Positions 1 to 64,000 of a DNA stretch of 64,000 bases are shown in pieces; the stretch's first letter is position 1; each line of letters opens with the position of its first letter. The DNA comes from Pseudomonas sp. Tri1 (lineage in GTDB: Bacteria > Pseudomonadota > Gammaproteobacteria > Pseudomonadales > Pseudomonadaceae): the NCBI RefSeq assembly GCF_017968885.1, contig NZ_CP072913.1:2154001-2218000 (forward strand), read 5' to 3'. The notes under the pieces are model-generated. The model worked only from the letters and a program-made list of their open reading frames with translations. It was not told where the DNA came from and made no database searches. Both the position numbers and the translations under genes were made by a program.

Positions 1-703
1 AGCGGCTTGACTGATAGGCCGGTGCCCACCTGGCCCACCCGGCCATGCCCAGGACCATGACCCACATGACGATGGCTGTTGCCCAGCCGCAACCGACGCC
101 GCCCATGGCGGGCACGCCCAGGTGCCCGTAAATGAAGATGTAATTGAGCGGGATGTTCAGCGCCAGCCCACACAAGCCCAACACCATCGCCGGGCGCGTA
201 CGACCCAGCCCGTCACTGAAGCAGCGCAGCACGTGATACAGCGCCACCGCCGGCAGGCCGGTGCCGATGCCGTGCAGGTATTCCATGCACGGGCCGATCA
301 GCTCAGGATCGACATTCATGATGTGCAGGATCGGCTCGGCGCAGAACAGCGCCAGTGTCGCGATCAACCCCACCACCAGCGCCAGCCACAGTGCCTGGCG
401 CACCAGCGGGCCGATCTGGTCGAACGTACCGGCACCGAAGCGCTGGGCGACTTTCGGTGTGGTGGCCAGCAGCGTGCCGGTCATCAACAGGAACACCGGC
501 ACCCAGATCGAGTTGCCCAATGCCACTGCCGCCAAGTCACGTGGGCCAACGCGACCGGCCATCACCGCATCGACAAAACCCATGGCGGTGGTCGCCAGTT
601 GCGCCACCATGATCGGCAGCGCCAGGGCCAGCAGCGTCCTGAACTCCAGGCGAATCCGGGCAGGGCGGGAGAGGGTGGTGGGGGTGTCGATCACAGGGTT
701 CAC
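1..703 (-). CDS. MATE-family multidrug efflux transporter (partial)
   Basis: This minus-strand gene runs off the left edge, so only the N-terminal 234 or so residues are seen. They start MNPVIDTPTT and continue through hydrophobic helices including ALPIMVAQLATTAMGFVDAV and a GRTRPAMVLG loop. These are typical of NorM/PmpM-type Na+ or H+ coupled drug exporters of the inner membrane. The start is a GTG at 703-701; no ATG lies in frame upstream and the ribosome site is weak. The reverse strand carries open frames that are only shadows. The family call is firm; the substrate is unknown. Confidence 0.85.
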   Translation of the reverse strand, partial: MNPVIDTPTTLSRPARIRLEFRTLLALALPIMVAQLATTAMGFVDAVMAGRVGPRDLAAVALGNSIWVPVFLLMTGTLLATTPKVAQRFGAGTFDQIGPLVRQALWLALVVGLIATLALFCAEPILHIMNVDPELIGPCMEYLHGIGTGLPAVALYHVLRCFSDGLGRTRPAMVLGLCGLALNIPLNYIFIYGHLGVPAMGGVGCGWATAIVMWVMVLGMAGWARWAPAYQSSR

Positions 704-820
704 AAGGCAAGCGTCCGAAAAGATTAAGCGCAAGGCGGCGGATTCTACGCCTTGACGCGGTGGTCAGGAAAAAACCTGTGTTGTGGATTTGTAATCGTTC
801 AACTGGCTTGCGAATACTTT

Positions 821-913
821 GTGGCGAGGGGATTTATCCCCGCTCGACTGCGCAACAGTCGTAAAGTCGCAGGGGGGGGCTGCGTACCCAACGGGGATAA
901 ATCTCCTCGCCAC
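821..913. repeat. Inverted pair of GTGGCGAGG-type intergenic repeats
   Basis: Two arms of about 22 bases, 821-842 and 892-913, are near-perfect inverted copies starting GTGGCGAGGGGATT. They flank a 49-base spacer containing a run of G. This is a common extragenic palindrome of fluorescens-group pseudomonads. It occupies the 285-base gap between the exporter and pdxB; nothing else was recognised there. Confidence 0.8.
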
Positions 914-988
914 AACATCATTCGTTTCGGGTAATGCACAGGCCCAACGGAACGCCTACACTGCCCACCCGGCCAAAGGAGCTCTGCC

Positions 989-2131
989 ATGCTGATCGTC
1001 GCTGACGAAAACATTCCCCTGCTTGATGCGTTTTTCCAAGGTTTCGGCGAAATCCGCCGAGTACCCGGGCGGGGCATCGACCGGGCGATGGTCGAGCAGG
1101 CCGATGTGCTGTTGGTGCGTTCGGTCAGCCAGGTCAATCGGGCGCTGCTGGAAGGCAGCAAGGTGCGCTTCGTCGGCACCTGCACCATTGGCACCGATCA
1201 CCTGGACCTGGATTATTTCGCCGAGGCCGGCATCCGCTGGGCCAGTGCGCCGGGCTGCAATGCCCGTGGCGTGGTGGACTATGTGCTGGGCAGCCTGATG
1301 ACCCTGGCTGAAATCGAAGGCGCGGACCTCAAGCAACGCACCTTCGGCGTAGTCGGTGCCGGCCAGGTGGGCGGGCGGCTGATCGAGGTGCTCAAGGGGC
1401 TTGGCTGGGCCGTGAAAGTCTGCGACCCACCGCGTCAGGCCGCCGAGGGGGGCGATTACGTAAGCCTGGAGCAGATCATCGAACAGTGCGACGTCATCAG
1501 CCTGCACACCCCGTTGACCCGCGACGGTGAGCAACCGACCTGGCACTTGTTCGACGAAGCGCGTCTGAACCAGCTCAAGCCCGGCACCTGGCTGATCAAC
1601 GCGGCTCGCGGACCGGTGATCGATAATGCGGCCCTGCGTGAGGTGCTGCTGGAGCGTGAAGACCTGCAAGCGGTACTGGATGTCTGGGAGCAGGAGCCGA
1701 CCGTGGATGTCGACCTGGCGGACCTGTGCGTGATCGCCACGCCGCACATTGCCGGTTACAGCCTCGATGGCCGCCAGCGTGGCACGGCGCAGATCTATGA
1801 AGCCTTGTGCGGTTTTCTGGATCAGCCAGTTGAAGTCAGCCTCAGCGACTTGCTGCCGCGACCCTGGTTGGGCGGTATTACCCTGGACGCCGAAACCGAC
1901 CCGGCCTGGGCCCTGGCGACGCTGTGCCGTGGCGTGTACGACCCGCGCCGTGACGACGCGGACTTTCGTCGCAGCCTGGTGGGGACGGTCGGCGAGCAGC
2001 GCAGTGCCTTCGATGCCCTGCGCAAGCACTATCCGCCACGCCGGGAAATCGACAGCTTGAAGGTTCGCATCGAAGGGGCGTGCCCGGCCTTGCAACAGAT
2101 CGTTATCGCGCTGGGTGCGACTATCGTCTAG
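989..2131 (+). CDS. pdxB: Erythronate-4-phosphate dehydrogenase
   Basis: PdxB oxidises 4-phospho-D-erythronate in the cytoplasm as the second step of the DXP-dependent pathway to pyridoxal phosphate. The 380-residue product is full length. It starts [15 protein letters not shown] and carries the dinucleotide-binding motif [10 protein letters not shown] near residue 120. The catalytic Arg of NAARGPVID lies near 207 and the His of TPHIAGYS near 253. The C-terminal dimerisation domain typical of PdxB is present. A good ribosome site (AAAGGAG) lies nine bases before the ATG. The gene stands alone, with a small convergent gene after it. Confidence 0.97.
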
Positions 2132-2185
2132 AGGCCGCCTTTGTGGCGAGGCCAGGGATCGCTGGCAGCCTCGTCCTTTCAGGCA

Positions 2186-2211
2186 TAAAAAACCCGACAT
2201 CAGGGTCGGGT
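2186..2211 (-). terminator. Rho-independent terminator of the small minus-strand gene
   Basis: The stem ACCCGAC/GTCGGGT has a six-base loop. On the minus strand it is followed by a run of six T. It sits just after the stop of the 59-residue gene read from 2411. Confidence 0.85.
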
Positions 2212-2231
2212 CCAATTGAAGACGGGCTGTA

Positions 2232-2411
2232 TCACTTTTGTTCGGCAGGTTTGACCAGTCGTTTCTCCAGTTCGCTGCACGCCTTCTGGATCATGTCTTC
2301 AGTGATCGGTACTTCGCGTCCTTGGGCATCGATGAACGAGCAGCCCAGGGACTGGTCCGGTTGTGTGCGGATCACTTGAATCTTGTCGTCGCTGCTGTGT
2401 TGCAAGGACAT
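2232..2411 (-). CDS. Small conserved Pseudomonas protein, 59 residues
   Basis: A short soluble protein beginning MSLQHSSDDK and ending KRLVKPAEQK. It has no membrane segment or signal peptide. I chose the ATG at 2411 because GAGGAGA lies eight bases before it. A Met five codons upstream has no such site. I do not recognise a named family; similar short proteins downstream of pdxB are, from memory, common in Pseudomonas. A strong terminator follows directly, which supports it being a real monocistronic gene. Function unknown. Confidence 0.65.
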   Translation of the reverse strand: MSLQHSSDDKIQVIRTQPDQSLGCSFIDAQGREVPITEDMIQKACSELEKRLVKPAEQK

Positions 2412-2659
2412 GGCCTGTCTCCTCATCAGGTTGTGTGCCTACTTTAATGTCGCCAGGTGACCGAGCCATGACACTCCTTGTAGGTTCATGGCGACAGCTC
2501 CACTCAATCAGAAACACAGTTGCGTTTCCAGTCAGACTTTAGACCGATAACATCTAGCCCCTAGTCGTTGCGGTCATATTTAACCTGACTCATTCTGATT
2601 CACGATGGTTCCGCTACGCTTCGTTGTCGCTGGTCGGCCTTTTCCTGCTGCATTATCGG

Positions 2660-4441
2660 ATGTCCTTGATGCTCTCTTCCCAACAACGCCGGGCCATTCG
2701 CCTGGCCACTGGTTTCATTGCCCCTTATCGCAAGCAGGTAGTGGGTGCTTTACTGGCGCTGATTGTTACCGCCGGGATTACTTTGTCCATGGGCCAAGGC
2801 ATTCGGTTGCTAGTGGATCAGGGCTTCATGACCCGTTCCCCGCACCTGCTCAATCAGTCCATCGGCCTGTTCATGGTGCTGGTGGTGGGCCTGGCGATCG
2901 GGACGTTTTCCCGTTTCTACCTGGTGTCGTGGATCGGCGAGCGGGTGGTGGCCGATATCCGCCGGCAAGTCTTCAATCACCTGGTGTACTTGCACCCGGG
3001 CTTCTACGAAAACAATCGCAGTTCGGAGATCCAGTCGCGCCTGACCGCCGACACGACGCTGTTGCAGTCGGTGATCGGTTCGTCGCTGTCGTTGTTTTTA
3101 CGCAATGCGTTGATGGTGATTGGCGGCATCGTGCTGCTGTTCATCACCAATCCTAAGCTCACCAGCATTGTCGTGATCGCTTTGCCGCTGGTGTTGGCGC
3201 CGATCCTGGTGTTCGGCCGGCGGGTGCGCAGCCTGTCGCGCCAGAGCCAGGACCGCATTGCCGACGTCGGCAGCTATGTCTCCGAAACCTTGGGCCAGAT
3301 CAAAACCGTGCAGGCCTACAATCATCAGGTCCAGGACGAACAACGTTTTTCCGTGACGGTGGAGCAGGCCTTTGACACCGCTCGCAAGCGCATCGCCCAG
3401 CGGGCCTGGCTGATCACCCTGGTGATCGTGCTGGTGCTGGGGGCGGTGGGCGTGATGCTCTGGGTCGGCGGCATGGATGTGATCGCCGGGCGGATTTCCG
3501 GTGGTGAGCTGGCGGCTTTCGTGTTCTACAGCCTGATCGTCGGCAGTGCCTTTGGCACCCTGAGCGAAGTGATCGGTGAGTTGCAACGAGCGGCCGGCGC
3601 GGCCGAGCGCATTGCCGAATTGCTCCGTTCGCAAAACATCATCCAGGCGCCGACCTCAGGCCTCGTGACGTTGCCTGAGCGGGTCCGGGGCGATCTGCGC
3701 CTTGAAGGCGTGCGTTTTTCCTATCCTTCCCGACCCGACAGCTACGCGGTCGATGGCCTCGACCTGACCATCCACGCAGGCGAGACCCTTGCCCTGGTTG
3801 GACCTTCCGGCGCCGGTAAGTCAACGGTGTATGACCTGCTGCTGCGGTTCTACGACCCGGTACAAGGGCAGATTTTCATCGACGAGGTGCCGCTGACCCA
3901 ACTTGATCCGCTGGACCTGCGTCGCCATTTCGCCCTGGTCTCGCAAAACCCGGCGCTGTTTTTCGGCACGGTCGAAGAGAACATCCGCTATGGCAACCCT
4001 GGCGCGACGTCCGAGCAGGTGCGTGAGGCGGCGCAGATCGCCCACGCCCACGACTTCATCGAAAAAATGCCCGACGGCTACCAGACCCACCTGGGCGACG
4101 GTGGCCTCGGGTTGTCCGGCGGCCAACGCCAGCGCCTGGCCATCGCCCGGGCGCTGCTGGTGGACGCACCGATCCTGCTACTGGACGAAGCCACCAGCGC
4201 CCTCGACGCGCAAAGTGAACACCTGATCCAGCAAGCCTTGCCCAACCTGATGAAAAACCGCACCACCCTGGTCATCGCCCACCGCTTGGCCACGGTGAAG
4301 AACGCCGACCGGATTGCTGTGATGGACCAGGGCAAAGTGGTTGCCGTGGGTACCCATCAGGAGCTGGTTGCCAGCAACCCGTTATATGCGCGGTTGGCGG
4401 CGTTGCAGTTCAATGTGGGCCTGGAGTCGGCAACTGACTGA
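2660..4441 (+). CDS. MsbA-type ABC exporter (fused permease and ATPase)
   Basis: A half-transporter of 593 residues that would act as a homodimer in the inner membrane. The first 310 residues hold six membrane helices (for example VVGALLALIVTAGITLSM). The ATPase domain has Walker A GPSGAGKS near 382, signature LSGGQ near 486 and Walker B LLLDEATSALD near 505. The family includes lipid A flippases and drug exporters; the substrate here cannot be told. The frame is open from 2624, but homologues I remember begin close to the Met at 2660 (MSLMLSSQQR). Neither start has a clear ribosome site, so the start is uncertain by about 12 codons. Confidence 0.9.
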   Translation: MSLMLSSQQRRAIRLATGFIAPYRKQVVGALLALIVTAGITLSMGQGIRLLVDQGFMTRSPHLLNQSIGLFMVLVVGLAIGTFSRFYLVSWIGERVVADIRRQVFNHLVYLHPGFYENNRSSEIQSRLTADTTLLQSVIGSSLSLFLRNALMVIGGIVLLFITNPKLTSIVVIALPLVLAPILVFGRRVRSLSRQSQDRIADVGSYVSETLGQIKTVQAYNHQVQDEQRFSVTVEQAFDTARKRIAQRAWLITLVIVLVLGAVGVMLWVGGMDVIAGRISGGELAAFVFYSLIVGSAFGTLSEVIGELQRAAGAAERIAELLRSQNIIQAPTSGLVTLPERVRGDLRLEGVRFSYPSRPDSYAVDGLDLTIHAGETLALVGPSGAGKSTVYDLLLRFYDPVQGQIFIDEVPLTQLDPLDLRRHFALVSQNPALFFGTVEENIRYGNPGATSEQVREAAQIAHAHDFIEKMPDGYQTHLGDGGLGLSGGQRQRLAIARALLVDAPILLLDEATSALDAQSEHLIQQALPNLMKNRTTLVIAHRLATVKNADRIAVMDQGKVVAVGTHQELVASNPLYARLAALQFNVGLESATD

Positions 4442-4490
4442 GGACTGTGCGCTCCCACAAGGTCCAGTAACCGACCAAGTAATCGAGCAA

Positions 4491-4523
4491 AAAAATGCCC
4501 GCATCTTTCGATACGGGCATTTT
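4491..4523. terminator. Bidirectional terminator between ABC exporter and slt
   Basis: The stem AAAATGCCCG/CGGGCATTTT encloses a loop of about 12 bases. T-runs follow on both strands, seven T on the minus strand. It lies between two convergent genes and can serve both. Confidence 0.9.
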
Positions 4524-4551
4524 GCTTTCAGGAGCAGCTTGTCGCTAACAC

Positions 4552-6480
4552 TCACTGATCATCGAAGTACCGCTCATGCCAGTCCACCAGCGGTTGCGGT
4601 GAGTTGAGCTTCTGGCCGTAGATCACCGAGTATGACAACACGTTCTGCACATATTGGCGGGTTTCGTCGAACGGGATGCTTTCGACCCATACGTCGAAGC
4701 TCAGGTGATCGGCGCCACGCAGCCACTGGCGCACTCGAGCGGGGCCGGCGTTGTAGGCGGCGGAGGCCAGCACACGGTTGCCGTTGAACTGGCTGTGGAC
4801 CTGGCTCAGGTAAGCCGCGCCGAGCTGGATGTTCTTGTCGGGGTTCAACACTTGCTGCGGCGAGGCCAGGGGAATGTTGAATTTGCGCGCTGTGTCCTTG
4901 GCGGTGCCGGGCATCAACTGCATCAGGCCGGCGGCGCCGACGCCAGAGCGGGCGTCGTCCATGAAGGCGCTTTCCTGGCGGGTGATGGCGAACACCCAGC
5001 TTGAGTGCAGGCCGCGGACCTTGGCTTCACGCACCAGGGTTTCGCGGTGGGCCATCGGGAAGCGGATATCCAGGTCGTCCCAGTATTTGGCCTGGCTGAT
5101 GGTGCGAATGGCCGGGAAATACCACTTCAGGTCATAGGCCAGCTTCGCCTGGGCGACCATTTCGTCCCGGTTGAAATGACGGCTGACGTGATACCACTCA
5201 CGGCGTCCGTCGACGATTTCCCCGCGGGCATGAAACTCCAGGGCCCGACGTACTCCCGGCGTATTGCGAACCTTGTTGATCAGCGCCTGGCTCATCACCA
5301 GCGGCTGGTTAACCAATGAGTATGGCGACTGGGAACGGTCGGCGGCGAGGAAACCATAGAAGTCTCGTTCGCGGGCCAGATGCTTGTAGAGCGTCAGCGC
5401 TTCGGGATTCTGTGGCTGTGCCAACTCCAGCGTGCGGGCCTGCCAGTAGCGCCAGCGGTTGGTGGTGGCCAGCGACTCGGGCAGGCGACGGGTCAACTGG
5501 TAGGCGTCATCCCAGCGGGCCAGGCGTAGCAGCAGGCGCAGGCGCCACTCCGAAACGGTGTCATCCCGCAGTTCCGGGTCGTATTTGGTCATCACGTCCA
5601 GGGCGCGACCGTCGAAGCGCTTGGCCAGGGTCAGGCCGATTTCCCGGGCAATCGCGACTTTTTCATCCCGGGAGAAATGCATGGTGCTGGCATAGCCGTC
5701 CAGCAACGCCATGGCTTTGTCCGGGTCCTGGCGGGCCAGGCGGCGCAAGCCGAGACTGACGATATCGGACATCGGCTCATCGGCGGGGATGAAGCGCGAT
5801 GGTTGATTGAGCAGTTCGGGCTTTTGCGCGACGTCCACCAGCAGTTTGCCGCGGGGGGCGAGGGTGGTCAGGCCGCTGGCCAGGCTGTTGGCCAATGGAT
5901 AATTACGTGCCTGGGCGGCCAGTTTCGCCCGCTCCCAGCGCTTCTGTTCGGTCAACTGGCCCTGGGATGCCCACAGGCCGAACAACGCATCGCAGGCCTG
6001 CGGTTGGGATTTTCCGGTGAGCCACAACTTCTCGGTGTTGGCGTAACCTTCGGCCTTCAGCCCGTGGGTGAGCTGGTACTGGGCGTTGAGGCAGTCCAAT
6101 TCGGTAAAATTGAGCTTGGGATCGTAGTACTTGACGAAGGTGTCCCAGTCGCCACGCTCGGTCAGCCAGCGCAACCAGCGCAGCTTCATCCAGTTGGCCT
6201 GGGGCAGGTCGCCGTGCTCGGCGAGGAATTTCTCGATCTCGGCGTTGCTCGCCGTCTTTAGGCGGGCGGTCAATTCGTCATAGGCCAGGTACGGCTCCAG
6301 CGGGTAATCGCGCAAGGCCTGGCTGTAGCGGAAGTAAGGGCCGGAATCACCCTTGGCCAAGGCGCGCTTGGCCTCGTCGTAATACTGGCGCTGGGTTGAA
6401 ATATCCACCGCCTGAGCGGTTTGAACGGCAGTGGCACAGATGAAAAGGCAAGATATGGCACTGAAAAGGCGACTGCGCAT
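4552..6480 (-). CDS. slt: Soluble lytic murein transglycosylase
   Basis: Slt cleaves the MurNAc-GlcNAc bond of peptidoglycan in the periplasm, forming 1,6-anhydro ends. The 642-residue protein starts with a signal peptide (MRSRLFSAISCLFICATAVQ, cut after AQA). It then has the long superhelical U-domain. The C-terminal catalytic domain has the glutamate of TRQESAFMDD near residue 500 and the GLMQLMPGTA motif. The size matches Slt70. I chose the Met at 6480 because it gives a clean signal peptide; a Met eight codons upstream (6504) is possible. The product feeds the anhydro-muropeptide recycling in which nagZ (20086) works. Confidence 0.95.
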   Translation of the reverse strand: MRSRLFSAISCLFICATAVQTAQAVDISTQRQYYDEAKRALAKGDSGPYFRYSQALRDYPLEPYLAYDELTARLKTASNAEIEKFLAEHGDLPQANWMKLRWLRWLTERGDWDTFVKYYDPKLNFTELDCLNAQYQLTHGLKAEGYANTEKLWLTGKSQPQACDALFGLWASQGQLTEQKRWERAKLAAQARNYPLANSLASGLTTLAPRGKLLVDVAQKPELLNQPSRFIPADEPMSDIVSLGLRRLARQDPDKAMALLDGYASTMHFSRDEKVAIAREIGLTLAKRFDGRALDVMTKYDPELRDDTVSEWRLRLLLRLARWDDAYQLTRRLPESLATTNRWRYWQARTLELAQPQNPEALTLYKHLARERDFYGFLAADRSQSPYSLVNQPLVMSQALINKVRNTPGVRRALEFHARGEIVDGRREWYHVSRHFNRDEMVAQAKLAYDLKWYFPAIRTISQAKYWDDLDIRFPMAHRETLVREAKVRGLHSSWVFAITRQESAFMDDARSGVGAAGLMQLMPGTAKDTARKFNIPLASPQQVLNPDKNIQLGAAYLSQVHSQFNGNRVLASAAYNAGPARVRQWLRGADHLSFDVWVESIPFDETRQYVQNVLSYSVIYGQKLNSPQPLVDWHERYFDDQ

Positions 6481-6693
6481 GATACGTCCGGGCAGAAAAA
6501 ACATGACAAGCCCAAGGGTTAACCCAGGGTAACTGTCTGTAGCTTAGCCTTTTGCCAGCAACCGGCGAAAGCTTTGCAGGGCCGTCTACGCAAGTTCGCA
6601 AGATTTGTTGTGCAGAGTGCTTCGGTGACGAAATTGGCGGACTCCTGAGGCCGCATCTCAGGTAGAATGCGCGCCCGGTTTTTGGAGAAGCTC

Positions 6694-8607
6694 ATGACCC
6701 TGCTCAAATTCAGCGATGTGTCCCTTGCTTTCGGCGCTATGCCGTTGTTGGACAAGGTGTCCTGGCAGATCGCCCGTGGTGAGCGGGTGTGCATCATCGG
6801 TCGCAACGGCACTGGCAAATCCAGCATGATGAAGCTGGTCAAGGGCGATCAGAAGCCCGATGACGGCTCGGTCTGGCGCGCGCCAGGCCTGAAAATCGGC
6901 GAATTGCCCCAGGAACTGCCGGTGGCCGACGAGCGGACCGTGTTCGACGTGGTCGCCGAAGGCCTGGACGGTGTCGGCGCGCTGCTGGCCGAGTATCACC
7001 ACCTGAGCCAGAACATCGTCACCGACGCTGACCTGGACAAGTTGATGCACGTGCAGCACGACCTCGAAGCCCGCGATGGCTGGCGTCTGCAGCAACTGGT
7101 CGACAGCACCCTGAGCCGCTTGCAACTGCCGGCCGACAAGACCCTCGCCGAGTTGTCCGGCGGCTGGCGTCGCCGCGTCCTGCTGGCCCAGGCCCTGGTG
7201 TCCGAGCCAGACCTGTTGCTGCTCGACGAACCGACCAACCACCTGGATATCGGCGCCATCGCCTGGCTTGAAGAAGCCTTGAAGGATTTCCAGGGGGCGG
7301 TGCTGTTCATCACCCACGACCGTTCTTTCCTGCAAAACCTGGCGACCCGCATCCTCGAACTGGACCGCGGCGGCCTGATTGACTGGAACGGCGACTACGC
7401 CAGCTTTCTGGTGCACAAGGAAGCGGCGCTGGCGGCGGAAGAAACCGCTAACGCGCTGTTCGATAAGAAACTGGCCCAGGAAGAAGTCTGGATTCGCCAG
7501 GGTATCAAGGCGCGCCGTACCCGCAACGAAGGTCGCGTACGGGCGCTCAAGGCCTTGCGCATGGAACGCAGTGAGCGTCGCGAGCGCACCGGCAAGGCCA
7601 ACATTCAGTTGGATACCGCTGACAAGTCCGGCAAGCAAGTAATGGTGCTTGAGAACGTGAGTTTCGCGCACCCTGGCGGCCCGTTCCTGATCAAGGACTT
7701 TTCCATGGTGCTGCAGCGTGGCGATCGCATCGGCCTGCTGGGCGCCAACGGTACCGGCAAGACCACCTTGCTCAAGCTGATGCTCGGCGGCCTGGTACCG
7801 ACCAGCGGCACGGTGGAAGAGGGCACGAAGATCGACGTCGCCTACTTCGACCAGTTACGCCATCAGCTGGACCTGGAAAAGACAGTGATCGACAACGTTG
7901 CCGAAGGTCGCGATTTCATCGATATCGATGGCCAGAGCCGCCATGTTCTGAGCTACCTTGGCGATTTCCTCTTCAGCCCCCAGCGTGCCCGTACGCCGGT
8001 CAAGGCGCTGTCCGGTGGTGAGCGTGCTCGTCTGTTGCTCGCCAAGCTGTTCAGCAAGCCGGCGAACCTGCTGGTACTCGACGAACCGACCAACGACCTG
8101 GACGTGGAAACCCTCGAGCTGCTGGAAGAGGTGCTGTTGACCTTCAATGGCACCGTGCTGATGGTCAGCCACGACCGGGCATTCCTCGACAACGTGGTCA
8201 CCAGCACCCTGGTGTTCGAAGGCGAAGGCCTGGTTCGCGAATACGTGGGTGGTTATCAGGATTGGCTGCGCCAGGGCGGTTCGCCGCGTCTTCTGGGAGT
8301 GACCGAGAGCAAGTCCGGCAAGGCCGACCTGAATTCGGCCGTGGTCAAGGCCGAGCCTGCCCCGGTTGCCGCTGCGGCGGCCCCGGCGAAAAAGAAGCTC
8401 AGCTACAAGTTGCAGCGCGAGCTGGAAGCGTTGCCGGGTGATATCGACGCGAAGGAACAGCAGATCGCAGCGGTGGAGGCCGAAATGGCCGATTCCGGGT
8501 TCTACCAGCGGCCCGCCACCGAAACCGCCAAGGTGATCGCGCACCTGGAGCAGTTGCAGGCCGAGTTGGATGCACTGGTCGAGCGCTGGGCTGAACTGGA
8601 CGCTTGA
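6694..8607 (+). CDS. uup: ABC-F ATPase, Uup subfamily
   Basis: A soluble protein of 637 residues with two ABC ATPase domains and no membrane segment. The Walker A motifs are GRNGTGKS near 37 and GANGTGKT near 350, each followed by an LSGG signature and an LLLDEPTN/LVLDEPTN Walker B. ABC-F proteins act on the ribosome; Uup is linked to tolerance of transposon excision and to branched DNA. The charged C-terminal segment (about 560-637, KKKLSYKLQRELE onwards) matches the coiled-coil DNA-binding tail of Uup. GGAG lies nine bases before the ATG at 6694, which favours it over the open frame from 6667. Confidence 0.92.
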   Translation: MTLLKFSDVSLAFGAMPLLDKVSWQIARGERVCIIGRNGTGKSSMMKLVKGDQKPDDGSVWRAPGLKIGELPQELPVADERTVFDVVAEGLDGVGALLAEYHHLSQNIVTDADLDKLMHVQHDLEARDGWRLQQLVDSTLSRLQLPADKTLAELSGGWRRRVLLAQALVSEPDLLLLDEPTNHLDIGAIAWLEEALKDFQGAVLFITHDRSFLQNLATRILELDRGGLIDWNGDYASFLVHKEAALAAEETANALFDKKLAQEEVWIRQGIKARRTRNEGRVRALKALRMERSERRERTGKANIQLDTADKSGKQVMVLENVSFAHPGGPFLIKDFSMVLQRGDRIGLLGANGTGKTTLLKLMLGGLVPTSGTVEEGTKIDVAYFDQLRHQLDLEKTVIDNVAEGRDFIDIDGQSRHVLSYLGDFLFSPQRARTPVKALSGGERARLLLAKLFSKPANLLVLDEPTNDLDVETLELLEEVLLTFNGTVLMVSHDRAFLDNVVTSTLVFEGEGLVREYVGGYQDWLRQGGSPRLLGVTESKSGKADLNSAVVKAEPAPVAAAAAPAKKKLSYKLQRELEALPGDIDAKEQQIAAVEAEMADSGFYQRPATETAKVIAHLEQLQAELDALVERWAELDA

Positions 8608-8621
8608 TCTGCCGGTGCAAG

Positions 8622-8655
8622 GAATCCCGGCATTCAGCGATGAATGTCGGGATTT
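8622..8655. terminator. Hairpin terminator after uup
   Basis: A 14-base stem (AATCCCGGCATTCA paired with its complement, one G-T) and a four-base loop, followed on the plus strand by a weak T-rich tail. It lies between the convergent uup and universal stress genes. Confidence 0.7.
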
Positions 8656-8677
8656 CTATTTGAAAACGCTATGCCTT

Positions 8678-8703
8678 GTGGGCGCGAGCCTGCTCGCTCC
8701 CCC
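8678..8703. repeat. Single REP element
   Basis: A palindrome GTGGGCGCGAGCC/TGCTCGCTCCC of the fluorescens-group REP type. It sits just before the end of the universal stress gene. Confidence 0.75.
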
Positions 8704-8714
8704 AGGGTTAGGTT

Positions 8715-9155
8715 TTATGTGCGCTTGACCAGATGCACCGCCAGCACATCGCAAGGCGCGCCGTGCAATACATCGTTGGCGGTAGAGCCCAGCAACAGGG
8801 CCAAGCCGTGGCGGCCATGGCTGCCGACGACGATCAGGTCGCAGCCCTGTTCCTTGGCCAGGTGATGGATCTCCTGGCGTGGCTGGCCGTAGGTCAGGTG
8901 GCAGTTTTCCTTTTTCAGGTCGGGGTACTTCACGATCAATCGGTCCAGGCGCTCCTTGGCTTGATCGAATTGTTGTTGCTGCAACTGGGAAAGGTCCATC
9001 GGCACGTCACCGCCGAAAGCCATGGCCATGGGTTCGACGATATGCACCAGCGACAGTTTGGTGTCTCTGTCGTCGCACAGAGCGCGAGCACGCTTGACGA
9101 CGGGATCGCATTCTTCAGTGAGGTCGACGGCGACCAGGATGTGTTGGTAGTACAT
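8715..9155 (-). CDS. Universal stress protein, UspA family
   Basis: A 146-residue single-domain Usp protein. It starts MYYQHILVAVDLTEECDPVV and ends in the nucleotide-binding signature VVGSHGRHGLALLLGSTAN (G-2x-G-9x-G-S/T type). Such cytoplasmic proteins bind ATP or AMP and are induced in stationary phase or stress; the exact role is not deducible. The start at 9155 has TGGAG nine bases upstream; the longer frame from 9209 has no ribosome site. Its start region lies close to that of a divergent small membrane-protein gene, with about 110 bases between. Confidence 0.92.
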   Translation of the reverse strand: MYYQHILVAVDLTEECDPVVKRARALCDDRDTKLSLVHIVEPMAMAFGGDVPMDLSQLQQQQFDQAKERLDRLIVKYPDLKKENCHLTYGQPRQEIHHLAKEQGCDLIVVGSHGRHGLALLLGSTANDVLHGAPCDVLAVHLVKRT

Positions 9156-9264
9156 GGGAAACACTCCAGAGAATTGCGATACGGTAAGTATGGCTGGTTT
9201 CAAGCGCATTGACGGCGACGCGGGTCAACGTTCAATGGGCTCATCAGAATTCGGGAATACGAAT

Positions 9265-9702
9265 ATGACGGTCTGGATAGTGGTGTCAATCCTGTTGGTG
9301 GTGTTAAGCCCCCTGGCATGGTTGCGGCCGTCGCGTGTCCAAAGCGGTCGCATGGCCTTGCGCATGGAGGCGCGGCGCCTTGGGCTGGCCATGCAACTGG
9401 CGCCGCAGGAGTGGCCGCACTGGCTAGGACAGCAGCCTCCAAACCCCTGTGCGCAGTACCACCGGCCCCGGCGCGGCAAGCAACCGGCGGTCTGGAGTTA
9501 TTGGCAGACTGCGCCGGGCGTGTGGGTCAACCAATGGCGGGAAGTCTGTCAGGAGGAGGCATTGCTCAATCATTTCGAAAAATTGCCGGCTAACGTCTAC
9601 AAGGTCGAAGCCGACCGGCAAATGATCGCCTTGTATTGGGGCGAGAAGGGTGAAGCCAGTGTTTTGCAGGACATTGCCGAGGTTTTGAAGGCGCTGGCCT
9701 GA
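9265..9702 (+). CDS. Conserved protein with N-terminal membrane anchor
   Basis: A 145-residue protein with one N-terminal membrane helix (MTVWIVVSILLVVLSPLAWL). A basic stretch and a soluble, Trp-rich domain follow (WSYWQTAPGVWVNQWREV). I do not recognise a family with a known function; it is probably the orthologue of a P. aeruginosa hypothetical gene beside the same usp gene. GGGAA before the ATG at 9265 and the good N-terminal helix favour this start over the frame open from 9154, which would overlap the usp start. Confidence 0.75.
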   Translation: MTVWIVVSILLVVLSPLAWLRPSRVQSGRMALRMEARRLGLAMQLAPQEWPHWLGQQPPNPCAQYHRPRRGKQPAVWSYWQTAPGVWVNQWREVCQEEALLNHFEKLPANVYKVEADRQMIALYWGEKGEASVLQDIAEVLKALA

Positions 9703-9723
9703 ATCTTCTGGCCTGAACTCTCC

Positions 9724-9820
9724 GGTAGGCGCTGTCGAGCCAAGCGAGGTTGCGATCTTTCTACGCTCGATTGAGTCTCAAGTGAAAATCAAAGATCGCA
9801 GCCTTCGGCAGTTCCTACGG
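9724..9820. repeat. Intergenic inverted repeat (GCGATCTTT type)
   Basis: The arms TGCGATCTTT (9751-9760) and AAAGATCGCA (9791-9800) are inverted. The right arm continues into GCCTTCGGCAGTTCCTAC, a frequent Pseudomonas extragenic repeat. It lies directly after the stop of the small membrane-protein gene. Confidence 0.7.
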
Positions 9821-9822
9821 GC

Positions 9823-9990
9823 ATAAAAAAGCCCGACAGTTTCATCGGGCGGGTTGGCCAGGCAGGCCGGTAACCAGTTTGATGTCCGGGGCGTTCGTTC
9901 GCAACGTCCCTTGCTCCGAATATCCAGTTGCACTCCGGACAGCGTAGTCGGCTGAATCAGTTGTGCCTGGAATTAGGGCGACTTTTCTAA
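9823..9990 (-). ncRNA. Candidate small RNA (GGA-rich), minus strand
   Basis: The minus strand ends in a good terminator (9828-9850, stem GCCCGA/TCGGGC then TTTTTT) although no minus-strand gene lies upstream for many kilobases. Upstream of it on the same strand is a long imperfect hairpin: outer stem GTCCGG/CCGGAC, inner stem GCAAC/GTTGC, over about 9884-9940. It holds five GGA triplets, the motif bound by RsmA/CsrA. No clear sigma-70 promoter was seen, so the 5' end near 9990 is a guess. It could instead be antisense or a decayed unit. Confidence 0.4.
9828..9850 (-). terminator. Orphan minus-strand terminator
   Basis: An inverted repeat GCCCGA-CAGTTTCA-TCGGGC preceded on the plus strand by AAAAAA, hence followed by six T on the minus strand. 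On the plus strand no T-run follows. It is the main support for the candidate small RNA. Confidence 0.75.
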
Positions 9991-10132
9991 TTATTGATTC
10001 TATGAATGGCTGCTCATGCAGCGCCGTGTTGCGGATCCGTGCAGTACGGAAATGACCGGAAAGTCGCGTTCAAGCCCCTGTTTAGGGCGATTGACAATTG
10101 TCGGAAATTCCGTGAAGGTGACGTACCCAAAT

Positions 10133-10146
10133 CAAACGGGCGTATG
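10133..10146. promoter_or_regulatory. Possible PsrA operator upstream of fadBA
   Basis: CAAACGGGCGTATG fits the PsrA consensus (S-AAAC-N4-GTTT-S) with one mismatch in the right half. PsrA is known to control fadBA in P. aeruginosa, and psrA itself lies at 19216 with two perfect sites. It is 163 bases before fadB. Confidence 0.45.
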
Positions 10147-10308
10147 AATTGAGCGTTTGTATTTTCAGAATGCTCCTACAGAACCCCGACTATCGCGTTG
10201 ACGGGTGTGCCTGGCGGATTGGCGTAGCATCGGCGGTAACGTCAATGCCGAACCAGCAGTCAGCGTTCAACGTGTACTGTTCAGCTTCCATATCGTGGAG
10301 ATCAGTTG

Positions 10309-12456
10309 ATGATTTACGAAGGTAAAGCCATCACGGTTAAGGCTCTTGAAAGTGGCATCGTCGAACTGAAGTTCGATCTCAAGGGTGAGTCCGTCAACAA
10401 GTTCAACCGTCTAACCCTGAATGAATTGCGTCAGGCTGTGGACACTATCAAGGCAGATGCTTCGATCAAGGGTGTGATCGTCAGCAGCGGCAAGGACGTC
10501 TTCATCGTCGGCGCCGACATCACCGAATTCGTCGATAACTTCAAGCTGCCCGATGCCGAACTGATCGCTGGCAACCTCGAAGCCAACCGTATTTTCAGCG
10601 ACTTCGAAGACCTCAACGTACCGACCGTCGTGGCCATCAATGGCATCGCCCTGGGTGGTGGCCTGGAAATGTGCCTGGCCGCGGATTACCGCGTCATGTC
10701 CACCACGGCCAAGATCGGCCTGCCGGAAGTCAAGCTGGGCATCTACCCGGGCTTCGGCGGCACCGTGCGCCTGCCGCGCCTGATCGGTGCCGACAACGCC
10801 ATCGAATGGATTGCCGCAGGCAAGGAAAACCGCGCTGAAGACGCGCTGAAGGTCGGCGCCGTGGATGCGGTGGTCGAGCCAGGCAAACTCCAGGAAGCGG
10901 CCCTTGAAACGATCAAGCGCGCCATCAGCGGCGAGTTCGACTACAGGGCCAAGCGTCAGCCGAAGCTGGAAAAGCTCAAGCTCAACGCCATCGAACAAAT
11001 GATGGCCTTCGAAACCGCCAAGGGTTTCGTCGCCGGTCAAGCAGGCCCGAACTACCCGGCGCCGGTCGAAGCGATCAAGACCATCCAGAAAGCTGCGAGC
11101 TTCGGTCGCGACAAAGCCCTGGAAGTCGAGGCCGCTGGTTTCGTCAAGCTGGCCAAGACCTCGGCAGCGCAAAGCCTGATCGGTCTGTTCCTCAATGACC
11201 AGGAACTGAAGAAAAAGGCCAAGGCCTACGACGAAATCGCCCGTGATGTGAAGCAGGCCGCCGTACTTGGCGCCGGCATCATGGGGGGTGGTATCGCCTA
11301 CCAGTCGGCGTCCAAAGGTACGCCGATCCTGATGAAAGACATCAACGAGCACGGGATCGAGCAGGGCCTGGCCGAAGCCGCGAAGCTGCTGGTGGGCCGC
11401 GTCGACAAAGGTCGCATGACCGCTGCGAAGATGGCCGAAGTGCTCAATGGCATTCGTCCGACCCTTTCCTACGGCGATTTCGGCCATGTCGACCTGGTGG
11501 TCGAAGCGGTTGTCGAAAATCCGAAGGTCAAGCAAGCGGTACTGGCTGAAGTCGAAGACAAGGTCAAAGAGGACACCATCCTCGCGTCGAACACCTCGAC
11601 CATTTCCATTTCGCTGCTGGCCAAGGCCCTCAAGCGTCCGGAAAACTTCGTCGGCATGCACTTCTTCAACCCGGTGCACATGATGCCGCTGGTGGAAGTG
11701 ATCCGTGGCGAGAAGTCCAGTGAGCTGGCGATTGCCACCACCGTGGCCTACGCCAAGAAGATGGGCAAGAACCCGATCGTCGTCAACGATTGCCCGGGCT
11801 TTCTGGTCAACCGCGTGCTGTTCCCGTATTTCGGCGGCTTCGCCAAGCTGGTCAGTGCCGGTGTGGACTTCGTGCGCATCGACAAGATCATGGAAAAATT
11901 CGGCTGGCCGATGGGCCCTGCGTACCTGATGGACGTGGTCGGCATCGACACCGGCCACCACGGTCGCGATGTCATGGCGGAAGGCTTCCCGGACCGCATG
12001 AAAGACGACCGTCGTTCGGCCGTCGACGTGCTCTACGAAGCCAAGCGCCTGGGCCAGAAGAACGGCAAGGGCTTCTACGCCTATGAGACCGACAAGCGCG
12101 GCAAGCAAAAGAAGGTGGCCGACTCGTCGGTGCTGGAAGTGCTCAAGCCGATCGTCTACGAGCAGCGCGAAGTCACCGACGAGGACATCATCAACTGGAT
12201 GATGATCCCGTTGTGCCTCGAGACCGTGCGTTGCCTGGAAGACGGCATTGTCGAAACCGCCGCCGAAGCCGACATGGGTCTGGTCTACGGTATCGGTTTC
12301 CCTCCATTCCGTGGCGGTGCGCTGCGCTACATCGATTCGATCGGTGTGGCCGAGTTCGTTGCCCTGGCTGACCAGTACGCTGATTTGGGCGCGCTGTACC
12401 ACCCAACCGCGAAGCTGCGTGAGATGGCCAAGAACGGCCAGAGCTTCTTCGGTTAA
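10309..12456 (+). CDS. fadB: Fatty acid oxidation complex alpha subunit
   Basis: FadB carries enoyl-CoA hydratase, 3-hydroxyacyl-CoA dehydrogenase and associated isomerase/epimerase activities of beta-oxidation, in an alpha2-beta2 complex with FadA. The 715-residue protein begins with a crotonase domain (oxyanion-hole regions [11 protein letters not shown] and [18 protein letters not shown]). From about residue 317 it has the NAD domain with [12 protein letters not shown], and two C-terminal dehydrogenase domains with [17 protein letters not shown]. The ATG at 10309 has GTGGAG upstream; the preceding TTG at 10306 is less likely. The length equals the family norm. It forms an operon with fadA 30 bases on. 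Confidence 0.97.
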
Positions 12457-12471
12457 GCGCCCAACGACTAG

Positions 12472-13662
<1,191 letters not shown>

Positions 13663-13680
13663 GCGTTGCGTTGATGGAAG

Positions 13681-13710
13681 CCGGGGCCAAGTGCCCCGGT
13701 TTTTGTTTTT
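13681..13710 (+). terminator. Terminator of fadBA
   Basis: The stem CCGGGGC/GCCCCGG with a five-base loop is followed by TTTTTGTTTTT. Confidence 0.92.
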
Positions 13711-13770
13711 CCGGGTTTAGTAGAAAAGATTTTGTTTTTATTTTGAAAAGATTTCAGTGAGGGCCAAAGC

Positions 13771-14007
13771 ATGCCGATACAACCTGGGCTCTACCAACAT
13801 TACAAAGGTCCGCAGTACCGCGTATTCAGTATCGCGCGGCACTCCGAGACCGAGGAAGAAGTGGTCTTCTATCAAGCCCTGTATGGCGATTACGGCTTTT
13901 GGGTGAGGCCCTTGAGCATGTTCGAAGAGTCCGTCGAGGTTGACGGCGAACAGGTGCCGCGCTTTGCTTTGGTGCAGGCCGAAGAGAGCCTTTTTTCCAA
14001 GCCTTGA
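13771..14007 (+). CDS. DUF1653 family protein
   Basis: A 78-residue cytoplasmic protein with the conserved opening PGLYQHYKGPQYRVFSIARHSET. It also has the VFYQALYGDYGFWVRPLSMF block that defines the DUF1653 family. No function is established for the family. The ATG at 13771 is preceded by GTGAGGG. It lies between fadA and topA, as I recall in P. aeruginosa. Confidence 0.88.
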   Translation: MPIQPGLYQHYKGPQYRVFSIARHSETEEEVVFYQALYGDYGFWVRPLSMFEESVEVDGEQVPRFALVQAEESLFSKP

Positions 14008-14122
14008 GGGCAGTCTGCGGGAAACCCTGCGCTTGACCTCACCTTGTAGCCACTATATATAGCGGTGCCGCGTCAGGCGCCAACCGCCTTTCACTTTTTA
14101 GAATTCAGGAATTTTCTGATCC

Positions 14123-16735
14123 ATGGGCAAATCGCTGGTCATTGTGGAATCCCCGGCTAAGGCCAAGACCATCAACAAGTATCTGGGCAACCAATACGTG
14201 GTGAAGTCGAGTATCGGCCATATCCGAGACCTGCCCACCAGCGGTTCGGCTAGCGCCAGCAAGGAGCCTGCCGCCAAGCGCGGCAAGGCTGCTGCCGGTG
14301 AAGCGCCGGCGCTGTCGCCCAAGGACAAGGCGCGCAAGCAGCTCGTCTCACGCATGGGTGTCGATCCGGAACATGGCTGGAAAGCCAAGTACGAGATCCT
14401 CCCGGGCAAGGAAAAGGTCATCGAAGAGCTGCGTCGGCTCGCCAAGGATGCCGACACCATCTATCTCGCGACGGACTTGGACCGCGAAGGGGAAGCCATT
14501 GCCTGGCACCTGCGCGAAGCCATCGGTGGGGATGACAGCCGCTATAAGCGCGTGGTGTTCAACGAAATCACCAAGAAGGCTATCCAGGAAGCCTTTTCCC
14601 AGCCAGGCGAGCTGGACATCGATCGGGTCAACGCCCAGCAAGCGCGTCGTTTTCTCGATCGCGTGGTGGGCTACATGGTTTCGCCACTGCTCTGGGCCAA
14701 GATCGCCCGCGGCCTGTCTGCCGGTCGCGTGCAATCGGTCGCGGTGAAGCTGGTGGTGGAACGCGAGCGGGAGATCCGCGCGTTCATCCCTGAAGAGTAT
14801 TGGGAAGTCCACGCCGACCTCGGTACCGCCAAGGGCGCCACCGTGCGCTTCGACGTGGCTCGGGAGAAGGGCGAAGCCTTCAAACCGCTCAACGAAGCCC
14901 AGGCCATGGCTGCCCTGGAGAAGCTCAAGGCTTCCAGCTACAGCATCGTCAAGCGCGAAGACAAACCGACCAGCAGCAAGCCGTCCGCACCGTTCATTAC
15001 TTCCACGCTGCAACAGGCCGCGAGCAACCGCCTGGGCTTTGGCGTAAAGAAAACCATGATGATGGCCCAGCGTCTGTACGAAGCCGGCTACATCACCTAT
15101 ATGCGTACCGATTCGACCAACCTCTCGGCTGATGCCGTGACGATGGCGCGCACTTATATAGAAAGCGAGTTCGGCAAGAAATACCTGCCGGACACGCCGA
15201 ACGTCTACAGCAGCAAGGAAGGCGCACAAGAGGCTCACGAAGCGATTCGTCCGTCTGACGCCAACACCGAGCCAAGCAAATTGTCGGGCATGGAGCGCGA
15301 TGCTGAGCGCCTCTACGAACTGATCTGGCGCCAGTTCCTGGCCTGCCAGATGCTGCCGGCGCAATACCTGTCGACTACCGTAAGCGTCGGTGCTGGCGAC
15401 TTCGAGCTGCGCGCCAAGGGCCGCATTCTGAAGTTCGACGGCTACACCCGCGTGATGCCGCAAATCACCAAGCCTGGGGACGACGACGTTCTGCCGGACA
15501 TGGCCCAGGGCGATGTGATGAAGCTGATCAAGCTTGATCCGACCCAGCACTTCACCAAGCCGCCGGCCCGTTATTCGGAAGCCAGCCTGGTCAAGGAAAT
15601 GGAAAAGCGTGGCATCGGTCGTCCTTCGACCTACGCGGCGATCATTTCCACCATCCAGGATCGCGGTTACGTGGCGCTGCACAACCGTCGTTTCTATTCG
15701 GAAAAGATGGGTGACATTGTCACTGAGCGTCTGTCCGAGAGTTTCTCGAACCTGATGGACTACGGCTTCACCGCCGGTATGGAAGAGAACCTCGACGATG
15801 TGGCCCAGGGCGAACGGGACTGGAAGAATGTCCTCGACGAGTTCTACGGCGACTTCAAGAAAAAACTCGAAGTGGCTGAAAGCCCTGACAACGGCATGCG
15901 GGCCAACCAGCCGGTCATGACCGACATTCCGTGTCTGACCTGCGGTCGTCCGATGCAGATCCGCACGGCATCGACCGGTGTCTTCCTCGGTTGCTCGGGC
16001 TACAGCCTGCCACCCAAGGAGCGCTGCAAGGCGACAGTCAACCTGGTGCCGGGCGACGAAATCGCTGCGGACGACGAGGGCGAGTCGGAATCCCTGGTAT
16101 TGCGTGGCAAGCACCGCTGCCCGATCTGCAGCACGGCGATGGATGCTTACCTGCTGGATGAAAAGCGCAAGTTGCACATCTGTGGTAACAACCCGGACTG
16201 CGCCGGCTACGAGATTGAAGAGGGCAGCTATCGCATCAAGGGCTATGAAGGCCCGAGCCTGGAATGCGATAAGTGCGGCAGCGAGATGCAGCTCAAGACT
16301 GGTCGCTTCGGCAAGTTCTTCGGCTGCACCAACCCGACCTGTAAGAACACCCGCAAACTGCTCAAGAGCGGTGACGCGGCACCGCCGAAAATGGATCCGG
16401 TGAAGATGCCGGAACTCAAGTGCGAGAAGGTCAACGACACCTATATCCTGCGTGACGGGGCATCTGGCCTGTTCCTGGCGGCCAGTCAGTTCCCGAAAAA
16501 CCGCGAGACTCGAGCGCCGCTGGTGATGGAAATCCTGCCGCATAAGAGCGAGATCGATCCTAAGTACCATTTCCTTTGCGAAGCACCGCAAAAGGATCCG
16601 GAAGGGCGCCCGGCGGTCATTCGCTACAGCCGCAAGACCAAGGAGCAGTACGTGCAGACCGAAGTCGACGGCAAGCCTACCGGCTGGAAGGCGTACTACG
16701 ACGGCGGTAAATGGACGGTTGAAGACAAGCGCTGA
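14123..16735 (+). CDS. topA: DNA topoisomerase I
   Basis: A type IA topoisomerase that relaxes negative supercoils. The 870-residue protein opens with the TOPRIM domain ([18 protein letters not shown], acidic [13 protein letters not shown]). The active-site Tyr lies in [11 protein letters not shown] near residue 326. The C-terminus has three four-Cys zinc ribbons beginning near [18 protein letters not shown] and CDKCGSEMQ, then a C-terminal tail. A lysine- and alanine-rich insert follows the first 30 residues, common in pseudomonads. No ribosome site is strong; TATATATA lies about 70 bases upstream as a possible -10 region. Confidence 0.97.
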
Positions 16736-16769
16736 TCGCCGGGGCTTGTCTGAGGTAGGGAGGCTTCCT

Positions 16770-16813
16770 GTGGCGAGGGAGCTTGCTCCCGCTGGACGGC
16801 GTAGCCGTCCCCA
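16770..16813. repeat. REP-like palindromes after topA
   Basis: Two small palindromes in tandem: GGGAGC-TT-GCTCCC inside a GTGGCGAGG repeat, and GGACGGCGTAGCCGTCC. They lie in the 3' gap after topA. Confidence 0.65.
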
Positions 16814-16830
16814 ACAAGCCCCAAGTGAAC

Positions 16831-16867
16831 AGAAGGCCGCATGTTTTCATGCGGCCTTCTGGTTTTT
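16831..16867 (+). terminator. Terminator of topA
   Basis: A 13-base stem AGAAGGCCGCATG with its exact complement, a four-base T-rich loop, then GGTTTTT. It is strong. Confidence 0.92.
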
Positions 16868-16944
16868 GGCTTGCAGTGGCCTCGGTTGATCCACGACACT
16901 GTCGCACCTGCGTGAAGCTTTTATTTCGTTGGGGAGAAGCCACC

Positions 16945-17469
16945 ATGGCCCACGAACTCTACACCCGCACCAATCAGAAAATTTATTTCGCCGGCTTGTC
17001 GCTCGAGGCGCTCGCCAGGGCGGAGGATGGGCGTGCGATGAATTCCCCTGCGCTGATCCAGGCAGGACGTGAGTCCGCGCTGTTTCATCTGTACGGTGCG
17101 TTGTTGGGGTTGTGCCATGAAATTGCCGGTTTCTATCGTCTGCCACAAGCGAATGCGCCACGGGCCGAGCTGCTGTTGACCCGGGAAGTGCTGGATACCA
17201 TCGCCATCCCCGAGCTGGCCGAGATGGTCGAGCTGGCCCACAATCCGGAAACCTGGCTGGCCAGGCTGCTGGCAGCCCACGCGGCGCTGTTCGAGCCGCC
17301 GCGGGCCCCTCGCAAACCCAAGGGCGATGTGACCCAACCGTTGATCGTTGCGGTCAATCTGGATGAGCAGGAACCCGAGCAGGAGCTGAGCCAGGAGGAG
17401 CTGGAGAGCTGGCGCCAGAACCTGAAAAGCCTGGCGATTCGCTTTCGTGAAGGGTTGAACGAGTGCTGA
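16945..17469 (+). CDS. Conserved hypothetical protein (DUF6586-like)
   Basis: A 174-residue soluble, mainly helical protein beginning MAHELYTRTNQKIYFAGLSL, with an acidic, Gln/Glu-rich segment near 145-160. It looks like the conserved Pseudomonas protein encoded between topA and lexA; DUF6586 is my best family guess. Function unknown. GGGGAG lies eight bases before the ATG at 16945, so the longer open frame from 16783, which runs through the topA terminator, is rejected. Confidence 0.75.
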   Translation: MAHELYTRTNQKIYFAGLSLEALARAEDGRAMNSPALIQAGRESALFHLYGALLGLCHEIAGFYRLPQANAPRAELLLTREVLDTIAIPELAEMVELAHNPETWLARLLAAHAALFEPPRAPRKPKGDVTQPLIVAVNLDEQEPEQELSQEELESWRQNLKSLAIRFREGLNEC

Positions 17470-17575
17470 GTTTTCCTTCAACCCGTTCTGATCGTTGATA
17501 ACGCTTGGTCAAGATCCCGAGCGAAGCCTGACTGATGACTATATAATCCTCGCCTTTGGTGGAGAACAGACTTTT

Positions 17576-17809
17576 ATGCCTACGTCCTTTCTAGAAATTG
17601 TCGAACTTCCTGATGGTCGCATCGAGCTGCGCAGGGCTGAGGACGAAGGTTCTCTGGTTACCCTGAACTTCTCAGAAGATGCCAAGGTATTCCTTCAGGG
17701 CCAACATGTCGAAGTCGCCAAGGCGATGCTGAGCGTGGGCGTTCAGATGGCCGGCCGATTGGTTGAAGGCGAATTCAGCAAGGAAGAGGGGCCGCGGGTT
17801 CTTCATTGA
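17576..17809 (+). CDS. Small conserved protein, 77 residues
   Basis: A short acidic protein, MPTSFLEIVELPDGRIELRR, ending EFSKEEGPRVLH. No signal or membrane segment. GGTGGAG lies about 13 bases before the ATG, and TATAAT at 17542-17547 may be its -10 box. It appears to be a conserved Pseudomonas gene of unknown role next to the lexA-sulA pair, convergent with sulA. Confidence 0.7.
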   Translation: MPTSFLEIVELPDGRIELRRAEDEGSLVTLNFSEDAKVFLQGQHVEVAKAMLSVGVQMAGRLVEGEFSKEEGPRVLH

Positions 17810-17848
17810 TCCCGTCTGTCGGTTTTTTGGACGTTAGTATAGCTGACC

Positions 17849-17871
17849 GGCTTCTCTGTCCTGGAGAAGCC
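17849..17871. terminator. Weak hairpin between convergent genes
   Basis: The stem GGCTTCTC/GAGAAGCC with a seven-base loop sits between the 77-residue gene and sulA. No good T-run follows on either strand, so its role as a terminator is uncertain. Confidence 0.4.
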
Positions 17872-17881
17872 CCGCGTTTGT

Positions 17882-18355
17882 TTAGCCCAATCGAATATTC
17901 AGGCTTTGTGCGTCCCCGGTGCGAGCGGCGCTGATCAACTGTTGCCGTGCGGTTGTGGTCAACGGATTGAGCCAGCTGACCACCGTATGGCTGCGACCCA
18001 AGCGCAAGGCTTCACACGTCAGCTGTTGGGCGCTTTGGGTGCCTCGTGGCTGCAGTAGCAGGATCCGTTCACGGTTCAGGCCAGCATCCCGCAGCCAGGC
18101 CTGGGTGACACTGGCTGGCGGCGCGATCAGCGTCAACCAGCGAGCGTCTTGGTCCTGGCTCAGTTCTCGCAGAATCGGCGCCAACAGGTTCAGGCAGTTT
18201 CCAGCCGCACCACGTAACGACAGCTCGCTGAAAGCCTCCGGCTCGACGCCCCAGGGCGATTCGATGACCTCTTTCAGGACTGGAACCAGCGGTTGGGCCA
18301 TGAATGCCTCGAACAGCGGAAGTTGTGTGTGCTGTGGTGTGTGTGGGAACTGCAT
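17882..18355 (-). CDS. sulA: SOS cell division inhibitor SulA
   Basis: SulA blocks FtsZ polymerisation during the SOS response. The 157-residue protein has the family pattern: a variable N-terminus, then LTLIAPPASVTQAWLRDAGL and the TCEALRLGRSHTVVSWL block. It lies 10 bases downstream of lexA on the same strand, so it is read from the LexA-controlled lexA promoter. GGAGG lies directly upstream of the ATG at 18355. This lexA-sulA arrangement is the one known in Pseudomonas and keeps SulA under SOS control without its own box. Confidence 0.92.
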   Translation of the reverse strand: MQFPHTPQHTQLPLFEAFMAQPLVPVLKEVIESPWGVEPEAFSELSLRGAAGNCLNLLAPILRELSQDQDARWLTLIAPPASVTQAWLRDAGLNRERILLLQPRGTQSAQQLTCEALRLGRSHTVVSWLNPLTTTARQQLISAARTGDAQSLNIRLG

Positions 18356-18365
18356 AAAGCCTCCT

Positions 18366-18974
18366 TTAGCGGCGAATGACGCCGACACTCAAGCCTTCGA
18401 TGACCAGATCCTGATCTTTCAGGTTCACTTCGATGGGGGCGAACTCGGGATTCTCGGCGATCAGCCAGACCTTGCTGCCGTCGCGCTTGAAGCGCTTGAC
18501 GGTCACTTCATCACCGATTCGTGCCACAACGATCTGGCCGTTACGGGCCTCACGCGTGGTGTGGACCGCCAGAAGGTCGCCGTCGAAGATGCCGATGTCT
18601 TTCATGCTCATGCCGTGCACGCGCAGAAGGTAATCAGCCCGTGGATGGAAGAATGAAGGATTGATATTGCAGGACTCCTCGACGTGCTGCTGGGCGAGGA
18701 TCGGGGCGCCTGCTGCGACCCGGCCGATGATTGGCAGGGTGGTTTCGTCGGCCTTGGCTTCGAAGCCAGGAATGCGAATGCCGCGGGAAGCGCCCGGCGT
18801 CATTTCGATCGCACCTTTGCGGGCCAGCGCCTTGAGGTGTTCTTCAGCCGCGTTGGGCGACTTGAAACCCAGTTCCTGAGCGATTTCCGCGCGGGTCGGC
18901 GGGTAGCCGTTGTCTTCGAGGCAGCGTTTGATGAAGGCCAGAATCTCTGCTTGGCGTGGCGTCAGCTTTAGCAT
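18366..18974 (-). CDS. lexA: SOS repressor LexA
   Basis: LexA represses DNA-damage genes and self-cleaves when RecA is activated. The 202-residue protein has a winged-helix N-terminus ([39 protein letters not shown]). It also has the scissile Ala88-Gly89 in VAAGAP, the catalytic Ser123 in [13 protein letters not shown], and Lys160 in [11 protein letters not shown]. All key residues are intact. Two LexA boxes lie just upstream, so it is autoregulated. sulA follows in the same operon. Its likely targets nearby also include the decayed umuDC at 51540. Confidence 0.98.
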
Positions 18975-18984
18975 ATTGATCGCT

Positions 18985-19000
18985 CTGTCTTTTTATACAG
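18985..19000. promoter_or_regulatory. LexA box 1
   Basis: CTGTCTTTTTATACAG, a perfect CTGT-N8-ACAG palindrome, 10 bases before the lexA start. Confidence 0.93.
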
Positions 19001-19003
19001 TGA

Positions 19004-19019
19004 CTGGGATTATATACAG
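19004..19019. promoter_or_regulatory. LexA box 2
   Basis: CTGGGATTATATACAG on the plus strand matches CTG-N10-CAG. On the minus strand it reads CTGTATATAATCCCAG. It is spaced three bases from box 1, and the TATAAT inside it may be the -10 of lexA. Confidence 0.88.
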
Positions 19020-19156
19020 TGGACAGCGCTTGGCAATCCTCCTTTTTTCACCGCCCGCTGGACGGTCGGTCGTGCCGCTGGAAGCGACATGGCTACAGCC
19101 TGTTTAAAGGTGTGGTTAAATAACTGACCGGGCGTTCGCAAAACGTCCCGGCAGGC

Positions 19157-19185
19157 TTGACAACCCCAAGGCTGAAACGTATGTT
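19157..19185 (+). promoter_or_regulatory. Likely psrA promoter
   Basis: TTGACA (19157-19162) and TATGTT (19180-19185) are spaced by 17 bases. The -10 lies inside the first PsrA operator, which would explain autorepression. Confidence 0.6.
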
Positions 19186-19200
19186 TCAAACAAGTGTTTG
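19174..19200. promoter_or_regulatory. psrA: Two tandem PsrA operators
   Basis: GAAACGTATGTTTC (19174-19187) and CAAACAAGTGTTTG (19187-19200) each fit the PsrA consensus (S-AAAC-N4-GTTT-S) exactly and share one base. They sit 15 bases before the psrA start. Confidence 0.85.
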
Positions 19201-19215
19201 TCAGGCGGAGTAGCC

Positions 19216-19923
19216 ATGGCCCAGTCGGAAACCGTTGAACGCATTCTCGATGCTGCCGAGCAGTTGTTCGCGGAAAAAGGTTTCGCCGAAACCTCGTTGC
19301 GTCTGATCACCAGCAAGGCCGGGGTCAACCTGGCCGCGGTGAATTATCACTTCGGTTCGAAAAAAGCCTTGATCCAAGCGGTTTTCTCGCGCTTCCTCGG
19401 GCCTTTCTGCCTCAGCCTCGATCGCGAGCTGGAGCGGCGCCAGGCCAAGCCTGACGTCAAGCCTACCCTGGAAGAATTGCTGGAAATGCTGGTCGAGCAA
19501 GCGCTTGCCGTGCAGCCACGCAGCGGTAACGATCTTTCCATTTTCATGCGCTTGTTGGGCTTGGCATTCAGCCAGAGCCAGGGCCACTTGCGGCGTTATC
19601 TGGAGGACATGTACGGCAAGGTGTTCCGCCGCTACATGCTACTGGTCAATGAGGCCGCGCCGCAGATTCCGCCGATCGAGCTGTTCTGGCGCGTGCACTT
19701 CATGCTTGGTGCCGCCGCGTTCAGCATGTCGGGTATCAAGGCATTGCGGGCCATCGCGGAAACCGATTTCGGTGTGAACACGTCGATCGAGCAGGTGATG
19801 CGCCTGATGGTGCCATTCCTGGCTGCCGGCATGCGAGCCGAGAGCGGGGTCACCGATGAGGCCATGGCCGCCGCACAATTGCGTCCGCGCAGCAAATCAG
19901 CCCCGGCACTCGCCAAGGCTTGA
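19216..19923 (+). CDS. psrA: TetR-family regulator PsrA
   Basis: PsrA represses its own gene and beta-oxidation genes, is released by long-chain fatty acids, and activates rpoS in Pseudomonas. The 235-residue protein has the TetR helix-turn-helix at its N-terminus (VERILDAAEQLFAEKGFAET, GVNLAAVNYHFGSKKALIQA). A C-terminal ligand domain ends in a basic tail. GGCGGAG precedes the ATG at 19216. Two perfect PsrA sites upstream make the call firm. Its position between lexA and nagZ is as in P. aeruginosa. The fadBA operon here is a likely target. Confidence 0.95.
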   Translation: MAQSETVERILDAAEQLFAEKGFAETSLRLITSKAGVNLAAVNYHFGSKKALIQAVFSRFLGPFCLSLDRELERRQAKPDVKPTLEELLEMLVEQALAVQPRSGNDLSIFMRLLGLAFSQSQGHLRRYLEDMYGKVFRRYMLLVNEAAPQIPPIELFWRVHFMLGAAAFSMSGIKALRAIAETDFGVNTSIEQVMRLMVPFLAAGMRAESGVTDEAMAAAQLRPRSKSAPALAKA

Positions 19924-20085
19924 GTGCACGGGTGGGCGCGGCTGTCTACATCCGCTAAGCTAGCCGCCCATGCCGACTCTCGTTTCGAACCCGCTTCATA
20001 TTTCATCGCGCAACCGTGATCTGCCGGGCCTGGAGCCCGGTGGCGCGGTCGTGTCTGTGAGGTTCATCGTTATTAAGGAAATGCT

Positions 20086-21847
<1,762 letters not shown>

Positions 21848-21878
21848 TGGATGATTAAGTCCGTTGTCTGATAGTCAG

Positions 21879-22038
21879 CTATCGCGAGCAAGCTCGCTCT
21901 CACGAGGGGTTTTGGTGAGCACTCGTTCTGCCACCGCCTCGGAACAGTGTGGGAGCGAGCTTGCTCGCGATGACGGCGGCACAGTCAACATCTGCATGAA
22001 CTGAACCACCGCTATCGCGAGCAAGCTCGGCTCCCACG
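21879..22038. repeat. Three REP elements, the last two forming a REP doublet
   Basis: REP palindromes at 21879-21905, 21947-21972 and 22011-22038. The last two are inverted and enclose a spacer that resembles the spacer of the doublets at 60352 and 60487 when read on the other strand. Confidence 0.85.
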
Positions 22039-22052
22039 GGGATCGGTATGGA

Positions 22053-24746
22053 TCAGCGCTTCTCCAGCTTATCCGGCAACGGCGCAAACAGTGCCTCGAT
22101 ATCGTCGCTCTGCAGTTTCCAGTCTCCGGCCACGCGTCCGTCCAGCACGCCGGCCGCCAGGTCGGATTTTTCCTTCTGCAGCAGTTGGATCTTCTCTTCC
22201 ACCGTGCCACGCGCAATCAGTTTGTAGACGAAAACCGGCTTCTCCTGGCCGATGCGATAGGCGCGGTCGGTTGCCTGGTTTTCGGTGGCCGGGTTCCACC
22301 ACGGGTCATAGTGAATCACCGTGTCGGCCTCGGTCAGGTTCAGGCCTACGCCGCCGGCCTTCAGGCTGATCAGGAAAATCTGCCGCTTGCCGCTTTGGAA
22401 TTCCTTGACGGGCGTGCGTCGATCCCGGGTCTGGCCGGTCAGGATCGCGTAATCGACGCCGCGCTTTTTCAGCTCATCTTCGATCAGCGACAACATGGAG
22501 GTGAACTGGGAAAACAGCAGCACCCGGCGACCTTCTTCAAACAGTTCTTCGAGCATTTCCATCAGGCTGTCGAGCTTGCCGGAGGTGCTGCCCCGGGCGG
22601 GCAGGGTTGCATCATTGATCAGGCGCAGGTCGCAGCACACCTGGCGAAGCTTGAGCAGCGCCTCGAGAATGATGATCTGGCTGCGGGCCACGCCTTTGCG
22701 GGTGATTTCATCGCGGACTTTCTTGTCCATGGCCAGGCGCATGGTTTCGTAGACGTCCCGCTGGGCATCGCTGAGTTCCACCCAATGGATGATTTCGGTC
22801 TTGGGTGGCAATTCTGTCGCCACTTGCTCCTTGGTCCTGCGCAGCAGGAACGGTTTTATCCGGCCGTTGAGGTGTTGCAGGCGTACGTCGCTACCGCGTT
22901 TTTCAATCGGTACGCGGTAGTCGCGGTTGAAGCTCTTGACGTCCCCGAGCCAGCCCGGCAGCAGGAAGTGAAACAACGACCACAATTCGCCCAGGTGGTT
23001 TTCCAGGGGCGTGCCGGACAGGCACAGTCGCTGCCGGGCATTGAGTTCACGGGCGGCCTGGGCGGCTTTGCTGGTGGGGTTCTTGATGTACTGGGCTTCA
23101 TCCAGGATCAACACGTGCAGCGGCTGTGCTGCGAGGCGCTCGACATCCTTGGGCAGCAGCGCGTAGGTGGTAAGGACCAGATCGTATTCGGCCAACCGTT
23201 CGAAATGTTTCTTGCGCCCGGCGCCATACAGGGCCAGCACCTTGAGCTGCGGCGTGAAGTGGGCTGCCTCGTCGAGCCAGTTGGGGATCAGGCTGGTGGG
23301 CATGACCACCATGCACGGTCGGTCGAGGCGTCCGGCGTTTTTTTCGCTGAGAATGTGCGCCAGGGTCTGTAGGGTTTTACCCAAACCCATGTCATCCGCG
23401 AGGATGCCACCGACTTCCAGCTGACGCAGCGATTGCATCCAGCTCAAGCCTTCGAGTTGATAGGGTCGCAGTGTCGCGTTCAGGCCTTCTGGCGCGGTGG
23501 TGGTGTAATCCTTGATGTCCCGCAGGCGTTGGGCCAGGCCGCGAATGTGTTCGCCACCTTCCCAGCTCAGGGGCATGTCCTGCAACGGGTTCAGGCGCAA
23601 GGCGTCCGCGCTGTTCAGACGCAGTTTGGTGGTGCCGGGCTCTTGCAGGTAAAACTCGCCCAGGGTCGCCAGTACCGGTTTCAGCCGGCCGTAGGGCAGG
23701 GCCACTTGCTGCGGGCCGAATTCGGAATTCGGGCGGTTGGGCAAGTTGACCAGGATGAGTTCGTCGTCACGGCGTCGGGCCAGGCGTTCCGGGTTGAACA
23801 ACTCGATGTGCGAACGCATCAGGTTCAGCAGGATCGGCAGCAGGCTCAGGCGTTCGCCGTTGACGATGATCCCCAGCTCCAGGTCGAACCAGTCCCGTTC
23901 CGGCGTTTCCTCCACCGTGGCGTACCAGTCGTCCACGGCGGTCAGGTCGAAACCGAAGTCCTCGTCGATCTGCAACTCCCAACCTTGGTCGCGCAGTTTT
24001 GGCAGGTCGTTGAGGGTGAACGTCAGCCAGGCGCTGTCATTGACCATTTCGTACAGCTCGCCGGCACTTTCCGGAAGGGCCTTGCTTTGCCGGGTGGCAA
24101 TCTTGAAGCCGAGGATTCGTAGCTGTTCGCGGTAGGACTGTTCCACATCGGTATGGCGTTTGATCCGCAGTGTCTGTGTTTCCTGGCGAATCAGCACGTC
24201 TGTATTGCGCTGGCCGCTGACGTATTCGTCCAGGTAGCTGAAGGACAGGGCGGCGCGGTGCTGAATGTAGCGCTGCATCTTGCCGTTGCGCGGTTCAAAG
24301 GCGCTGAATTCGATGCTTGCCAGCCACAGGCGCGGCACCGGTTGCACGTTATCCACCAGCACTTGCGGCGGGGCCTTGGGGCTGCGGTTGTCCAGCACTG
24401 CCTGGAGTTTCTCCAGCAACTGCGCGTCTTTCTCGGCGGCGGGGTAGGCCAGGGTTTCCTGGACTTGCAGCAACACCGCTGCGCAGTGCTTGCAGTTGAT
24501 GCGCACCGGGCAGGAACACGCGGCCTCGAGCAGAATCAGCGTGCCCTTGGCTGACTCCTTAAGGCGAATGGTCTGACGGTAGACGTTGCCGCCAGAGCCT
24601 TCGCAACTGGCGGTGATGGTGCTGTCGCCGGCCTCGACGATCCTGACGCGGTTTTCCAGCGCATAACGGCGCCCGCGCTCCAGGCTCTGTTCCTTGAATC
24701 GATTGACCCAGGAAGGTGCCAGGGGTTTGCTCAGGGGCGAGGGCAT
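22053..24746 (-). CDS. SNF2-family helicase with SWIM zinc finger
   Basis: An 897-residue Swi2/Snf2 ATPase. Residues 77-87 hold a SWIM zinc finger (C-S-C then C-K-H). The motor domain has Walker A DDMGLGKT at 451-458, the DEAQ box in LILDEAQYIKN, and the C-terminal helicase motif with TDRAYRIGQEKPVFVYKLI. Such proteins translocate on double-stranded DNA and remodel protein-DNA complexes; the precise role in bacteria is not known. It begins 11 bases after csiV, which itself follows mfd, so all three are probably one transcript, linking it to transcription or repair. REP elements follow the stop. Confidence 0.88.
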   Translation of the reverse strand: MPSPLSKPLAPSWVNRFKEQSLERGRRYALENRVRIVEAGDSTITASCEGSGGNVYRQTIRLKESAKGTLILLEAACSCPVRINCKHCAAVLLQVQETLAYPAAEKDAQLLEKLQAVLDNRSPKAPPQVLVDNVQPVPRLWLASIEFSAFEPRNGKMQRYIQHRAALSFSYLDEYVSGQRNTDVLIRQETQTLRIKRHTDVEQSYREQLRILGFKIATRQSKALPESAGELYEMVNDSAWLTFTLNDLPKLRDQGWELQIDEDFGFDLTAVDDWYATVEETPERDWFDLELGIIVNGERLSLLPILLNLMRSHIELFNPERLARRRDDELILVNLPNRPNSEFGPQQVALPYGRLKPVLATLGEFYLQEPGTTKLRLNSADALRLNPLQDMPLSWEGGEHIRGLAQRLRDIKDYTTTAPEGLNATLRPYQLEGLSWMQSLRQLEVGGILADDMGLGKTLQTLAHILSEKNAGRLDRPCMVVMPTSLIPNWLDEAAHFTPQLKVLALYGAGRKKHFERLAEYDLVLTTYALLPKDVERLAAQPLHVLILDEAQYIKNPTSKAAQAARELNARQRLCLSGTPLENHLGELWSLFHFLLPGWLGDVKSFNRDYRVPIEKRGSDVRLQHLNGRIKPFLLRRTKEQVATELPPKTEIIHWVELSDAQRDVYETMRLAMDKKVRDEITRKGVARSQIIILEALLKLRQVCCDLRLINDATLPARGSTSGKLDSLMEMLEELFEEGRRVLLFSQFTSMLSLIEDELKKRGVDYAILTGQTRDRRTPVKEFQSGKRQIFLISLKAGGVGLNLTEADTVIHYDPWWNPATENQATDRAYRIGQEKPVFVYKLIARGTVEEKIQLLQKEKSDLAAGVLDGRVAGDWKLQSDDIEALFAPLPDKLEKR

Positions 24747-24757
24747 AGGCGCGCCGA

Positions 24758-25324
24758 TCAGTCCGGAATGGTTTCAGGCACCTGCCGTGGCGCGGGCGCG
24801 GTCAGCGAGGTGATCTTGATCAGCAAGCCGAGATGGCCGTTGTCGAGGAAGTTCAACTGGCCGTTCTTGGTATGGCTCTGCTGTTTGAGGCGTTCGCTGG
24901 CCGTCACCAGGCCGTTGGCGTCGATCTGGTTGATCCAGAAATCGGCATCCACATCGGTGAAGCGGCCCAGTTTCAGTTCCAGGGTGCCCTCGATAGGGAA
25001 TTGACCAAACTGTTCAGTGCCATCGCTGATGGCGACTTTTCTGCCCTGTTCGCCCAGGTTCTGCTGCCAGGCCTTGTGCATCAAGACTGTGTACTGGCCG
25101 CTGGCATTGAGTTTCTCCACGATGGCACCGAGCGCTGGCGTGCGTTGGCTGTTCGCGTCCAGACGCTGTGCGCCGGCGTCCCAGTCCTCTGGTGCAGCGC
25201 GGCTGATAATCGCCGGTTCGGCGTTCTGGCGCACCAGAATCATTTCAACCTGATACAGGTCGTCGGCAAACGCCAGGGGAGTGACCAGGGTCATCAACAA
25301 GGTCAGTGAGCGAAACAGGCGCAT
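24758..25324 (-). CDS. Periplasmic CsiV-family protein
   Basis: A 188-residue exported protein with a signal peptide (MRLFRSLTLLMTLVTPLAFA, cut after AFA). The first mature residues, DDLYQVEMILVRQN, and the later GTLELKLGRFTDVDADFWIN block are typical of the CsiV family. CsiV of Vibrio binds peptidoglycan and is needed for response to D-amino acids; the Pseudomonas role is unknown. AAGGA precedes the ATG. It sits 10 bases after the mfd stop and 11 before the helicase start. Confidence 0.8.
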   Translation of the reverse strand: MRLFRSLTLLMTLVTPLAFADDLYQVEMILVRQNAEPAIISRAAPEDWDAGAQRLDANSQRTPALGAIVEKLNASGQYTVLMHKAWQQNLGEQGRKVAISDGTEQFGQFPIEGTLELKLGRFTDVDADFWINQIDANGLVTASERLKQQSHTKNGQLNFLDNGHLGLLIKITSLTAPAPRQVPETIPD

Positions 25325-25334
25325 TTGGCGTCCT

Positions 25335-28300
25335 TCAAGCAGTGGTCGGAGTGAGGCGCTCGAACAGCGCTTCTACGGTATTGAAACGCTCTTCCGGGCG
25401 TTCCATGGGCACCATGAATTTGAACATCGTGGCCCCTTCGAACTTGTAGCGTTTGGGCTGGCCCTGGATCAGTTTGATCAACACCAGCGGATCGACCGGG
25501 GTCTGGGCCTCGAACTCGATGCGACCGCCGTTGGGGCCGCCGTCGACTTTCTTGATGCCCAGCTGTTCGGCCTTGAGCTTGAGCAGCGTCGTGCGCACCA
25601 GGTTCTTGGTCGGTTCCGGCAGCAGGCCGAAGCGGTCGATCATCTCCACTTGCAGGTCCTTGAGGCCTTCCTCGTCGCTGGCCGAGGCGATGCGTTTGTA
25701 GAGAATCAGTCGCGCGTGGACATCCGGCAGGTAATCTTCCGGGATCAGCGCCGGCACCCGCAGGTTGATTTCCGGCCCGCCGCCCAGCGGCTGGTCGAGG
25801 TTTGGCTGTTCGCCCTTGCGAATCGACTTGACCGCGCGTTCGAGCATCTCCATGTACAAGGTGAAGCCGACGGCCTGGATCTGGCCGCTCTGGCCATCAC
25901 CCAGCAATTCGCCAGCGCCGCGGATTTCCAGGTCGTTGGTGGCCAGCACGAAACCGGCACCGAGGTCCTGGGTGTTGGCGATGGCCTCCAGGCGTTTTTC
26001 CGCATCCGGAGTGATCTGCTGGCGTGGCGGGGTCAACAGGTAGGCGTAGGCCTGGTGGTGACTGCGCCCGACCCGGCCGCGCAACTGGTGCAATTGGGCC
26101 AGGCCGAACTTGTCGGCGCGCTCGATGATGATGGTGTTGGCGCTCGGCACGTCGATGCCGGTCTCGATGATGGTCGAGGCAATCAGCACGTTGAAGCGCT
26201 TGTGGTAGAAGTCGCTCATCACCTGTTCGAGCTCACGTTCGCGCATCTGCCCATGGCCGATGCCGATGCGAGCTTCCGGCACCAGCTCGGCCAGGTCGGC
26301 GGCGCATTTCTCGATGGTCTTCACGTCGTTGTGCAGGTAATAGACCTGGCCACCACGCAGCAACTCACGCAGCAAGGCTTCCTTGATCGTGCTTTTGTTC
26401 TGCTCCATGACGAAGGTGCGCACCGACAGGCGCCGGGCCGGCGGTGTGGCGATGATCGACAGGTCGCGCATGCCCGACACCGCCATGTTCAGCGTGCGCG
26501 GGATCGGCGTGGCGGTCAGGGTCAGGATGTCGACTTCGCTGCGCAGGGCCTTGAGTTGTTCTTTCTGGCGCACCCCGAAGCGGTGCTCTTCGTCGATGAT
26601 CACCAATCCCAGGTTTTTGATCTTCACGTCGTCTTGCAGCAATTTGTGCGTGCCGATGACGATGTCGATCTTGCCCTCGGCCAGGTCGGCGACGGCGGCG
26701 TTGACTTCCTTGGTGGATTTGAAGCGACTCATCACCTCCACGGTCACCGGCCAGTCGGCGAAACGGTCGCGGAAACTGTTGTAGTGCTGCTGGGCGAGCA
26801 GGGTGGTCGGCACCAGGATCGCCACCTGCTTGCCGCCGTGCACGGCAATGAACGCGGCGCGCATCGCCACTTCGGTCTTGCCGAACCCCACGTCGCCGCA
26901 TACCAGTCGGTCCATCGGCTTGGGCGCGAGCATGTCGGCGCGCACGGCTTCGATGGTGGTTTGCTGGTCGACGGTTTCTTCGAACGGGAAACCGGCGCTG
27001 AAGGTTTCGTAGTCGGCTTTCGGGTCGGCGAAGGCGTAACCCTCGCGGGCGGCGCGGCGAGCGTAGATGTCCAGCAGCTCGGCGGCCACGTCGCGCACCT
27101 GTTCGGCGGCCTTGCGCTTGGCTTTCTGCCAGGTTTCCGAGCCCAGGCGATGCAGCGGGGCCAAGGCGTCGTCGCTGCCGGTGTAGCGGGCGATCAGGTG
27201 CAGGTTCGCCACTGGCACGTAGAGCTTGGCGCCCTCGGCGTATTCCAGTGTGAGGAATTCGGCCGCCTGGTGGTCGATCTCCAGGGTCGCCAGGCCCAGG
27301 TAGCGGCCCACACCGTGGTCGATGTGCACCACCGGCGCGCCTTCGCGCAGCTCGGTGAGGTTCTTGATCACCGCATCGTTGGCGGCGTCGGCGCGTTTCT
27401 CACGACGGCGGCGCTGCATGACACGTTGGCCGAACAGCGGGCTCTCGGCCACCAATGCCAGGGCCGGGTCATCAAGTACAAGGCCGTCGTTCAATGGCGC
27501 GATGGTAATCGCCAGGCGATCCTTGCCGGCGACGAAGTCCGGCCAGTTGTCCACCGTCTTCGGCCGTAGTTTCAGGCGCTCAAGCAACTCCAGCAGCACT
27601 TCGCGACGACCTGCGGATTCCGCGGTGAACAATACGCGGCCGGGGAACGTGTCGAGAAAACCAGCCAGCGCCGCCAAGGGTTGCGTGGCCTTGGCTTCGA
27701 TCGCCAGGTCTGGCAAGGGGCTGGCCGCAAAGCGTTCACGCCCGACCCCGGTCTCCACGTCCTGCTGGCTCGCCACCACTCGTGGCCAGCTCTTGAGGCG
27801 GGCGAAGCAGTCTTCCACCGGCAAGAACAGTTCGGCCGGTGGCAATAAAGGACGGGAAGGATCGACGCGACGCTCTTCGTAGCGGTTGCGCACGTCGTTC
27901 CAGAAGTTTTCCGCAGCCTGTTCGATGCCCGGCAAGGAAAACACTTGGGTGTCCTGGGGCAGGTAATCGAACAGAGTGGACGTCTCTTCGAAAAACAGTG
28001 GCAGGTAGTACTCGATACCGGCGGGAGTAATCCCGCTGCTCAGGTCCTGAAAGATCGGGCAGCGGCGGAAATCCACATCGAAACGCTCACGAAAGCGCGC
28101 CTTGAAGCGGGTCACGGCGTCTTTTTGCAGTGGGAATTCCTTGGCCGGCAACAGGCGGACCGACTGTACTTTGTCGATAGAACGCTGATTTTCCGGGTCG
28201 AAGGTGCGCAGTGTCTCGATTTCGTCATCGAACAGGTCGATGCGATACGGCAGTTTGCTGCCCATCGGGAACAGGTCGATCAGGGCGCCGCGTACCGCGA

Positions 28301-28784
28301 ACTCGCCGTGCTCGTACACGGTGTCGACGCAACGATAGCCGCTGGCCTCCAGGCGGGTGCGCATCTGTTCGACGTCGAGCTTCTGGCCGATGTCCAGCAC
28401 CAGGCTGCTGCCGAGCAGGAATTGGGTCGGAGCCAGGCGATGTAGGGCTGTGGTGATCGGCACTACCAAAACGCCATGACTGAGCTCCGGCAGCCGATAA
28501 AGGCTGGCGATTCGCTGGGAAATGATGTCCTGGTGAGGTGAAAACAGATCGTAAGGCAGGGTTTCCCAGTCCGGAAAATGCAGCACGGGCAAATCCGGGG
28601 CGAAGAAACTCAGCTCCTGTTCCAGCCGCTCGGCGCTTTGGCTGTCGGCGGTCAGCAGCAGGGTGAAACGCTTTGCAGCGCTGGCAGCCTCGGCAATGGC
28701 CAGGCTCAGGGCGGCACCGGGCAGGTTGCCCCAGTGCTGTTTACCTGCCGCGGCAGGGAGTAGCGGAAGACGCAGAACGGGCAC
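25335..28784 (-). CDS. mfd: Transcription-repair coupling factor
   Basis: Mfd removes RNA polymerase stalled at lesions and recruits UvrA. The 1149-residue protein has the UvrB-like N-terminal module (FPDWETLPYDLFSPHQD) and the RNA-polymerase-binding domain. The RecG-like translocase has Walker A GDVGFGKTEVAM, the DEEHRFGV box and the TRG-region QLRGRVGRS. The reading frame stays open far upstream by chance, antisense to gap. The true start is a GTG at 28784 (VPVLRLPLLP), with TGGAG upstream and a length equal to other Pseudomonas Mfd. csiV and the helicase follow closely. Confidence 0.95.
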   Translation of the reverse strand: MPVLRLPLLPAAAGKQHWGNLPGAALSLAIAEAASAAKRFTLLLTADSQSAERLEQELSFFAPDLPVLHFPDWETLPYDLFSPHQDIISQRIASLYRLPELSHGVLVVPITTALHRLAPTQFLLGSSLVLDIGQKLDVEQMRTRLEASGYRCVDTVYEHGEFAVRGALIDLFPMGSKLPYRIDLFDDEIETLRTFDPENQRSIDKVQSVRLLPAKEFPLQKDAVTRFKARFRERFDVDFRRCPIFQDLSSGITPAGIEYYLPLFFEETSTLFDYLPQDTQVFSLPGIEQAAENFWNDVRNRYEERRVDPSRPLLPPAELFLPVEDCFARLKSWPRVVASQQDVETGVGRERFAASPLPDLAIEAKATQPLAALAGFLDTFPGRVLFTAESAGRREVLLELLERLKLRPKTVDNWPDFVAGKDRLAITIAPLNDGLVLDDPALALVAESPLFGQRVMQRRRREKRADAANDAVIKNLTELREGAPVVHIDHGVGRYLGLATLEIDHQAAEFLTLEYAEGAKLYVPVANLHLIARYTGSDDALAPLHRLGSETWQKAKRKAAEQVRDVAAELLDIYARRAAREGYAFADPKADYETFSAGFPFEETVDQQTTIEAVRADMLAPKPMDRLVCGDVGFGKTEVAMRAAFIAVHGGKQVAILVPTTLLAQQHYNSFRDRFADWPVTVEVMSRFKSTKEVNAAVADLAEGKIDIVIGTHKLLQDDVKIKNLGLVIIDEEHRFGVRQKEQLKALRSEVDILTLTATPIPRTLNMAVSGMRDLSIIATPPARRLSVRTFVMEQNKSTIKEALLRELLRGGQVYYLHNDVKTIEKCAADLAELVPEARIGIGHGQMRERELEQVMSDFYHKRFNVLIASTIIETGIDVPSANTIIIERADKFGLAQLHQLRGRVGRSHHQAYAYLLTPPRQQITPDAEKRLEAIANTQDLGAGFVLATNDLEIRGAGELLGDGQSGQIQAVGFTLYMEMLERAVKSIRKGEQPNLDQPLGGGPEINLRVPALIPEDYLPDVHARLILYKRIASASDEEGLKDLQVEMIDRFGLLPEPTKNLVRTTLLKLKAEQLGIKKVDGGPNGGRIEFEAQTPVDPLVLIKLIQGQPKRYKFEGATMFKFMVPMERPEERFNTVEALFERLTPTTA

Positions 28785-28967
28785 GGAAGGTTGAGCTCCA
28801 GCGTTGCGACAAAGTCGACAATTGTAGCGGGGGAAGGGGGCGGCTGTCAGTCGCAGACTACCGTGACAGACAGGAAAACCACGGTGCGACAGGCGCGCAT
28901 TGCTCCGCAGTGGACTCGGCGGCATAATGTAGCCCCTTTTTTCAGTCCCTACATGTGGAAGGTTCCC

Positions 28968-30416
28968 GTGACTCAGAAGCCCGACCAGTGTCTTGGTGAA
29001 TGGATCGATCGTGAAGCACTCGCAGAAGCGATGATCCCTCTCATCGGTCAGCTCTACCGCAATAACAACGTGGTGAGCTCGATCTATGGCCGCAGCCTGA
29101 TCAACCAGTCTGTCATCGCGATTCTCAAAGCACATCGCTTTGCCCGCCACCGTCAGTCCGACGACAGCGAATTGTCCGTCCACGAAACTTTCCCCCTGCT
29201 CAAGGCGATGAGCGAGCTCAAGCTCGGTGCCGCTTCGGTGGATCTGGGCAAGCTGGCCGTCAAGTACAAGGCCCAGGGTAATGGTCGCACGGCCGAGCAG
29301 TTCGTTCGCGAAGAACTCGCCGATGTGGTCGGTCAGCAGAACGTTTCGGCCCGTAAAGGCACTGACGTCGTGCTGTACGGCTTCGGTCGTATCGGTCGTC
29401 TGCTGGCGCGCATCCTGATCGAGAAAACCGGTGGTGGCGACGGCCTGCGCCTGCGCGCCATCGTGGTGCGCAAAGGCGCCGAGAATGACCTGGTCAAACG
29501 CGCCAGCCTGCTGCGTCGCGATTCGGTCCACGGCTCGTTCAACGGCACCATCATCATCGACGAAGAAAACAACACCATCCTCGCCAACGGCAACCTGATC
29601 CAGGTGATCTACGCGAAGAACCCGACCGAGGTGGATTACACCCAGTACGGTATCAAGGACGCCCTGCTGGTGGACAACACTGGCGTATGGCGTGATGCCG
29701 AAGGCCTGGGCCAGCACCTGTCCTGCCCGGGTATCGACCGCGTTGTCCTGACCGCGCCTGGCAAGGGCAAGCTGAAGAACATCGTTCACGGTATCAACCA
29801 CGGCGAAATCACCGCTGACGACAAGATTGTCTCCGCCGCTTCCTGCACCACCAACGCCATCGTGCCGGTGCTCAAGGCTGTGAACGACAAGTTCGGCATC
29901 GTCAACGGTCACGTTGAAACGGTTCACTCGTACACCAACGACCAGAACCTGATCGACAACTTCCACAAGGGCGACCGCCGTGGCCGCAGCGCCGCGCTGA
30001 ACATGGTGATCACCGAGACCGGTGCCGCCACCGCCGCTGCCAAGGCCCTACCTGAGTTGGCGGGCAAGCTGACGGGTAACGCGATCCGTGTGCCGACGCC
30101 AAACGTGTCGATGGCTATCCTCAACCTGAACCTTGAGAAAGCCACCACCCGCGAAGAGATGAACGAGTACCTGCGCTACATGGCGCTGCACTCCGACCTG
30201 CACAAGCAGATCGACTTCGTTAACTCGCAGGAAGTGGTTTCCACTGACTTCGTGGGCTCGCGTCACGCCGGTGTGGTCGATGCTGAAGCCACCATCTGCA
30301 ACGATAACCGCGTTGTGTTGTACGTCTGGTACGACAACGAATTCGGTTACAGCTGCCAGGTGGTTCGCGTGATGGAAGACATGGCCGGTGTAAACCCGCC
30401 AGCATTCCCACGCTAA
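28968..30416 (+). CDS. gap: Glyceraldehyde-3-phosphate dehydrogenase, long form
   Basis: An NAD(P)-dependent enzyme of central carbon metabolism, 482 residues against about 330 for the usual GapA. An N-terminal extension of about 125 residues (TQKPDQCLGEWIDREAL onwards) precedes the dinucleotide fold VLYGFGRIGRLLARIL. The catalytic Cys293 lies in SAASCTTNAIVPVLKAV. This long type sits next to mfd in P. aeruginosa too. The start is taken as GTG at 28968 because GGAAGG precedes it; an ATG at 28953 gives five more residues. A strong terminator ends the gene. Direction of flux (glycolytic or gluconeogenic) is not deducible. Confidence 0.93.
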   Translation: MTQKPDQCLGEWIDREALAEAMIPLIGQLYRNNNVVSSIYGRSLINQSVIAILKAHRFARHRQSDDSELSVHETFPLLKAMSELKLGAASVDLGKLAVKYKAQGNGRTAEQFVREELADVVGQQNVSARKGTDVVLYGFGRIGRLLARILIEKTGGGDGLRLRAIVVRKGAENDLVKRASLLRRDSVHGSFNGTIIIDEENNTILANGNLIQVIYAKNPTEVDYTQYGIKDALLVDNTGVWRDAEGLGQHLSCPGIDRVVLTAPGKGKLKNIVHGINHGEITADDKIVSAASCTTNAIVPVLKAVNDKFGIVNGHVETVHSYTNDQNLIDNFHKGDRRGRSAALNMVITETGAATAAAKALPELAGKLTGNAIRVPTPNVSMAILNLNLEKATTREEMNEYLRYMALHSDLHKQIDFVNSQEVVSTDFVGSRHAGVVDAEATICNDNRVVLYVWYDNEFGYSCQVVRVMEDMAGVNPPAFPR

Positions 30417-30432
30417 GCTTTAGCCGCAAATG

Positions 30433-30464
30433 AAAAACGCCCCGACTTGTCGGGGCGTTTTTTT
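30433..30464 (+). terminator. Terminator of gap
   Basis: The stem AAAACGCCCCGAC/GTCGGGGCGTTTT with a short loop is followed by a run of T. Confidence 0.93.
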
Positions 30465-30495
30465 GTCTGGGTTTTTGTGGTGACTGGGTGGGCCT

Positions 30496-30562
30496 TATCG
30501 CGAGCAAGCTCGCTCCCACAGGGTATGCGCGGTCAACTGTGGGAGCGAGCTTGCTCGCGATA
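30496..30562. repeat. Inverted pair of REP elements
   Basis: REP copies at 30496-30521 and 30537-30562 are near-perfect inverted repeats separated by 15 bases. They lie between convergent gap and the MFS gene. Confidence 0.88.
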
Positions 30563-30570
30563 GCGATCTA

Positions 30571-31869
30571 TCAAGCGCCGCCGACCACCGAGGCCTGTGC
30601 TGTACGCAGCGCATGTCGATTACCCTTGAACAGCACCAAGGTCGCAATCAACCCCAGCACCGCTGCGCCACTGAGCCAGATCCCCGGCGCTGCCTTGTTA
30701 TCCAATACATGAATCAGGTAAGTGCAGGCCGCCGGGGTAAATCCACCAAAGGTCGCCGTCGCCAGGCTGTAGGCCAGGGAGAAGCCGGTGGTGCGCACTT
30801 CGACCGGCATGATTTCCGTCAAGGCCACCACCATGGCACCGTTGTACGATCCATACAGGAACGATAGCCACAGTTCGACGATCAGCAGATGGCTGAAGCT
30901 GGGGTTCATCACCAGCCAGGACAGTGCCGGATACGCGGTGAGGATTGCCAGGATAGTTGCGCCGAGGAGTAAGGGCTTGCGTCCGATTTTGTCGGAAAAT
31001 GCCCCCATCACCGGCAGCCAGAAAAAGTTCGACAAGCCGATGCACACTGTGACCAGCAACGCGTCCAGGTCCGACAGGTTCAACTCGGCCTTGCCGAAGG
31101 TCGGCGTGTATGCGGTGATCAGGTAGAACGACACCGTGGTCATCACCACCAGCGCCATGCCAGCCAAGACGATGCCAAAGTTCTGACCGATGGAACGGAC
31201 AATTTCCGACAGGGTAGGGCGATGTTTTCTTGCCTGGAATTCAGGTGTTTCCTCTAATGAACGACGGATCACGAATATCGCCGGCACGATCATGCAACCC
31301 ACCAGGAACGGTACGCGCCAGCCCCAGTCGCCCATCTCCTGAGGACTCAGCCAGTGATTGAGGCCCACCCCCAGCAGGCCGGCAAATACCACGGCGGCCT
31401 GTTGGCTGGCCGATTGCCAACTGACAAAGAAACCCTTGCGTCCCGGCGTGGAAATTTCCGCCAGGTACACCGAAACACCGCCCAGCTCCACACCGGCGGA
31501 GAAGCCTTGCAGCAGCCGACCCAGCAGCACCAGCAGTGGTGCGGCCACGCCCAGGCTGGCGTAGCCCGGCACGCAGGCGATCAGTATGGTGCCCATGGCC
31601 ATCAGCGCCAGGGTAATGATCAAGCCTTTGCGGCGACCGTGACGGTCGATGTAGGCACCGAGGAAAATCGCCCCCAGGGGGCGCATCAGGAACCCGGCAC
31701 CGAACGTGGCCAGGGACAACATCAGCGAGGCGAAAGCACTGTCGGTGGGGAAGAACGTCTTGGCGATGGCCGTGGCGTAGAAGCCATAGACCATGAAGTC
31801 GAACATCTCCAGGAAGTTGCCGCTGACAACGCGAAAGATCGCCTTGCCGTTGCTCGTGGTGGAAGGCAT
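30571..31869 (-). CDS. MFS transporter, metabolite:H+ symporter family
   Basis: A 432-residue membrane protein with 12 predicted helices. The MHS-type loops are present: [20 protein letters not shown] between helices 2 and 3, and [16 protein letters not shown] between 8 and 9. It also has [22 protein letters not shown]. This pattern is close to citrate and tricarballylate symporters, so a tricarboxylate is the likely cargo, but this is inference. The start is taken at 31869 ([14 protein letters not shown]); the frame stays open upstream through REP sequence. It occupies the place where P. aeruginosa has other genes between gap and apbE. Confidence 0.85.
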
Positions 31870-31915
31870 AGGTAGGTACTCACTCTGACAATCTTGTATG
31901 AAAGCGCTGCACTTT

Positions 31916-32007
31916 CTGTGGGAGCGAGCCTGTTCACGATAGCGTCGGATCAATCGGCATAGCGATTGGCTGACGCGCCGCCATCGTGAGCAGGCTCGCT
32001 CCCACAG
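31916..32007. repeat. REP doublet
   Basis: Two inverted REP copies (31916-31941 and 31983-32007) with a spacer of about 40 bases lie in the promoter gap between the divergent MFS gene and apbE. Confidence 0.83.
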
Positions 32008-32077
32008 TTTTTTGTGTCTGGACTGACTGGCGCTGAAGCCCATAATGGCTGGCGCGGTTTTGAGGGGAGATGAAGAT

Positions 32078-33094
32078 TTGTTAACTGGACGATGGATTGC
32101 GCTTGTGGTGCTGGTCAGTGTGTTGTCCGGATGTGGCAACGACGGCACCCTGGAGCGCTTCGACGGTCCGACCATGGGCAGTCACTATTCGATTCAGTAC
32201 GTCAGGCATTCCGCTACACCTGGACCGAAAGCGGTACAGATCGAGGTGGAAAGCATCCTCGCCGACGTGGATCGGCAATTCTCGACCTATCGCAGCGATT
32301 CGGACATTGAGCGTTTCAATGCGTTGCCGGCCAATAGCTGCCAGATCATGCCTGGCCCTGTTCTGGAATTGGTCCGTGTGGGTGAACAGTTGTCCTCACA
32401 AAGCGGCGGCTCCTTCGATCTGACGGTGGAGCCGCTATTGAACCTGTGGGGCTTCGGTCCCCAGTCCCGAGAAGAGAAAGTACCGACCGCAGAATCCCTG
32501 GCCCTGGCGCGCCAGCGCGTCGGGCACAGTCATTTGCGCATCGACGGCGACCGGTTGTGCAAGGACGCCGCAGTGGAGGTCGACTTCAACAGTATCGCCG
32601 CAGGCTATGCCGTCGACCGCATCGCCGCCAGGCTCCAGGGCTTGGGCATCGACAGCTACCTGGCCGAAGCCACTGGCGAGCTCAAGGCTGTCGGGCGCAA
32701 ACCCGATGGTTCGGCCTGGCGCATTGCCCTGGAGGAGCCACGGGACGACCGGCAAGTGGCCGAGCGAGTCATCGAGGTCAATGGCTACGGGGTTTCGACG
32801 TCCGGTGATTACCGTCGTTATTTCGAGCAGGATGGCGTGCGCTATTCCCACGCCTTCGATGCGCGCACCGGTGCGCCGGTCCTACACAACCTGGCGTCAG
32901 TCACAGTGATTCATCCTTCGGCGTTGATGGCCGATGGACTATCGACGCTGTTGCTGATTCTCGGCCCTGAACGGGGTTGGGACTATGCCCAGGAACATGG
33001 CATCGGGGTATTTTTCGTGCTGCGTGATGGCGATCGGTATGTCACCCGTACCAACGATATGTTTGAACGGATGAGCAACGGAAAAAGCCAATGA
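32078..33094 (+). CDS. apbE: FAD:protein FMN transferase (ApbE), lipoprotein
   Basis: ApbE transfers FMN to a Thr/Ser of target proteins, classically NqrB and NqrC of the sodium-pumping NADH dehydrogenase. The protein has an N-terminal helix ending in lipobox LSGCG. It also has [32 protein letters not shown] and, near the C-terminus, [11 protein letters not shown] and [14 protein letters not shown]. These are ApbE hallmarks. The frame opens at 32045, but AGGGGAG lies about ten bases before a TTG at 32078, which gives a normal signal peptide. No nqr genes lie beside it, unlike in P. aeruginosa. sthA follows after 200 bases. Confidence 0.88.
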
Positions 33095-33305
33095 TGACAG
33101 TGTTACGAAAGCGTACCTGTGGCGAAATAGCGCAGGCAAAACTAGCCTCCGACGCGACCAAGGGGTAATGTGCGCGGCGTTGACGCTTCTATAGACTGTG
33201 GCCGGGCTCGTGAACCGGCCCCAAATTGTTCCTTCATGCCGCAAGCCGGCATGATTTAGCCGTCGGTGCCAAGTGAGGCGCCACGGCCTGTTCTGAGGAG
33301 TACGC

Positions 33306-34700
33306 ATGGCTGTCTACAACTACGACGTGGTGGTACTGGGTTCCGGCCCGGCGGGTGAAGGCGCGGCAATGAACGCCGCCAAGGCTGGGCGCAAGGTGGC
33401 GATGGTCGACAGCCGTCGGCAGGTCGGCGGCAACTGCACTCACTTGGGCACCATCCCGTCCAAGGCCTTGCGTCACTCGGTCCGGCAGATCATGCAGTTC
33501 AACACCAACCCGATGTTCCGGGCCATCGGCGAGCCGCGCTGGTTCTCCTTCCCGGACGTGCTCAAGAGCGCCGAGAAGGTGATCTCCAAGCAGGTCGCCT
33601 CGCGCACTGGCTACTACGCCCGCAATCGCGTTGACGTGTTCTTTGGCACTGGCAGCTTTGCCGATGAGCAGACCGTCGAAGTGGTCTGCGGCAACGGCGT
33701 GGTCGAGAAACTGGTAGCCAAGCACATCATCATCGCTACCGGCTCGCGCCCGTATCGCCCGGCTGACATCGATTTCAACCACGCCCGTATCTACGATAGC
33801 GACACCATCCTGAGCCTGGGCCACACCCCGCGCAAACTCATCGTCTACGGCGCTGGCGTGATCGGTTGCGAATACGCCTCGATCTTCAGCGGCTTGGGTG
33901 TGCTGGTGGAACTGGTGGATAACCGCGGCCAGTTGCTGAGCTTCCTGGACTCGGAAATTTCCCAGGCCCTGAGTTATCACTTCAGCAACAACAACATCAC
34001 GGTTCGCCACAACGAAGACTACGACCGCGTCGAAGGTGTGGACAACGGCGTGATCCTGCACCTCAAGTCCGGCAAGAAGATCAAGGCCGACGCCTTGCTC
34101 TGGTGCAACGGCCGCACGGGCAACACTGACGCCCTGGGCCTGGAAAACATCGGCGTGAAGGTCAACAGTCGTGGCCAGATCGAAGTCGACGAGAACTACC
34201 GCACTTGCGTGCCGAACATCTACGGTGCCGGTGATGTGATTGGCTGGCCGAGCTTGGCCAGTGCCGCACACGACCAGGGCCGTTCGGCCGCCGGCAGCAT
34301 CGTCGATAATGGCAGCTGGCGTTTCGTCAATGACGTGCCAACCGGTATCTACACCATTCCGGAGATCAGCTCGATCGGTAAGAACGAGCAGGAACTGACC
34401 CAGGCCAAGGTGCCTTATGAAGTGGGCAAGGCCTTCTTCAAGAGCATGGCGCGGGCACAGATCGCCGGTGAGCCGCAAGGCATGCTGAAGATCCTGTTCC
34501 ACCGCGAGACCCTGGAGGTGCTGGGTGTGCACTGCTTCGGCTACCAGGCCTCGGAGATCGTTCACATTGGCCAGGCGATCATGAACCAGCCGGGTGAGTT
34601 GAACACGCTGAAGTACTTCGTCAACACCACGTTCAACTACCCGACCATGGCCGAGGCCTATCGGGTAGCGGCCTATGACGGGCTCAACCGGCTTTTTTGA
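33306..34700 (+). CDS. sthA: Soluble pyridine nucleotide transhydrogenase
   Basis: A cytoplasmic flavoprotein that exchanges hydride between NADPH and NAD+. The 464-residue protein has the FAD fold [20 protein letters not shown] and a second nucleotide fold at [20 protein letters not shown]. In the usual disulfide motif the second Cys is replaced by Thr ([13 protein letters not shown]), as known for SthA but not for lipoamide dehydrogenases. The C-terminal dimer domain ends [25 protein letters not shown] precedes the ATG by six bases. Confidence 0.97.
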
Positions 34701-34742
34701 GCGGCTCCGGCCGGTGGCCTGAGCCGGCCGGGGAGACCGATT

Positions 34743-35465
34743 TCAGCAATTCTCGAGCGTGGCAGTGGCCAAACCGGGAAAGTCTGTAATCAGGCTGTCA
34801 GCGCCAAAGTCGGCGAGCCTGCGCATCAGCGCGGGCTCGTTGACGGTCCACACCGACACATGCAGCCCCTGGCGCTGGGCCTTGACCAGGCGTTCGGGTG
34901 TGCACAGCGTCCAGTTCAGCGCCAGAATCTCACAGCCATAGCTCTGGGCCACCTTCAGCGGGTCGAGCCAGGCGTATTCGGCCACCAGACCGCGTGAGAT
35001 GTCCGGCGTCAGGTCCAGGGCCGCCTTGAGCACTTCCCTGGAGCTGGAAGTGATGGTGATTCTGTCCAGCAGCCCGAAACGCTGGGCCATTTCACGGATC
35101 CCCAGTACGGTGGCTGCGGCACGGGTACGTGAAGCGCTTTTGACTTCCAGTTGCCAGTGCTCGAAATCACACTTTTCGAACAGCTCTTCCAGGCGTGGGA
35201 TCGGGCACGGCTTGATCCAGCCCGGGCCGCCCTTGCGCGCATCGTAGGTCACCAGTTCGGCGGCGGTGTGCTCGACCACCTTGCCCCGGCGATCGGTGGT
35301 GCGCTTGAGGGTCGGGTCGTGGATCACCATCAACTCGCCGTCCATGGACAGGTGCAGGTCCAACTCGCAACGGCGCACGCCGTGCTTGAGGCACTCCTGA
35401 AAGCCGGTCAGGGTGTTTTCCGGTGCTTCGCCCTTGGCGCCGCGGTGGCCATAAATGAGGGTCAC
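34743..35465 (-). CDS. Glycerophosphodiester phosphodiesterase
   Basis: A 240-residue GDPD-family TIM barrel that hydrolyses glycerophosphodiesters to glycerol-3-phosphate and an alcohol. The metal and catalytic motifs are intact: YGHRGAKGEAPENTLTGF at the N-terminus and ELDLHLSMDGELMVIHDPTL after it. No signal peptide is present, so it is a cytoplasmic UgpQ-like form rather than periplasmic GlpQ. Its ATG overlaps the stop of the upstream PilZ gene by four bases (ATGA), so the two are translationally coupled. Confidence 0.93.
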   Translation of the reverse strand: MTLIYGHRGAKGEAPENTLTGFQECLKHGVRRCELDLHLSMDGELMVIHDPTLKRTTDRRGKVVEHTAAELVTYDARKGGPGWIKPCPIPRLEELFEKCDFEHWQLEVKSASRTRAAATVLGIREMAQRFGLLDRITITSSSREVLKAALDLTPDISRGLVAEYAWLDPLKVAQSYGCEILALNWTLCTPERLVKAQRQGLHVSVWTVNEPALMRRLADFGADSLITDFPGLATATLENC

Positions 35466-36058
35466 GGTTCTTCCTTATTGATACCTGATTCGTTCTGTTC
35501 CCGGGCCAGGCGACGTTCTTGCGCCTGTTTCTGCAGGATGTAGCGGGCCAGTAGCTGACGCTGGGCGTCGGTCGGGCGCTCGAACTCGGTGCCCACGTCG
35601 CAGCCGTCGCCCTTGGGATCGCAGTGGGTGACACGTGCCCGAAGCAGCAAGCCCAGGGCTTGCGGCATCAGCACCAGCTTGATCGACAGGTGCGCGCCCA
35701 CAGCGATAGGGGTGGGGGACTGGAAGTCGATGCCGCCTTCGGAAATGATCACCGGTTGCGGTTTGCCGATTTCACCGAGCACCGTGAGGGCAATGACCTG
35801 GCTGAGCAGGTCGATGCGTTTGTTCATCGCCTTGAGGTACGCCGCGATGCTGCGTTCGCGCTCGCTGATCTGGCGCAGCAGGTGCTGTGACTCGAATTCG
35901 CTCAGGTGCAGTTCACTGAGCAGATTGAACAGTGGAGAAGCATCCTGCAACACTTCCTGGCCAGCAGCTTCAGGAATGGAGAGGGGCCGAATTTCCAGTG
36001 CGATCGTGTCCTCGATACGGTAGTATTCGCGGCGATCTTCTTCATCTAATGTCGACAT
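35462..36058 (-). CDS. PilZ-domain protein
   Basis: A 198-residue protein with an N-terminal helical half (SERERSIAAYLKAMNKRIDL) and a C-terminal PilZ-like beta barrel containing ISEGGIDFQSPTPIAVG. An arginine-rich start of the type seen in c-di-GMP binding loops (RREYYR) lies near residue 8, away from the barrel. So c-di-GMP binding is uncertain. The ATG at 36058 opens MSTLDEEDRREYYR; the frame runs open further upstream toward the divergent lolC. It overlaps the downstream phosphodiesterase gene by four bases. Confidence 0.78.
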   Translation of the reverse strand: MSTLDEEDRREYYRIEDTIALEIRPLSIPEAAGQEVLQDASPLFNLLSELHLSEFESQHLLRQISERERSIAAYLKAMNKRIDLLSQVIALTVLGEIGKPQPVIISEGGIDFQSPTPIAVGAHLSIKLVLMPQALGLLLRARVTHCDPKGDGCDVGTEFERPTDAQRQLLARYILQKQAQERRLAREQNESGINKEEP

Positions 36059-36152
36059 GGCGAACCCATGGTAGCGGCGGTGGTCTGAGTGTAAAGCTGG
36101 TTTGTGACCCCCGCCACAAGGACGTTCCTTTTCCCTCCGAACAAGCCCCGAC

Positions 36153-37403
36153 ATGTTCAGACCTCTCTTCGTATTTATCGGCACGCGTTATACCCGTGCA
36201 AAACGTCGCAATCATTTTGTATCGTTCATTTCCCTGACTTCCATCATCGGACTGGCCCTTGGCGTGGTCGTGATGATCGTCGTGCTTTCGGTGATGAACG
36301 GCTTCGATCATGAGATGCGCACCCGCGTGCTGGGCATGGTGCCCCACGCGACCCTCGAATCCGGCGAAGCCATCAGCGACTGGCCGAGCCTGGCCGCCAA
36401 GGTCAAGCAGAACCCGCAGGTGCTGGCCGTTGCGCCGTTCACCCAGATGCAGGGGCTGCTGACCAACAACGGCAAGGTTTCCAAGGTCTTGCTCAATGGC
36501 ATCGATCCTGCGCTCGAGCGGCAGGTGTCGATCATCGACAACTTCATGCAGCAGGGAAAACTCGATGACTTGACGCCAGGCAGCTTCGGCATCGTCATCG
36601 GTGACAAGGCCGCGGCCAAGCTCGGCGTGGCCATCGGTGACAAGCTGACCTTCGTTGCCCCGGAAGTCACCGTGACCCCGGGCGGCATGTTTCCGCGCAT
36701 GAAACGCTTTACCGTGGTCGGCATTTTTCATGTCGGTGCCGGCGAGCTGGACGGTTACCTGGGCGTCACCAACCTCCAGGACCTGGCGCGGCTGCATCGC
36801 TGGAAGCCGGATCAGGTCCAAGGCCTGCGGTTGAAGTTCGACGACCTGTTCCAGGCACCGCGCGTCGCCTGGACCCTCGCCCAGCAGCTCGGCGAAGACC
36901 GCTACTACGCCCGGGACTGGACCCGTACCCACGGCAACCTGTACCAGGCGATCCGTATGGAAAAAGCCATGATTGGCCTGCTGCTGTTGCTGATCGTCGC
37001 CGTCGCGGCGTTCAACATCATCTCCACGCTGGTGATGGTGGTGAACGACAAGAAAGGCGACATCGCCATCTTGCGCACCCTCGGTGCCACGCCGGGGCAG
37101 ATCATGCGGATCTTCATGGTCCAGGGCACGGTCATTGGTGTGATCGGTACGTTCGTCGGCGCCTTGGTCGGGATGTTCGCCGCGCTGAACGTCAGCGCTG
37201 CGATTGCCGCTCTCGAAGGCCTGATCGGGCACAAGTTTCTCAACGCCGACGTGTATTTCATCGACTACCTGCCGTCGCAATTGCAGGCCGATGACGTGTT
37301 GATGGTCTGCGGCGCCGCGTTGGTCCTGAGTTTCCTCGCCACCCTGTATCCAGCCTGGCGTGCCGCGCGCACCCAGCCTGCGGAGGCGTTACGTTATGAG
37401 TGA
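36153..37403 (+). CDS. lolC: Lipoprotein-releasing complex permease LolC
   Basis: LolCDE extracts outer-membrane lipoproteins from the inner membrane and hands them to LolA. This 416-residue subunit has an N-terminal helix ([20 protein letters not shown]), a periplasmic domain of about 220 residues, and three C-terminal helices with the FtsX-like motif [20 protein letters not shown]. It starts [19 protein letters not shown]. It is paralogous to the third gene of the cluster at 38158, starting with nearly the same residues; which of the two is C and which E follows gene order only. Confidence 0.92.
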
Positions 37404-38094
37404 GTCGGGCATGAGTGAAAAAGCTATCTTGAGTTGCCGCAACCTGGGCAAATCCTACGAGGAAGGCCCTGAGTCGGTGGTGGTGTTGTCGGGCCTGCAA
37501 CTGGAGTTGCATCCTGGCGAGCGCGTGGCGATTGTCGGCACCTCGGGGTCAGGCAAGAGTACCTTGCTCAACCTGCTGGGTGGCCTCGATACACCGACCG
37601 CCGGCAGTGTCTGGCTGGCGGGCGAAGAACTGTCGGCACTGAATGAGAAGGCCCGCGGTCTGCTGCGCAACCGGTCCCTGGGCTTTGTGTACCAGTTCCA
37701 CCACTTGCTGCCTGAGTTCACTGCACTGGAAAACGTCTGCATGCCGCTGTTGATCGGCCGCACCGCGATTCCTGAAGCCCGTCAGCGCGCCACGGCGTTG
37801 CTGGAGCGGGTAGGGCTGGGCCATCGCCTGGAGCACAAGCCGGCGGAACTGTCCGGTGGTGAGCGCCAGCGCGTGGCGATTGCCCGGGCCCTGGTGAACA
37901 AGCCTGGCTTGGTGATGCTCGACGAGCCGACCGGCAACCTCGACTCCCACACCGCCCAAGGCATCCAGGATTTGATGCTGGAACTCAGCACCTCGATGCG
38001 CACCGCGTTCCTGGTGGTGACCCACGATATGAACCTGGCCCGGCAGATGGACCGCGTCCTGCACTTGCAGGAAGGTTGCCTGACGCCCATCTGA
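37396..38094 (+). CDS. lolD: Lipoprotein-releasing complex ATPase LolD
   Basis: The ATPase of the Lol complex, 232 residues. It has Walker [10 protein letters not shown] near residue 48, Q-loop region [15 protein letters not shown], signature [15 protein letters not shown] and Walker [16 protein letters not shown]. The [10 protein letters not shown] segment is typical of LolD. The ATG at 37396 overlaps the end of lolC by eight bases and has GGAGG ten bases upstream, so translation is coupled. A second Met at 37411 is possible. Confidence 0.95.
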
Positions 38095-38103
38095 CCGACC
38101 GAA

Positions 38104-38141
38104 ACCCGGCGCTTGCTACACGCGCCGGGTCTTTTATTTTT
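38104..38141 (+). terminator. Hairpin with T-rich tail between lolD and lolE
   Basis: The stem ACCCGGCGC/GCGCCGGGT with a nine-base loop is followed by CTTTTATTTTT. It sits inside the lolCDE cluster, 17 bases before lolE, so it may attenuate lolE or mark a separate lolE transcript. Confidence 0.75.
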
Positions 38142-38157
38142 ATACGGTGCCCCGCGA

Positions 38158-39402
38158 ATGTTCAGACCGTTATCGATCTTTATCGGCACGCGCTATACCC
38201 GCGCCAAGCGCCGCAATCGCTTTGTTTCGTTCATCTCCATGACCTCGATGATCGGCCTCGCCCTGGGTGTGCTGGCGATGATCGTGGTGCTGTCGGTGAT
38301 GAATGGCTTCCAGCGCGAAATGAGTTCGCGCATCCTCGGCATGGTGCCCCATGCCACTATCGTTGGCGTCAATCCGATCGACGATTGGCAGCCGGTGGCC
38401 GCCGCAGCGCTGAAAAACCCCGAAGTAACCGCCGCCGTCCCGTTCACCGAGATGGAAGGCATGCTTAGTCATAAGGGTTCGATGCAGCCGATCCAGATCA
38501 GCGGTGTCGACCCTGCCCAGGAAGGCAAGGTGTCCATCGTCGCCCAGCACATCGTCCAGGGGCGTCTCGATGCCTTGAAACCGGGCGAATTTGGCGTGGT
38601 GATCGGTGAAATCACTGCTCGACGCTTTCGTCTGAACGTCGGCGACAAAATCACCCTGATCGTGCCGGAAGTCAGCACCGCGCCGGGTGGTATCACCCCG
38701 CGGATGCAGCGACTGAATGTCGTGGGCGTGTTCAAGGTAGGCGCCGAGCTGGATGGCTCCATGGCCCTGATCCACCTTGCCGATGCCGCGCAGATGCAGC
38801 ATTGGCAGCCTAACCAGGTGCAGAGCGTGCGCCTGGCGGTCAAAGACCTGTACGCGGCGCCGAAGGTTTCCGGTGACATTGCCACGAGCCTTGGCGCGAA
38901 CTTCAAGGCCGATGACTGGACCCATACCCAGGGCAGCCTGTTCAGTGCCATGAAAATGGAAAAAACCATGATCGGTTTGCTGCTGTTGATGATCGTCGCG
39001 GTGGCGGCGTTCAACATCATCGCCACCCTGATCATGGTGGTGAACGACAAGGGCGCGGATATTGCGATCTTGCGTACCATTGGCGCCACGCCGCGGCAGA
39101 TCATGGCAATCTTCATGGTTCAAGGCACGGTGATCGGTGTCGTCGGCACGCTGATCGGCGGCGTCCTGGGGGTGATTGCGGCATTGAATGTCAGTGATCT
39201 GGTGGGCTGGCTGGAGAGAGTGAGCGGCCAGCACATCTTCAGTTCCGACGTGTACTTCGTCAGCAACCTGCCGTCGGAGCTTCAGCGCGGCGATGTGCTG
39301 CTGATCTGTTCCGCTGGCTTCATCCTGAGTTTCCTCGCCACCGTCTATCCGGCGTGGCGTGCGGCGAAGATCGAGCCGGCGCAGGCGTTGCGTTATTCCT
39401 GA
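38158..39402 (+). CDS. lolE: Lipoprotein-releasing complex permease LolE
   Basis: The second permease of the Lol complex, 414 residues, with the same plan as lolC: N-terminal helix (SMTSMIGLALGVLAMIVVLS), large periplasmic domain, and three C-terminal helices with DIAILRTIGATPRQIMAIFM. The start [19 protein letters not shown] at 38158 is chosen because it matches lolC; the open frame from 38113 runs back into the terminator stem. No strong ribosome site is visible. Confidence 0.9.
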   Translation: MFRPLSIFIGTRYTRAKRRNRFVSFISMTSMIGLALGVLAMIVVLSVMNGFQREMSSRILGMVPHATIVGVNPIDDWQPVAAAALKNPEVTAAVPFTEMEGMLSHKGSMQPIQISGVDPAQEGKVSIVAQHIVQGRLDALKPGEFGVVIGEITARRFRLNVGDKITLIVPEVSTAPGGITPRMQRLNVVGVFKVGAELDGSMALIHLADAAQMQHWQPNQVQSVRLAVKDLYAAPKVSGDIATSLGANFKADDWTHTQGSLFSAMKMEKTMIGLLLLMIVAVAAFNIIATLIMVVNDKGADIAILRTIGATPRQIMAIFMVQGTVIGVVGTLIGGVLGVIAALNVSDLVGWLERVSGQHIFSSDVYFVSNLPSELQRGDVLLICSAGFILSFLATVYPAWRAAKIEPAQALRYS

Positions 39403-39458
39403 GCAACTACACAATGGGTTTGCTGAGCCACTGCAAGCTCTCTGGCAAGTGGCGATTG

Positions 39459-39496
39459 CCCCTGTGGCGAGGGAGCTTGCTTCCTCGCCACAGGGG
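39459..39496. repeat. Palindromic repeat after lolE
   Basis: A 38-base near-perfect palindrome (CCCCTGTGGCGAGG arms, AGCTTGCT centre) between convergent lolE and copS. It may double as a terminator, but no T-run follows. Confidence 0.8.
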
Positions 39497-39507
39497 CTTG
39501 TGTCGCC

Positions 39508-40860
39508 TTAATCCCCCTTCGGCAACTCGATCAGGAACCGCGTCCAGCCATCGGCCGAGTCACAGCGAATCTGGCCGCCATGGGCGCGGATGATCGAGCG
39601 AGTGATGGCCAGCCCCAACCCGGCGTGTTCGCTGCTGCCCTCCTGGCGGGCTGGGTCGGCGCGGTAGAAACGGTTGAACAGGCGCGGCAACAAGTCTGCC
39701 GGAATCCCTTCGCCACTGTTTTCCACGCTTACGCTCACCATGTGAGCCTCATCGACAATTCGTACCCACACTTCGCCGCCAATGGGGGTGAAGCGCAAGG
39801 CGTTGTCCAGCAGGTTGGAGAGCGCCCGACGCAACATGTTGCGGTCACCCTCGATGCGACCGTCGCCCTCGCGGCTCAAACGGACATTGGCGTCTTCGGC
39901 CAGGGGGGCGAAGAAGTCCAGCAGCACGTCCACTTCCTTGGCCAATTGCAGCGGCTCGCGGTTGGGCGTCAACAAGCCATGGTCGGCCTTGGCCAGGTAC
40001 AGCATGTCGTTGACCAGTTGTGCCATCCATTGCAGTTCTTCGAGATTGCTGTGCAGCGCCTCGCGATAATCCTCTAGCGAACGCTCGCGGGTGAGGGTGA
40101 CCTGGGTGTGGGTCAGCAGGTTCGACAGCGGTGTGCGCAGCTCATGGGCGATGTCGGCGGAGAACGCCGAGAGTCGTTGAAACGCATCGTCGAGACGTCC
40201 GAGCATGGCGTTGATGCTGTGGGCCAATTCCGCCAGCTCTGCGGGCATTTGCTCTTCAGGTAGTCGGGCGTTGAGGGAGCGGGCCGAGACATTGCTGGCA
40301 ATGGCGCCCATGCGTCGCAGGGGGCGCAGCGCGCGGCGGGCGGCCCAGGCGCCGAGCAGGGCGGTGGCCAGGGCCGAGAGGCCGACGGTCAGCCAGATCA
40401 GGTGCTGCATGCGTTGCAGGAAGTGTTGGTGGTGGGTGATGTCCAGCAGCAGCGTCAGTTGCGGCGAATTGGGCTGGTCGGGATACAGCGGTGCGTTCAA
40501 CACGCGGTAATCGGTGTCGCCATCGCTGAGGGTCGACAGACCGGCTCGCTCCGGCAATTGCGCCGGAATCCGAATCGAACTGTCATACCAGCGCGCCCCA
40601 TCGCTGCCTTTGATGCGCAAGGCCAGGTCGGCTTGACGGCTCAGTTCATCTTCCAGGCGGATCTGGGTCTGTTCGGCGTCGAGATCCTGCAGGGCACGGC
40701 GCAGGCCGATCAGCTTGCCTTCCAGCAGTTGCTGGTCCAGCTCGACAAAATGAGCTTCGCTGCCGCGGCTGAACAACACCCCGGCAAACAACGACACCAC
40801 GGCGGTGCAGGCGGCGAATAGCAGCGCCAGGCGGCTGCTCAGCGACCACTGGCCCCTCAC
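39508..40860 (-). CDS. copS: Heavy-metal sensor histidine kinase (CopS-like)
   Basis: A 450-residue membrane kinase with helices at about 10-30 and 153-173 enclosing a periplasmic sensor. A HAMP domain, the phosphoacceptor His239 in [17 protein letters not shown], and the ATP domain with [20 protein letters not shown] and [16 protein letters not shown] follow. The sensor fold and the partner CopR place it in the copper/silver group. The GTG start at 40860 overlaps the copR stop (GTGA), so they are coupled. The ligand is inferred from the cupredoxin gene across the divergent promoter. Confidence 0.9.
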
Positions 40861-41537
40861 AGGCTGCGCTCTTCAAGGACATACCCCATGCCCCGCACGG
40901 TGTGGATCAGCTTGCTGGGGAAGTCATCGTCAATCTTGATTCGCAGGCGCCGTATCGCGACTTCGATGACATTGGTATCGCTGTCGAAATTCATGTCCCA
41001 GACCTGGGAGGCGATCAGGGATTTGGGCAGTACTTCGCCCTGGCGACGCAGGAGCATTTCCAACAAGGCGAACTCCTTGGCGGTGAGGTCGATGCGCCTA
41101 CCGCTGCGTTCAACGCGTCGGCGGATCAGGTCCAGGCGCAAGTCGGCCAGTTGCAGGCTGGTTTCCTGGGGCGTCGAGCTGCCCCGGCGCAACAGGCTTC
41201 GCACCCGCGCCAGCAATTCGGAAAAAGCGAAGGGTTTGACCAGGTAATCATCGGCACCCAGCTCCAGGCCATGCACCCGATCCTGGACCGCATCCCGTGC
41301 CGTGAGGAACAGCACCGGTGTATCCAGGCCGGCGCCACGTACGGCTTGCAGAATCTGCCAGCCATCGCGGCCGGGCAACATGACGTCGAGGATCAGTAAC
41401 GCATATTCCCCGCTCAGGGCCAGTTGTTGGCCGGTGATGCCGTCGGCCACCAGGTCGGCATTGAACCCGGCTTCGCTCAGGCCCTGGCGCAGGTATTGGC
41501 CAGTCTTGGTTTGGTCTTCGACGATCAGCAATTTCAT
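40857..41537 (-). CDS. copR: Heavy-metal response regulator (CopR-like)
   Basis: An OmpR-family activator of 226 residues. The receiver domain has the acidic pair in IVEDQ, phosphoacceptor Asp51 in [15 protein letters not shown], and Lys in [13 protein letters not shown]. The winged helix ends [11 protein letters not shown]. The start [17 protein letters not shown] at 41537 fits the family. It is divergent from a cupredoxin gene with a cop-box-like site between, so it likely senses copper with CopS and activates that gene and itself. Confidence 0.93.
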
Positions 41538-41602
41538 GGGCAGCTCAAGGCATGGTTTGAACGTGGGCGTTATACCGTGGCGGGCGGGGTCGTGGCGCAA
41601 GC

Positions 41603-41616
41603 TGACAAAGTTGTAA
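41603..41616. promoter_or_regulatory. Cop-box-like operator
   Basis: TGACAAAGTTGTAA resembles the TGACAA-N2-TTGTCA boxes of CopR/CusR regulators. It lies 66 bases before copR and 73 before the cupredoxin start, so it could control both. Confidence 0.6.
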
Positions 41617-41689
41617 TCAAGATGTCAGCCGACTGGCAGTTGCACACCGATAGAGTTCCCCACAAGCCGAATCTGATAGGAGTATGGAC

Positions 41690-42211
41690 ATGTTGATGGG
41701 AAACCGCTTGATCCTGGCCGCTTTTGCACTGGTGCTGAGTACGCCGACGTGGGCGTCGCCGGGCCATTTTGATTTCGGCCAGCCAGCACCGGCGGCCAAG
41801 GCAGGGCGTAGTATCGATGTGGTAATGGGGGACATGACGTTCGATCCCGCTGCGCTTGATATCAAGGCCGGGGAGACGGTTCGGTTCGTGCTGATCAATA
41901 AAGGGCAGTTGCTCCACGAATTCAATTTGGGCGACGCCGCGATGCACGTCGAGCATCAGCAGGAAATGCTCAAGATGCAACAGAGTGGACAACTGATGCC
42001 GATGGCGATGAAGCCGGGGATGGATCATGCTGCCATGGGACACGGCCAGGCCGACATGCGCCACGACGACCCCAATAGTGTGCTGGTGGAGCCGGGCAAG
42101 ACCGCCGAGCTGACCTGGACATTCACCAAGGCCACGCGCCTGGAATTCGCCTGTAATGTCCCCGGCCATTACCAGGCCGGGATGAAGGGTGAGCTGACAG
42201 TCAGTCAGTAA
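41690..42211 (+). CDS. Periplasmic cupredoxin-like copper protein
   Basis: A 173-residue secreted protein: signal peptide with LAAFALVLSTPTWA, then a cupredoxin barrel. Ligands are visible as the His of GQLLHEFNLG and the C-terminal cluster of CNVPGHYQAGMKG (Cys, His, Met). This is a type 1 copper site. An extra Met/His-rich loop (MPMAMKPGMDHAAMGHG) may add a Cu(I) site. I chose the second ATG, at 41690, which is seven bases after AGGAG; the ATG at 41684 is too close. It is divergent from copRS and likely copper-induced. Probable role is periplasmic copper buffering. Confidence 0.88.
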   Translation: MLMGNRLILAAFALVLSTPTWASPGHFDFGQPAPAAKAGRSIDVVMGDMTFDPAALDIKAGETVRFVLINKGQLLHEFNLGDAAMHVEHQQEMLKMQQSGQLMPMAMKPGMDHAAMGHGQADMRHDDPNSVLVEPGKTAELTWTFTKATRLEFACNVPGHYQAGMKGELTVSQ

Positions 42212-42272
42212 GCACTCAAAGGCTGCGGCAAAGGCTGGTAGAATCGACTGATTCTTCAGTCAGGTTTCCGCC

Positions 42273-43103
42273 ATGCATCCCGCAGCCGAACATTCGCCGC
42301 TGGGCAAATCCAGCGAATACATTGCCACGTACACGCCGTCACTGCTGTTCCCGATCCCGCGCACCGCGAAATGGGCGGAGCTGGGCCTTACGGCCGAGAC
42401 CCTGCCGTACAAGGGCGTGGATTTCTGGAATTGTTTCGAACTGTCGTGGCTGTTGCCGTCCGGCAAGCCAGTGGTCGCCATCGGTGAATTCGCGATCCCG
42501 GCGGATTCGCCGAACATCATCGAATCCAAATCCTTCAAGCTGTACCTCAATTCCCTGAACCAGACCCCGTTCGCCGATATCGCGAGCCTGGAAGCGACCC
42601 TGCGCCAGGACTTGTCGACCGCCGCCGGCAAACCGGTGGGCGTGCGAATTCGCAGTCTCAAGGATGTGGAAAGCGAAGGCATCGTGGCGCTGCCGGGTAC
42701 GTGCATCGACGATTTAGACATCAGCGTCGACTCTTACGCGCACCCGCGCCCGGAACTGCTGCGCTGCGATGATTCGCGCATTGTCGAGGAAAGCCTGCAC
42801 AGCCATCTGCTCAAGTCCAACTGCCCGGTGACCAGCCAGCCGGACTGGGGCAGCGTGGCGGTGCAATATCGGGGTGCGGCCCTGGACCATGCCAGTTTGC
42901 TGGCCTATATCGTCAGTTTCCGCCAGCATTCGGATTTCCATGAGCAGTGCGTGGAGCGGATCTTTCTCGACTTGCAACGCTTGCTCAAGCCGGAGAAGTT
43001 GACGGTATATGCGCGGTATGTGCGCCGTGGCGGGTTGGACATCAACCCGTATCGCAGTACTGAAACGGTGCAGTTGCCAAATCACCGTTTGGTCCGCCAA
43101 TGA
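42273..43103 (+). CDS. queF: NADPH-dependent 7-cyano-7-deazaguanine reductase
   Basis: QueF reduces preQ0 to preQ1, a step of queuosine synthesis. The 276-residue protein is the long, two-module T-fold type. It has the QueF motif ESKSFKLY at 84-91, the catalytic Cys184 in [13 protein letters not shown], and a conserved acidic region after it. It begins [17 protein letters not shown]. There is no strong ribosome site before the ATG. A bidirectional terminator lies beyond the REP that follows. Confidence 0.96.
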
Positions 43104-43112
43104 GTGTCTAAT

Positions 43113-43136
43113 GTGGGAGCGAGCAAGCTCGCCCAC
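43113..43136. repeat. Single REP element
   Basis: The palindrome GTGGGAGCGAGC/AAGCTCGCCCAC lies ten bases after the queF stop. Confidence 0.8.
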
Positions 43137-43165
43137 AAGGGATTGCATTTCAGATTGCCGACATT

Positions 43166-43196
43166 AAAAAGCCCCGCTATCGACAGCGGGGCTTTT
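43166..43196. terminator. Bidirectional terminator between queF and the DUF4404 gene
   Basis: The stem AAAAGCCCCGCT/AGCGGGGCTTTT with a six-base loop has T-runs on both strands. Confidence 0.9.
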
Positions 43197-43210
43197 CGCA
43201 TCTGACGGGT

Positions 43211-43474
43211 TCAGATCCCCATATTGCCCAAGGCTTGCACGATATTGCGCAAGGTCCCGGCAAGGGTGGGGTGCTCCACTTCGAAGCGTTCGACAGCCAG
43301 GTTCACATTGTCGGCCAGGTTGTTGTCCGGTGTTTTGGTTTCCAGCTCAAGTTCAAATTCGATCTGTTTCATCAGCGCGTGCAGGTCTTCGCGCTCGACT
43401 TCGGAAAGTGGTGGATTCTGTTCCAATTGCTCGCGCAGGTTATTGAGCTGTTCTTGCAGTTCGCGGGCAGGCAT
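43211..43474 (-). CDS. DUF4404 family protein
   Basis: An 87-residue helical protein, MPARELQEQLNNLREQLEQN, ending in LRNIVQALGNMGI. Heptad-like Leu spacing over the first 60 residues suggests a coiled coil. It matches the DUF4404 pattern; the function is unknown. GGGAG lies about eight bases before the ATG at 43474, so I prefer this to the Met 11 codons upstream. Confidence 0.8.
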   Translation of the reverse strand: MPARELQEQLNNLREQLEQNPPLSEVEREDLHALMKQIEFELELETKTPDNNLADNVNLAVERFEVEHPTLAGTLRNIVQALGNMGI

Positions 43475-43583
43475 TGGCGTACTCCCTTTATTGATAGGCA
43501 CAGCCATGGACCGCGACGGCTGGTCAAAAGTCCATGGCTTGCCTTAAGAGTAATCCACCCTCACGCACCCTGCATGATCCCGG

Positions 43584-44204
43584 TCATGGCTTCTCGCCTT
43601 TGAGTCGACGCAGGCTGATATCCGCCAGGCAAGTGTCGAGTTCGCCCAGGTGATCGATGACCGAATGCACCCCGAGGCCGAACAATTGCACGGTGGCCTT
43701 GGCGCGCTTGGTTTCTCGCTCCTGTTGGCTCAGCGCCTGCCATTCATCTGGCGTCAGGCCACACAGCGAGCCGCAGGACGCCAGCCCGATCGTCCACAAA
43801 CCGGCGTTGAGCCCCGACTGCAACAGCCTGGGTTCGCCACTGACCAACACGCAGCCGTCCAATTGCTGGACGTTCAGCGCCATCAAGGCCTGCCAGCAGG
43901 CATGCGGCGCCGGCCACGGATAATTTGTTGCTGGAAGTTGCGGCGGTTTGATCCACGTTGGCAACGAGGCTGCCAAGGTATGACTGACGGCGGGTGGCAA
44001 TTCGTCGAGCCAGGCGCAGGGGATTTCCTGGTGCTGCAAGTGAAGCAAGCTTTCAACGGCGCCAGGCGTCGGCTGCGCATGCTCGAGCGGCGCAGCCCCA
44101 GGCTGGCGAATGCGTGCCCCGAAATCCACCAGGCATCCACTCAGGCCAAACAGTACGGCGGTCAGGCTCGGAGCGGGGAGGGGCAGGGTTTCGGCGCGGG
44201 GCAT
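43584..44204 (-). CDS. HAD-superfamily phosphonatase-like protein with altered active site
   Basis: A 206-residue protein that I recognise as the Pseudomonas relative of phosphonoacetaldehyde hydrolase, by its position and general layout. In HAD enzymes the first motif is DxDGT or DWAGT with a nucleophilic Asp; here it reads VLFGLSGCLVDFG, so the nucleophile is missing. The Lys/Asp motifs downstream (CVLVSGEPRLLQSGLNAGLW) are only partly kept. It may have lost phosphatase activity. It starts MPRAETLPLPAPSLTAVL. Its confidence as a gene is good, as an enzyme low. Confidence 0.72.
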   Translation of the reverse strand: MPRAETLPLPAPSLTAVLFGLSGCLVDFGARIRQPGAAPLEHAQPTPGAVESLLHLQHQEIPCAWLDELPPAVSHTLAASLPTWIKPPQLPATNYPWPAPHACWQALMALNVQQLDGCVLVSGEPRLLQSGLNAGLWTIGLASCGSLCGLTPDEWQALSQQERETKRAKATVQLFGLGVHSVIDHLGELDTCLADISLRRLKGEKP

Positions 44205-44406
44205 GGGAACGTCCTTGAAATAACCGGCAGCCTAACGTGCATCAGTGACAGTCCAGTGACAGTGACATGAAGGCGCCCGCTCGCGGAAACGTCCTACGGC
44301 TCGCTTCTTTTTTCGGTGCTGCCTATCCAAGCGTTCCGTCTTATACTAACCACCTTACCGCCTGGGCTCGGCGCCCTTGCCTGATTAATCCAAGGAGTTC
44401 TCCCTT

Positions 44407-45096
44407 ATGCGCTGGAGCCATCGTCTAGCTCAGCTGTGTTTATCTACCAGCGTCCTGCTGGTTCCGTTCGCTGCCCAGGCCGCCACGGAAGAAGACCCTT
44501 GGGAAAGCATCAACCGTCCGATCTTTACCTTTAACGACACTCTTGATACCTATGCGCTCAAGCCATTGGCCCAGGGTTATCAGTATGTGACGCCGCAATT
44601 TCTCGAAGACGGCATCCATAATATGTTCCGCAACATCGGTGACGTGGGCAACCTGGCCAACAACGTGCTACAGGCCAAGCCGGCCGCCGCCGGAGTCGAC
44701 ACGGCTCGCTTGATCTTCAACACCACCTTCGGCTTGCTGGGCTTCTTCGATGTGGGCACCAAAATGGGCTTGCAGCGTAGCGATGAAGATTTTGGCCAGA
44801 CCCTGGGCTATTGGGGCGTAGGCAGCGGTCCGTATGTGATGCTGCCAGTGTTGGGTCCAAGCACCGTGCGTGACGCGCCGGCCAAGCTGGTCGATGACTA
44901 CACGGCCCCGTATCGCTATATCGATAACGTTTCGGTGCGTAACTCAATTCGCGGCCTGAACGTCGTCGATACCCGCGCCAGCCTGCTGTCGGCCGAGAAG
45001 ATGGTGAGCGGCGACAAGTATGTCTTTATCCGCAACGCCTACCTGCAAAACCGCGAGTTCAAGGTCAAGGATGGCCAGGTTGAAGACGATTTCTGA
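44407..45096 (+). CDS. mlaA: Outer-membrane lipid asymmetry protein MlaA (VacJ)
   Basis: MlaA removes misplaced phospholipids from the outer leaflet of the outer membrane and passes them to MlaC. The 229-residue protein has WESINRPIFTFNDTLDTYALKP, NMFRNIGDVGNLANNVLQAK and FGQTLGYWGVGSGPYVMLP, all family hallmarks. The N-terminus is a signal peptide (MRWSHRLAQLCLSTSVLL) ending AQA, with no lipobox Cys. So it appears to be a cleaved, non-lipidated form, unlike E. coli MlaA. CAAGGAG precedes the ATG. It stands alone. Confidence 0.93.
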   Translation: MRWSHRLAQLCLSTSVLLVPFAAQAATEEDPWESINRPIFTFNDTLDTYALKPLAQGYQYVTPQFLEDGIHNMFRNIGDVGNLANNVLQAKPAAAGVDTARLIFNTTFGLLGFFDVGTKMGLQRSDEDFGQTLGYWGVGSGPYVMLPVLGPSTVRDAPAKLVDDYTAPYRYIDNVSVRNSIRGLNVVDTRASLLSAEKMVSGDKYVFIRNAYLQNREFKVKDGQVEDDF

Positions 45097-45114
45097 TTTC
45101 GTCTCGTAAATCCG

Positions 45115-45139
45115 GAAGGCGGCCCGAAAGGCCGCCTTC
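45115..45139 (+). terminator. Hairpin after mlaA
   Basis: A perfect ten-base stem GAAGGCGGCC/GGCCGCCTTC with loop CGAAA; only a weak T-tail follows. The rest of the 330-base gap to rssB holds no other feature I can name, apart from a TTGACA at 45209. Confidence 0.65.
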
Positions 45140-45429
45140 TGTGCTTTGGAGCGGGTTTGATCCTTCCATTGAGTTACGCTTTGCTCGGTTCTTATAACTC
45201 TCTGTACTTTGACAAATAAAGACGGCAAGCGGCTATCTGCCTGAGCTTGAAACGCCCCGCGGATGGGAGTACCGTCTGCGCCTTAGAAGGGCACCTCTGA
45301 TGTAGCTGTGTGTAGGGCATAGGCCTGAAGCCGGTACGACAGAGAGGCTAGAAAGCGAATCCAGTAGTGCGTGCCAGGCCAATTGCCTCCGCCCGCTACG
45401 CCAACCTAATTCTGGCGCCGTTTGCCCAC

Positions 45430-46611
45430 ATGCCAAAAACCAGTGCCACGCTGCTGATAATCGATGATGACGAAGTGGTGCGAGCCAGCCTCGCGGCCTA
45501 CTTGGAAGACAGTGGTTTCAGCGTCCTGCAGGCCAGCAATGGCCAACAGGGTCTTCAGGTATTCGAGCAAGACAAGCCCGACCTGGTCATCTGCGACCTG
45601 CGCATGCCGCAGATGGGCGGACTCGAACTCATTCGCCAGGTCACCGAGATCTCCTCGCAGACCCCGGTGATCGTGGTTTCGGGCGCGGGCGTGATGAACG
45701 ACGCGGTCGAGGCGTTGCGCCTGGGTGCGGCGGATTACCTGATCAAGCCCCTGGAAGACCTGGCTGTGCTCGAGCACTCGGTGCGCCGGGCCTTGGACCG
45801 TTCGCGCCTGTTGGTGGAAAACCAGCGTTATCGCGAAAAGCTCGAAACCGCCAATCGCGAACTGGAAGCCAGCCTGAACCTGTTGCAGGAAGACCAGAAC
45901 GCCGGGCGCCAGGTGCAGATGAACATGCTGCCGGTCAGCCCCTGGACTGTCGACGGTTTTCGTTTTGCCCACCAGATCATCCCGTCGTTGTACCTGTCGG
46001 GAGACTTCGTGGACTATTTCCGGGTCGATGAGCGACGAGTTGCGTTCTACTTGGCCGACGTTTCCGGTCATGGCGCTTCCTCGGCGTTCGTGACGGTGTT
46101 GTTGAAGTTCATGACCACGCGCCTGCTGTTCGAATCCAAGCGCAATGGCACATTGCCGGAGTTCAAGCCATCAGAAGTCCTTGGGCATATCAACCGAGGC
46201 CTGATCAGTTGTAAGCTGGGCAAACACGTCACAATGGTCGGTGGAGTCATCGACGAGGAGACGGGTTTGTTGACCTATAGCATCGGCGGTCACCTGCCGT
46301 TGCCTGTGTTGTACACGCCAGACAGTGTTCGTTACCTGGAAGGGCGTGGTTTGCCAGTGGGCCTGTTCAACGAGGCCACCTACGAAGACCACGTGCTGGA
46401 ACTGCCACCGACATTCAGTTTGACGCTGATGTCTGATGGCATTTTGGACCTTTTGACGGAACCTACACTCAAAGAGAAAGAAGCGGCCTTGCCTGAACGG
46501 GTGAGCGCAGCGGGCGGCAGCCTGGAAGGCTTGCGTCAAGTGTTTGGATTAGCCACGCTCGGGGAGATGCCGGATGATATCGCCCTGTTAGTGTTGAGCA
46601 GGAACCTTTGA
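45430..46611 (+). CDS. rssB: Response regulator with PP2C phosphatase domain (RssB)
   Basis: A 393-residue protein with a receiver domain (IDDDEVVRASLAAYLEDS, phosphoacceptor Asp56 in VICDLRMPQMGG). A coiled linker (residues 140-165, LETANRELEASLNLLQED) and a SpoIIE/PP2C phosphatase domain (YLADVSGHGASSAF, LTLMSDGILDLL) follow. In Pseudomonas RssB acts with the anti-sigma antagonist RssC to control RpoS. The ATG at 45430 fits the known length; no clear ribosome site. It overlaps rssC by one base (TGATG), so they are coupled. Confidence 0.92.
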   Translation: MPKTSATLLIIDDDEVVRASLAAYLEDSGFSVLQASNGQQGLQVFEQDKPDLVICDLRMPQMGGLELIRQVTEISSQTPVIVVSGAGVMNDAVEALRLGAADYLIKPLEDLAVLEHSVRRALDRSRLLVENQRYREKLETANRELEASLNLLQEDQNAGRQVQMNMLPVSPWTVDGFRFAHQIIPSLYLSGDFVDYFRVDERRVAFYLADVSGHGASSAFVTVLLKFMTTRLLFESKRNGTLPEFKPSEVLGHINRGLISCKLGKHVTMVGGVIDEETGLLTYSIGGHLPLPVLYTPDSVRYLEGRGLPVGLFNEATYEDHVLELPPTFSLTLMSDGILDLLTEPTLKEKEAALPERVSAAGGSLEGLRQVFGLATLGEMPDDIALLVLSRNL

Positions 46612-47093
46612 TGAGTACTGGTAGAATCCAGTTCGCCGAGCAGGACGGCACCTTTGTCCTGAAGTTTGTCGGTGAAGTGCGCCTGACCCTGTGTTCGGCG
46701 TTGGATGCGACTATTGAGCGGATCTTCACAGCGCTGAATTTCAACGCCATCGTGATTGACCTGACCGAAACCCGTAGCATCGACAGCACTACGTTGGGCC
46801 TGCTGGCCAAGCTGTCGATCCTGTCGCGGCAGAAGGTCGGCTTGCTGCCGACCGTCGTCACCACCCACAACGACATTACCCGGCTGCTGCAGTCCATGGG
46901 CTTCGATCAGGTGTTCAACATCGTCGGCGATCCCGTGCCATGCCCTGAATGCCTGGACGACCTGCCTGACCAGGACCAGTCTGAAGAAGAAGTGCGGATC
47001 AAGGTGCTTGAAGCCCACAAGATCCTCATGGGGCTCAATGACTCCAATCGTGAAGCGTTTCATGACTTGGTGAATGCGCTGGAGCGGCCTTGA
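46611..47093 (+). CDS. rssC: STAS-domain anti-sigma factor antagonist (RssC)
   Basis: A 160-residue protein with a STAS fold (GRIQFAEQDGTFVLKFVGEV) and the phosphorylatable Ser in DLTETRSIDSTTLGLLAKL. A C-terminal tail of about 45 acidic residues with two Cys (PVPCPECLDDLP) follows, not found in short SpoIIAA proteins. The gene overlaps the rssB stop by one base; the phosphatase domain of RssB is probably what acts on that Ser. From memory this pair is conserved across Pseudomonas. REP elements follow. Confidence 0.88.
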   Translation: MSTGRIQFAEQDGTFVLKFVGEVRLTLCSALDATIERIFTALNFNAIVIDLTETRSIDSTTLGLLAKLSILSRQKVGLLPTVVTTHNDITRLLQSMGFDQVFNIVGDPVPCPECLDDLPDQDQSEEEVRIKVLEAHKILMGLNDSNREAFHDLVNALERP

Positions 47094-47125
47094 GCCTTGG
47101 GCTTTATGTAGGCTGCACCTGCCTC

Positions 47126-47219
47126 ATCGCGAGCAAGCTCGCTCCCACAGGTCTTGTGGCGATCTCTTAATCGAGCCCAACCGACATCCCCTGTGGGAGT
47201 GAGCTTGCTCGCGATAGCG
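47126..47219. repeat. Pair of inverted REP elements
   Basis: REP copies at 47126-47150 and 47191-47219, inverted, with a 40-base spacer. They lie between convergent rssC and tal. Confidence 0.85.
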
Positions 47220-47256
47220 TTTGGCGAGCCGCCACATCGCTTAAGCCAAACCGCAT

Positions 47257-47290
47257 AAAAAAGGGCGAACCCACCAAGGTTCGCCCTTTT
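47257..47290. terminator. Terminator of tal
   Basis: The stem AAAAGGGCGAACC/GGTTCGCCCTTTT lies 18 bases after the tal stop. On the minus strand six T follow; on the plus strand four. Confidence 0.9.
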
Positions 47291-47307
47291 CACATCCGTG
47301 AATCAGC

Positions 47308-48234
47308 TCAAAGCTTGGCTTGCAGCAACGCTTCCAGCTTCTCCTGGTCCCGGGCAAACTGACGAATACCTTCGGCCAGTTTCTCCGTCGCCATGGCGTC
47401 CTCGTTGGACAACCAGCGGAACTGCGCTTCATTGAGGTTCAAGCGTGCTTCCCCAGCTTGCCCTGGCGCCAGTTTGCGCTCCAGCTTGCCTTCGTCTGCG
47501 GCCAGTTTCTCCAGCAGTTCCGGGCTGACGGTCAAGCGGTCGCAGCCGGCCAGTTGTTCGATCTGGTTGAGGTTGCGGAAGCTCGCACCCATGACCACGG
47601 TCTTGTAGTCATTGGCCTTGTAGTAGTTGTAGATGCGCGTTACCGACTGCACGCCCGGGTCATCGGCGCCGGTGTAGTCGTTGCCATTGGCCTTCTTGTA
47701 CCAGTCGTAGATTCGGCCCACGAACGGCGAAATCAGGAACACCCCGGCGTCGGCACAGGCCGCGGCCTGGGCGAAGGAGAACAGCAGGGTCAGGTTGCAC
47801 TGGATGCCTTCACGCTCCAGCTTCTCGGCGGCGCGAATACCTTCCCAAGTGGAAGCAATCTTGATCAGCACGCGATCACGGCCAACGCCGGCCTTTTCGT
47901 ACAGGTCGATCAGACGATGCGCACGCTTCAACATGGCTTCGGTATCGAACGACAGGCGCGCATCCACTTCAGTGGAAATACGCCCCGGAATGACCTTCAG
48001 GATCTCTTGTCCAACCGCCACGCCGAAACGGTCGCTGGCCAAGCCTACATCACCCTTGCAGTCCGCGACGCAGGCGTTCAGCAGCTCGGCATAGCCTTGG
48101 ATGGCCGAAGCCTTGAGCAGCAGGGAAGGGTTGGTGGTGGCATCCACGGGTTTAACGCGGGCGATGGCTTCGAAGTCGCCGGTATCGGCCACTACGGTAG
48201 TGAATTTTTTGAGTTGTTCCAGCTTGGAAGTCAT
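47308..48234 (-). CDS. tal: Transaldolase
   Basis: Transaldolase moves a dihydroxyacetone unit between sugar phosphates in the non-oxidative pentose phosphate path. The 308-residue TalB-type protein has [17 protein letters not shown] at the N-terminus, the Schiff-base Lys in [14 protein letters not shown], and [19 protein letters not shown]. It starts [15 protein letters not shown] at 48234; the frame stays open a further 19 codons. The length equals E. coli TalB less a few residues. It is followed by dusA upstream on the same strand, 178 bases away, and probably has its own promoter. Confidence 0.97.
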
Positions 48235-48412
48235 GGGCGTGCTCTGTCCTATGGGTCTGTTGACATTACCCGAGGGCTGGCAGCCACTCAAGGGTGTGAA
48301 GAGGTATCAACGGCCCCGGCGGCAACAACCTGAAAACGGCTGTTTGAAAGGCCGGAGCGGGTATCGGTAAATACGATGCCAAAACCGGCCGCAGGTTCAA
48401 AGCAACTGACAG

Positions 48413-49399
<987 letters not shown>

Positions 49400-49546
49400 T
49401 GGGAGTCTGATTCATCGGGGCGAATGGACGCAGTTTATCAGGGATGTTTGTCTGGTACTTGGCGGGCTCTCAAGCCTAGCCACTCAATCTTTGAGGACAA
49501 CCAGGCACAGCGCATGCTCGGTCAGCGTTTCAACTCACAACTTGTG

Positions 49547-49573
49547 TTGACGATTTAATGTGGCTACGATAAT
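49547..49573 (+). promoter_or_regulatory. Possible brnT promoter
   Basis: TTGACG and GATAAT with a 15-base spacer (short of the ideal 17) end four bases before the brnT ATG. If used, the mRNA would be nearly leaderless. Confidence 0.35.
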
Positions 49574-49576
49574 TGC

Positions 49577-49846
49577 ATGCAGATTACCTATGACCCAGCC
49601 AAAGACGCTCGCAACGTCGAAGAACGTGGACTTCCGTTTGCCCTCGTGCGGGACTTTGAATGGTCTACAGCATTGATCCTGGAAGATGATCGATTCGACT
49701 ACGGCGAGTGTCGTTATCGGGCGATGGGGTACATAGGGGATCGGCTGCATGTCGTAGTGTTTACCCCACGGGGTGACGCGGTCCACGTCATCAGCTTTCG
49801 TAAAGCCAACAAACGGGAGGTCAAAAATTATGACCAAGAAACCTAG
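49577..49846 (+). CDS. brnT: BrnT-family toxin
   Basis: BrnT is a small RelE-like ribonuclease that blocks translation. The 89-residue protein fits the family: YDPAKDARNVEERGLPF, then DFEWSTALILEDDR, GYIGDRLHVVVFTPRGD and the closing VISFRKANKREVKNY with its basic patch. It precedes and overlaps brnA by 17 bases, the usual toxin-first order. No ribosome site is visible before the ATG at 49577, which may make translation weak or leaderless. First gene inside the dusA island. Confidence 0.9.
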   Translation: MQITYDPAKDARNVEERGLPFALVRDFEWSTALILEDDRFDYGECRYRAMGYIGDRLHVVVFTPRGDAVHVISFRKANKREVKNYDQET

Positions 49847-50138
49847 TCCTGAGAGGGTCGATACGGCAAATCCCGAATGGTCGACCGAAGACTTTGCCAA
49901 GGCCAAACCAGCCAGCGAGGTGCTTGTTGGGTTGTTTGGCAAAGCTCAGGCAAAGGAAATGCTCAAGCCAAAGCGTGGTCGCCCCAAGTCGGTGGCCACT
50001 AAAGAGCACGTCAATGTTCGTTTCGATGCTGACGTGCTGGAGAGATTCAGAGCTTCTGGTCCGGGCTGGCAAACACGGATGAACGCCGCCTTGGCCGATT
50101 GGCTCAAGACGCATACACCAGAAGAACTGAAGGCTTAG
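49830..50138 (+). CDS. brnA: BrnA-family antitoxin
   Basis: A ribbon-helix-helix antitoxin of 102 residues that should bind BrnT and repress the operon. Its C-terminal half, KEHVNVRFDADVLERFRASG then GWQTRMNAALADWLKTH, is the DNA-binding RHH motif. The N-terminus (TANPEWSTEDFAKAKPA) is the toxin-binding arm. GGGAGG lies nine bases before the ATG at 49830, inside brnT, so the two are coupled. A terminator follows 27 bases after the stop. Confidence 0.92.
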   Translation: MTKKPSPERVDTANPEWSTEDFAKAKPASEVLVGLFGKAQAKEMLKPKRGRPKSVATKEHVNVRFDADVLERFRASGPGWQTRMNAALADWLKTHTPEELKA

Positions 50139-50165
50139 TCGCTAGATATCATTCCAAAAATAATT

Positions 50166-50188
50166 AGCCGCCGATAAGGCGGCTTTTT
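50166..50188 (+). terminator. Terminator of brnTA
   Basis: The stem AGCCGCC/GGCGGCT with a five-base loop is followed by TTTT. Confidence 0.88.
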
Positions 50189-50332
50189 GTTGTCTGCTGA
50201 TTGGATTTGTTTCGGTAAGGGTTATAAATAAGTTCGTCCCCCGGAGTCTGATCGCGCTGGCAGCTTGTCAGGCATATGCACGAAGCCTATCAATGCTTCG
50301 ATGCCCCCGCTGTTCATGAGCGACAGAATGGA

Positions 50333-50773
50333 TTACTCACTCACCGTGCTGATACGGGAGACTTTTCCATCGGCAAAATGAACACGGATACCTGAGCAGG
50401 TCGGCGCACTGCTGAAGCAAAGGTAGGTGGCAGTTTTTTCAGTGACCTGACCTTTTTCATTTCTCTGAAACCCAATTTTGGCTCGATTTAAACCATAGGC
50501 AGCATAGGCTAAGCATTCTGGATCGCCGATGCGTACGTCCTGCTGCTCCGCTCGCTGTGCTTGTGAGCTGGTGAGGGCCCCTGACGCAACAAGATGTTGT
50601 AATACCGCGGGTTCCTTGAACTTGTTATCCCATCGATAGCGCCCGCAACTGCTATATGCGTCCTCGTTGGTATTTTCAGTCCATCCACTATCGTATGCAC
50701 TTGAAGGCTTGCTTACGCATGCTGCGACTTGGGTAAGGAACGCTAAGACCAAAATTTTATTCAGAGTTTTCAT
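50333..50773 (-). CDS. Putative lipoprotein of unknown function
   Basis: A 146-residue exported protein. Its signal peptide ends in lipobox VAAC (MKTLNKILVLAFLTQVAAC), so it is probably anchored to a membrane. The mature part has four more Cys (SSCGRYRW, GDPECLAYA, TATYLCFSSAPTCSG), suggesting disulfides. I do not recognise a family. It is inside the dusA island, opposite in strand to the flanking genes, with no operon partner. The 190 bases before it toward brnA hold nothing else I can identify. Confidence 0.65.
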   Translation of the reverse strand: MKTLNKILVLAFLTQVAACVSKPSSAYDSGWTENTNEDAYSSCGRYRWDNKFKEPAVLQHLVASGALTSSQAQRAEQQDVRIGDPECLAYAAYGLNRAKIGFQRNEKGQVTEKTATYLCFSSAPTCSGIRVHFADGKVSRISTVSE

Positions 50774-50823
50774 GCTTCGTTACACTCTCATGTGAAAAGA
50801 GCGACTATCTCCCATGCGCCAAC

Positions 50824-51147
50824 ATGAGGATGGTCACTGAGTCTGTAGTATCGTCCTGCGAGTCGAGCCAAGGTCCGTGCTTCGTGTACAAAGCGTGGGG
50901 GCCGCCTCATTCCCTTTTCCCTCCTCACGAACGCTACGCTGAAGCGTATATCGGCGGTGCCGCGCTTTACTTAATGGGAACCCATGCCTCCTCAGTTGAA
51001 GGCTGTCCAGATGCGCCCATTGGCGCGGTTGCTTTTCCAAGCTTTGAAGACGTGAGGGGGGCTAGCTTTAGCAGTGACCGGGAGGCGGTAGCTCATCTGA
51101 TCAAACCCCTCGGCGGGTTCACCTACGGTGCCCTGTCTATGGATTGA
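50824..51147 (+). CDS. Doubtful ORF, 107 residues
   Basis: An open frame beginning MRMVTESVVSSCESSQGP and ending GGFTYGALSMD, in the island between the lipoprotein and the next small gene. No domain or signal was recognised, and no clear ribosome site is present. It may be a real gene, a remnant or chance. Composition is ordinary for the window. Confidence 0.3.
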   Translation: MRMVTESVVSSCESSQGPCFVYKAWGPPHSLFPPHERYAEAYIGGAALYLMGTHASSVEGCPDAPIGAVAFPSFEDVRGASFSSDREAVAHLIKPLGGFTYGALSMD

Positions 51148-51195
51148 GGATAAAGTGGTCTGGTGCCGGGCAAACCATGAAAATAGGAATTCGTT

Positions 51196-51507
51196 ATGAT
51201 TTTTCCAGATTCACGCATGTACCACACTACCGATGGGGTTGATCGTGAAAAGCTGAATCCCTGTCAGGTGGTGGTACGCGAGGAAGCAATGATCATCGAG
51301 TATGTCGACGAGTTTGGTAGCCGTGTGACCTATCAGGCTCGACAAATTGCTGAGGGGCAGTTCGAAATACGGCAAGAGATTGAGGAGGAGGACTATCTCT
51401 ATACCGCGACACTGCAGCAGGAAGGAAGTGGCTTCTACGATGGTAGGTGGTTCCAGCGCTACGGGCACCAGCAAAAGCGAGGCTCATGGTCTATTGAGCT
51501 GGCTTGA
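51196..51507 (+). CDS. Hypothetical protein, 103 residues
   Basis: A soluble acidic protein beginning MIFPDSRMYHTTDGVDREKL. It has alternating hydrophobic segments suggestive of a beta-rich domain (VTYQARQIAEGQFEIRQEIE, YTATLQQEGSGFYDGRWFQR). I do not recognise the family. GGAAT lies about eight bases before the ATG. It ends where the umuD remnant begins, so the original 5' part of umuD was probably replaced or deleted here. Confidence 0.5.
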   Translation: MIFPDSRMYHTTDGVDREKLNPCQVVVREEAMIIEYVDEFGSRVTYQARQIAEGQFEIRQEIEEEDYLYTATLQQEGSGFYDGRWFQRYGHQQKRGSWSIELA

Positions 51508-51539
51508 GCATGCAGCTGCTCTGCGGGGCAGGGCGAAGT

Positions 51540-51852
51540 GATGTAGATCTCGTACCAGTTTCCGTACGACATACACATATGTTGGTTCGAAAAAGGGGGA
51601 CTCTGCGTACAGAATTCGATTTTATCTTTGGAGGGGGCAGGACCATCGTAGATCGTACGATGGAACCTGCGGATGGTTACATCGTCGTCAGCGCTGCTGA
51701 ACAACGTACCCGTATGCAAGCGGCTTTGCATTCGCGGCAAGGAGGTGATTCTCCTGTCGGAGAACCCAAAGTATCCACCGAGGTACGTGCTTGAGGGCGA
51801 CGAGCTGGTGATCTGGGGCGTCATTACATGTAGTGTACGCAGCCATGTCTAA
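51540..51852 (+). pseudogene. umuD: Decayed umuD (DNA polymerase V subunit)
   Basis: Fragments of UmuD appear in different frames. The active-site motif KKGDS lies at about 51585. Then TIVDRTMEPADGYIVVSA in a second frame ends near 51701. After a one-base gain comes VCKRLCIRGKEVILLSENPK and YPPRYVLEGDELVIWGVI to the TAA at 51850-51852. The N-terminal cleavage region is absent. The rest is clearly UmuD, but at least two frameshifts make it non-functional, barring sequencing error. The stop overlaps the natural umuC ATG, the normal umuDC arrangement. Confidence 0.82.
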
Positions 51853-53124
51853 ACCCCTCCAGTTTTTGCCTTGATCGACTGCAACAGCTTCTATGCCAGT
51901 TGCGAGCGCGTGTTTCGACCCGACCTGGCCCGTGTGCCCATTGTGGTGGTGTTTAGCAACAATGACGGCTGCGTGATCGCCCGCAGCTACGACGCCAAGC
52001 CCTATGTGAAGATGGGCGAGCCGTATTTCCAGATCAAGCACAAGTTGCATAAGCACGGCATCGTCCCGTTCTCGTCGAACTATGCGCTCTACGGCGACAT
52101 GAGTGAGCGGGTCATGACACTCGTTGAATCAATGGTGCCCGCCGTCGAGGTCTACAGCATCGACGAAGCCTTTGCCGACATGACCGGCATTGATGGCCGG
52201 GATGCGCTTGGCAGGAAGATCCGCAGCCAGGTGCTTCGCTGCACAGGTATCCCGGTTGGGGTGGGGATCGCCCACACCAAAACCTTGGCAAAGCTGGCAA
52301 ATCACACCGCCAAACGGCTCCAGGTGGAGACCGGCGGTGTGGTCGATATCTGCGACCCGTTCAAGCGTGACTGGGTTCTGCGCAACACCGACGTGTCCGA
52401 GGTCTGGGGCGTCGGTCGCAAGATGAAACTTCACCTGGACGCCATGGGCATCAAGACTGCAATGGACCTGGCGAAGGCCGACCCGTGGACGCTACGCAAG
52501 AAGTTCAGCGTGGTGATCGAGAAGACTGCCCGGGAGCTGGCCGGCACGCCGTGCCTGGAATTGGATGAACCGGACCCGCCGAAGCAGGAGATCTGCTGTA
52601 GTCGGATGTTTGGTAAGCGACTCACGGAGCTAGCTCCGATCAAGGAGGCGGTGGCCACCTACATGATGCGAGCCTCGGAAAAGCTCAGAGCGCAAAAGTC
52701 GCTGTGCAAGAAGATCCGCGTCAGCATCCGCACCGGCATGTTCAACCCGGAGGAGGCGAAGTATGCCAATGGCGTGCTGATTGACATGCCGTATCCAACG
52801 GACGATGTACGGCTGCTGACCAAGACGGCCGTGGACGCGCTCGACCGAGTGTTCCGACCAGGCTTCAAGTACAGCAAGGCTGAGATGCTGTTGATGAACC
52901 TCTGTCAGCAGGGGGAGTACACCGACGACCTGTTTGCCACCTCCCAGCCTGCAGATGCCACGAGACTGATGGCGGTGTTGGGCGAGATCAATGGGCGTTG
53001 GGGCAGGGGGACGCTCCGATCAGCTAGCGTACCCGTCAACCCAAACTGGGGAATGCGTCGGGAAATGATGAGTCGGAGCTTTACAACTAAGCTAGACCAG
53101 TTATGGACGGTTCGATGTGATTAA
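51845..53124 (+). CDS. umuC: UmuC, catalytic subunit of DNA polymerase V, with 5' frameshift
   Basis: A Y-family polymerase for translesion synthesis. The body from 51871 keeps the catalytic DCNSFYASCERVF, the YSIDEAFADM acidic pair, the helix-hairpin-helix region, and the C-terminal little-finger domain (417 residues, near normal length). The natural ATG at 51845 overlaps the umuD stop. One A is missing in the run after codon 3, so that reading ends within ten codons. Translation would have to start at a TTG (51871) or not at all. Without UmuD' it would be poorly active. Confidence 0.8.
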
Positions 53125-53143
53125 CTTGTGGAAGTCAAGTATC

Positions 53144-54202
53144 TTACATTCTTAATACCAAACTTTTTACCCATGACATGCATGATTCGATAGCCCATGA
53201 TGTCTGTTGTGGTGTTAGTTCCGGCCGGTCTTTACTACCGGCCCCGTGGCTGAAGGGATTTCGTATCTCTGTAAAAAAAGACTTAAGTGCATCTCGCTCC
53301 CATGAAGTTATAAAGGCTCCATTTTTTTCGCTGCTTAAGTTGTCTATATAGTTGTGAGCGCCTCGTTCTTTTCCATGAGTCCAGCATTTATGGTCAGATA
53401 TGATTTTTATCGCGCTTTCTAATGCGCGAGCTGCGAAAAAGGCTGGGTCACGGCCATTGGCATCTCTTTGATCAAGTGCTTCTTTCATATCAGAGTCTAC
53501 ATTTTTCCAGATTGGTGCCGCCACTAAAGACCAAAATGCATTCTCAATATGTTGCTGGGTTAGCTCATCTGTTGAGGCTTGGATAAATCCATTATGATAG
53601 TTGAGTGGATAATTGGCTCTGAGGAAACGCTCGTTTAATTCATGTACAGCATCTTGAAAAGCTATATTTTCAGATCGGTTTATCGCTTTAAGTCCGTCTG
53701 ACCTTTTTCCAGGAATCACCATCCCAAGAACGGTGGAACGTTGTGATTGCTGACGCTCGGCAGTAGCAATATCTTCTTCCAAGCGTAAGTTCATCAAACG
53801 AATCTGTTCATCACGGTGGCGAAAGGCGAGTTCAATAAAGCTGAGCCGCTCCTTCATGAATCGATCGGGAGAAAAATCAGTTTGATAAGGCATGCAGATA
53901 AAATCTCTACAAATTTTATTAATTGTCCATGTGCCAGTTGTTGTGTGCGGCTGTCCAAGTTGCATTGTCTGGTAAGAGTAATATTTTTGCGCAAGATCCT
54001 CCTTGCCAAGCTCTCTGCATAAACGGTCATGTATCAACGTATAAGAAGCTTTAGCGATGGGGTTTTCTTGTCCTTGAGTCCAGTAGGGGAAAAGCTGTTC
54101 TATTAGCTGTATGCATTGATTCAAAACGCGACGTTCAGTTTCTGTGAACTCTTTCCAAAGCGGCAAATTGGTATATCGGTCAGCAAAAATATCAGTAAGC
54201 AT
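53144..54202 (-). CDS. AbiJ-like HEPN protein, predicted phage-defence RNase
   Basis: A 352-residue protein beginning MLTDIFADRYTNLPLWKEF, which recalls the AbiJ N-terminal domain 4 family. Its C-terminus carries EIRNPFSHG, an R-x4-H motif (Arg314, His319) that is the catalytic signature of HEPN ribonucleases. The base composition is visibly AT-rich against the chromosome. Third gene of a same-strand cluster, 117 bases after the AlbA_2 gene. Likely role: abortive infection by RNA cleavage; inferred from motif and context, not proven. The frame is open from 54259 but the ATG at 54202 matches the family. Confidence 0.7.
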   Translation of the reverse strand: MLTDIFADRYTNLPLWKEFTETERRVLNQCIQLIEQLFPYWTQGQENPIAKASYTLIHDRLCRELGKEDLAQKYYSYQTMQLGQPHTTTGTWTINKICRDFICMPYQTDFSPDRFMKERLSFIELAFRHRDEQIRLMNLRLEEDIATAERQQSQRSTVLGMVIPGKRSDGLKAINRSENIAFQDAVHELNERFLRANYPLNYHNGFIQASTDELTQQHIENAFWSLVAAPIWKNVDSDMKEALDQRDANGRDPAFFAARALESAIKIISDHKCWTHGKERGAHNYIDNLSSEKNGAFITSWERDALKSFFTEIRNPFSHGAGSKDRPELTPQQTSWAIESCMSWVKSLVLRM

Positions 54203-54319
54203 GGTGACACCAAGCTGAGAGGAAAAATTGAGCGTAGATCGTGCTAGGAGGTTATGCAAGCTGTAAATAGCTCGGGCTGATAAGGGGGCACCTAGATAAC
54301 GTTATGATATGGGAAGCGG

Positions 54320-55783
54320 TCATGTAGCCTGAGAGGACCGGCTGCAAGACGATACTGGTTCGTCTTGATCATCTCTGACGGCGTAGCCACACTCATATTG
54401 TAGGTATTCTCCATCGGCATCGTATTCCTTGCCGCCTATAGTCATGCTTTGAGTAAATGAAGTCCTTGTACTAAGTGGAGACTCGCAAATTGGGCAGAGG
54501 AGGTCTGTCTCTTTCAGTAGTTGTAATTGAGAAGAGATATTAGATCTCAGGTCTAACAGTTCCCTGGTTTTTGATGAAAGCTCCCCCTTGTATTTTTCTC
54601 CATCTTGTTGAAGTCTGCGGATCTCCTCTAAAGCTATATGTACTCGCTTGTTTAAAGCGGACAAAAGGTTGTCGGCAAAACAATAGCGATCACAGATATA
54701 TACAAAAAGTTTATGCCCCTCTAGGACGCATGTGGAAGTGCCATGCCGTACCCATGTTTCTCCGCTTGAGGAAAAGTACATTTCATTCGGCCTTCCTTTG
54801 GGTATAATAATCTCAACGACAAACTGGTCGGTTACCTCTGAGCCCGAACTTATTAATGGGTGGCTGACAATTTTAATTGAACTTTGCGGAAAGTTGGGGG
54901 AGATAGAGTGTATGGTGGCAGTTAATAGCCGCTGAAGTTCGTCTCTTTCGTCCCGATTTAGTTTTACGCCCTCGACAATTCCTTCGTCCGTTACTCCGAA
55001 TAGAATTCGTCCACCATCAGAGTTAAGAAAGCCTATTAGATATTTTTTTAACTGTTGAGCAATGGTCTTGGCAGAGTTTTTGGAGTTGACGGATTTGAAC
55101 TCCAATATTTCGGATTCCTCCTCCAAAAGCCTTTCTCGTAGTCTGAAGGCAAGTGGATTGAATCTTGAAAGAGTTTCGTCAAATTCATCTCCGATAGGGC
55201 AGTCATCGGGTTTATAATAGCCGGCCCGTATTAGTCTAGTAAAGTTCAACTCGAAAATTTCTTCGTTGTCATAAATTTCGCAAAGTAGGCGCTCGAAATG
55301 GAAGCCGTAAAGCCATATGTCTTCTGAAGGTAGTAGTAGTCCTGAGCTGGAGCCCTGTAAGAAATCTAAAAAATGAAGTTGGAAATTGTTTGTATTGAGG
55401 TGTTCCATGTAGTCATAAGAGTGGCTGTCTTGGGTTTTCCAGGCTTTAGCTAGATCTATGAGTTGTTCAAGAGAAAACGAGCAAGCATAGTCGAGAAATG
55501 GTTTGCACTGAGGTAAACAATGCTCGTCTAACTCAAGATATCCTTTTTTAAGGGTGGAGATTATGTCGTTATGCACTTGGTCTAGAGAGTATCCAAGCGC
55601 CTCTAATCTACGGCGTAATTCTCGGACGGAGATTTCGTAAGCTCGAAAGAATGAATTATCCGATAGGTCGCCAATAGCAACAAGATCAGCAGTATTGAAA
55701 AGGCTAGCATATTTGTCGTCTACGCGCTTGGCTGTACCACCCAGGTACGTTCCACCAATGCTTACTTCGCTCTCGGTTGCCAT
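54320..55783 (-). CDS. AlbA_2/Schlafen-like protein with zinc ribbon
   Basis: A 487-residue protein. Residues 1-220 are helical and not recognised. At 222-352 an AlbA_2 domain is seen: ESEILEFKSVNSKN, FLNSDGGRILFGVTDEG, and ETWVRHGTST at its end. A coiled coil follows (about 372-428), then a C-terminal zinc ribbon (C430, C433, C465). AlbA_2 domains bind nucleic acid and occur in prokaryotic Schlafen-like and other defence proteins. GGGGAG precedes the ATG. It is the middle gene of the AT-rich cluster, starting 38 bases after the YaaC-like stop. Confidence 0.72.
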   Translation of the reverse strand: MATESEVSIGGTYLGGTAKRVDDKYASLFNTADLVAIGDLSDNSFFRAYEISVRELRRRLEALGYSLDQVHNDIISTLKKGYLELDEHCLPQCKPFLDYACSFSLEQLIDLAKAWKTQDSHSYDYMEHLNTNNFQLHFLDFLQGSSSGLLLPSEDIWLYGFHFERLLCEIYDNEEIFELNFTRLIRAGYYKPDDCPIGDEFDETLSRFNPLAFRLRERLLEEESEILEFKSVNSKNSAKTIAQQLKKYLIGFLNSDGGRILFGVTDEGIVEGVKLNRDERDELQRLLTATIHSISPNFPQSSIKIVSHPLISSGSEVTDQFVVEIIIPKGRPNEMYFSSSGETWVRHGTSTCVLEGHKLFVYICDRYCFADNLLSALNKRVHIALEEIRRLQQDGEKYKGELSSKTRELLDLRSNISSQLQLLKETDLLCPICESPLSTRTSFTQSMTIGGKEYDADGEYLQYECGYAVRDDQDEPVSSCSRSSQAT

Positions 55784-55821
55784 TCAGCTCCCCTGCTATA
55801 TCTAAGGTAAGTGTAAGTAGT

Positions 55822-56847
55822 CTAGTTTCTCCCAGGAAGTATAAACTCATGCCCTGTGAGCTCAGACGAAATTTCATCTACGAATTGAGCGGATGCCGAA
55901 GAAATGAACTCCGAAAGGAGCCAGTTATGCTGGCAATCGAAGTGTCTCGAAAGTTTGTCGGGCTCATACCTGGCCATCTCGGATAATTTATGCATAGCAG
56001 CAAATGCAATAGTCATAGAACTTCTTTGAATAAGTCCGGAAATATTTCCCCCTCGTTTGAGGTACCAAAAACTTTGAGCTCCGTTTATATAGTAGATTTT
56101 TTTTCTAAGTTTAGTATGGTATGTTTTATACCTCGCTAGGTTTTGGGGTACCTGTTTTGCTTTCCATTTGAATCTGTCGGTTGAGCGGATTGTGAATGAG
56201 TCTTCTATGCTTATATCTCTTTCAAATTTTATGGGTAGCTTGTTTGTTGTGTGGTTCGTTGCATATTGATCTGTGATTCTAGCACTAAACCATGCTTCAT
56301 CAGTTTTTGCTGATTTAACGATTTTTGGTTCTTTTAAGGGTATGAATAGTTCTGTGTCAGAACTAAAAGTCAAGGTGAATGCTCGGTGGATCCCAGGAAG
56401 GTTATAAAGCAGATCTTTCAATGTGTAGGTGTCTTGGACTGCCGGCTCGCCTAAATGTCGGCATAGTGCGGGGAGAATTCCAGAAGTTTTGAACTTCACC
56501 TGTTCGTTACTCAGTGACGTGTGTCCTTTTTTTGTATAGCCGGATACGCCGTGTTCATCACTGAATTGGACTCCTTTTGCGAGTAGTAGAGTTTTTGTTG
56601 CGTTCAGGAAGCAATAGTAAGCAGTAAGAGGAGCTGATGTTTTAGGAAGCATTTTTGTAGCGTCGTAGAAGCTTCTTGCTTGGCTCCAGAAAAAACGAGC
56701 ATCTTTTTTTCCGGCTCGTTTTAGCCAAAGATCCACATAATCCCAGGTACTTGTGACAAGCACGGTTTTTTCATTGAAGTGGGGGGTTGTTACTGATTTG
56801 TGAATAGTCAGATTCTTGTTTTTATATTTTATATCTCGATGTGTCAT
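55822..56847 (-). CDS. YaaC-like protein
   Basis: A 341-residue soluble protein with the block FFWSQARSFYDATKMLPKTS then APLTAYYCFLNATKTLLLA. I recognise this as the core of the YaaC family, known in Bacillus and in defence islands but of unknown biochemical role. It may be HEPN-related. AAGGGAC lies eight bases before the ATG. It is the first gene of the three-gene AT-rich cluster and so probably sets its promoter in the 56848-57000 gap. Codon use is rich in A/T third positions, unlike the flanking genes. Confidence 0.68.
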   Translation of the reverse strand: MTHRDIKYKNKNLTIHKSVTTPHFNEKTVLVTSTWDYVDLWLKRAGKKDARFFWSQARSFYDATKMLPKTSAPLTAYYCFLNATKTLLLAKGVQFSDEHGVSGYTKKGHTSLSNEQVKFKTSGILPALCRHLGEPAVQDTYTLKDLLYNLPGIHRAFTLTFSSDTELFIPLKEPKIVKSAKTDEAWFSARITDQYATNHTTNKLPIKFERDISIEDSFTIRSTDRFKWKAKQVPQNLARYKTYHTKLRKKIYYINGAQSFWYLKRGGNISGLIQRSSMTIAFAAMHKLSEMARYEPDKLSRHFDCQHNWLLSEFISSASAQFVDEISSELTGHEFILPGRN

Positions 56848-57253
56848 TGCAGTCCCTTATAAAAGTACGTGCCTAACCCTTTCCTAAGCATAGGGCTGCA
56901 AGCGAGATATGGCAATTTGACATTCTGGAGATGTTTTGGAGGTGATTGTCGCTAATCAGTATTTAGCATGATCAGGGGCGTACGCCTTGATGGATGAAAA
57001 GCTTTGGAAGATAGACGGTAGAAGGCTTGGCTAAGCTAACGGGCGCGGAGTCGTGGCAATTTCCGTGCCAGTCGTTGTGATCTATCGAAAAATCAGGTTA
57101 TCTCCGAGCGCCAAATCAGAACCTATCCTGCCGAACGGTGTGATTCTCCTCAGCGGCGCACTGATTAAGGAAGCCAAATCGGGTTTGCTGAATACTTGCT
57201 ACAAGAGAGACTTAGAGAGCGCTTGTAAGCAAGCAGAGCGGGAGGCACAGTGG

Positions 57254-57333
57254 TTAATCCGTCCAATCCATCATCGGGGCAACGGAGAAGCGTCGAGAGA
57301 TGGGCTGAGGTGGAATTTTTTGTAGAGGCATGG
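57254..57333 (-). pseudogene. dusA: Displaced 5' end of dusA
   Basis: Read on the minus strand from 57333 it gives MPLQKIPPQPISRR, FSVAPMMDWTD and then a stop, the start of DusA followed by foreign sequence. Upstream it still shares CAGTTTATCAG with the sequence before the intact dusA. It is the original gene start left behind by the insertion. Confidence 0.8.
57261..57286. other. Right attachment-type direct repeat (dusA core copy)
   Basis: 26 bases identical to 49338-49363. The stretch 56848-57260 before it holds no gene I can name; a 90-residue open frame there runs across the repeat and is not convincing. Confidence 0.82.
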
Positions 57334-57440
57334 GAGATCTGGGATGCAAATTGCGGAGGGGGCACAGTTTATCAGGTATGGGATGGAGTGAACGCGACTG
57401 ATCTCGCGTCGGGGGGCAAAATAACAAACTGGGCCTTACG

Positions 57441-58163
57441 TCACTGGCTCATGCTTAAGCTAATAATGGTTTCGGTTTGAATTTCTACCAGGCTTAACGC
57501 ACCATCAGAAAATGAGCAGCCGGTGTCGATATAGACAACATTGCCCAAGTGTATAACACCGGGTACTGAAGAGTGCCCTACATAGAGCCGGTCTATTCCT
57601 TTAATGGAAGTGTGATCTTGTTGCTCGATCTTCTCTCTTGCATACAGCGCAGTTTTCAAGGCTTGCCGCTGATGTTGCTCTCCAAAACTTCCAGTGATAG
57701 CGTCCTTGGCTTCCTGCCATCCATCGTTACTCCTGATGACAGGGGCTTCGGCATGGACTATTCCGATTGTTTGATCGCTTGATAAATTGATTTCAATGAT
57801 CAGTGGGAGTGCTTGCAAGGCTTTCAAGAGTTCATGTTGGACGGGGGGTTGTAGCTCGTAGAGCCAAGCGCCACCGTTTCGGATATGTCGGGGTATGTCC
57901 CCATGGCCGGAGATACAGTCAATAAGCATCTGCTCATGATTGCCACGCACGGCATGGAACCACGGCTTCTCGAGCCAGTTCAATACATCTATGGAGTCGG
58001 GGCCGCGGTCGATGAGGTCTCCCACGGAAAAAATACGATCCAGCTCAGTGTCGAAGTCTAGTTTGTCTAAGGCCGTTGTTAGAAGTTTGAAATGTCCATG
58101 AATGTCGCCCACTACAAAGTCGCGACCTTTTTTGTTGGGTGGGAAAGATCTCGTCCTGTACAT
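57441..58163 (-). CDS. PrpA-type Ser/Thr (PP2B-like) metallophosphatase
   Basis: A 240-residue calcineurin-like phosphatase with all metal motifs: GDIHGHFKLL, SVGDLIDRGPDSI, RGNHEQM, and His residues in YVGHSSVPG. It resembles phage lambda protein phosphatase and E. coli PrpA/PrpB. Targets unknown. It lies just outside the right repeat of the dusA island, convergent with nothing on that side, so it belongs to the old host flank or to an earlier insertion. No strong ribosome site precedes the ATG. Confidence 0.9.
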   Translation of the reverse strand: MYRTRSFPPNKKGRDFVVGDIHGHFKLLTTALDKLDFDTELDRIFSVGDLIDRGPDSIDVLNWLEKPWFHAVRGNHEQMLIDCISGHGDIPRHIRNGGAWLYELQPPVQHELLKALQALPLIIEINLSSDQTIGIVHAEAPVIRSNDGWQEAKDAITGSFGEQHQRQALKTALYAREKIEQQDHTSIKGIDRLYVGHSSVPGVIHLGNVVYIDTGCSFSDGALSLVEIQTETIISLSMSQ

Positions 58164-58256
58164 TTTCAGTGCTTCAGCAGATGTTGATTGGCGGTGACTG
58201 TATCACTTGGCGAAATAAACAGTAAGCCGCTGAGCGGGGGGAATAACGTCGTACGG

Positions 58257-58856
58257 TCAAGCTTGAATCGCCTGCCCAATACACTTCTCAAAAACCTGCT
58301 CCATAGGCTCCATGACGCCGTTATAAGCCGCGATATTGGCGTAGATCCACTCGTCCTTCTCAATCCCCCACCAACTGATTTCAAACCCGGCATTCATGAT
58401 GAGGTGTTCAAACAGGATGCGTTGCGCACGGCCATTGCCTTCGCGGAAGGGGTGTACGACGTTGATGTCGGAATAGGCCTCTGCCACAGCAGCTATCAGC
58501 TCAGCTCGCTCCATGCCCTCGAACCAGTTTGCCGCGGCCATGGCCATGAAGATCTTGCTGGCTTCTTTCTCCATGTACTCGGGTTGGCAGAAGCGGGTGG
58601 CTTGTTTGGACATGCCAACGGTGCGCAGCTCCCCGGCCCACTCGAACAGGTCCGAAAAGAGAATTCGATGAATGTGCTGCAGGTCAGCCAGGCTGTAGGG
58701 AGGAGGGCTGAATTCGACGTTGTCCGCTGCGATGGCCGAGAGTTGTTGTTCGGCTTCGCTTAGGGTCAGTTCGTCACGGATATCGAGTTTGTTGCGAAGG
58801 ACCGTGGAGCCGGGATAGCAATAAGCGTCCTCGCCGACTCCATATTTGTCAGGCAT
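58257..58856 (-). CDS. fic: Fic-domain toxin (AMP transferase)
   Basis: Fic enzymes attach AMP to target proteins. The 199-residue protein has the full catalytic motif HPFREGNGRAQR at 135-146, with the His and both Arg intact. No inhibitory helix is seen in it. That role falls to the gene just upstream, making this a class I pair like VbhT/VbhA. The FIC flap region LRTVGMSKQATRFCQPE is visible. Its ATG overlaps the antitoxin stop. Targets in such toxins include DNA gyrase and Topo IV; none is proven here. Confidence 0.93.
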   Translation of the reverse strand: MPDKYGVGEDAYCYPGSTVLRNKLDIRDELTLSEAEQQLSAIAADNVEFSPPPYSLADLQHIHRILFSDLFEWAGELRTVGMSKQATRFCQPEYMEKEASKIFMAMAAANWFEGMERAELIAAVAEAYSDINVVHPFREGNGRAQRILFEHLIMNAGFEISWWGIEKDEWIYANIAAYNGVMEPMEQVFEKCIGQAIQA

Positions 58857-59025
58857 TAGTTCTGGTCTGGGTGAAGGCCTTCAAGACCTCTTCACGCGTT
58901 GGCATTTTGCGTTCGCCGTCCGCGAAGGTCACTTTGAAGCCTTCCAGACGGAGGCTGGCCGCGTAGTTGGATCTACGCGTCCTGGCGGCATAGGCTTTTT
59001 TGGTTTCAAGGCTGATATTGCCCAT
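58849..59025 (-). CDS. Fic antitoxin, VbhA-like
   Basis: A 58-residue protein with the class I inhibitory motif S/T-x3-E-G/N at Ser24 to Gly29 (SLRLEG), whose Glu28 should block ATP positioning in the partner Fic site. It starts MGNISLETKKAYAARTRR, with GAGGTC upstream of the ATG at 59025. It precedes fic and overlaps its start by eight bases, so the two are coupled. Confidence 0.88.
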   Translation of the reverse strand: MGNISLETKKAYAARTRRSNYAASLRLEGFKVTFADGERKMPTREEVLKAFTQTRTNA

Positions 59026-59138
59026 GGGGCTGGACCTCAAATCGCGCTGGTGGGCGGATTATAGCCGATCCTGTTGGCATGGCCTACGTCGCGCCTGGAC
59101 GAATCAAGTTTGACTGTGCGGGGCTGCTTTCGGGCTGA

Positions 59139-59345
59139 CTATTCCAGATTGTGAGCAGTCTTTGATAGTAGGCCTTGGCGCAGTAGATGGTTGATGACGG
59201 TTTGATATCCAGTGCCGGCACTTTCGGCGTACTCGCAAGCGGCCTTGATCACTTCATCATCAAGCATGATGGTTATGCGGGTTTTTCCTTCGCTGCTCGT
59301 AACGGGACCCCGCTTGGCCGTGCTGAAGTCGTATTCTTCTCTCAT
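59139..59345 (-). CDS. Orphan BrnA-like ribbon-helix-helix protein
   Basis: A 68-residue protein, MREEYDFSTAKRGPVTSSEG, with KTRITIMLDDEVIKAACEYA, which matches the N-terminal arm and RHH motif of BrnA antitoxins. No brnT is found beside it, unlike the pair at 49577. AGGGA precedes the ATG. It may be a repressor left after loss of a toxin. Confidence 0.78.
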   Translation of the reverse strand: MREEYDFSTAKRGPVTSSEGKTRITIMLDDEVIKAACEYAESAGTGYQTVINHLLRQGLLSKTAHNLE

Positions 59346-59658
59346 AAGCTATCCCTGGGTATTGCGCAGTTCATTTTTAAAGCTATTCGTGCGCCCATGG
59401 CTGCGCTTCACCGTACGATAGAATCTTTGATGATGCCAAAGCGTTGAGCACTCATTCGTTTCGAGATTTGTCCTTGTCACCCCTAGCTGCGCAGCTCAAT
59501 CCATCTCCGGACACCCCATCGGAAATTTTCCTCAAACTGCGTCGCTCCCCGCTGACTATCCACCCAATTACCCCGTGAGCTAAGTTTTCTCCGTCGCTGC
59601 AAATTCAGCGAGAGGGTGTGGAAGCCCTCACGAAAACCTAGCGCGTTGCACCGCTAAA

Positions 59659-60009
59659 TTAAAAAGCAGACGCTTTTCCTAGGTCTGCTGTTAAATTACG
59701 GCGGCTGTACGCGGGGCGCCTTCGGGTGCGCCGGGTCCTAGGTTCTCGGTCTTCCACAACCGCGTACAGCTGCCACCCACCAGGTGGAAGTGGTGAAGGC
59801 AGTTCCTTTACATAACCTAGGTACAAGCCAATGAAAAAGCTCACCCCCAACCCTCCGAAAACCACTGCCAATCCAAGGTGGCTTTCGTCTAGCGTCACCC
59901 AAGAATATCTCCTGCCAAATATCCGAATCTCGATCCCGGATTCGCTCCCTTTGCCAGCGGCATCCCAATCCGCCTCTGACCTTCCATCCCCGCAGGAGTA
60001 ACCCCTCAT
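59659..60009 (-). CDS. Doubtful small membrane-protein ORF
   Basis: An open frame with one good membrane helix (LAVVFGGLGVSFFIGLYLGY) and a basic Arg-rich tail ending LGKASAF. Similar reading frames occur in other fluorescens-group strains from memory, so it may be real. But its listed start shares bases with that of the opposite DUF3077 gene, so the true start is uncertain. The 59346-59658 stretch before it holds nothing I can support. Confidence 0.35.
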   Translation of the reverse strand: MRGYSCGDGRSEADWDAAGKGSESGIEIRIFGRRYSWVTLDESHLGLAVVFGGLGVSFFIGLYLGYVKELPSPLPPGGWQLYAVVEDREPRTRRTRRRPAYSRRNLTADLGKASAF

Positions 60010-60283
60010 GTCTCGCTACATGCCCATCACCGGTATCGAAAACAATTTCCACGCGCTCCTGATCGACACGGAAGCGCCGCTGGACGTGCTGCACGACACC
60101 GCCGCTTACCGCATCGCCGCCGTCACGCAGTTGCTGGAAAACCTCGCCATGCGTTCCGACATCAGTACGGACGCGGTGGTACTCCATGATTTCGCCCAAG
60201 TGCTAGCGATCCCTCTGCGCGACGGGTGTGATTTGCTGGATGTGATCGGGCGGCGATTGCAGGCACAGGTTCTGGCGTTGTAA
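60008..60283 (+). CDS. DUF3077 family protein
   Basis: A 91-residue soluble protein starting MSRYMPITGIENNFHALLID, with a helical middle (AAYRIAAVTQLLENLAMR). It belongs to the DUF3077 group, common and multi-copy in Pseudomonas. Function unknown. CAGGAG lies 11 bases before the ATG. REP doublets follow. Confidence 0.8.
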   Translation: MSRYMPITGIENNFHALLIDTEAPLDVLHDTAAYRIAAVTQLLENLAMRSDISTDAVVLHDFAQVLAIPLRDGCDLLDVIGRRLQAQVLAL

Positions 60284-60351
60284 TGAAAGTGGGCGACCTC
60301 ACGAGGTCGCCTGCATTGCCTTGCTCATCATCGTGTGCAGCCTGGAACCCC

Positions 60352-60576
60352 GTGGGAGCGAGCCTGCTCGCGATAGCGGTGGGTCAGTTGATGGAGATGT
60401 TGGATGTGCTGCCGCTATCGCGAGCAAGCTCGCTCCCACAGTTTTTCCGAGTTGTTCATAGATATTACGTTCACATCAAATCCCCTGTGGGAGCGAGCTT
60501 GCTCGCGATAGCGGTGGGTCATTTGATGAAAATGTCGGATGTGCTGCCGTCATCGCGAGCAGGCTCGCTCCCACAG
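60352..60576. repeat. Two REP doublets (REPIN-like)
   Basis: Inverted REP pairs at 60352-60441 and 60487-60576. Their inner spacers are about 80 per cent alike (GTGGGTCAGTTGATGGAG against GTGGGTCATTTGATGAAA, and both with GGATGTGCTGCCG), so the unit was duplicated as a whole. The family spacer is also found at 21973-22010. Confidence 0.88.
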
Positions 60577-60604
60577 CTTAGTCAACGTTTCGATGGGTTT
60601 GCTT

Positions 60605-60626
60605 ATATCCTCCCAGGGGGGATAGG
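60605..60626. promoter_or_regulatory. Possible operator for the CsoR/RcnR regulator
   Basis: TATCC-TCCCAGGGGGG-ATAGGA: an inverted repeat around a G-run, the layout of RcnR and InrS binding sites. It lies 39 bases before the regulator start. Confidence 0.55.
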
Positions 60627-60664
60627 ATGGCGGCGTTAATTCACCGAGATCCAGGGCTCAAGTC

Positions 60665-60952
60665 ATGAGTGCGCACGATCATGAACATCCCCACCAAAGC
60701 CACGCTGCGATCATCAAGCGTCTCAAGCGCGCGGACGGCCATTTGCGCAGCATTATCACGATGATTGAAGAGGGGCGTGAGTGCGTGGATATCGCCCAGC
60801 AGTTGCATGCGGTGGAAAAAGCGGTGTGCCAGGCCAAGCGCACATTGATCCAGGATCACATCGATCACTGTCTGGAGGACACCGTTTCGTCGCTGAATAA
60901 AGGCGAGCGCGCACCCCTGGAAGCTTTCAAACAAATCACCAAGTACCTCTAG
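60665..60952 (+). CDS. CsoR/RcnR-family metal-sensing repressor
   Basis: A 95-residue four-helix repressor that should leave DNA when metal binds. Its metal fingerprint is Cys40, His65 and Cys69, the C-H-C set of CsoR and InrS; RcnR would have His at the last place. With His8 at the N-terminus, the spacing matches the nickel sensor InrS (His21, Cys53, His78, Cys82). The His-rich opening (HDHEHPHQSH) also suits Ni or Co. It is followed eight bases later by a Ni/Co exporter, so nickel or cobalt is the likely signal. A G-rich inverted repeat lies upstream. Confidence 0.88.
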   Translation: MSAHDHEHPHQSHAAIIKRLKRADGHLRSIITMIEEGRECVDIAQQLHAVEKAVCQAKRTLIQDHIDHCLEDTVSSLNKGERAPLEAFKQITKYL

Positions 60953-60959
60953 GCCCGAC

Positions 60960-61823
60960 ATGCCCAATTTTGCTGAATTGCTGCAACAGGGGGGCGCTCA
61001 CGCCTGGCTGTATTTTCCCAGCGCTATCTTGCTGGGCGCCTTGCATGGCCTGGAGCCTGGCCATTCAAAAACCATGATGGCGGCGTTTATCGTGGCCATC
61101 CGTGGCTCGGTAAAACAAGCGGTTTTGCTGGGCTTGGCAGCTACGCTTTCCCACACGGCCGTGGTGTGGCTGGTCGCCATCGGTGGCATGTACCTCGGCC
61201 AAGGGTTGGATGCCAAGACCACTGAACCCTATTTCCAACTGGCATCTTCCGGGCTGATCATCGCAATCGCGCTGTGGATGTTGTGGCGTACCTGGCGTGG
61301 CGAGCAGGTGTTCAAGTCCGAGCATCGCCATGACCATGACCACCATGACCATCACGAGCATCACGAGCATCACGAGCATCACGAGCATCACGAGCATCAC
61401 GACCATCACGAGCAGCAAGACCTGGCGCCGTCCCTCGATAGCTATCAGGATGCCCATGAAAGGGCGCACGCCAACGATATCCGTAAGCGCTTCACCAATC
61501 GGGAGGTCACCACGGGCCAGATCGTCGTGTTCGGCCTGACAGGCGGTTTGATTCCTTGCCCGGCGGCCATTACCGTCTTGCTGCTGTGCCTTCAGGTCAA
61601 GGAGGTCGCGCTGGGCGGCATGCTGGTGCTGAGCTTCAGTATCGGCTTGGCAATCACCCTCGTGACCGTGGGCGCTGCTGCGGCCATAGGGGCAAGGCAG
61701 GCCTCCAACCGCTGGCCTTGGTTGAGCAGTGTTGCGCGGCGCGCACCTTACCTGTCCAGCGTGTTGATCATCGGTGTTGGTTTGTACGTCGGTATCCACG
61801 GCTGGAACGGTTTGAACGCGTAG
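60960..61823 (+). CDS. rcnA: Nickel/cobalt exporter, RcnA family
   Basis: RcnA pumps Ni2+ and Co2+ out across the inner membrane. The 287-residue protein has six likely helices, the HGLEPGHSKTMMAAFIVAI metal motif in its first part, and a long cytoplasmic loop rich in His (HHDHHEHHEHHEHHEHHEHH) coded by 9-base repeats. GLTGGLIPCPAAITVLL opens the second half. It starts eight bases after the regulator stop, so they form an operon. Confidence 0.92.
   Translation: MPNFAELLQQGGAHAWLYFPSAILLGALHGLEPGHSKTMMAAFIVAIRGSVKQAVLLGLAATLSHTAVVWLVAIGGMYLGQGLDAKTTEPYFQLASSGLIIAIALWMLWRTWRGEQVFKSEHRHDHDHHDHHEHHEHHEHHEHHEHHDHHEQQDLAPSLDSYQDAHERAHANDIRKRFTNREVTTGQIVVFGLTGGLIPCPAAITVLLLCLQVKEVALGGMLVLSFSIGLAITLVTVGAAAAIGARQASNRWPWLSSVARRAPYLSSVLIIGVGLYVGIHGWNGLNA
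61350..61412 (+). repeat. Seven tandem 9-base repeats coding His-His-Glu
   Basis: CATCACGAG repeated seven times (61350-61412), with one CATCACGAC variant at 61395-61403. It forms the metal-binding loop of RcnA and may vary in number between strains. Confidence 0.9.
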
Positions 61824-61839
61824 CCTGAGCGCAGATCGT

Positions 61840-62790
61840 TCATCCGTTGGTTCCCTCTGGCGCCGCAGACGCACTGCCAGGTCGATGGAGTGAAGCTCCC
61901 TCCAAGGTCTTCCAAAGCTTGCGCATCGTAAGATTGCGATTGGCAATTGCACAATACGAGCGAATCTCCAGCCGCGTGCTCCATTCCTCGCCGCCGGCCC
62001 GGACCAGCAACCCTCGCTCCAGTTCATCGGCTACCGCGCTCTGCGGCAACCAGGCCACGCCGTAGCCTTCGATCGCCATGCGCATCAGCAGCATCGCCAT
62101 GTCGGCTTCATAGCAGCGTTCCAATGCGGTTGATGCCGGGCCGTTCTTGATGACGATATCCGCCACGCGCCCCAGGAATGTCGTGGCGGTGTAGGCCAGG
62201 TAAGGGACTGGTTTACCGGGGCGACCCGGCAAGGGAAACAGCGGTTGGCCTTTCGGGTTGGGGGCACATAGAGGGATGAACGCGTCGTGGCCGAGGGTCA
62301 GGCTGCCGAAGCGCTCGGCGTCCAACAGGATGGGCGCCAGCGGATGGTGGTAGACCATCATCAAATCGCAACTGCCCTCCTCCAGCGCGATGACGGCGTC
62401 ATGAATATTGGCGGCGACCACCCGAGCATTGAACTGCTCGGTGTTTTGTTGGAACTGCGAAAGCCATTTCGGCAGGAAGGTCATCGAGAGGCTGTGACCT
62501 GCGGTGATCTGGATGGAGCGGCCGGGCATCCGCTCTACGTCACGCAGCATCGAACGCAACCTCAGTAAGCCGGCGAGCGCTTCTCTGCTTTCGTCGCAGA
62601 AGGTGATGCCTGCGGCCGTGAGCTGGACAGGGTAGGTACCACGGTCTACCAGCTTGACCCCCACCCATTCCTCAAGGCACTGGATTCGCCGCGACAAGGC
62701 CGATTGAGTCACGCAGCGGACTTCGGCGGCGCGGGAGAAATTTTTCCATTCGGCGATCGCCAGAAGATCGTCCAACCATTTGAGTTGCAT
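61840..62790 (-). CDS. LysR-family transcriptional regulator
   Basis: A 316-residue LTTR with the N-terminal winged helix (MQLKWLDDLLAIAEWKNFSR, AAEVRCVTQSALSRRIQCLE) and a substrate-binding domain. It begins at 62790 and is divergent from the symporter gene at 63019. The usual LTTR arrangement is to regulate the divergent neighbour, so it probably controls that transporter; the effector is not known. The 228-base gap between them holds the promoters, but no clear T-N11-A box could be fixed. Confidence 0.88.
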   Translation of the reverse strand: MQLKWLDDLLAIAEWKNFSRAAEVRCVTQSALSRRIQCLEEWVGVKLVDRGTYPVQLTAAGITFCDESREALAGLLRLRSMLRDVERMPGRSIQITAGHSLSMTFLPKWLSQFQQNTEQFNARVVAANIHDAVIALEEGSCDLMMVYHHPLAPILLDAERFGSLTLGHDAFIPLCAPNPKGQPLFPLPGRPGKPVPYLAYTATTFLGRVADIVIKNGPASTALERCYEADMAMLLMRMAIEGYGVAWLPQSAVADELERGLLVRAGGEEWSTRLEIRSYCAIANRNLTMRKLWKTLEGASLHRPGSASAAPEGTNG

Positions 62791-63018
62791 ACCGGGATCT
62801 CCCGCAATGAGTGCGTCATTTTATGTCGCAACTCCCAGGCCTGGCGCGGCTTTTCGCTAACTATTCCAAAAGCGCATGGGGCTAGGAGGATTACTCATCG
62901 TCTCCCCGGATCCGCTCCTTAGAATCCTTACCGTAGTACCCATGCCGCCAAGAGTATCGGTACATCCACTTGATCCCTGCCAAGTAAAAAAATCCAATAA
63001 CTACTTGAGGACAGCACC

Positions 63019-64000
63019 GTGAAGAAGAATAAGCTCCCACGTCGAATTGCAATGGGCATCGCCCTCGGCGTGCTGGTGGGTTGGGCGTGTCACCATTTCG
63101 CAGGGAGCGAACAAAGTGCCAAAGAGATAGCGGGTTACTTCTCGATGGTCACCGATATTTTCCTGCGCATGATCAAAATGATCATCGCACCGCTGGTTTT
63201 TGCGACGCTGGTCGGTGGTATCGCCAGCATGGGCAATTCACGTTCCGTCGGCAGGATTGGCGCACGGGCGATGGCCTGGTTCGTCACCGCTTCACTCGTG
63301 TCGCTGCTGATCGGGATGGGCCTGGTCAACCTGTTTCAACCCGGTGCCGGGCTGAATATGGATGTGGCCCAGCATGCAACGGCTGCGGTGCCAGTCAATA
63401 CCGGCGATTTCAGTCTCAAGGCGTTCATTGGCCATGTGTTTCCGCGCAGCATTGCCGAAGCGATGGCCAACAACGAGATCCTGCAGATCGTGGTGTTTTC
63501 GCTGTTCTTCGGCTTTGCGCTGGCCGGCGTCAAACGTGCGGGCTACACCCGGATTACAGACTCCATCGAGGAGCTGGCCAAGGTGATGTTCAAGATCACC
63601 GACTACGTCATGGCCTTCGCGCCGATTGGGGTTTTCGCCGCTATCGCCTCGGCCATTACCACTCAGGGGCTTGGCTTGCTCGTCGATTACGGCAAGCTGA
63701 TTGCCGAGTTCTACTTGGGGATTCTGATTCTCTGGGCGCTGCTGTTCGGCGCCGGATACCTGTTTCTTGGTCGCTCCGTTTTTCACCTTGGCAAGCTCAT
63801 TCGTGAGCCGATCCTCCTGGCGTTTTCCACCGCCAGCAGCGAGTCCGCCTACCCGAAAACCATCGAAGCGCTGGAGAAGTTTGGCGCACCCAAACGTGTG
63901 TCCAGCTTCGTCTTGCCCCTGGGGTATTCGTTCAACCTGGACGGCTCCATGATGTACCAGGCGTTCGCCATCCTGTTCATAGCCCAGGCCTACAACATTG
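63019..64000 (+). CDS. Dicarboxylate/amino acid:cation symporter (partial)
   Basis: A DAACS-family carrier of the GltP/DctA type, cut by the window end after about 327 residues. Motifs seen are MIKMIIAPLVFATLVGGI, the serine-rich LAFSTASSESAYPKTIEAL and SFVLPLGYSFNLDGSMM, which line the substrate path. So it imports a C4-dicarboxylate or acidic amino acid with Na+ or H+. The start is a GTG at 63019 with TTGAGGA eight bases upstream. The divergent LysR gene is its likely regulator. Confidence 0.92.
   Translation, partial: MKKNKLPRRIAMGIALGVLVGWACHHFAGSEQSAKEIAGYFSMVTDIFLRMIKMIIAPLVFATLVGGIASMGNSRSVGRIGARAMAWFVTASLVSLLIGMGLVNLFQPGAGLNMDVAQHATAAVPVNTGDFSLKAFIGHVFPRSIAEAMANNEILQIVVFSLFFGFALAGVKRAGYTRITDSIEELAKVMFKITDYVMAFAPIGVFAAIASAITTQGLGLLVDYGKLIAEFYLGILILWALLFGAGYLFLGRSVFHLGKLIREPILLAFSTASSESAYPKTIEALEKFGAPKRVSSFVLPLGYSFNLDGSMMYQAFAILFIAQAYNI

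Follow-up and report, generated by a model that had tools for sequence, protein, structure and literature searches.

Schlafen RNases (SLFN13, SLFN14), the SAMD9/SAMD9L tRNase-SA, and bacterial defense Schlafens have in common an AlbA_2/SLFN fold and an E-x4-E...D triad. In rSLFN13, the catalytic acidic residues are E205, E210, and D248, according to the available text of that report (PMC5862951). AbiJ and AbiJ_NTD4-HEPN proteins are described in the available text of Anantharaman et al. 2013 (PMC3710099), which also gives an alternative active site with a His for AF0298 (2hsb) of the HEPN-T family. The dusA-specific genomic islands insert in the dusA 5′ end with imperfect direct repeats and have a tyrosine integrase adjoining dusA, as far as the available part of their description goes (PMC4482086). 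Here, we analyzed a 64,000-nucleotide stretch of Pseudomonas sp. Tri1 DNA (the window) in which genes related to these proteins lie together in an element at dusA.

A Three-Gene Block in a dusA-Site Element Remnant

An ORF check of the window shows three adjacent intact open reading frames on the reverse strand: a YaaC-family gene (55822..56847; 341 aa, ATG start, AAGGGA upstream), a Schlafen-type (AlbA_2) gene in the middle (54320..55783; 487 aa), and an AbiJ_NTD4 + HEPN gene (53144..54202; 352 aa). The middle gene was assigned by Pfam, a PDB sequence search, and a structural model with fold searches, and the last gene by PF18863, alignment, and 1439 homologues, which begin MLTDIF and so back its ATG at 54202. 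The intergenic gaps are 38 bp (YaaC/middle) and 117 bp (middle/HEPN). By eye, ribosome-binding-like sequences precede the YaaC and middle genes, and no clear ribosome-binding site is seen in the 117 bp ahead of the HEPN gene. Promoter-like matches were not above shuffles (5 found versus a shuffle mean of 8.0). GC contents are 0.408, 0.434, and 0.424 versus 0.604 in window positions 1-48000, and GC3 is 0.37–0.42 versus 0.52–0.77 in seven other genes measured. The trio is a foreign, AT-rich block of defense-type genes, and its common strand, spacing, and AT-richness are as the first-pass annotation had them. The low, equal GC3 and the co-orientation are also what one operon transferred as a unit would show.

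A repeat search showed that the 5′ end of dusA (48413–49399, reverse strand; DusA NF008774, 522 bits against a cutoff of 269) recurs 7.9 kb away as a 43-bp att-like direct repeat, with one copy within dusA (49335..49377) and a second, 91% identical, at the outer element end (57258..57300). Pseudomonas phage Haddon has a 90.7% match to this 43-bp stretch taken one base further on (49336-49378), and an integrase gene (PF00589) lies 158 bp from the phage copy. The insertion site and imperfect repeats resemble those of the dusA-specific islands as described in the text cited above; unlike those islands, the present element has no tyrosine integrase that we could find, at dusA or elsewhere within it. 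A search with the PF00589 profile located three loci in the genome, all outside the element and the window, and we call the element a remnant because the window holds no such match. Its length of 7.9 kb compares with repeat spacings of ∼35–46 kb in 5 of 38 relatives searched.

Fellow cargo consists of a BrnT/BrnA toxin–antitoxin pair (49577..50138, forward strand; PF04365, PF14384) and a umuC-like gene (51871..53124, forward strand; NF002955, 473 bits versus 431). The latter has no evident ATG/GTG start and is convergent with the HEPN gene, with 19 bp between the stops. The trio is carried in what is left of a mobile element at the dusA site, which bears out its earlier reading as foreign island cargo. 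The BrnT/BrnA pair said to lie beside it is present, but "beside" was loose, because 3 kb and the umuC-like gene intervene.

The Middle Gene Encodes a Putative Schlafen-Type RNase

The middle protein begins with HEPN/Toprim N-terminal domain 1 (55544..55783, residues 1-80; PF18871, 27.2 bits versus 25, profile positions 1-87 of 223), followed by an AlbA_2 RNase-type domain (54731..55117, residues 223-351; SLFN_AlbA_2 PF04326, 62.7 bits versus 25.3) and a coiled coil with a zinc ribbon (54344..54718, residues 356-425 plus C430, C433, C465, and C480), all on the reverse strand and the last assigned from secondary structure and conservation. AlbA_2, coiled coil, and zinc ribbon had been recognized before; the N-terminal HEPN/Toprim domain had gone unnamed. 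The triad E223, E228, and D266 is kept in 26 of 26 rows of the alignment and was equated with rSLFN13 E205/E210/D248 through the PDB-search alignment, with the chain offset counted by hand. In the zinc ribbon, all 20 full-length rows (window included) have cysteines C430, C433, and C465, and 18 of them have C480. Matches to the protein tail (∼370-482) also turn up in other genomes from this family, where the tail stands in small proteins of its own.

By sequence, the catalytic residues of a Schlafen RNase are all intact in the middle protein, and its predicted structure has an SLFN-like fold. It looks like the human antiviral SAMD9/Schlafen enzymes and is most likely a bacterial metal-dependent RNase of the Schlafen/SAMD9 kind, with tRNA as its probable target. 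In vertebrate SLFN proteins the nuclease domain is a two-lobed pseudo-dimer, whereas the middle protein has one AlbA_2 stretch only, and for this reason we do not class it as vertebrate-type; it also differs in its fusion to HEPN/Toprim-NTD1 and to a coiled coil with zinc ribbon. A role as mere sensor was rejected, since the catalytic triad is kept. A bacterial single-lobe Schlafen of such unusual architecture, encoded beside a HEPN gene and a probable HEPN-fold gene, would be of use in asking how mammalian SLFN/SAMD9 tRNases are related to phage defense.

An AbiJ-Type HEPN Protein and a Probable HEPN-Fold YaaC

The last gene encodes an AbiJ N-terminal domain (AbiJ_NTD4, PF18863, 65 bits versus a cutoff of 34) and a C-terminal RNPFSH motif (53246..53263, reverse strand; R314-x4-H319) of the Rx4-6H type. 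It is thus an AbiJ-type HEPN protein, like those in the available text of Anantharaman et al. 2013. The motif had been pointed out in the first-pass annotation, and its R and H are invariant across 121 aligned rows, made up of the window, the window's own database copy P0026, and 119 other listed homologues of the 1439 found. At E ≤ 1, Pfam gave the window protein no C-terminal Abi_C/HEPN profile match; PF14355 (Abi_C) is annotated in part of the listed homologues. Unlike the AbiJ group, the protein falls far under the cutoff of the STM4504/CBY_0614 family (NF046078, 38 bits versus 150) and outside that family.

The YaaC protein, earlier labeled YaaC-like, belongs to the family (PF14175, 178.3 bits versus 27). 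Pfam contains no HEPN family that matches it at E ≤ 1; its model has a HEPN helical-bundle fold, with a predicted HEPN-fold core and a large α/β insert. This predicted fold matches AF0298 over 119 of 126 residues, and 2hsb is the sole PDB sequence match up to E 10, though a weak one (E 0.68); the Foldseek HEPN link, at E 0.83, is short of significance. Like the HEPN-T family, YaaC has the helix-2 sequence AYYxxxxAxKA; it also has, after helix 2, an invariant His (H99, 38 of 38 rows), which may be compared with the His-containing alternative site of AF0298. It departs from that family in its long α/β insert, in the want of a significant sequence match, and in its canonical Rx4-6H, for which R239-x4-H244 (R in 33 and H in 38 of 38 rows) is a candidate. 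R155 is also kept in 38 of 38 rows. YaaC itself is probably HEPN-fold, as the model suggests, and would act as one more RNase or in partnership with the adjoining Schlafen protein. The literature searched gives no role for YaaC, which now gains a testable fold, candidate residues (H99, R155, and H244), and a defense-type setting.

Distribution of the Three Genes

PADLOC search results rule out that the trio is already named there, in agreement with the earlier statement that no described system with it was known. YaaC and the HEPN protein have no match at E ≤ 1, which also sets the latter apart from the AbiJ group, and the middle gene matches only LmuB (E 0.00037, via the AlbA_2/coiled-coil region) and LeoC (E 0.037).

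The other two subfamilies accompany YaaC at 0 of 79 loci in genome contigs (with at most 10 kb of flanking sequence, 14 loci spanning less than 8 kb; gene calls by longest-ORF heuristics), 0 of 12 viral loci, and 0 of 2 plasmid loci, and HEPN at 0 of 11 viral loci and 0 of 1 plasmid locus. Judged by these YaaC and HEPN loci, the trio does not recur in independent genomes. One of the 50 YaaC-bearing genomes searched (50 of 79) has a HEPN match, which is weak and covers profile positions 183-344 only (E 1.7e-7). HEPN searched alone in 369 class genomes appeared only in its own genome, and YaaC in 298 genus genomes gave its own plus one weak match. Full-length copies of the middle gene were confined to its own genome among overlapping draws of 298 family, 398 genus, and 398 family genomes, with partial matches in 9, 12, and 5 others, respectively; 45 genomes of the genus of Rhodanobacter sp. 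L36 gave two partial AlbA_2-region matches. No full-length middle protein was found in profile scans of genome and viral contigs, or when viral sequences were scanned with P0004 or P0012 as single queries. A tblastn search of the three proteins against a phage collection and a DNA-level search of E. coli genomes gave no match. Near genes of YaaC loci (86) matched 452 PADLOC families versus 92 for far-end genes (69 genes, 39 loci), a qualitative control, as family counts are not independent and far ends may lie inside islands; among the best 25 of 73 Pfam rows, far-end genes include N6_N4_Mtase (2), ThsA_Macro (1), and HipA_C (1).

A Proposed Stack of Modules and Its Alternatives

The first-pass annotation had proposed one system and held that genes carried singly elsewhere would refute it; YaaC and HEPN are indeed carried singly. 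Because relatives of these two of the three are found alone, we regard a defense stack of separately mobile modules, rather than one obligate three-part machine, as the best explanation of the whole, with about an even chance of being right. A three-component system, in which a Schlafen protein that senses infection would license HEPN-fold YaaC and AbiJ-HEPN, fits the same strand, close spacing, and homogeneous GC3 distinct from fellow cargo, and an independent adjacency exists in Paenibacillus daejeonensis (L085), where an AbiJ_NTD4 gene from a remote subfamily (E 0.00033 against the present HEPN profile) lies 171 bp downstream of YaaC. We consider such a system unlikely, given that no other trio was found, that the 117-bp gap has no clear ribosome-binding site, and that 11 viral contigs carry HEPN with neither of the other genes, in one case immediately behind a terminase gene (L125).

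YaaC and the Schlafen gene could instead form a two-gene system, with YaaC as partner, antitoxin, or co-effector and HEPN as an independent neighbor, a reading that is also unlikely and to which the 38-bp gap and the ribosome-binding-like sequences ahead of both genes lend support. Elsewhere YaaC is tightly paired with a Nuc_deoxyrib_tr-like gene (by clustering, in 5 of the 79 genome loci; also at L103 and L165) and can therefore go with a downstream partner, yet a Schlafen gene of the present family is found at 0 of 79 genomic YaaC loci. A YaaC cluster and a middle-protein cluster have longest contigs of equal length, 3499 bp (∼0.06–0.07 expected by chance), which is a hint only, and that YaaC is 56% identical to ours; a YaaC/HEPN coincidence at 3703 is no more than chance would give (∼0.8 expected), and a contig of 1426 could not contain both genes. 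The genes could also be decaying passengers that serve no function today and persist by chance in what remains of an island that can no longer move; the missing PF00589 integrase, the adjoining umuC without a clear start, and promoter-like matches no more frequent than in shuffles would suit this reading. It appears improbable in view of three intact ORFs with their catalytic residues kept and a 93% identical middle protein in Pseudomonas sp. SWRI179.

In the favored stack of modules, HEPN would be one module, and YaaC, alone or with the Schlafen gene, another. We infer that each of the three products most likely acts on RNA. The Schlafen RNase would be kept inactive by its HEPN/Toprim-NTD1, coiled coil, and zinc ribbon, and an infection signal would then release it, perhaps through multimerization. 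The last protein would be a HEPN RNase of AbiJ type that senses through AbiJ_NTD4, YaaC a HEPN-fold further RNase or the partner of the Schlafen protein, and the outcome translation shutdown and abortive infection. The first-pass model of an AlbA_2/zinc-ribbon sensor, a HEPN RNase, and YaaC as partner or second effector was right about defense-type domains; its division of roles needs revision, as the middle protein keeps the Schlafen triad and YaaC is probably HEPN-fold.

A bolder and rather unlikely proposal is that YaaC is a large unrecognized HEPN phage-defense family, whose member here would be the dedicated regulator of, or co-effector with, a SAMD9/Schlafen-type tRNase of one lobe, a second HEPN RNase serving as its backup. 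If true, the locus would be a layered all-RNase abortive-infection cassette mirroring mammalian SAMD9/SLFN antiviral immunity. YaaC itself occurs in Bacteroidota, Bacillota, Pseudomonadota, and cyanobacteria and also on E. coli plasmids.

Anatomy and borders of the element

The three genes all lie on the minus strand, in the transcription order YaaC (56847–55822), a 487-aa Schlafen gene (55783–54320), and a HEPN gene, whose start we assign to the ATG at 54202 because its homologues begin MLTDIF. Gaps of 38 bp (YaaC/Schlafen) and 117 bp (Schlafen/HEPN) separate them, and a umuC-like gene converges on the HEPN gene with 19 bp between. The ORF coordinates uphold the anatomy given in the first-pass annotation, and its description of the trio as AT-rich relative to the host also holds (GC 0.41–0.43 versus 0.604 in window 1–48000). 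Third-position GC is 0.37–0.42, compared to 0.52–0.77 in seven other measured genes (umuC, BrnT, BrnA, phosphoesterase, Fic, dusA, and transaldolase). The trio thus forms one compositional block, distinct even from the other cargo genes of the element.

The 5′ end of dusA (48413–49399, minus strand; NF008774, 522 bits) is repeated at 57258–57300 (43 bp, 91%). These 43 bp (window 49336–49378) are also matched in Pseudomonas phage Haddon (90.7%, E 9e-6), where the copy stands 158 bp from a PF00589 integrase ORF, with an annotated excisionase next. The att architecture in the window and in Haddon is the one given for dusA-specific islands in PMC4482086. A profile search for tyrosine integrases found no PF00589 gene within the element, and the genome's three PF00589 loci are all away from it. 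Given the dusA repeats and this lack of an internal PF00589 gene, the trio is island cargo, as had been claimed, here of a 7.9 kb remnant, alongside BrnT/BrnA and umuC. Among 38 relatives searched with the dusA 5′ region, five, all of the genus (G302, G307, G311, G313, and G315), carry a second dusA 5′ fragment on the contig that holds dusA, ~35–46 kb away, a prophage-like spacing.

In the umuC region (window 51504–53124), no evident ATG/GTG start of umuC was seen; a plasmid umuDC match (H29) reaches upstream of the gene, which makes a remnant of umuD likely at this place. Outside the element, window 57441–59345 is another AT-richer stretch. It encodes a phosphoesterase, Fic together with YhfG, and an antitoxin resembling BrnA with no adjoining BrnT seen. 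On an Acinetobacter nosocomialis plasmid (L164:3966–6041), YaaC adjoins BrnT/BrnA, an arrangement loosely similar to that in the window.

Co-occurrence and predicted roles

The first-pass annotation proposed a three-gene system, which co-occurrence does not support. No relatives of the middle or HEPN protein (E ≤ 1e-3) were found at 79 YaaC loci on genome contigs (flanks up to 10 kb; 41 loci at least 20 kb, 14 under 8 kb), nor any YaaC or Schlafen relatives beside the HEPN genes of 11 viral contigs within the flanks fetched. In one viral contig (L125), the HEPN relative directly follows a terminase large subunit gene. The trio is most likely a stack of putative abortive-infection-type modules in a dusA-site remnant. 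The best alternative takes a YaaC–Schlafen pair as the unit. The longest contigs of the middle-protein cluster P0007 and the YaaC cluster P0264 are both 3499 bp (chance expectation ~0.07), possibly a second such linkage; the absence of Schlafen relatives (E ≤ 1e-3) from every one of the 79 YaaC loci counts against this pair.

Within the stack, the proposed HEPN RNase stands as probable. R314 and H319 of its RNPFSH motif are kept in 121/121 aligned rows (the window protein and the 120 homologues listed out of 1439, one of these being its own copy P0026), bearing out the claimed motif. Its AbiJ_NTD4 match spans residues 23–244, numbered on the longer TTG-start reading. In PMC3710099, AbiJ-NTD4 is a domain that occurs in fusion with AbiJ-type HEPN, and phage interaction together with RNA degradation is proposed for such proteins. 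Seven plasmid records matched the HEPN protein, two of which were inspected. The middle protein, earlier cast as a sensor, is itself a probable RNase, and YaaC has a predicted HEPN fold; the trio would thus probably encode two RNases and one HEPN-fold protein. Genomes of the same family (L002, L003, L004, and L090–L093) also encode small proteins that combine a coiled coil with the zinc ribbon seen in the tail of the middle protein; several of them begin with a hydrophobic N-terminal stretch. At L093 the gene adjoins a PIN-domain gene.

Neighbors of YaaC

We collected 86 same-strand genes of at least 110 aa within 400 bp of YaaC, from 65 of the 79 loci. The best 25 of 63 families include Mrr_cat (4), Methylase_S (3), N6_Mtase (2), and Eco57I (2), with one each of HamA, GmrSD_N, TIR_2, AbiJ_NTD3, AbiJ_NTD4, and reverse transcriptase; transporters, a TonB receptor, and other ordinary genes also occur. 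The AbiJ_NTD4 gene (L085) belongs to a subfamily distant from the window HEPN protein. As a control, 69 far-end genes of the YaaC loci gave mostly housekeeping families and a few defense ones. YaaC tblastn matches fell in 88 plasmid records, 71 from E. coli; four of the 88 were inspected.

One downstream gene family is common to five of the 79 loci (L061, L079, L082, L084, and L086), overlapping YaaC in four and lying 8 bp away in one. Its Nuc_deoxyrib_tr match is above the Pfam cut-off in one partner, below it in three, and absent in one. The same pair occurs on an E. coli IncY plasmid (L103:5998–7547) and a Bradyrhizobium plasmid (L165:2225–3786), both with matches below the cut-off. This recurrent two-gene unit of YaaC and a deoxyribosyltransferase-like protein may be a defense pair in its own right. 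The partner is ~170–180 aa, with weak likeness to nucleoside deoxyribosyltransferases (1/7 above the cut-off), and on the E. coli plasmid a phage C1 repressor and Ref are encoded close to the pair.
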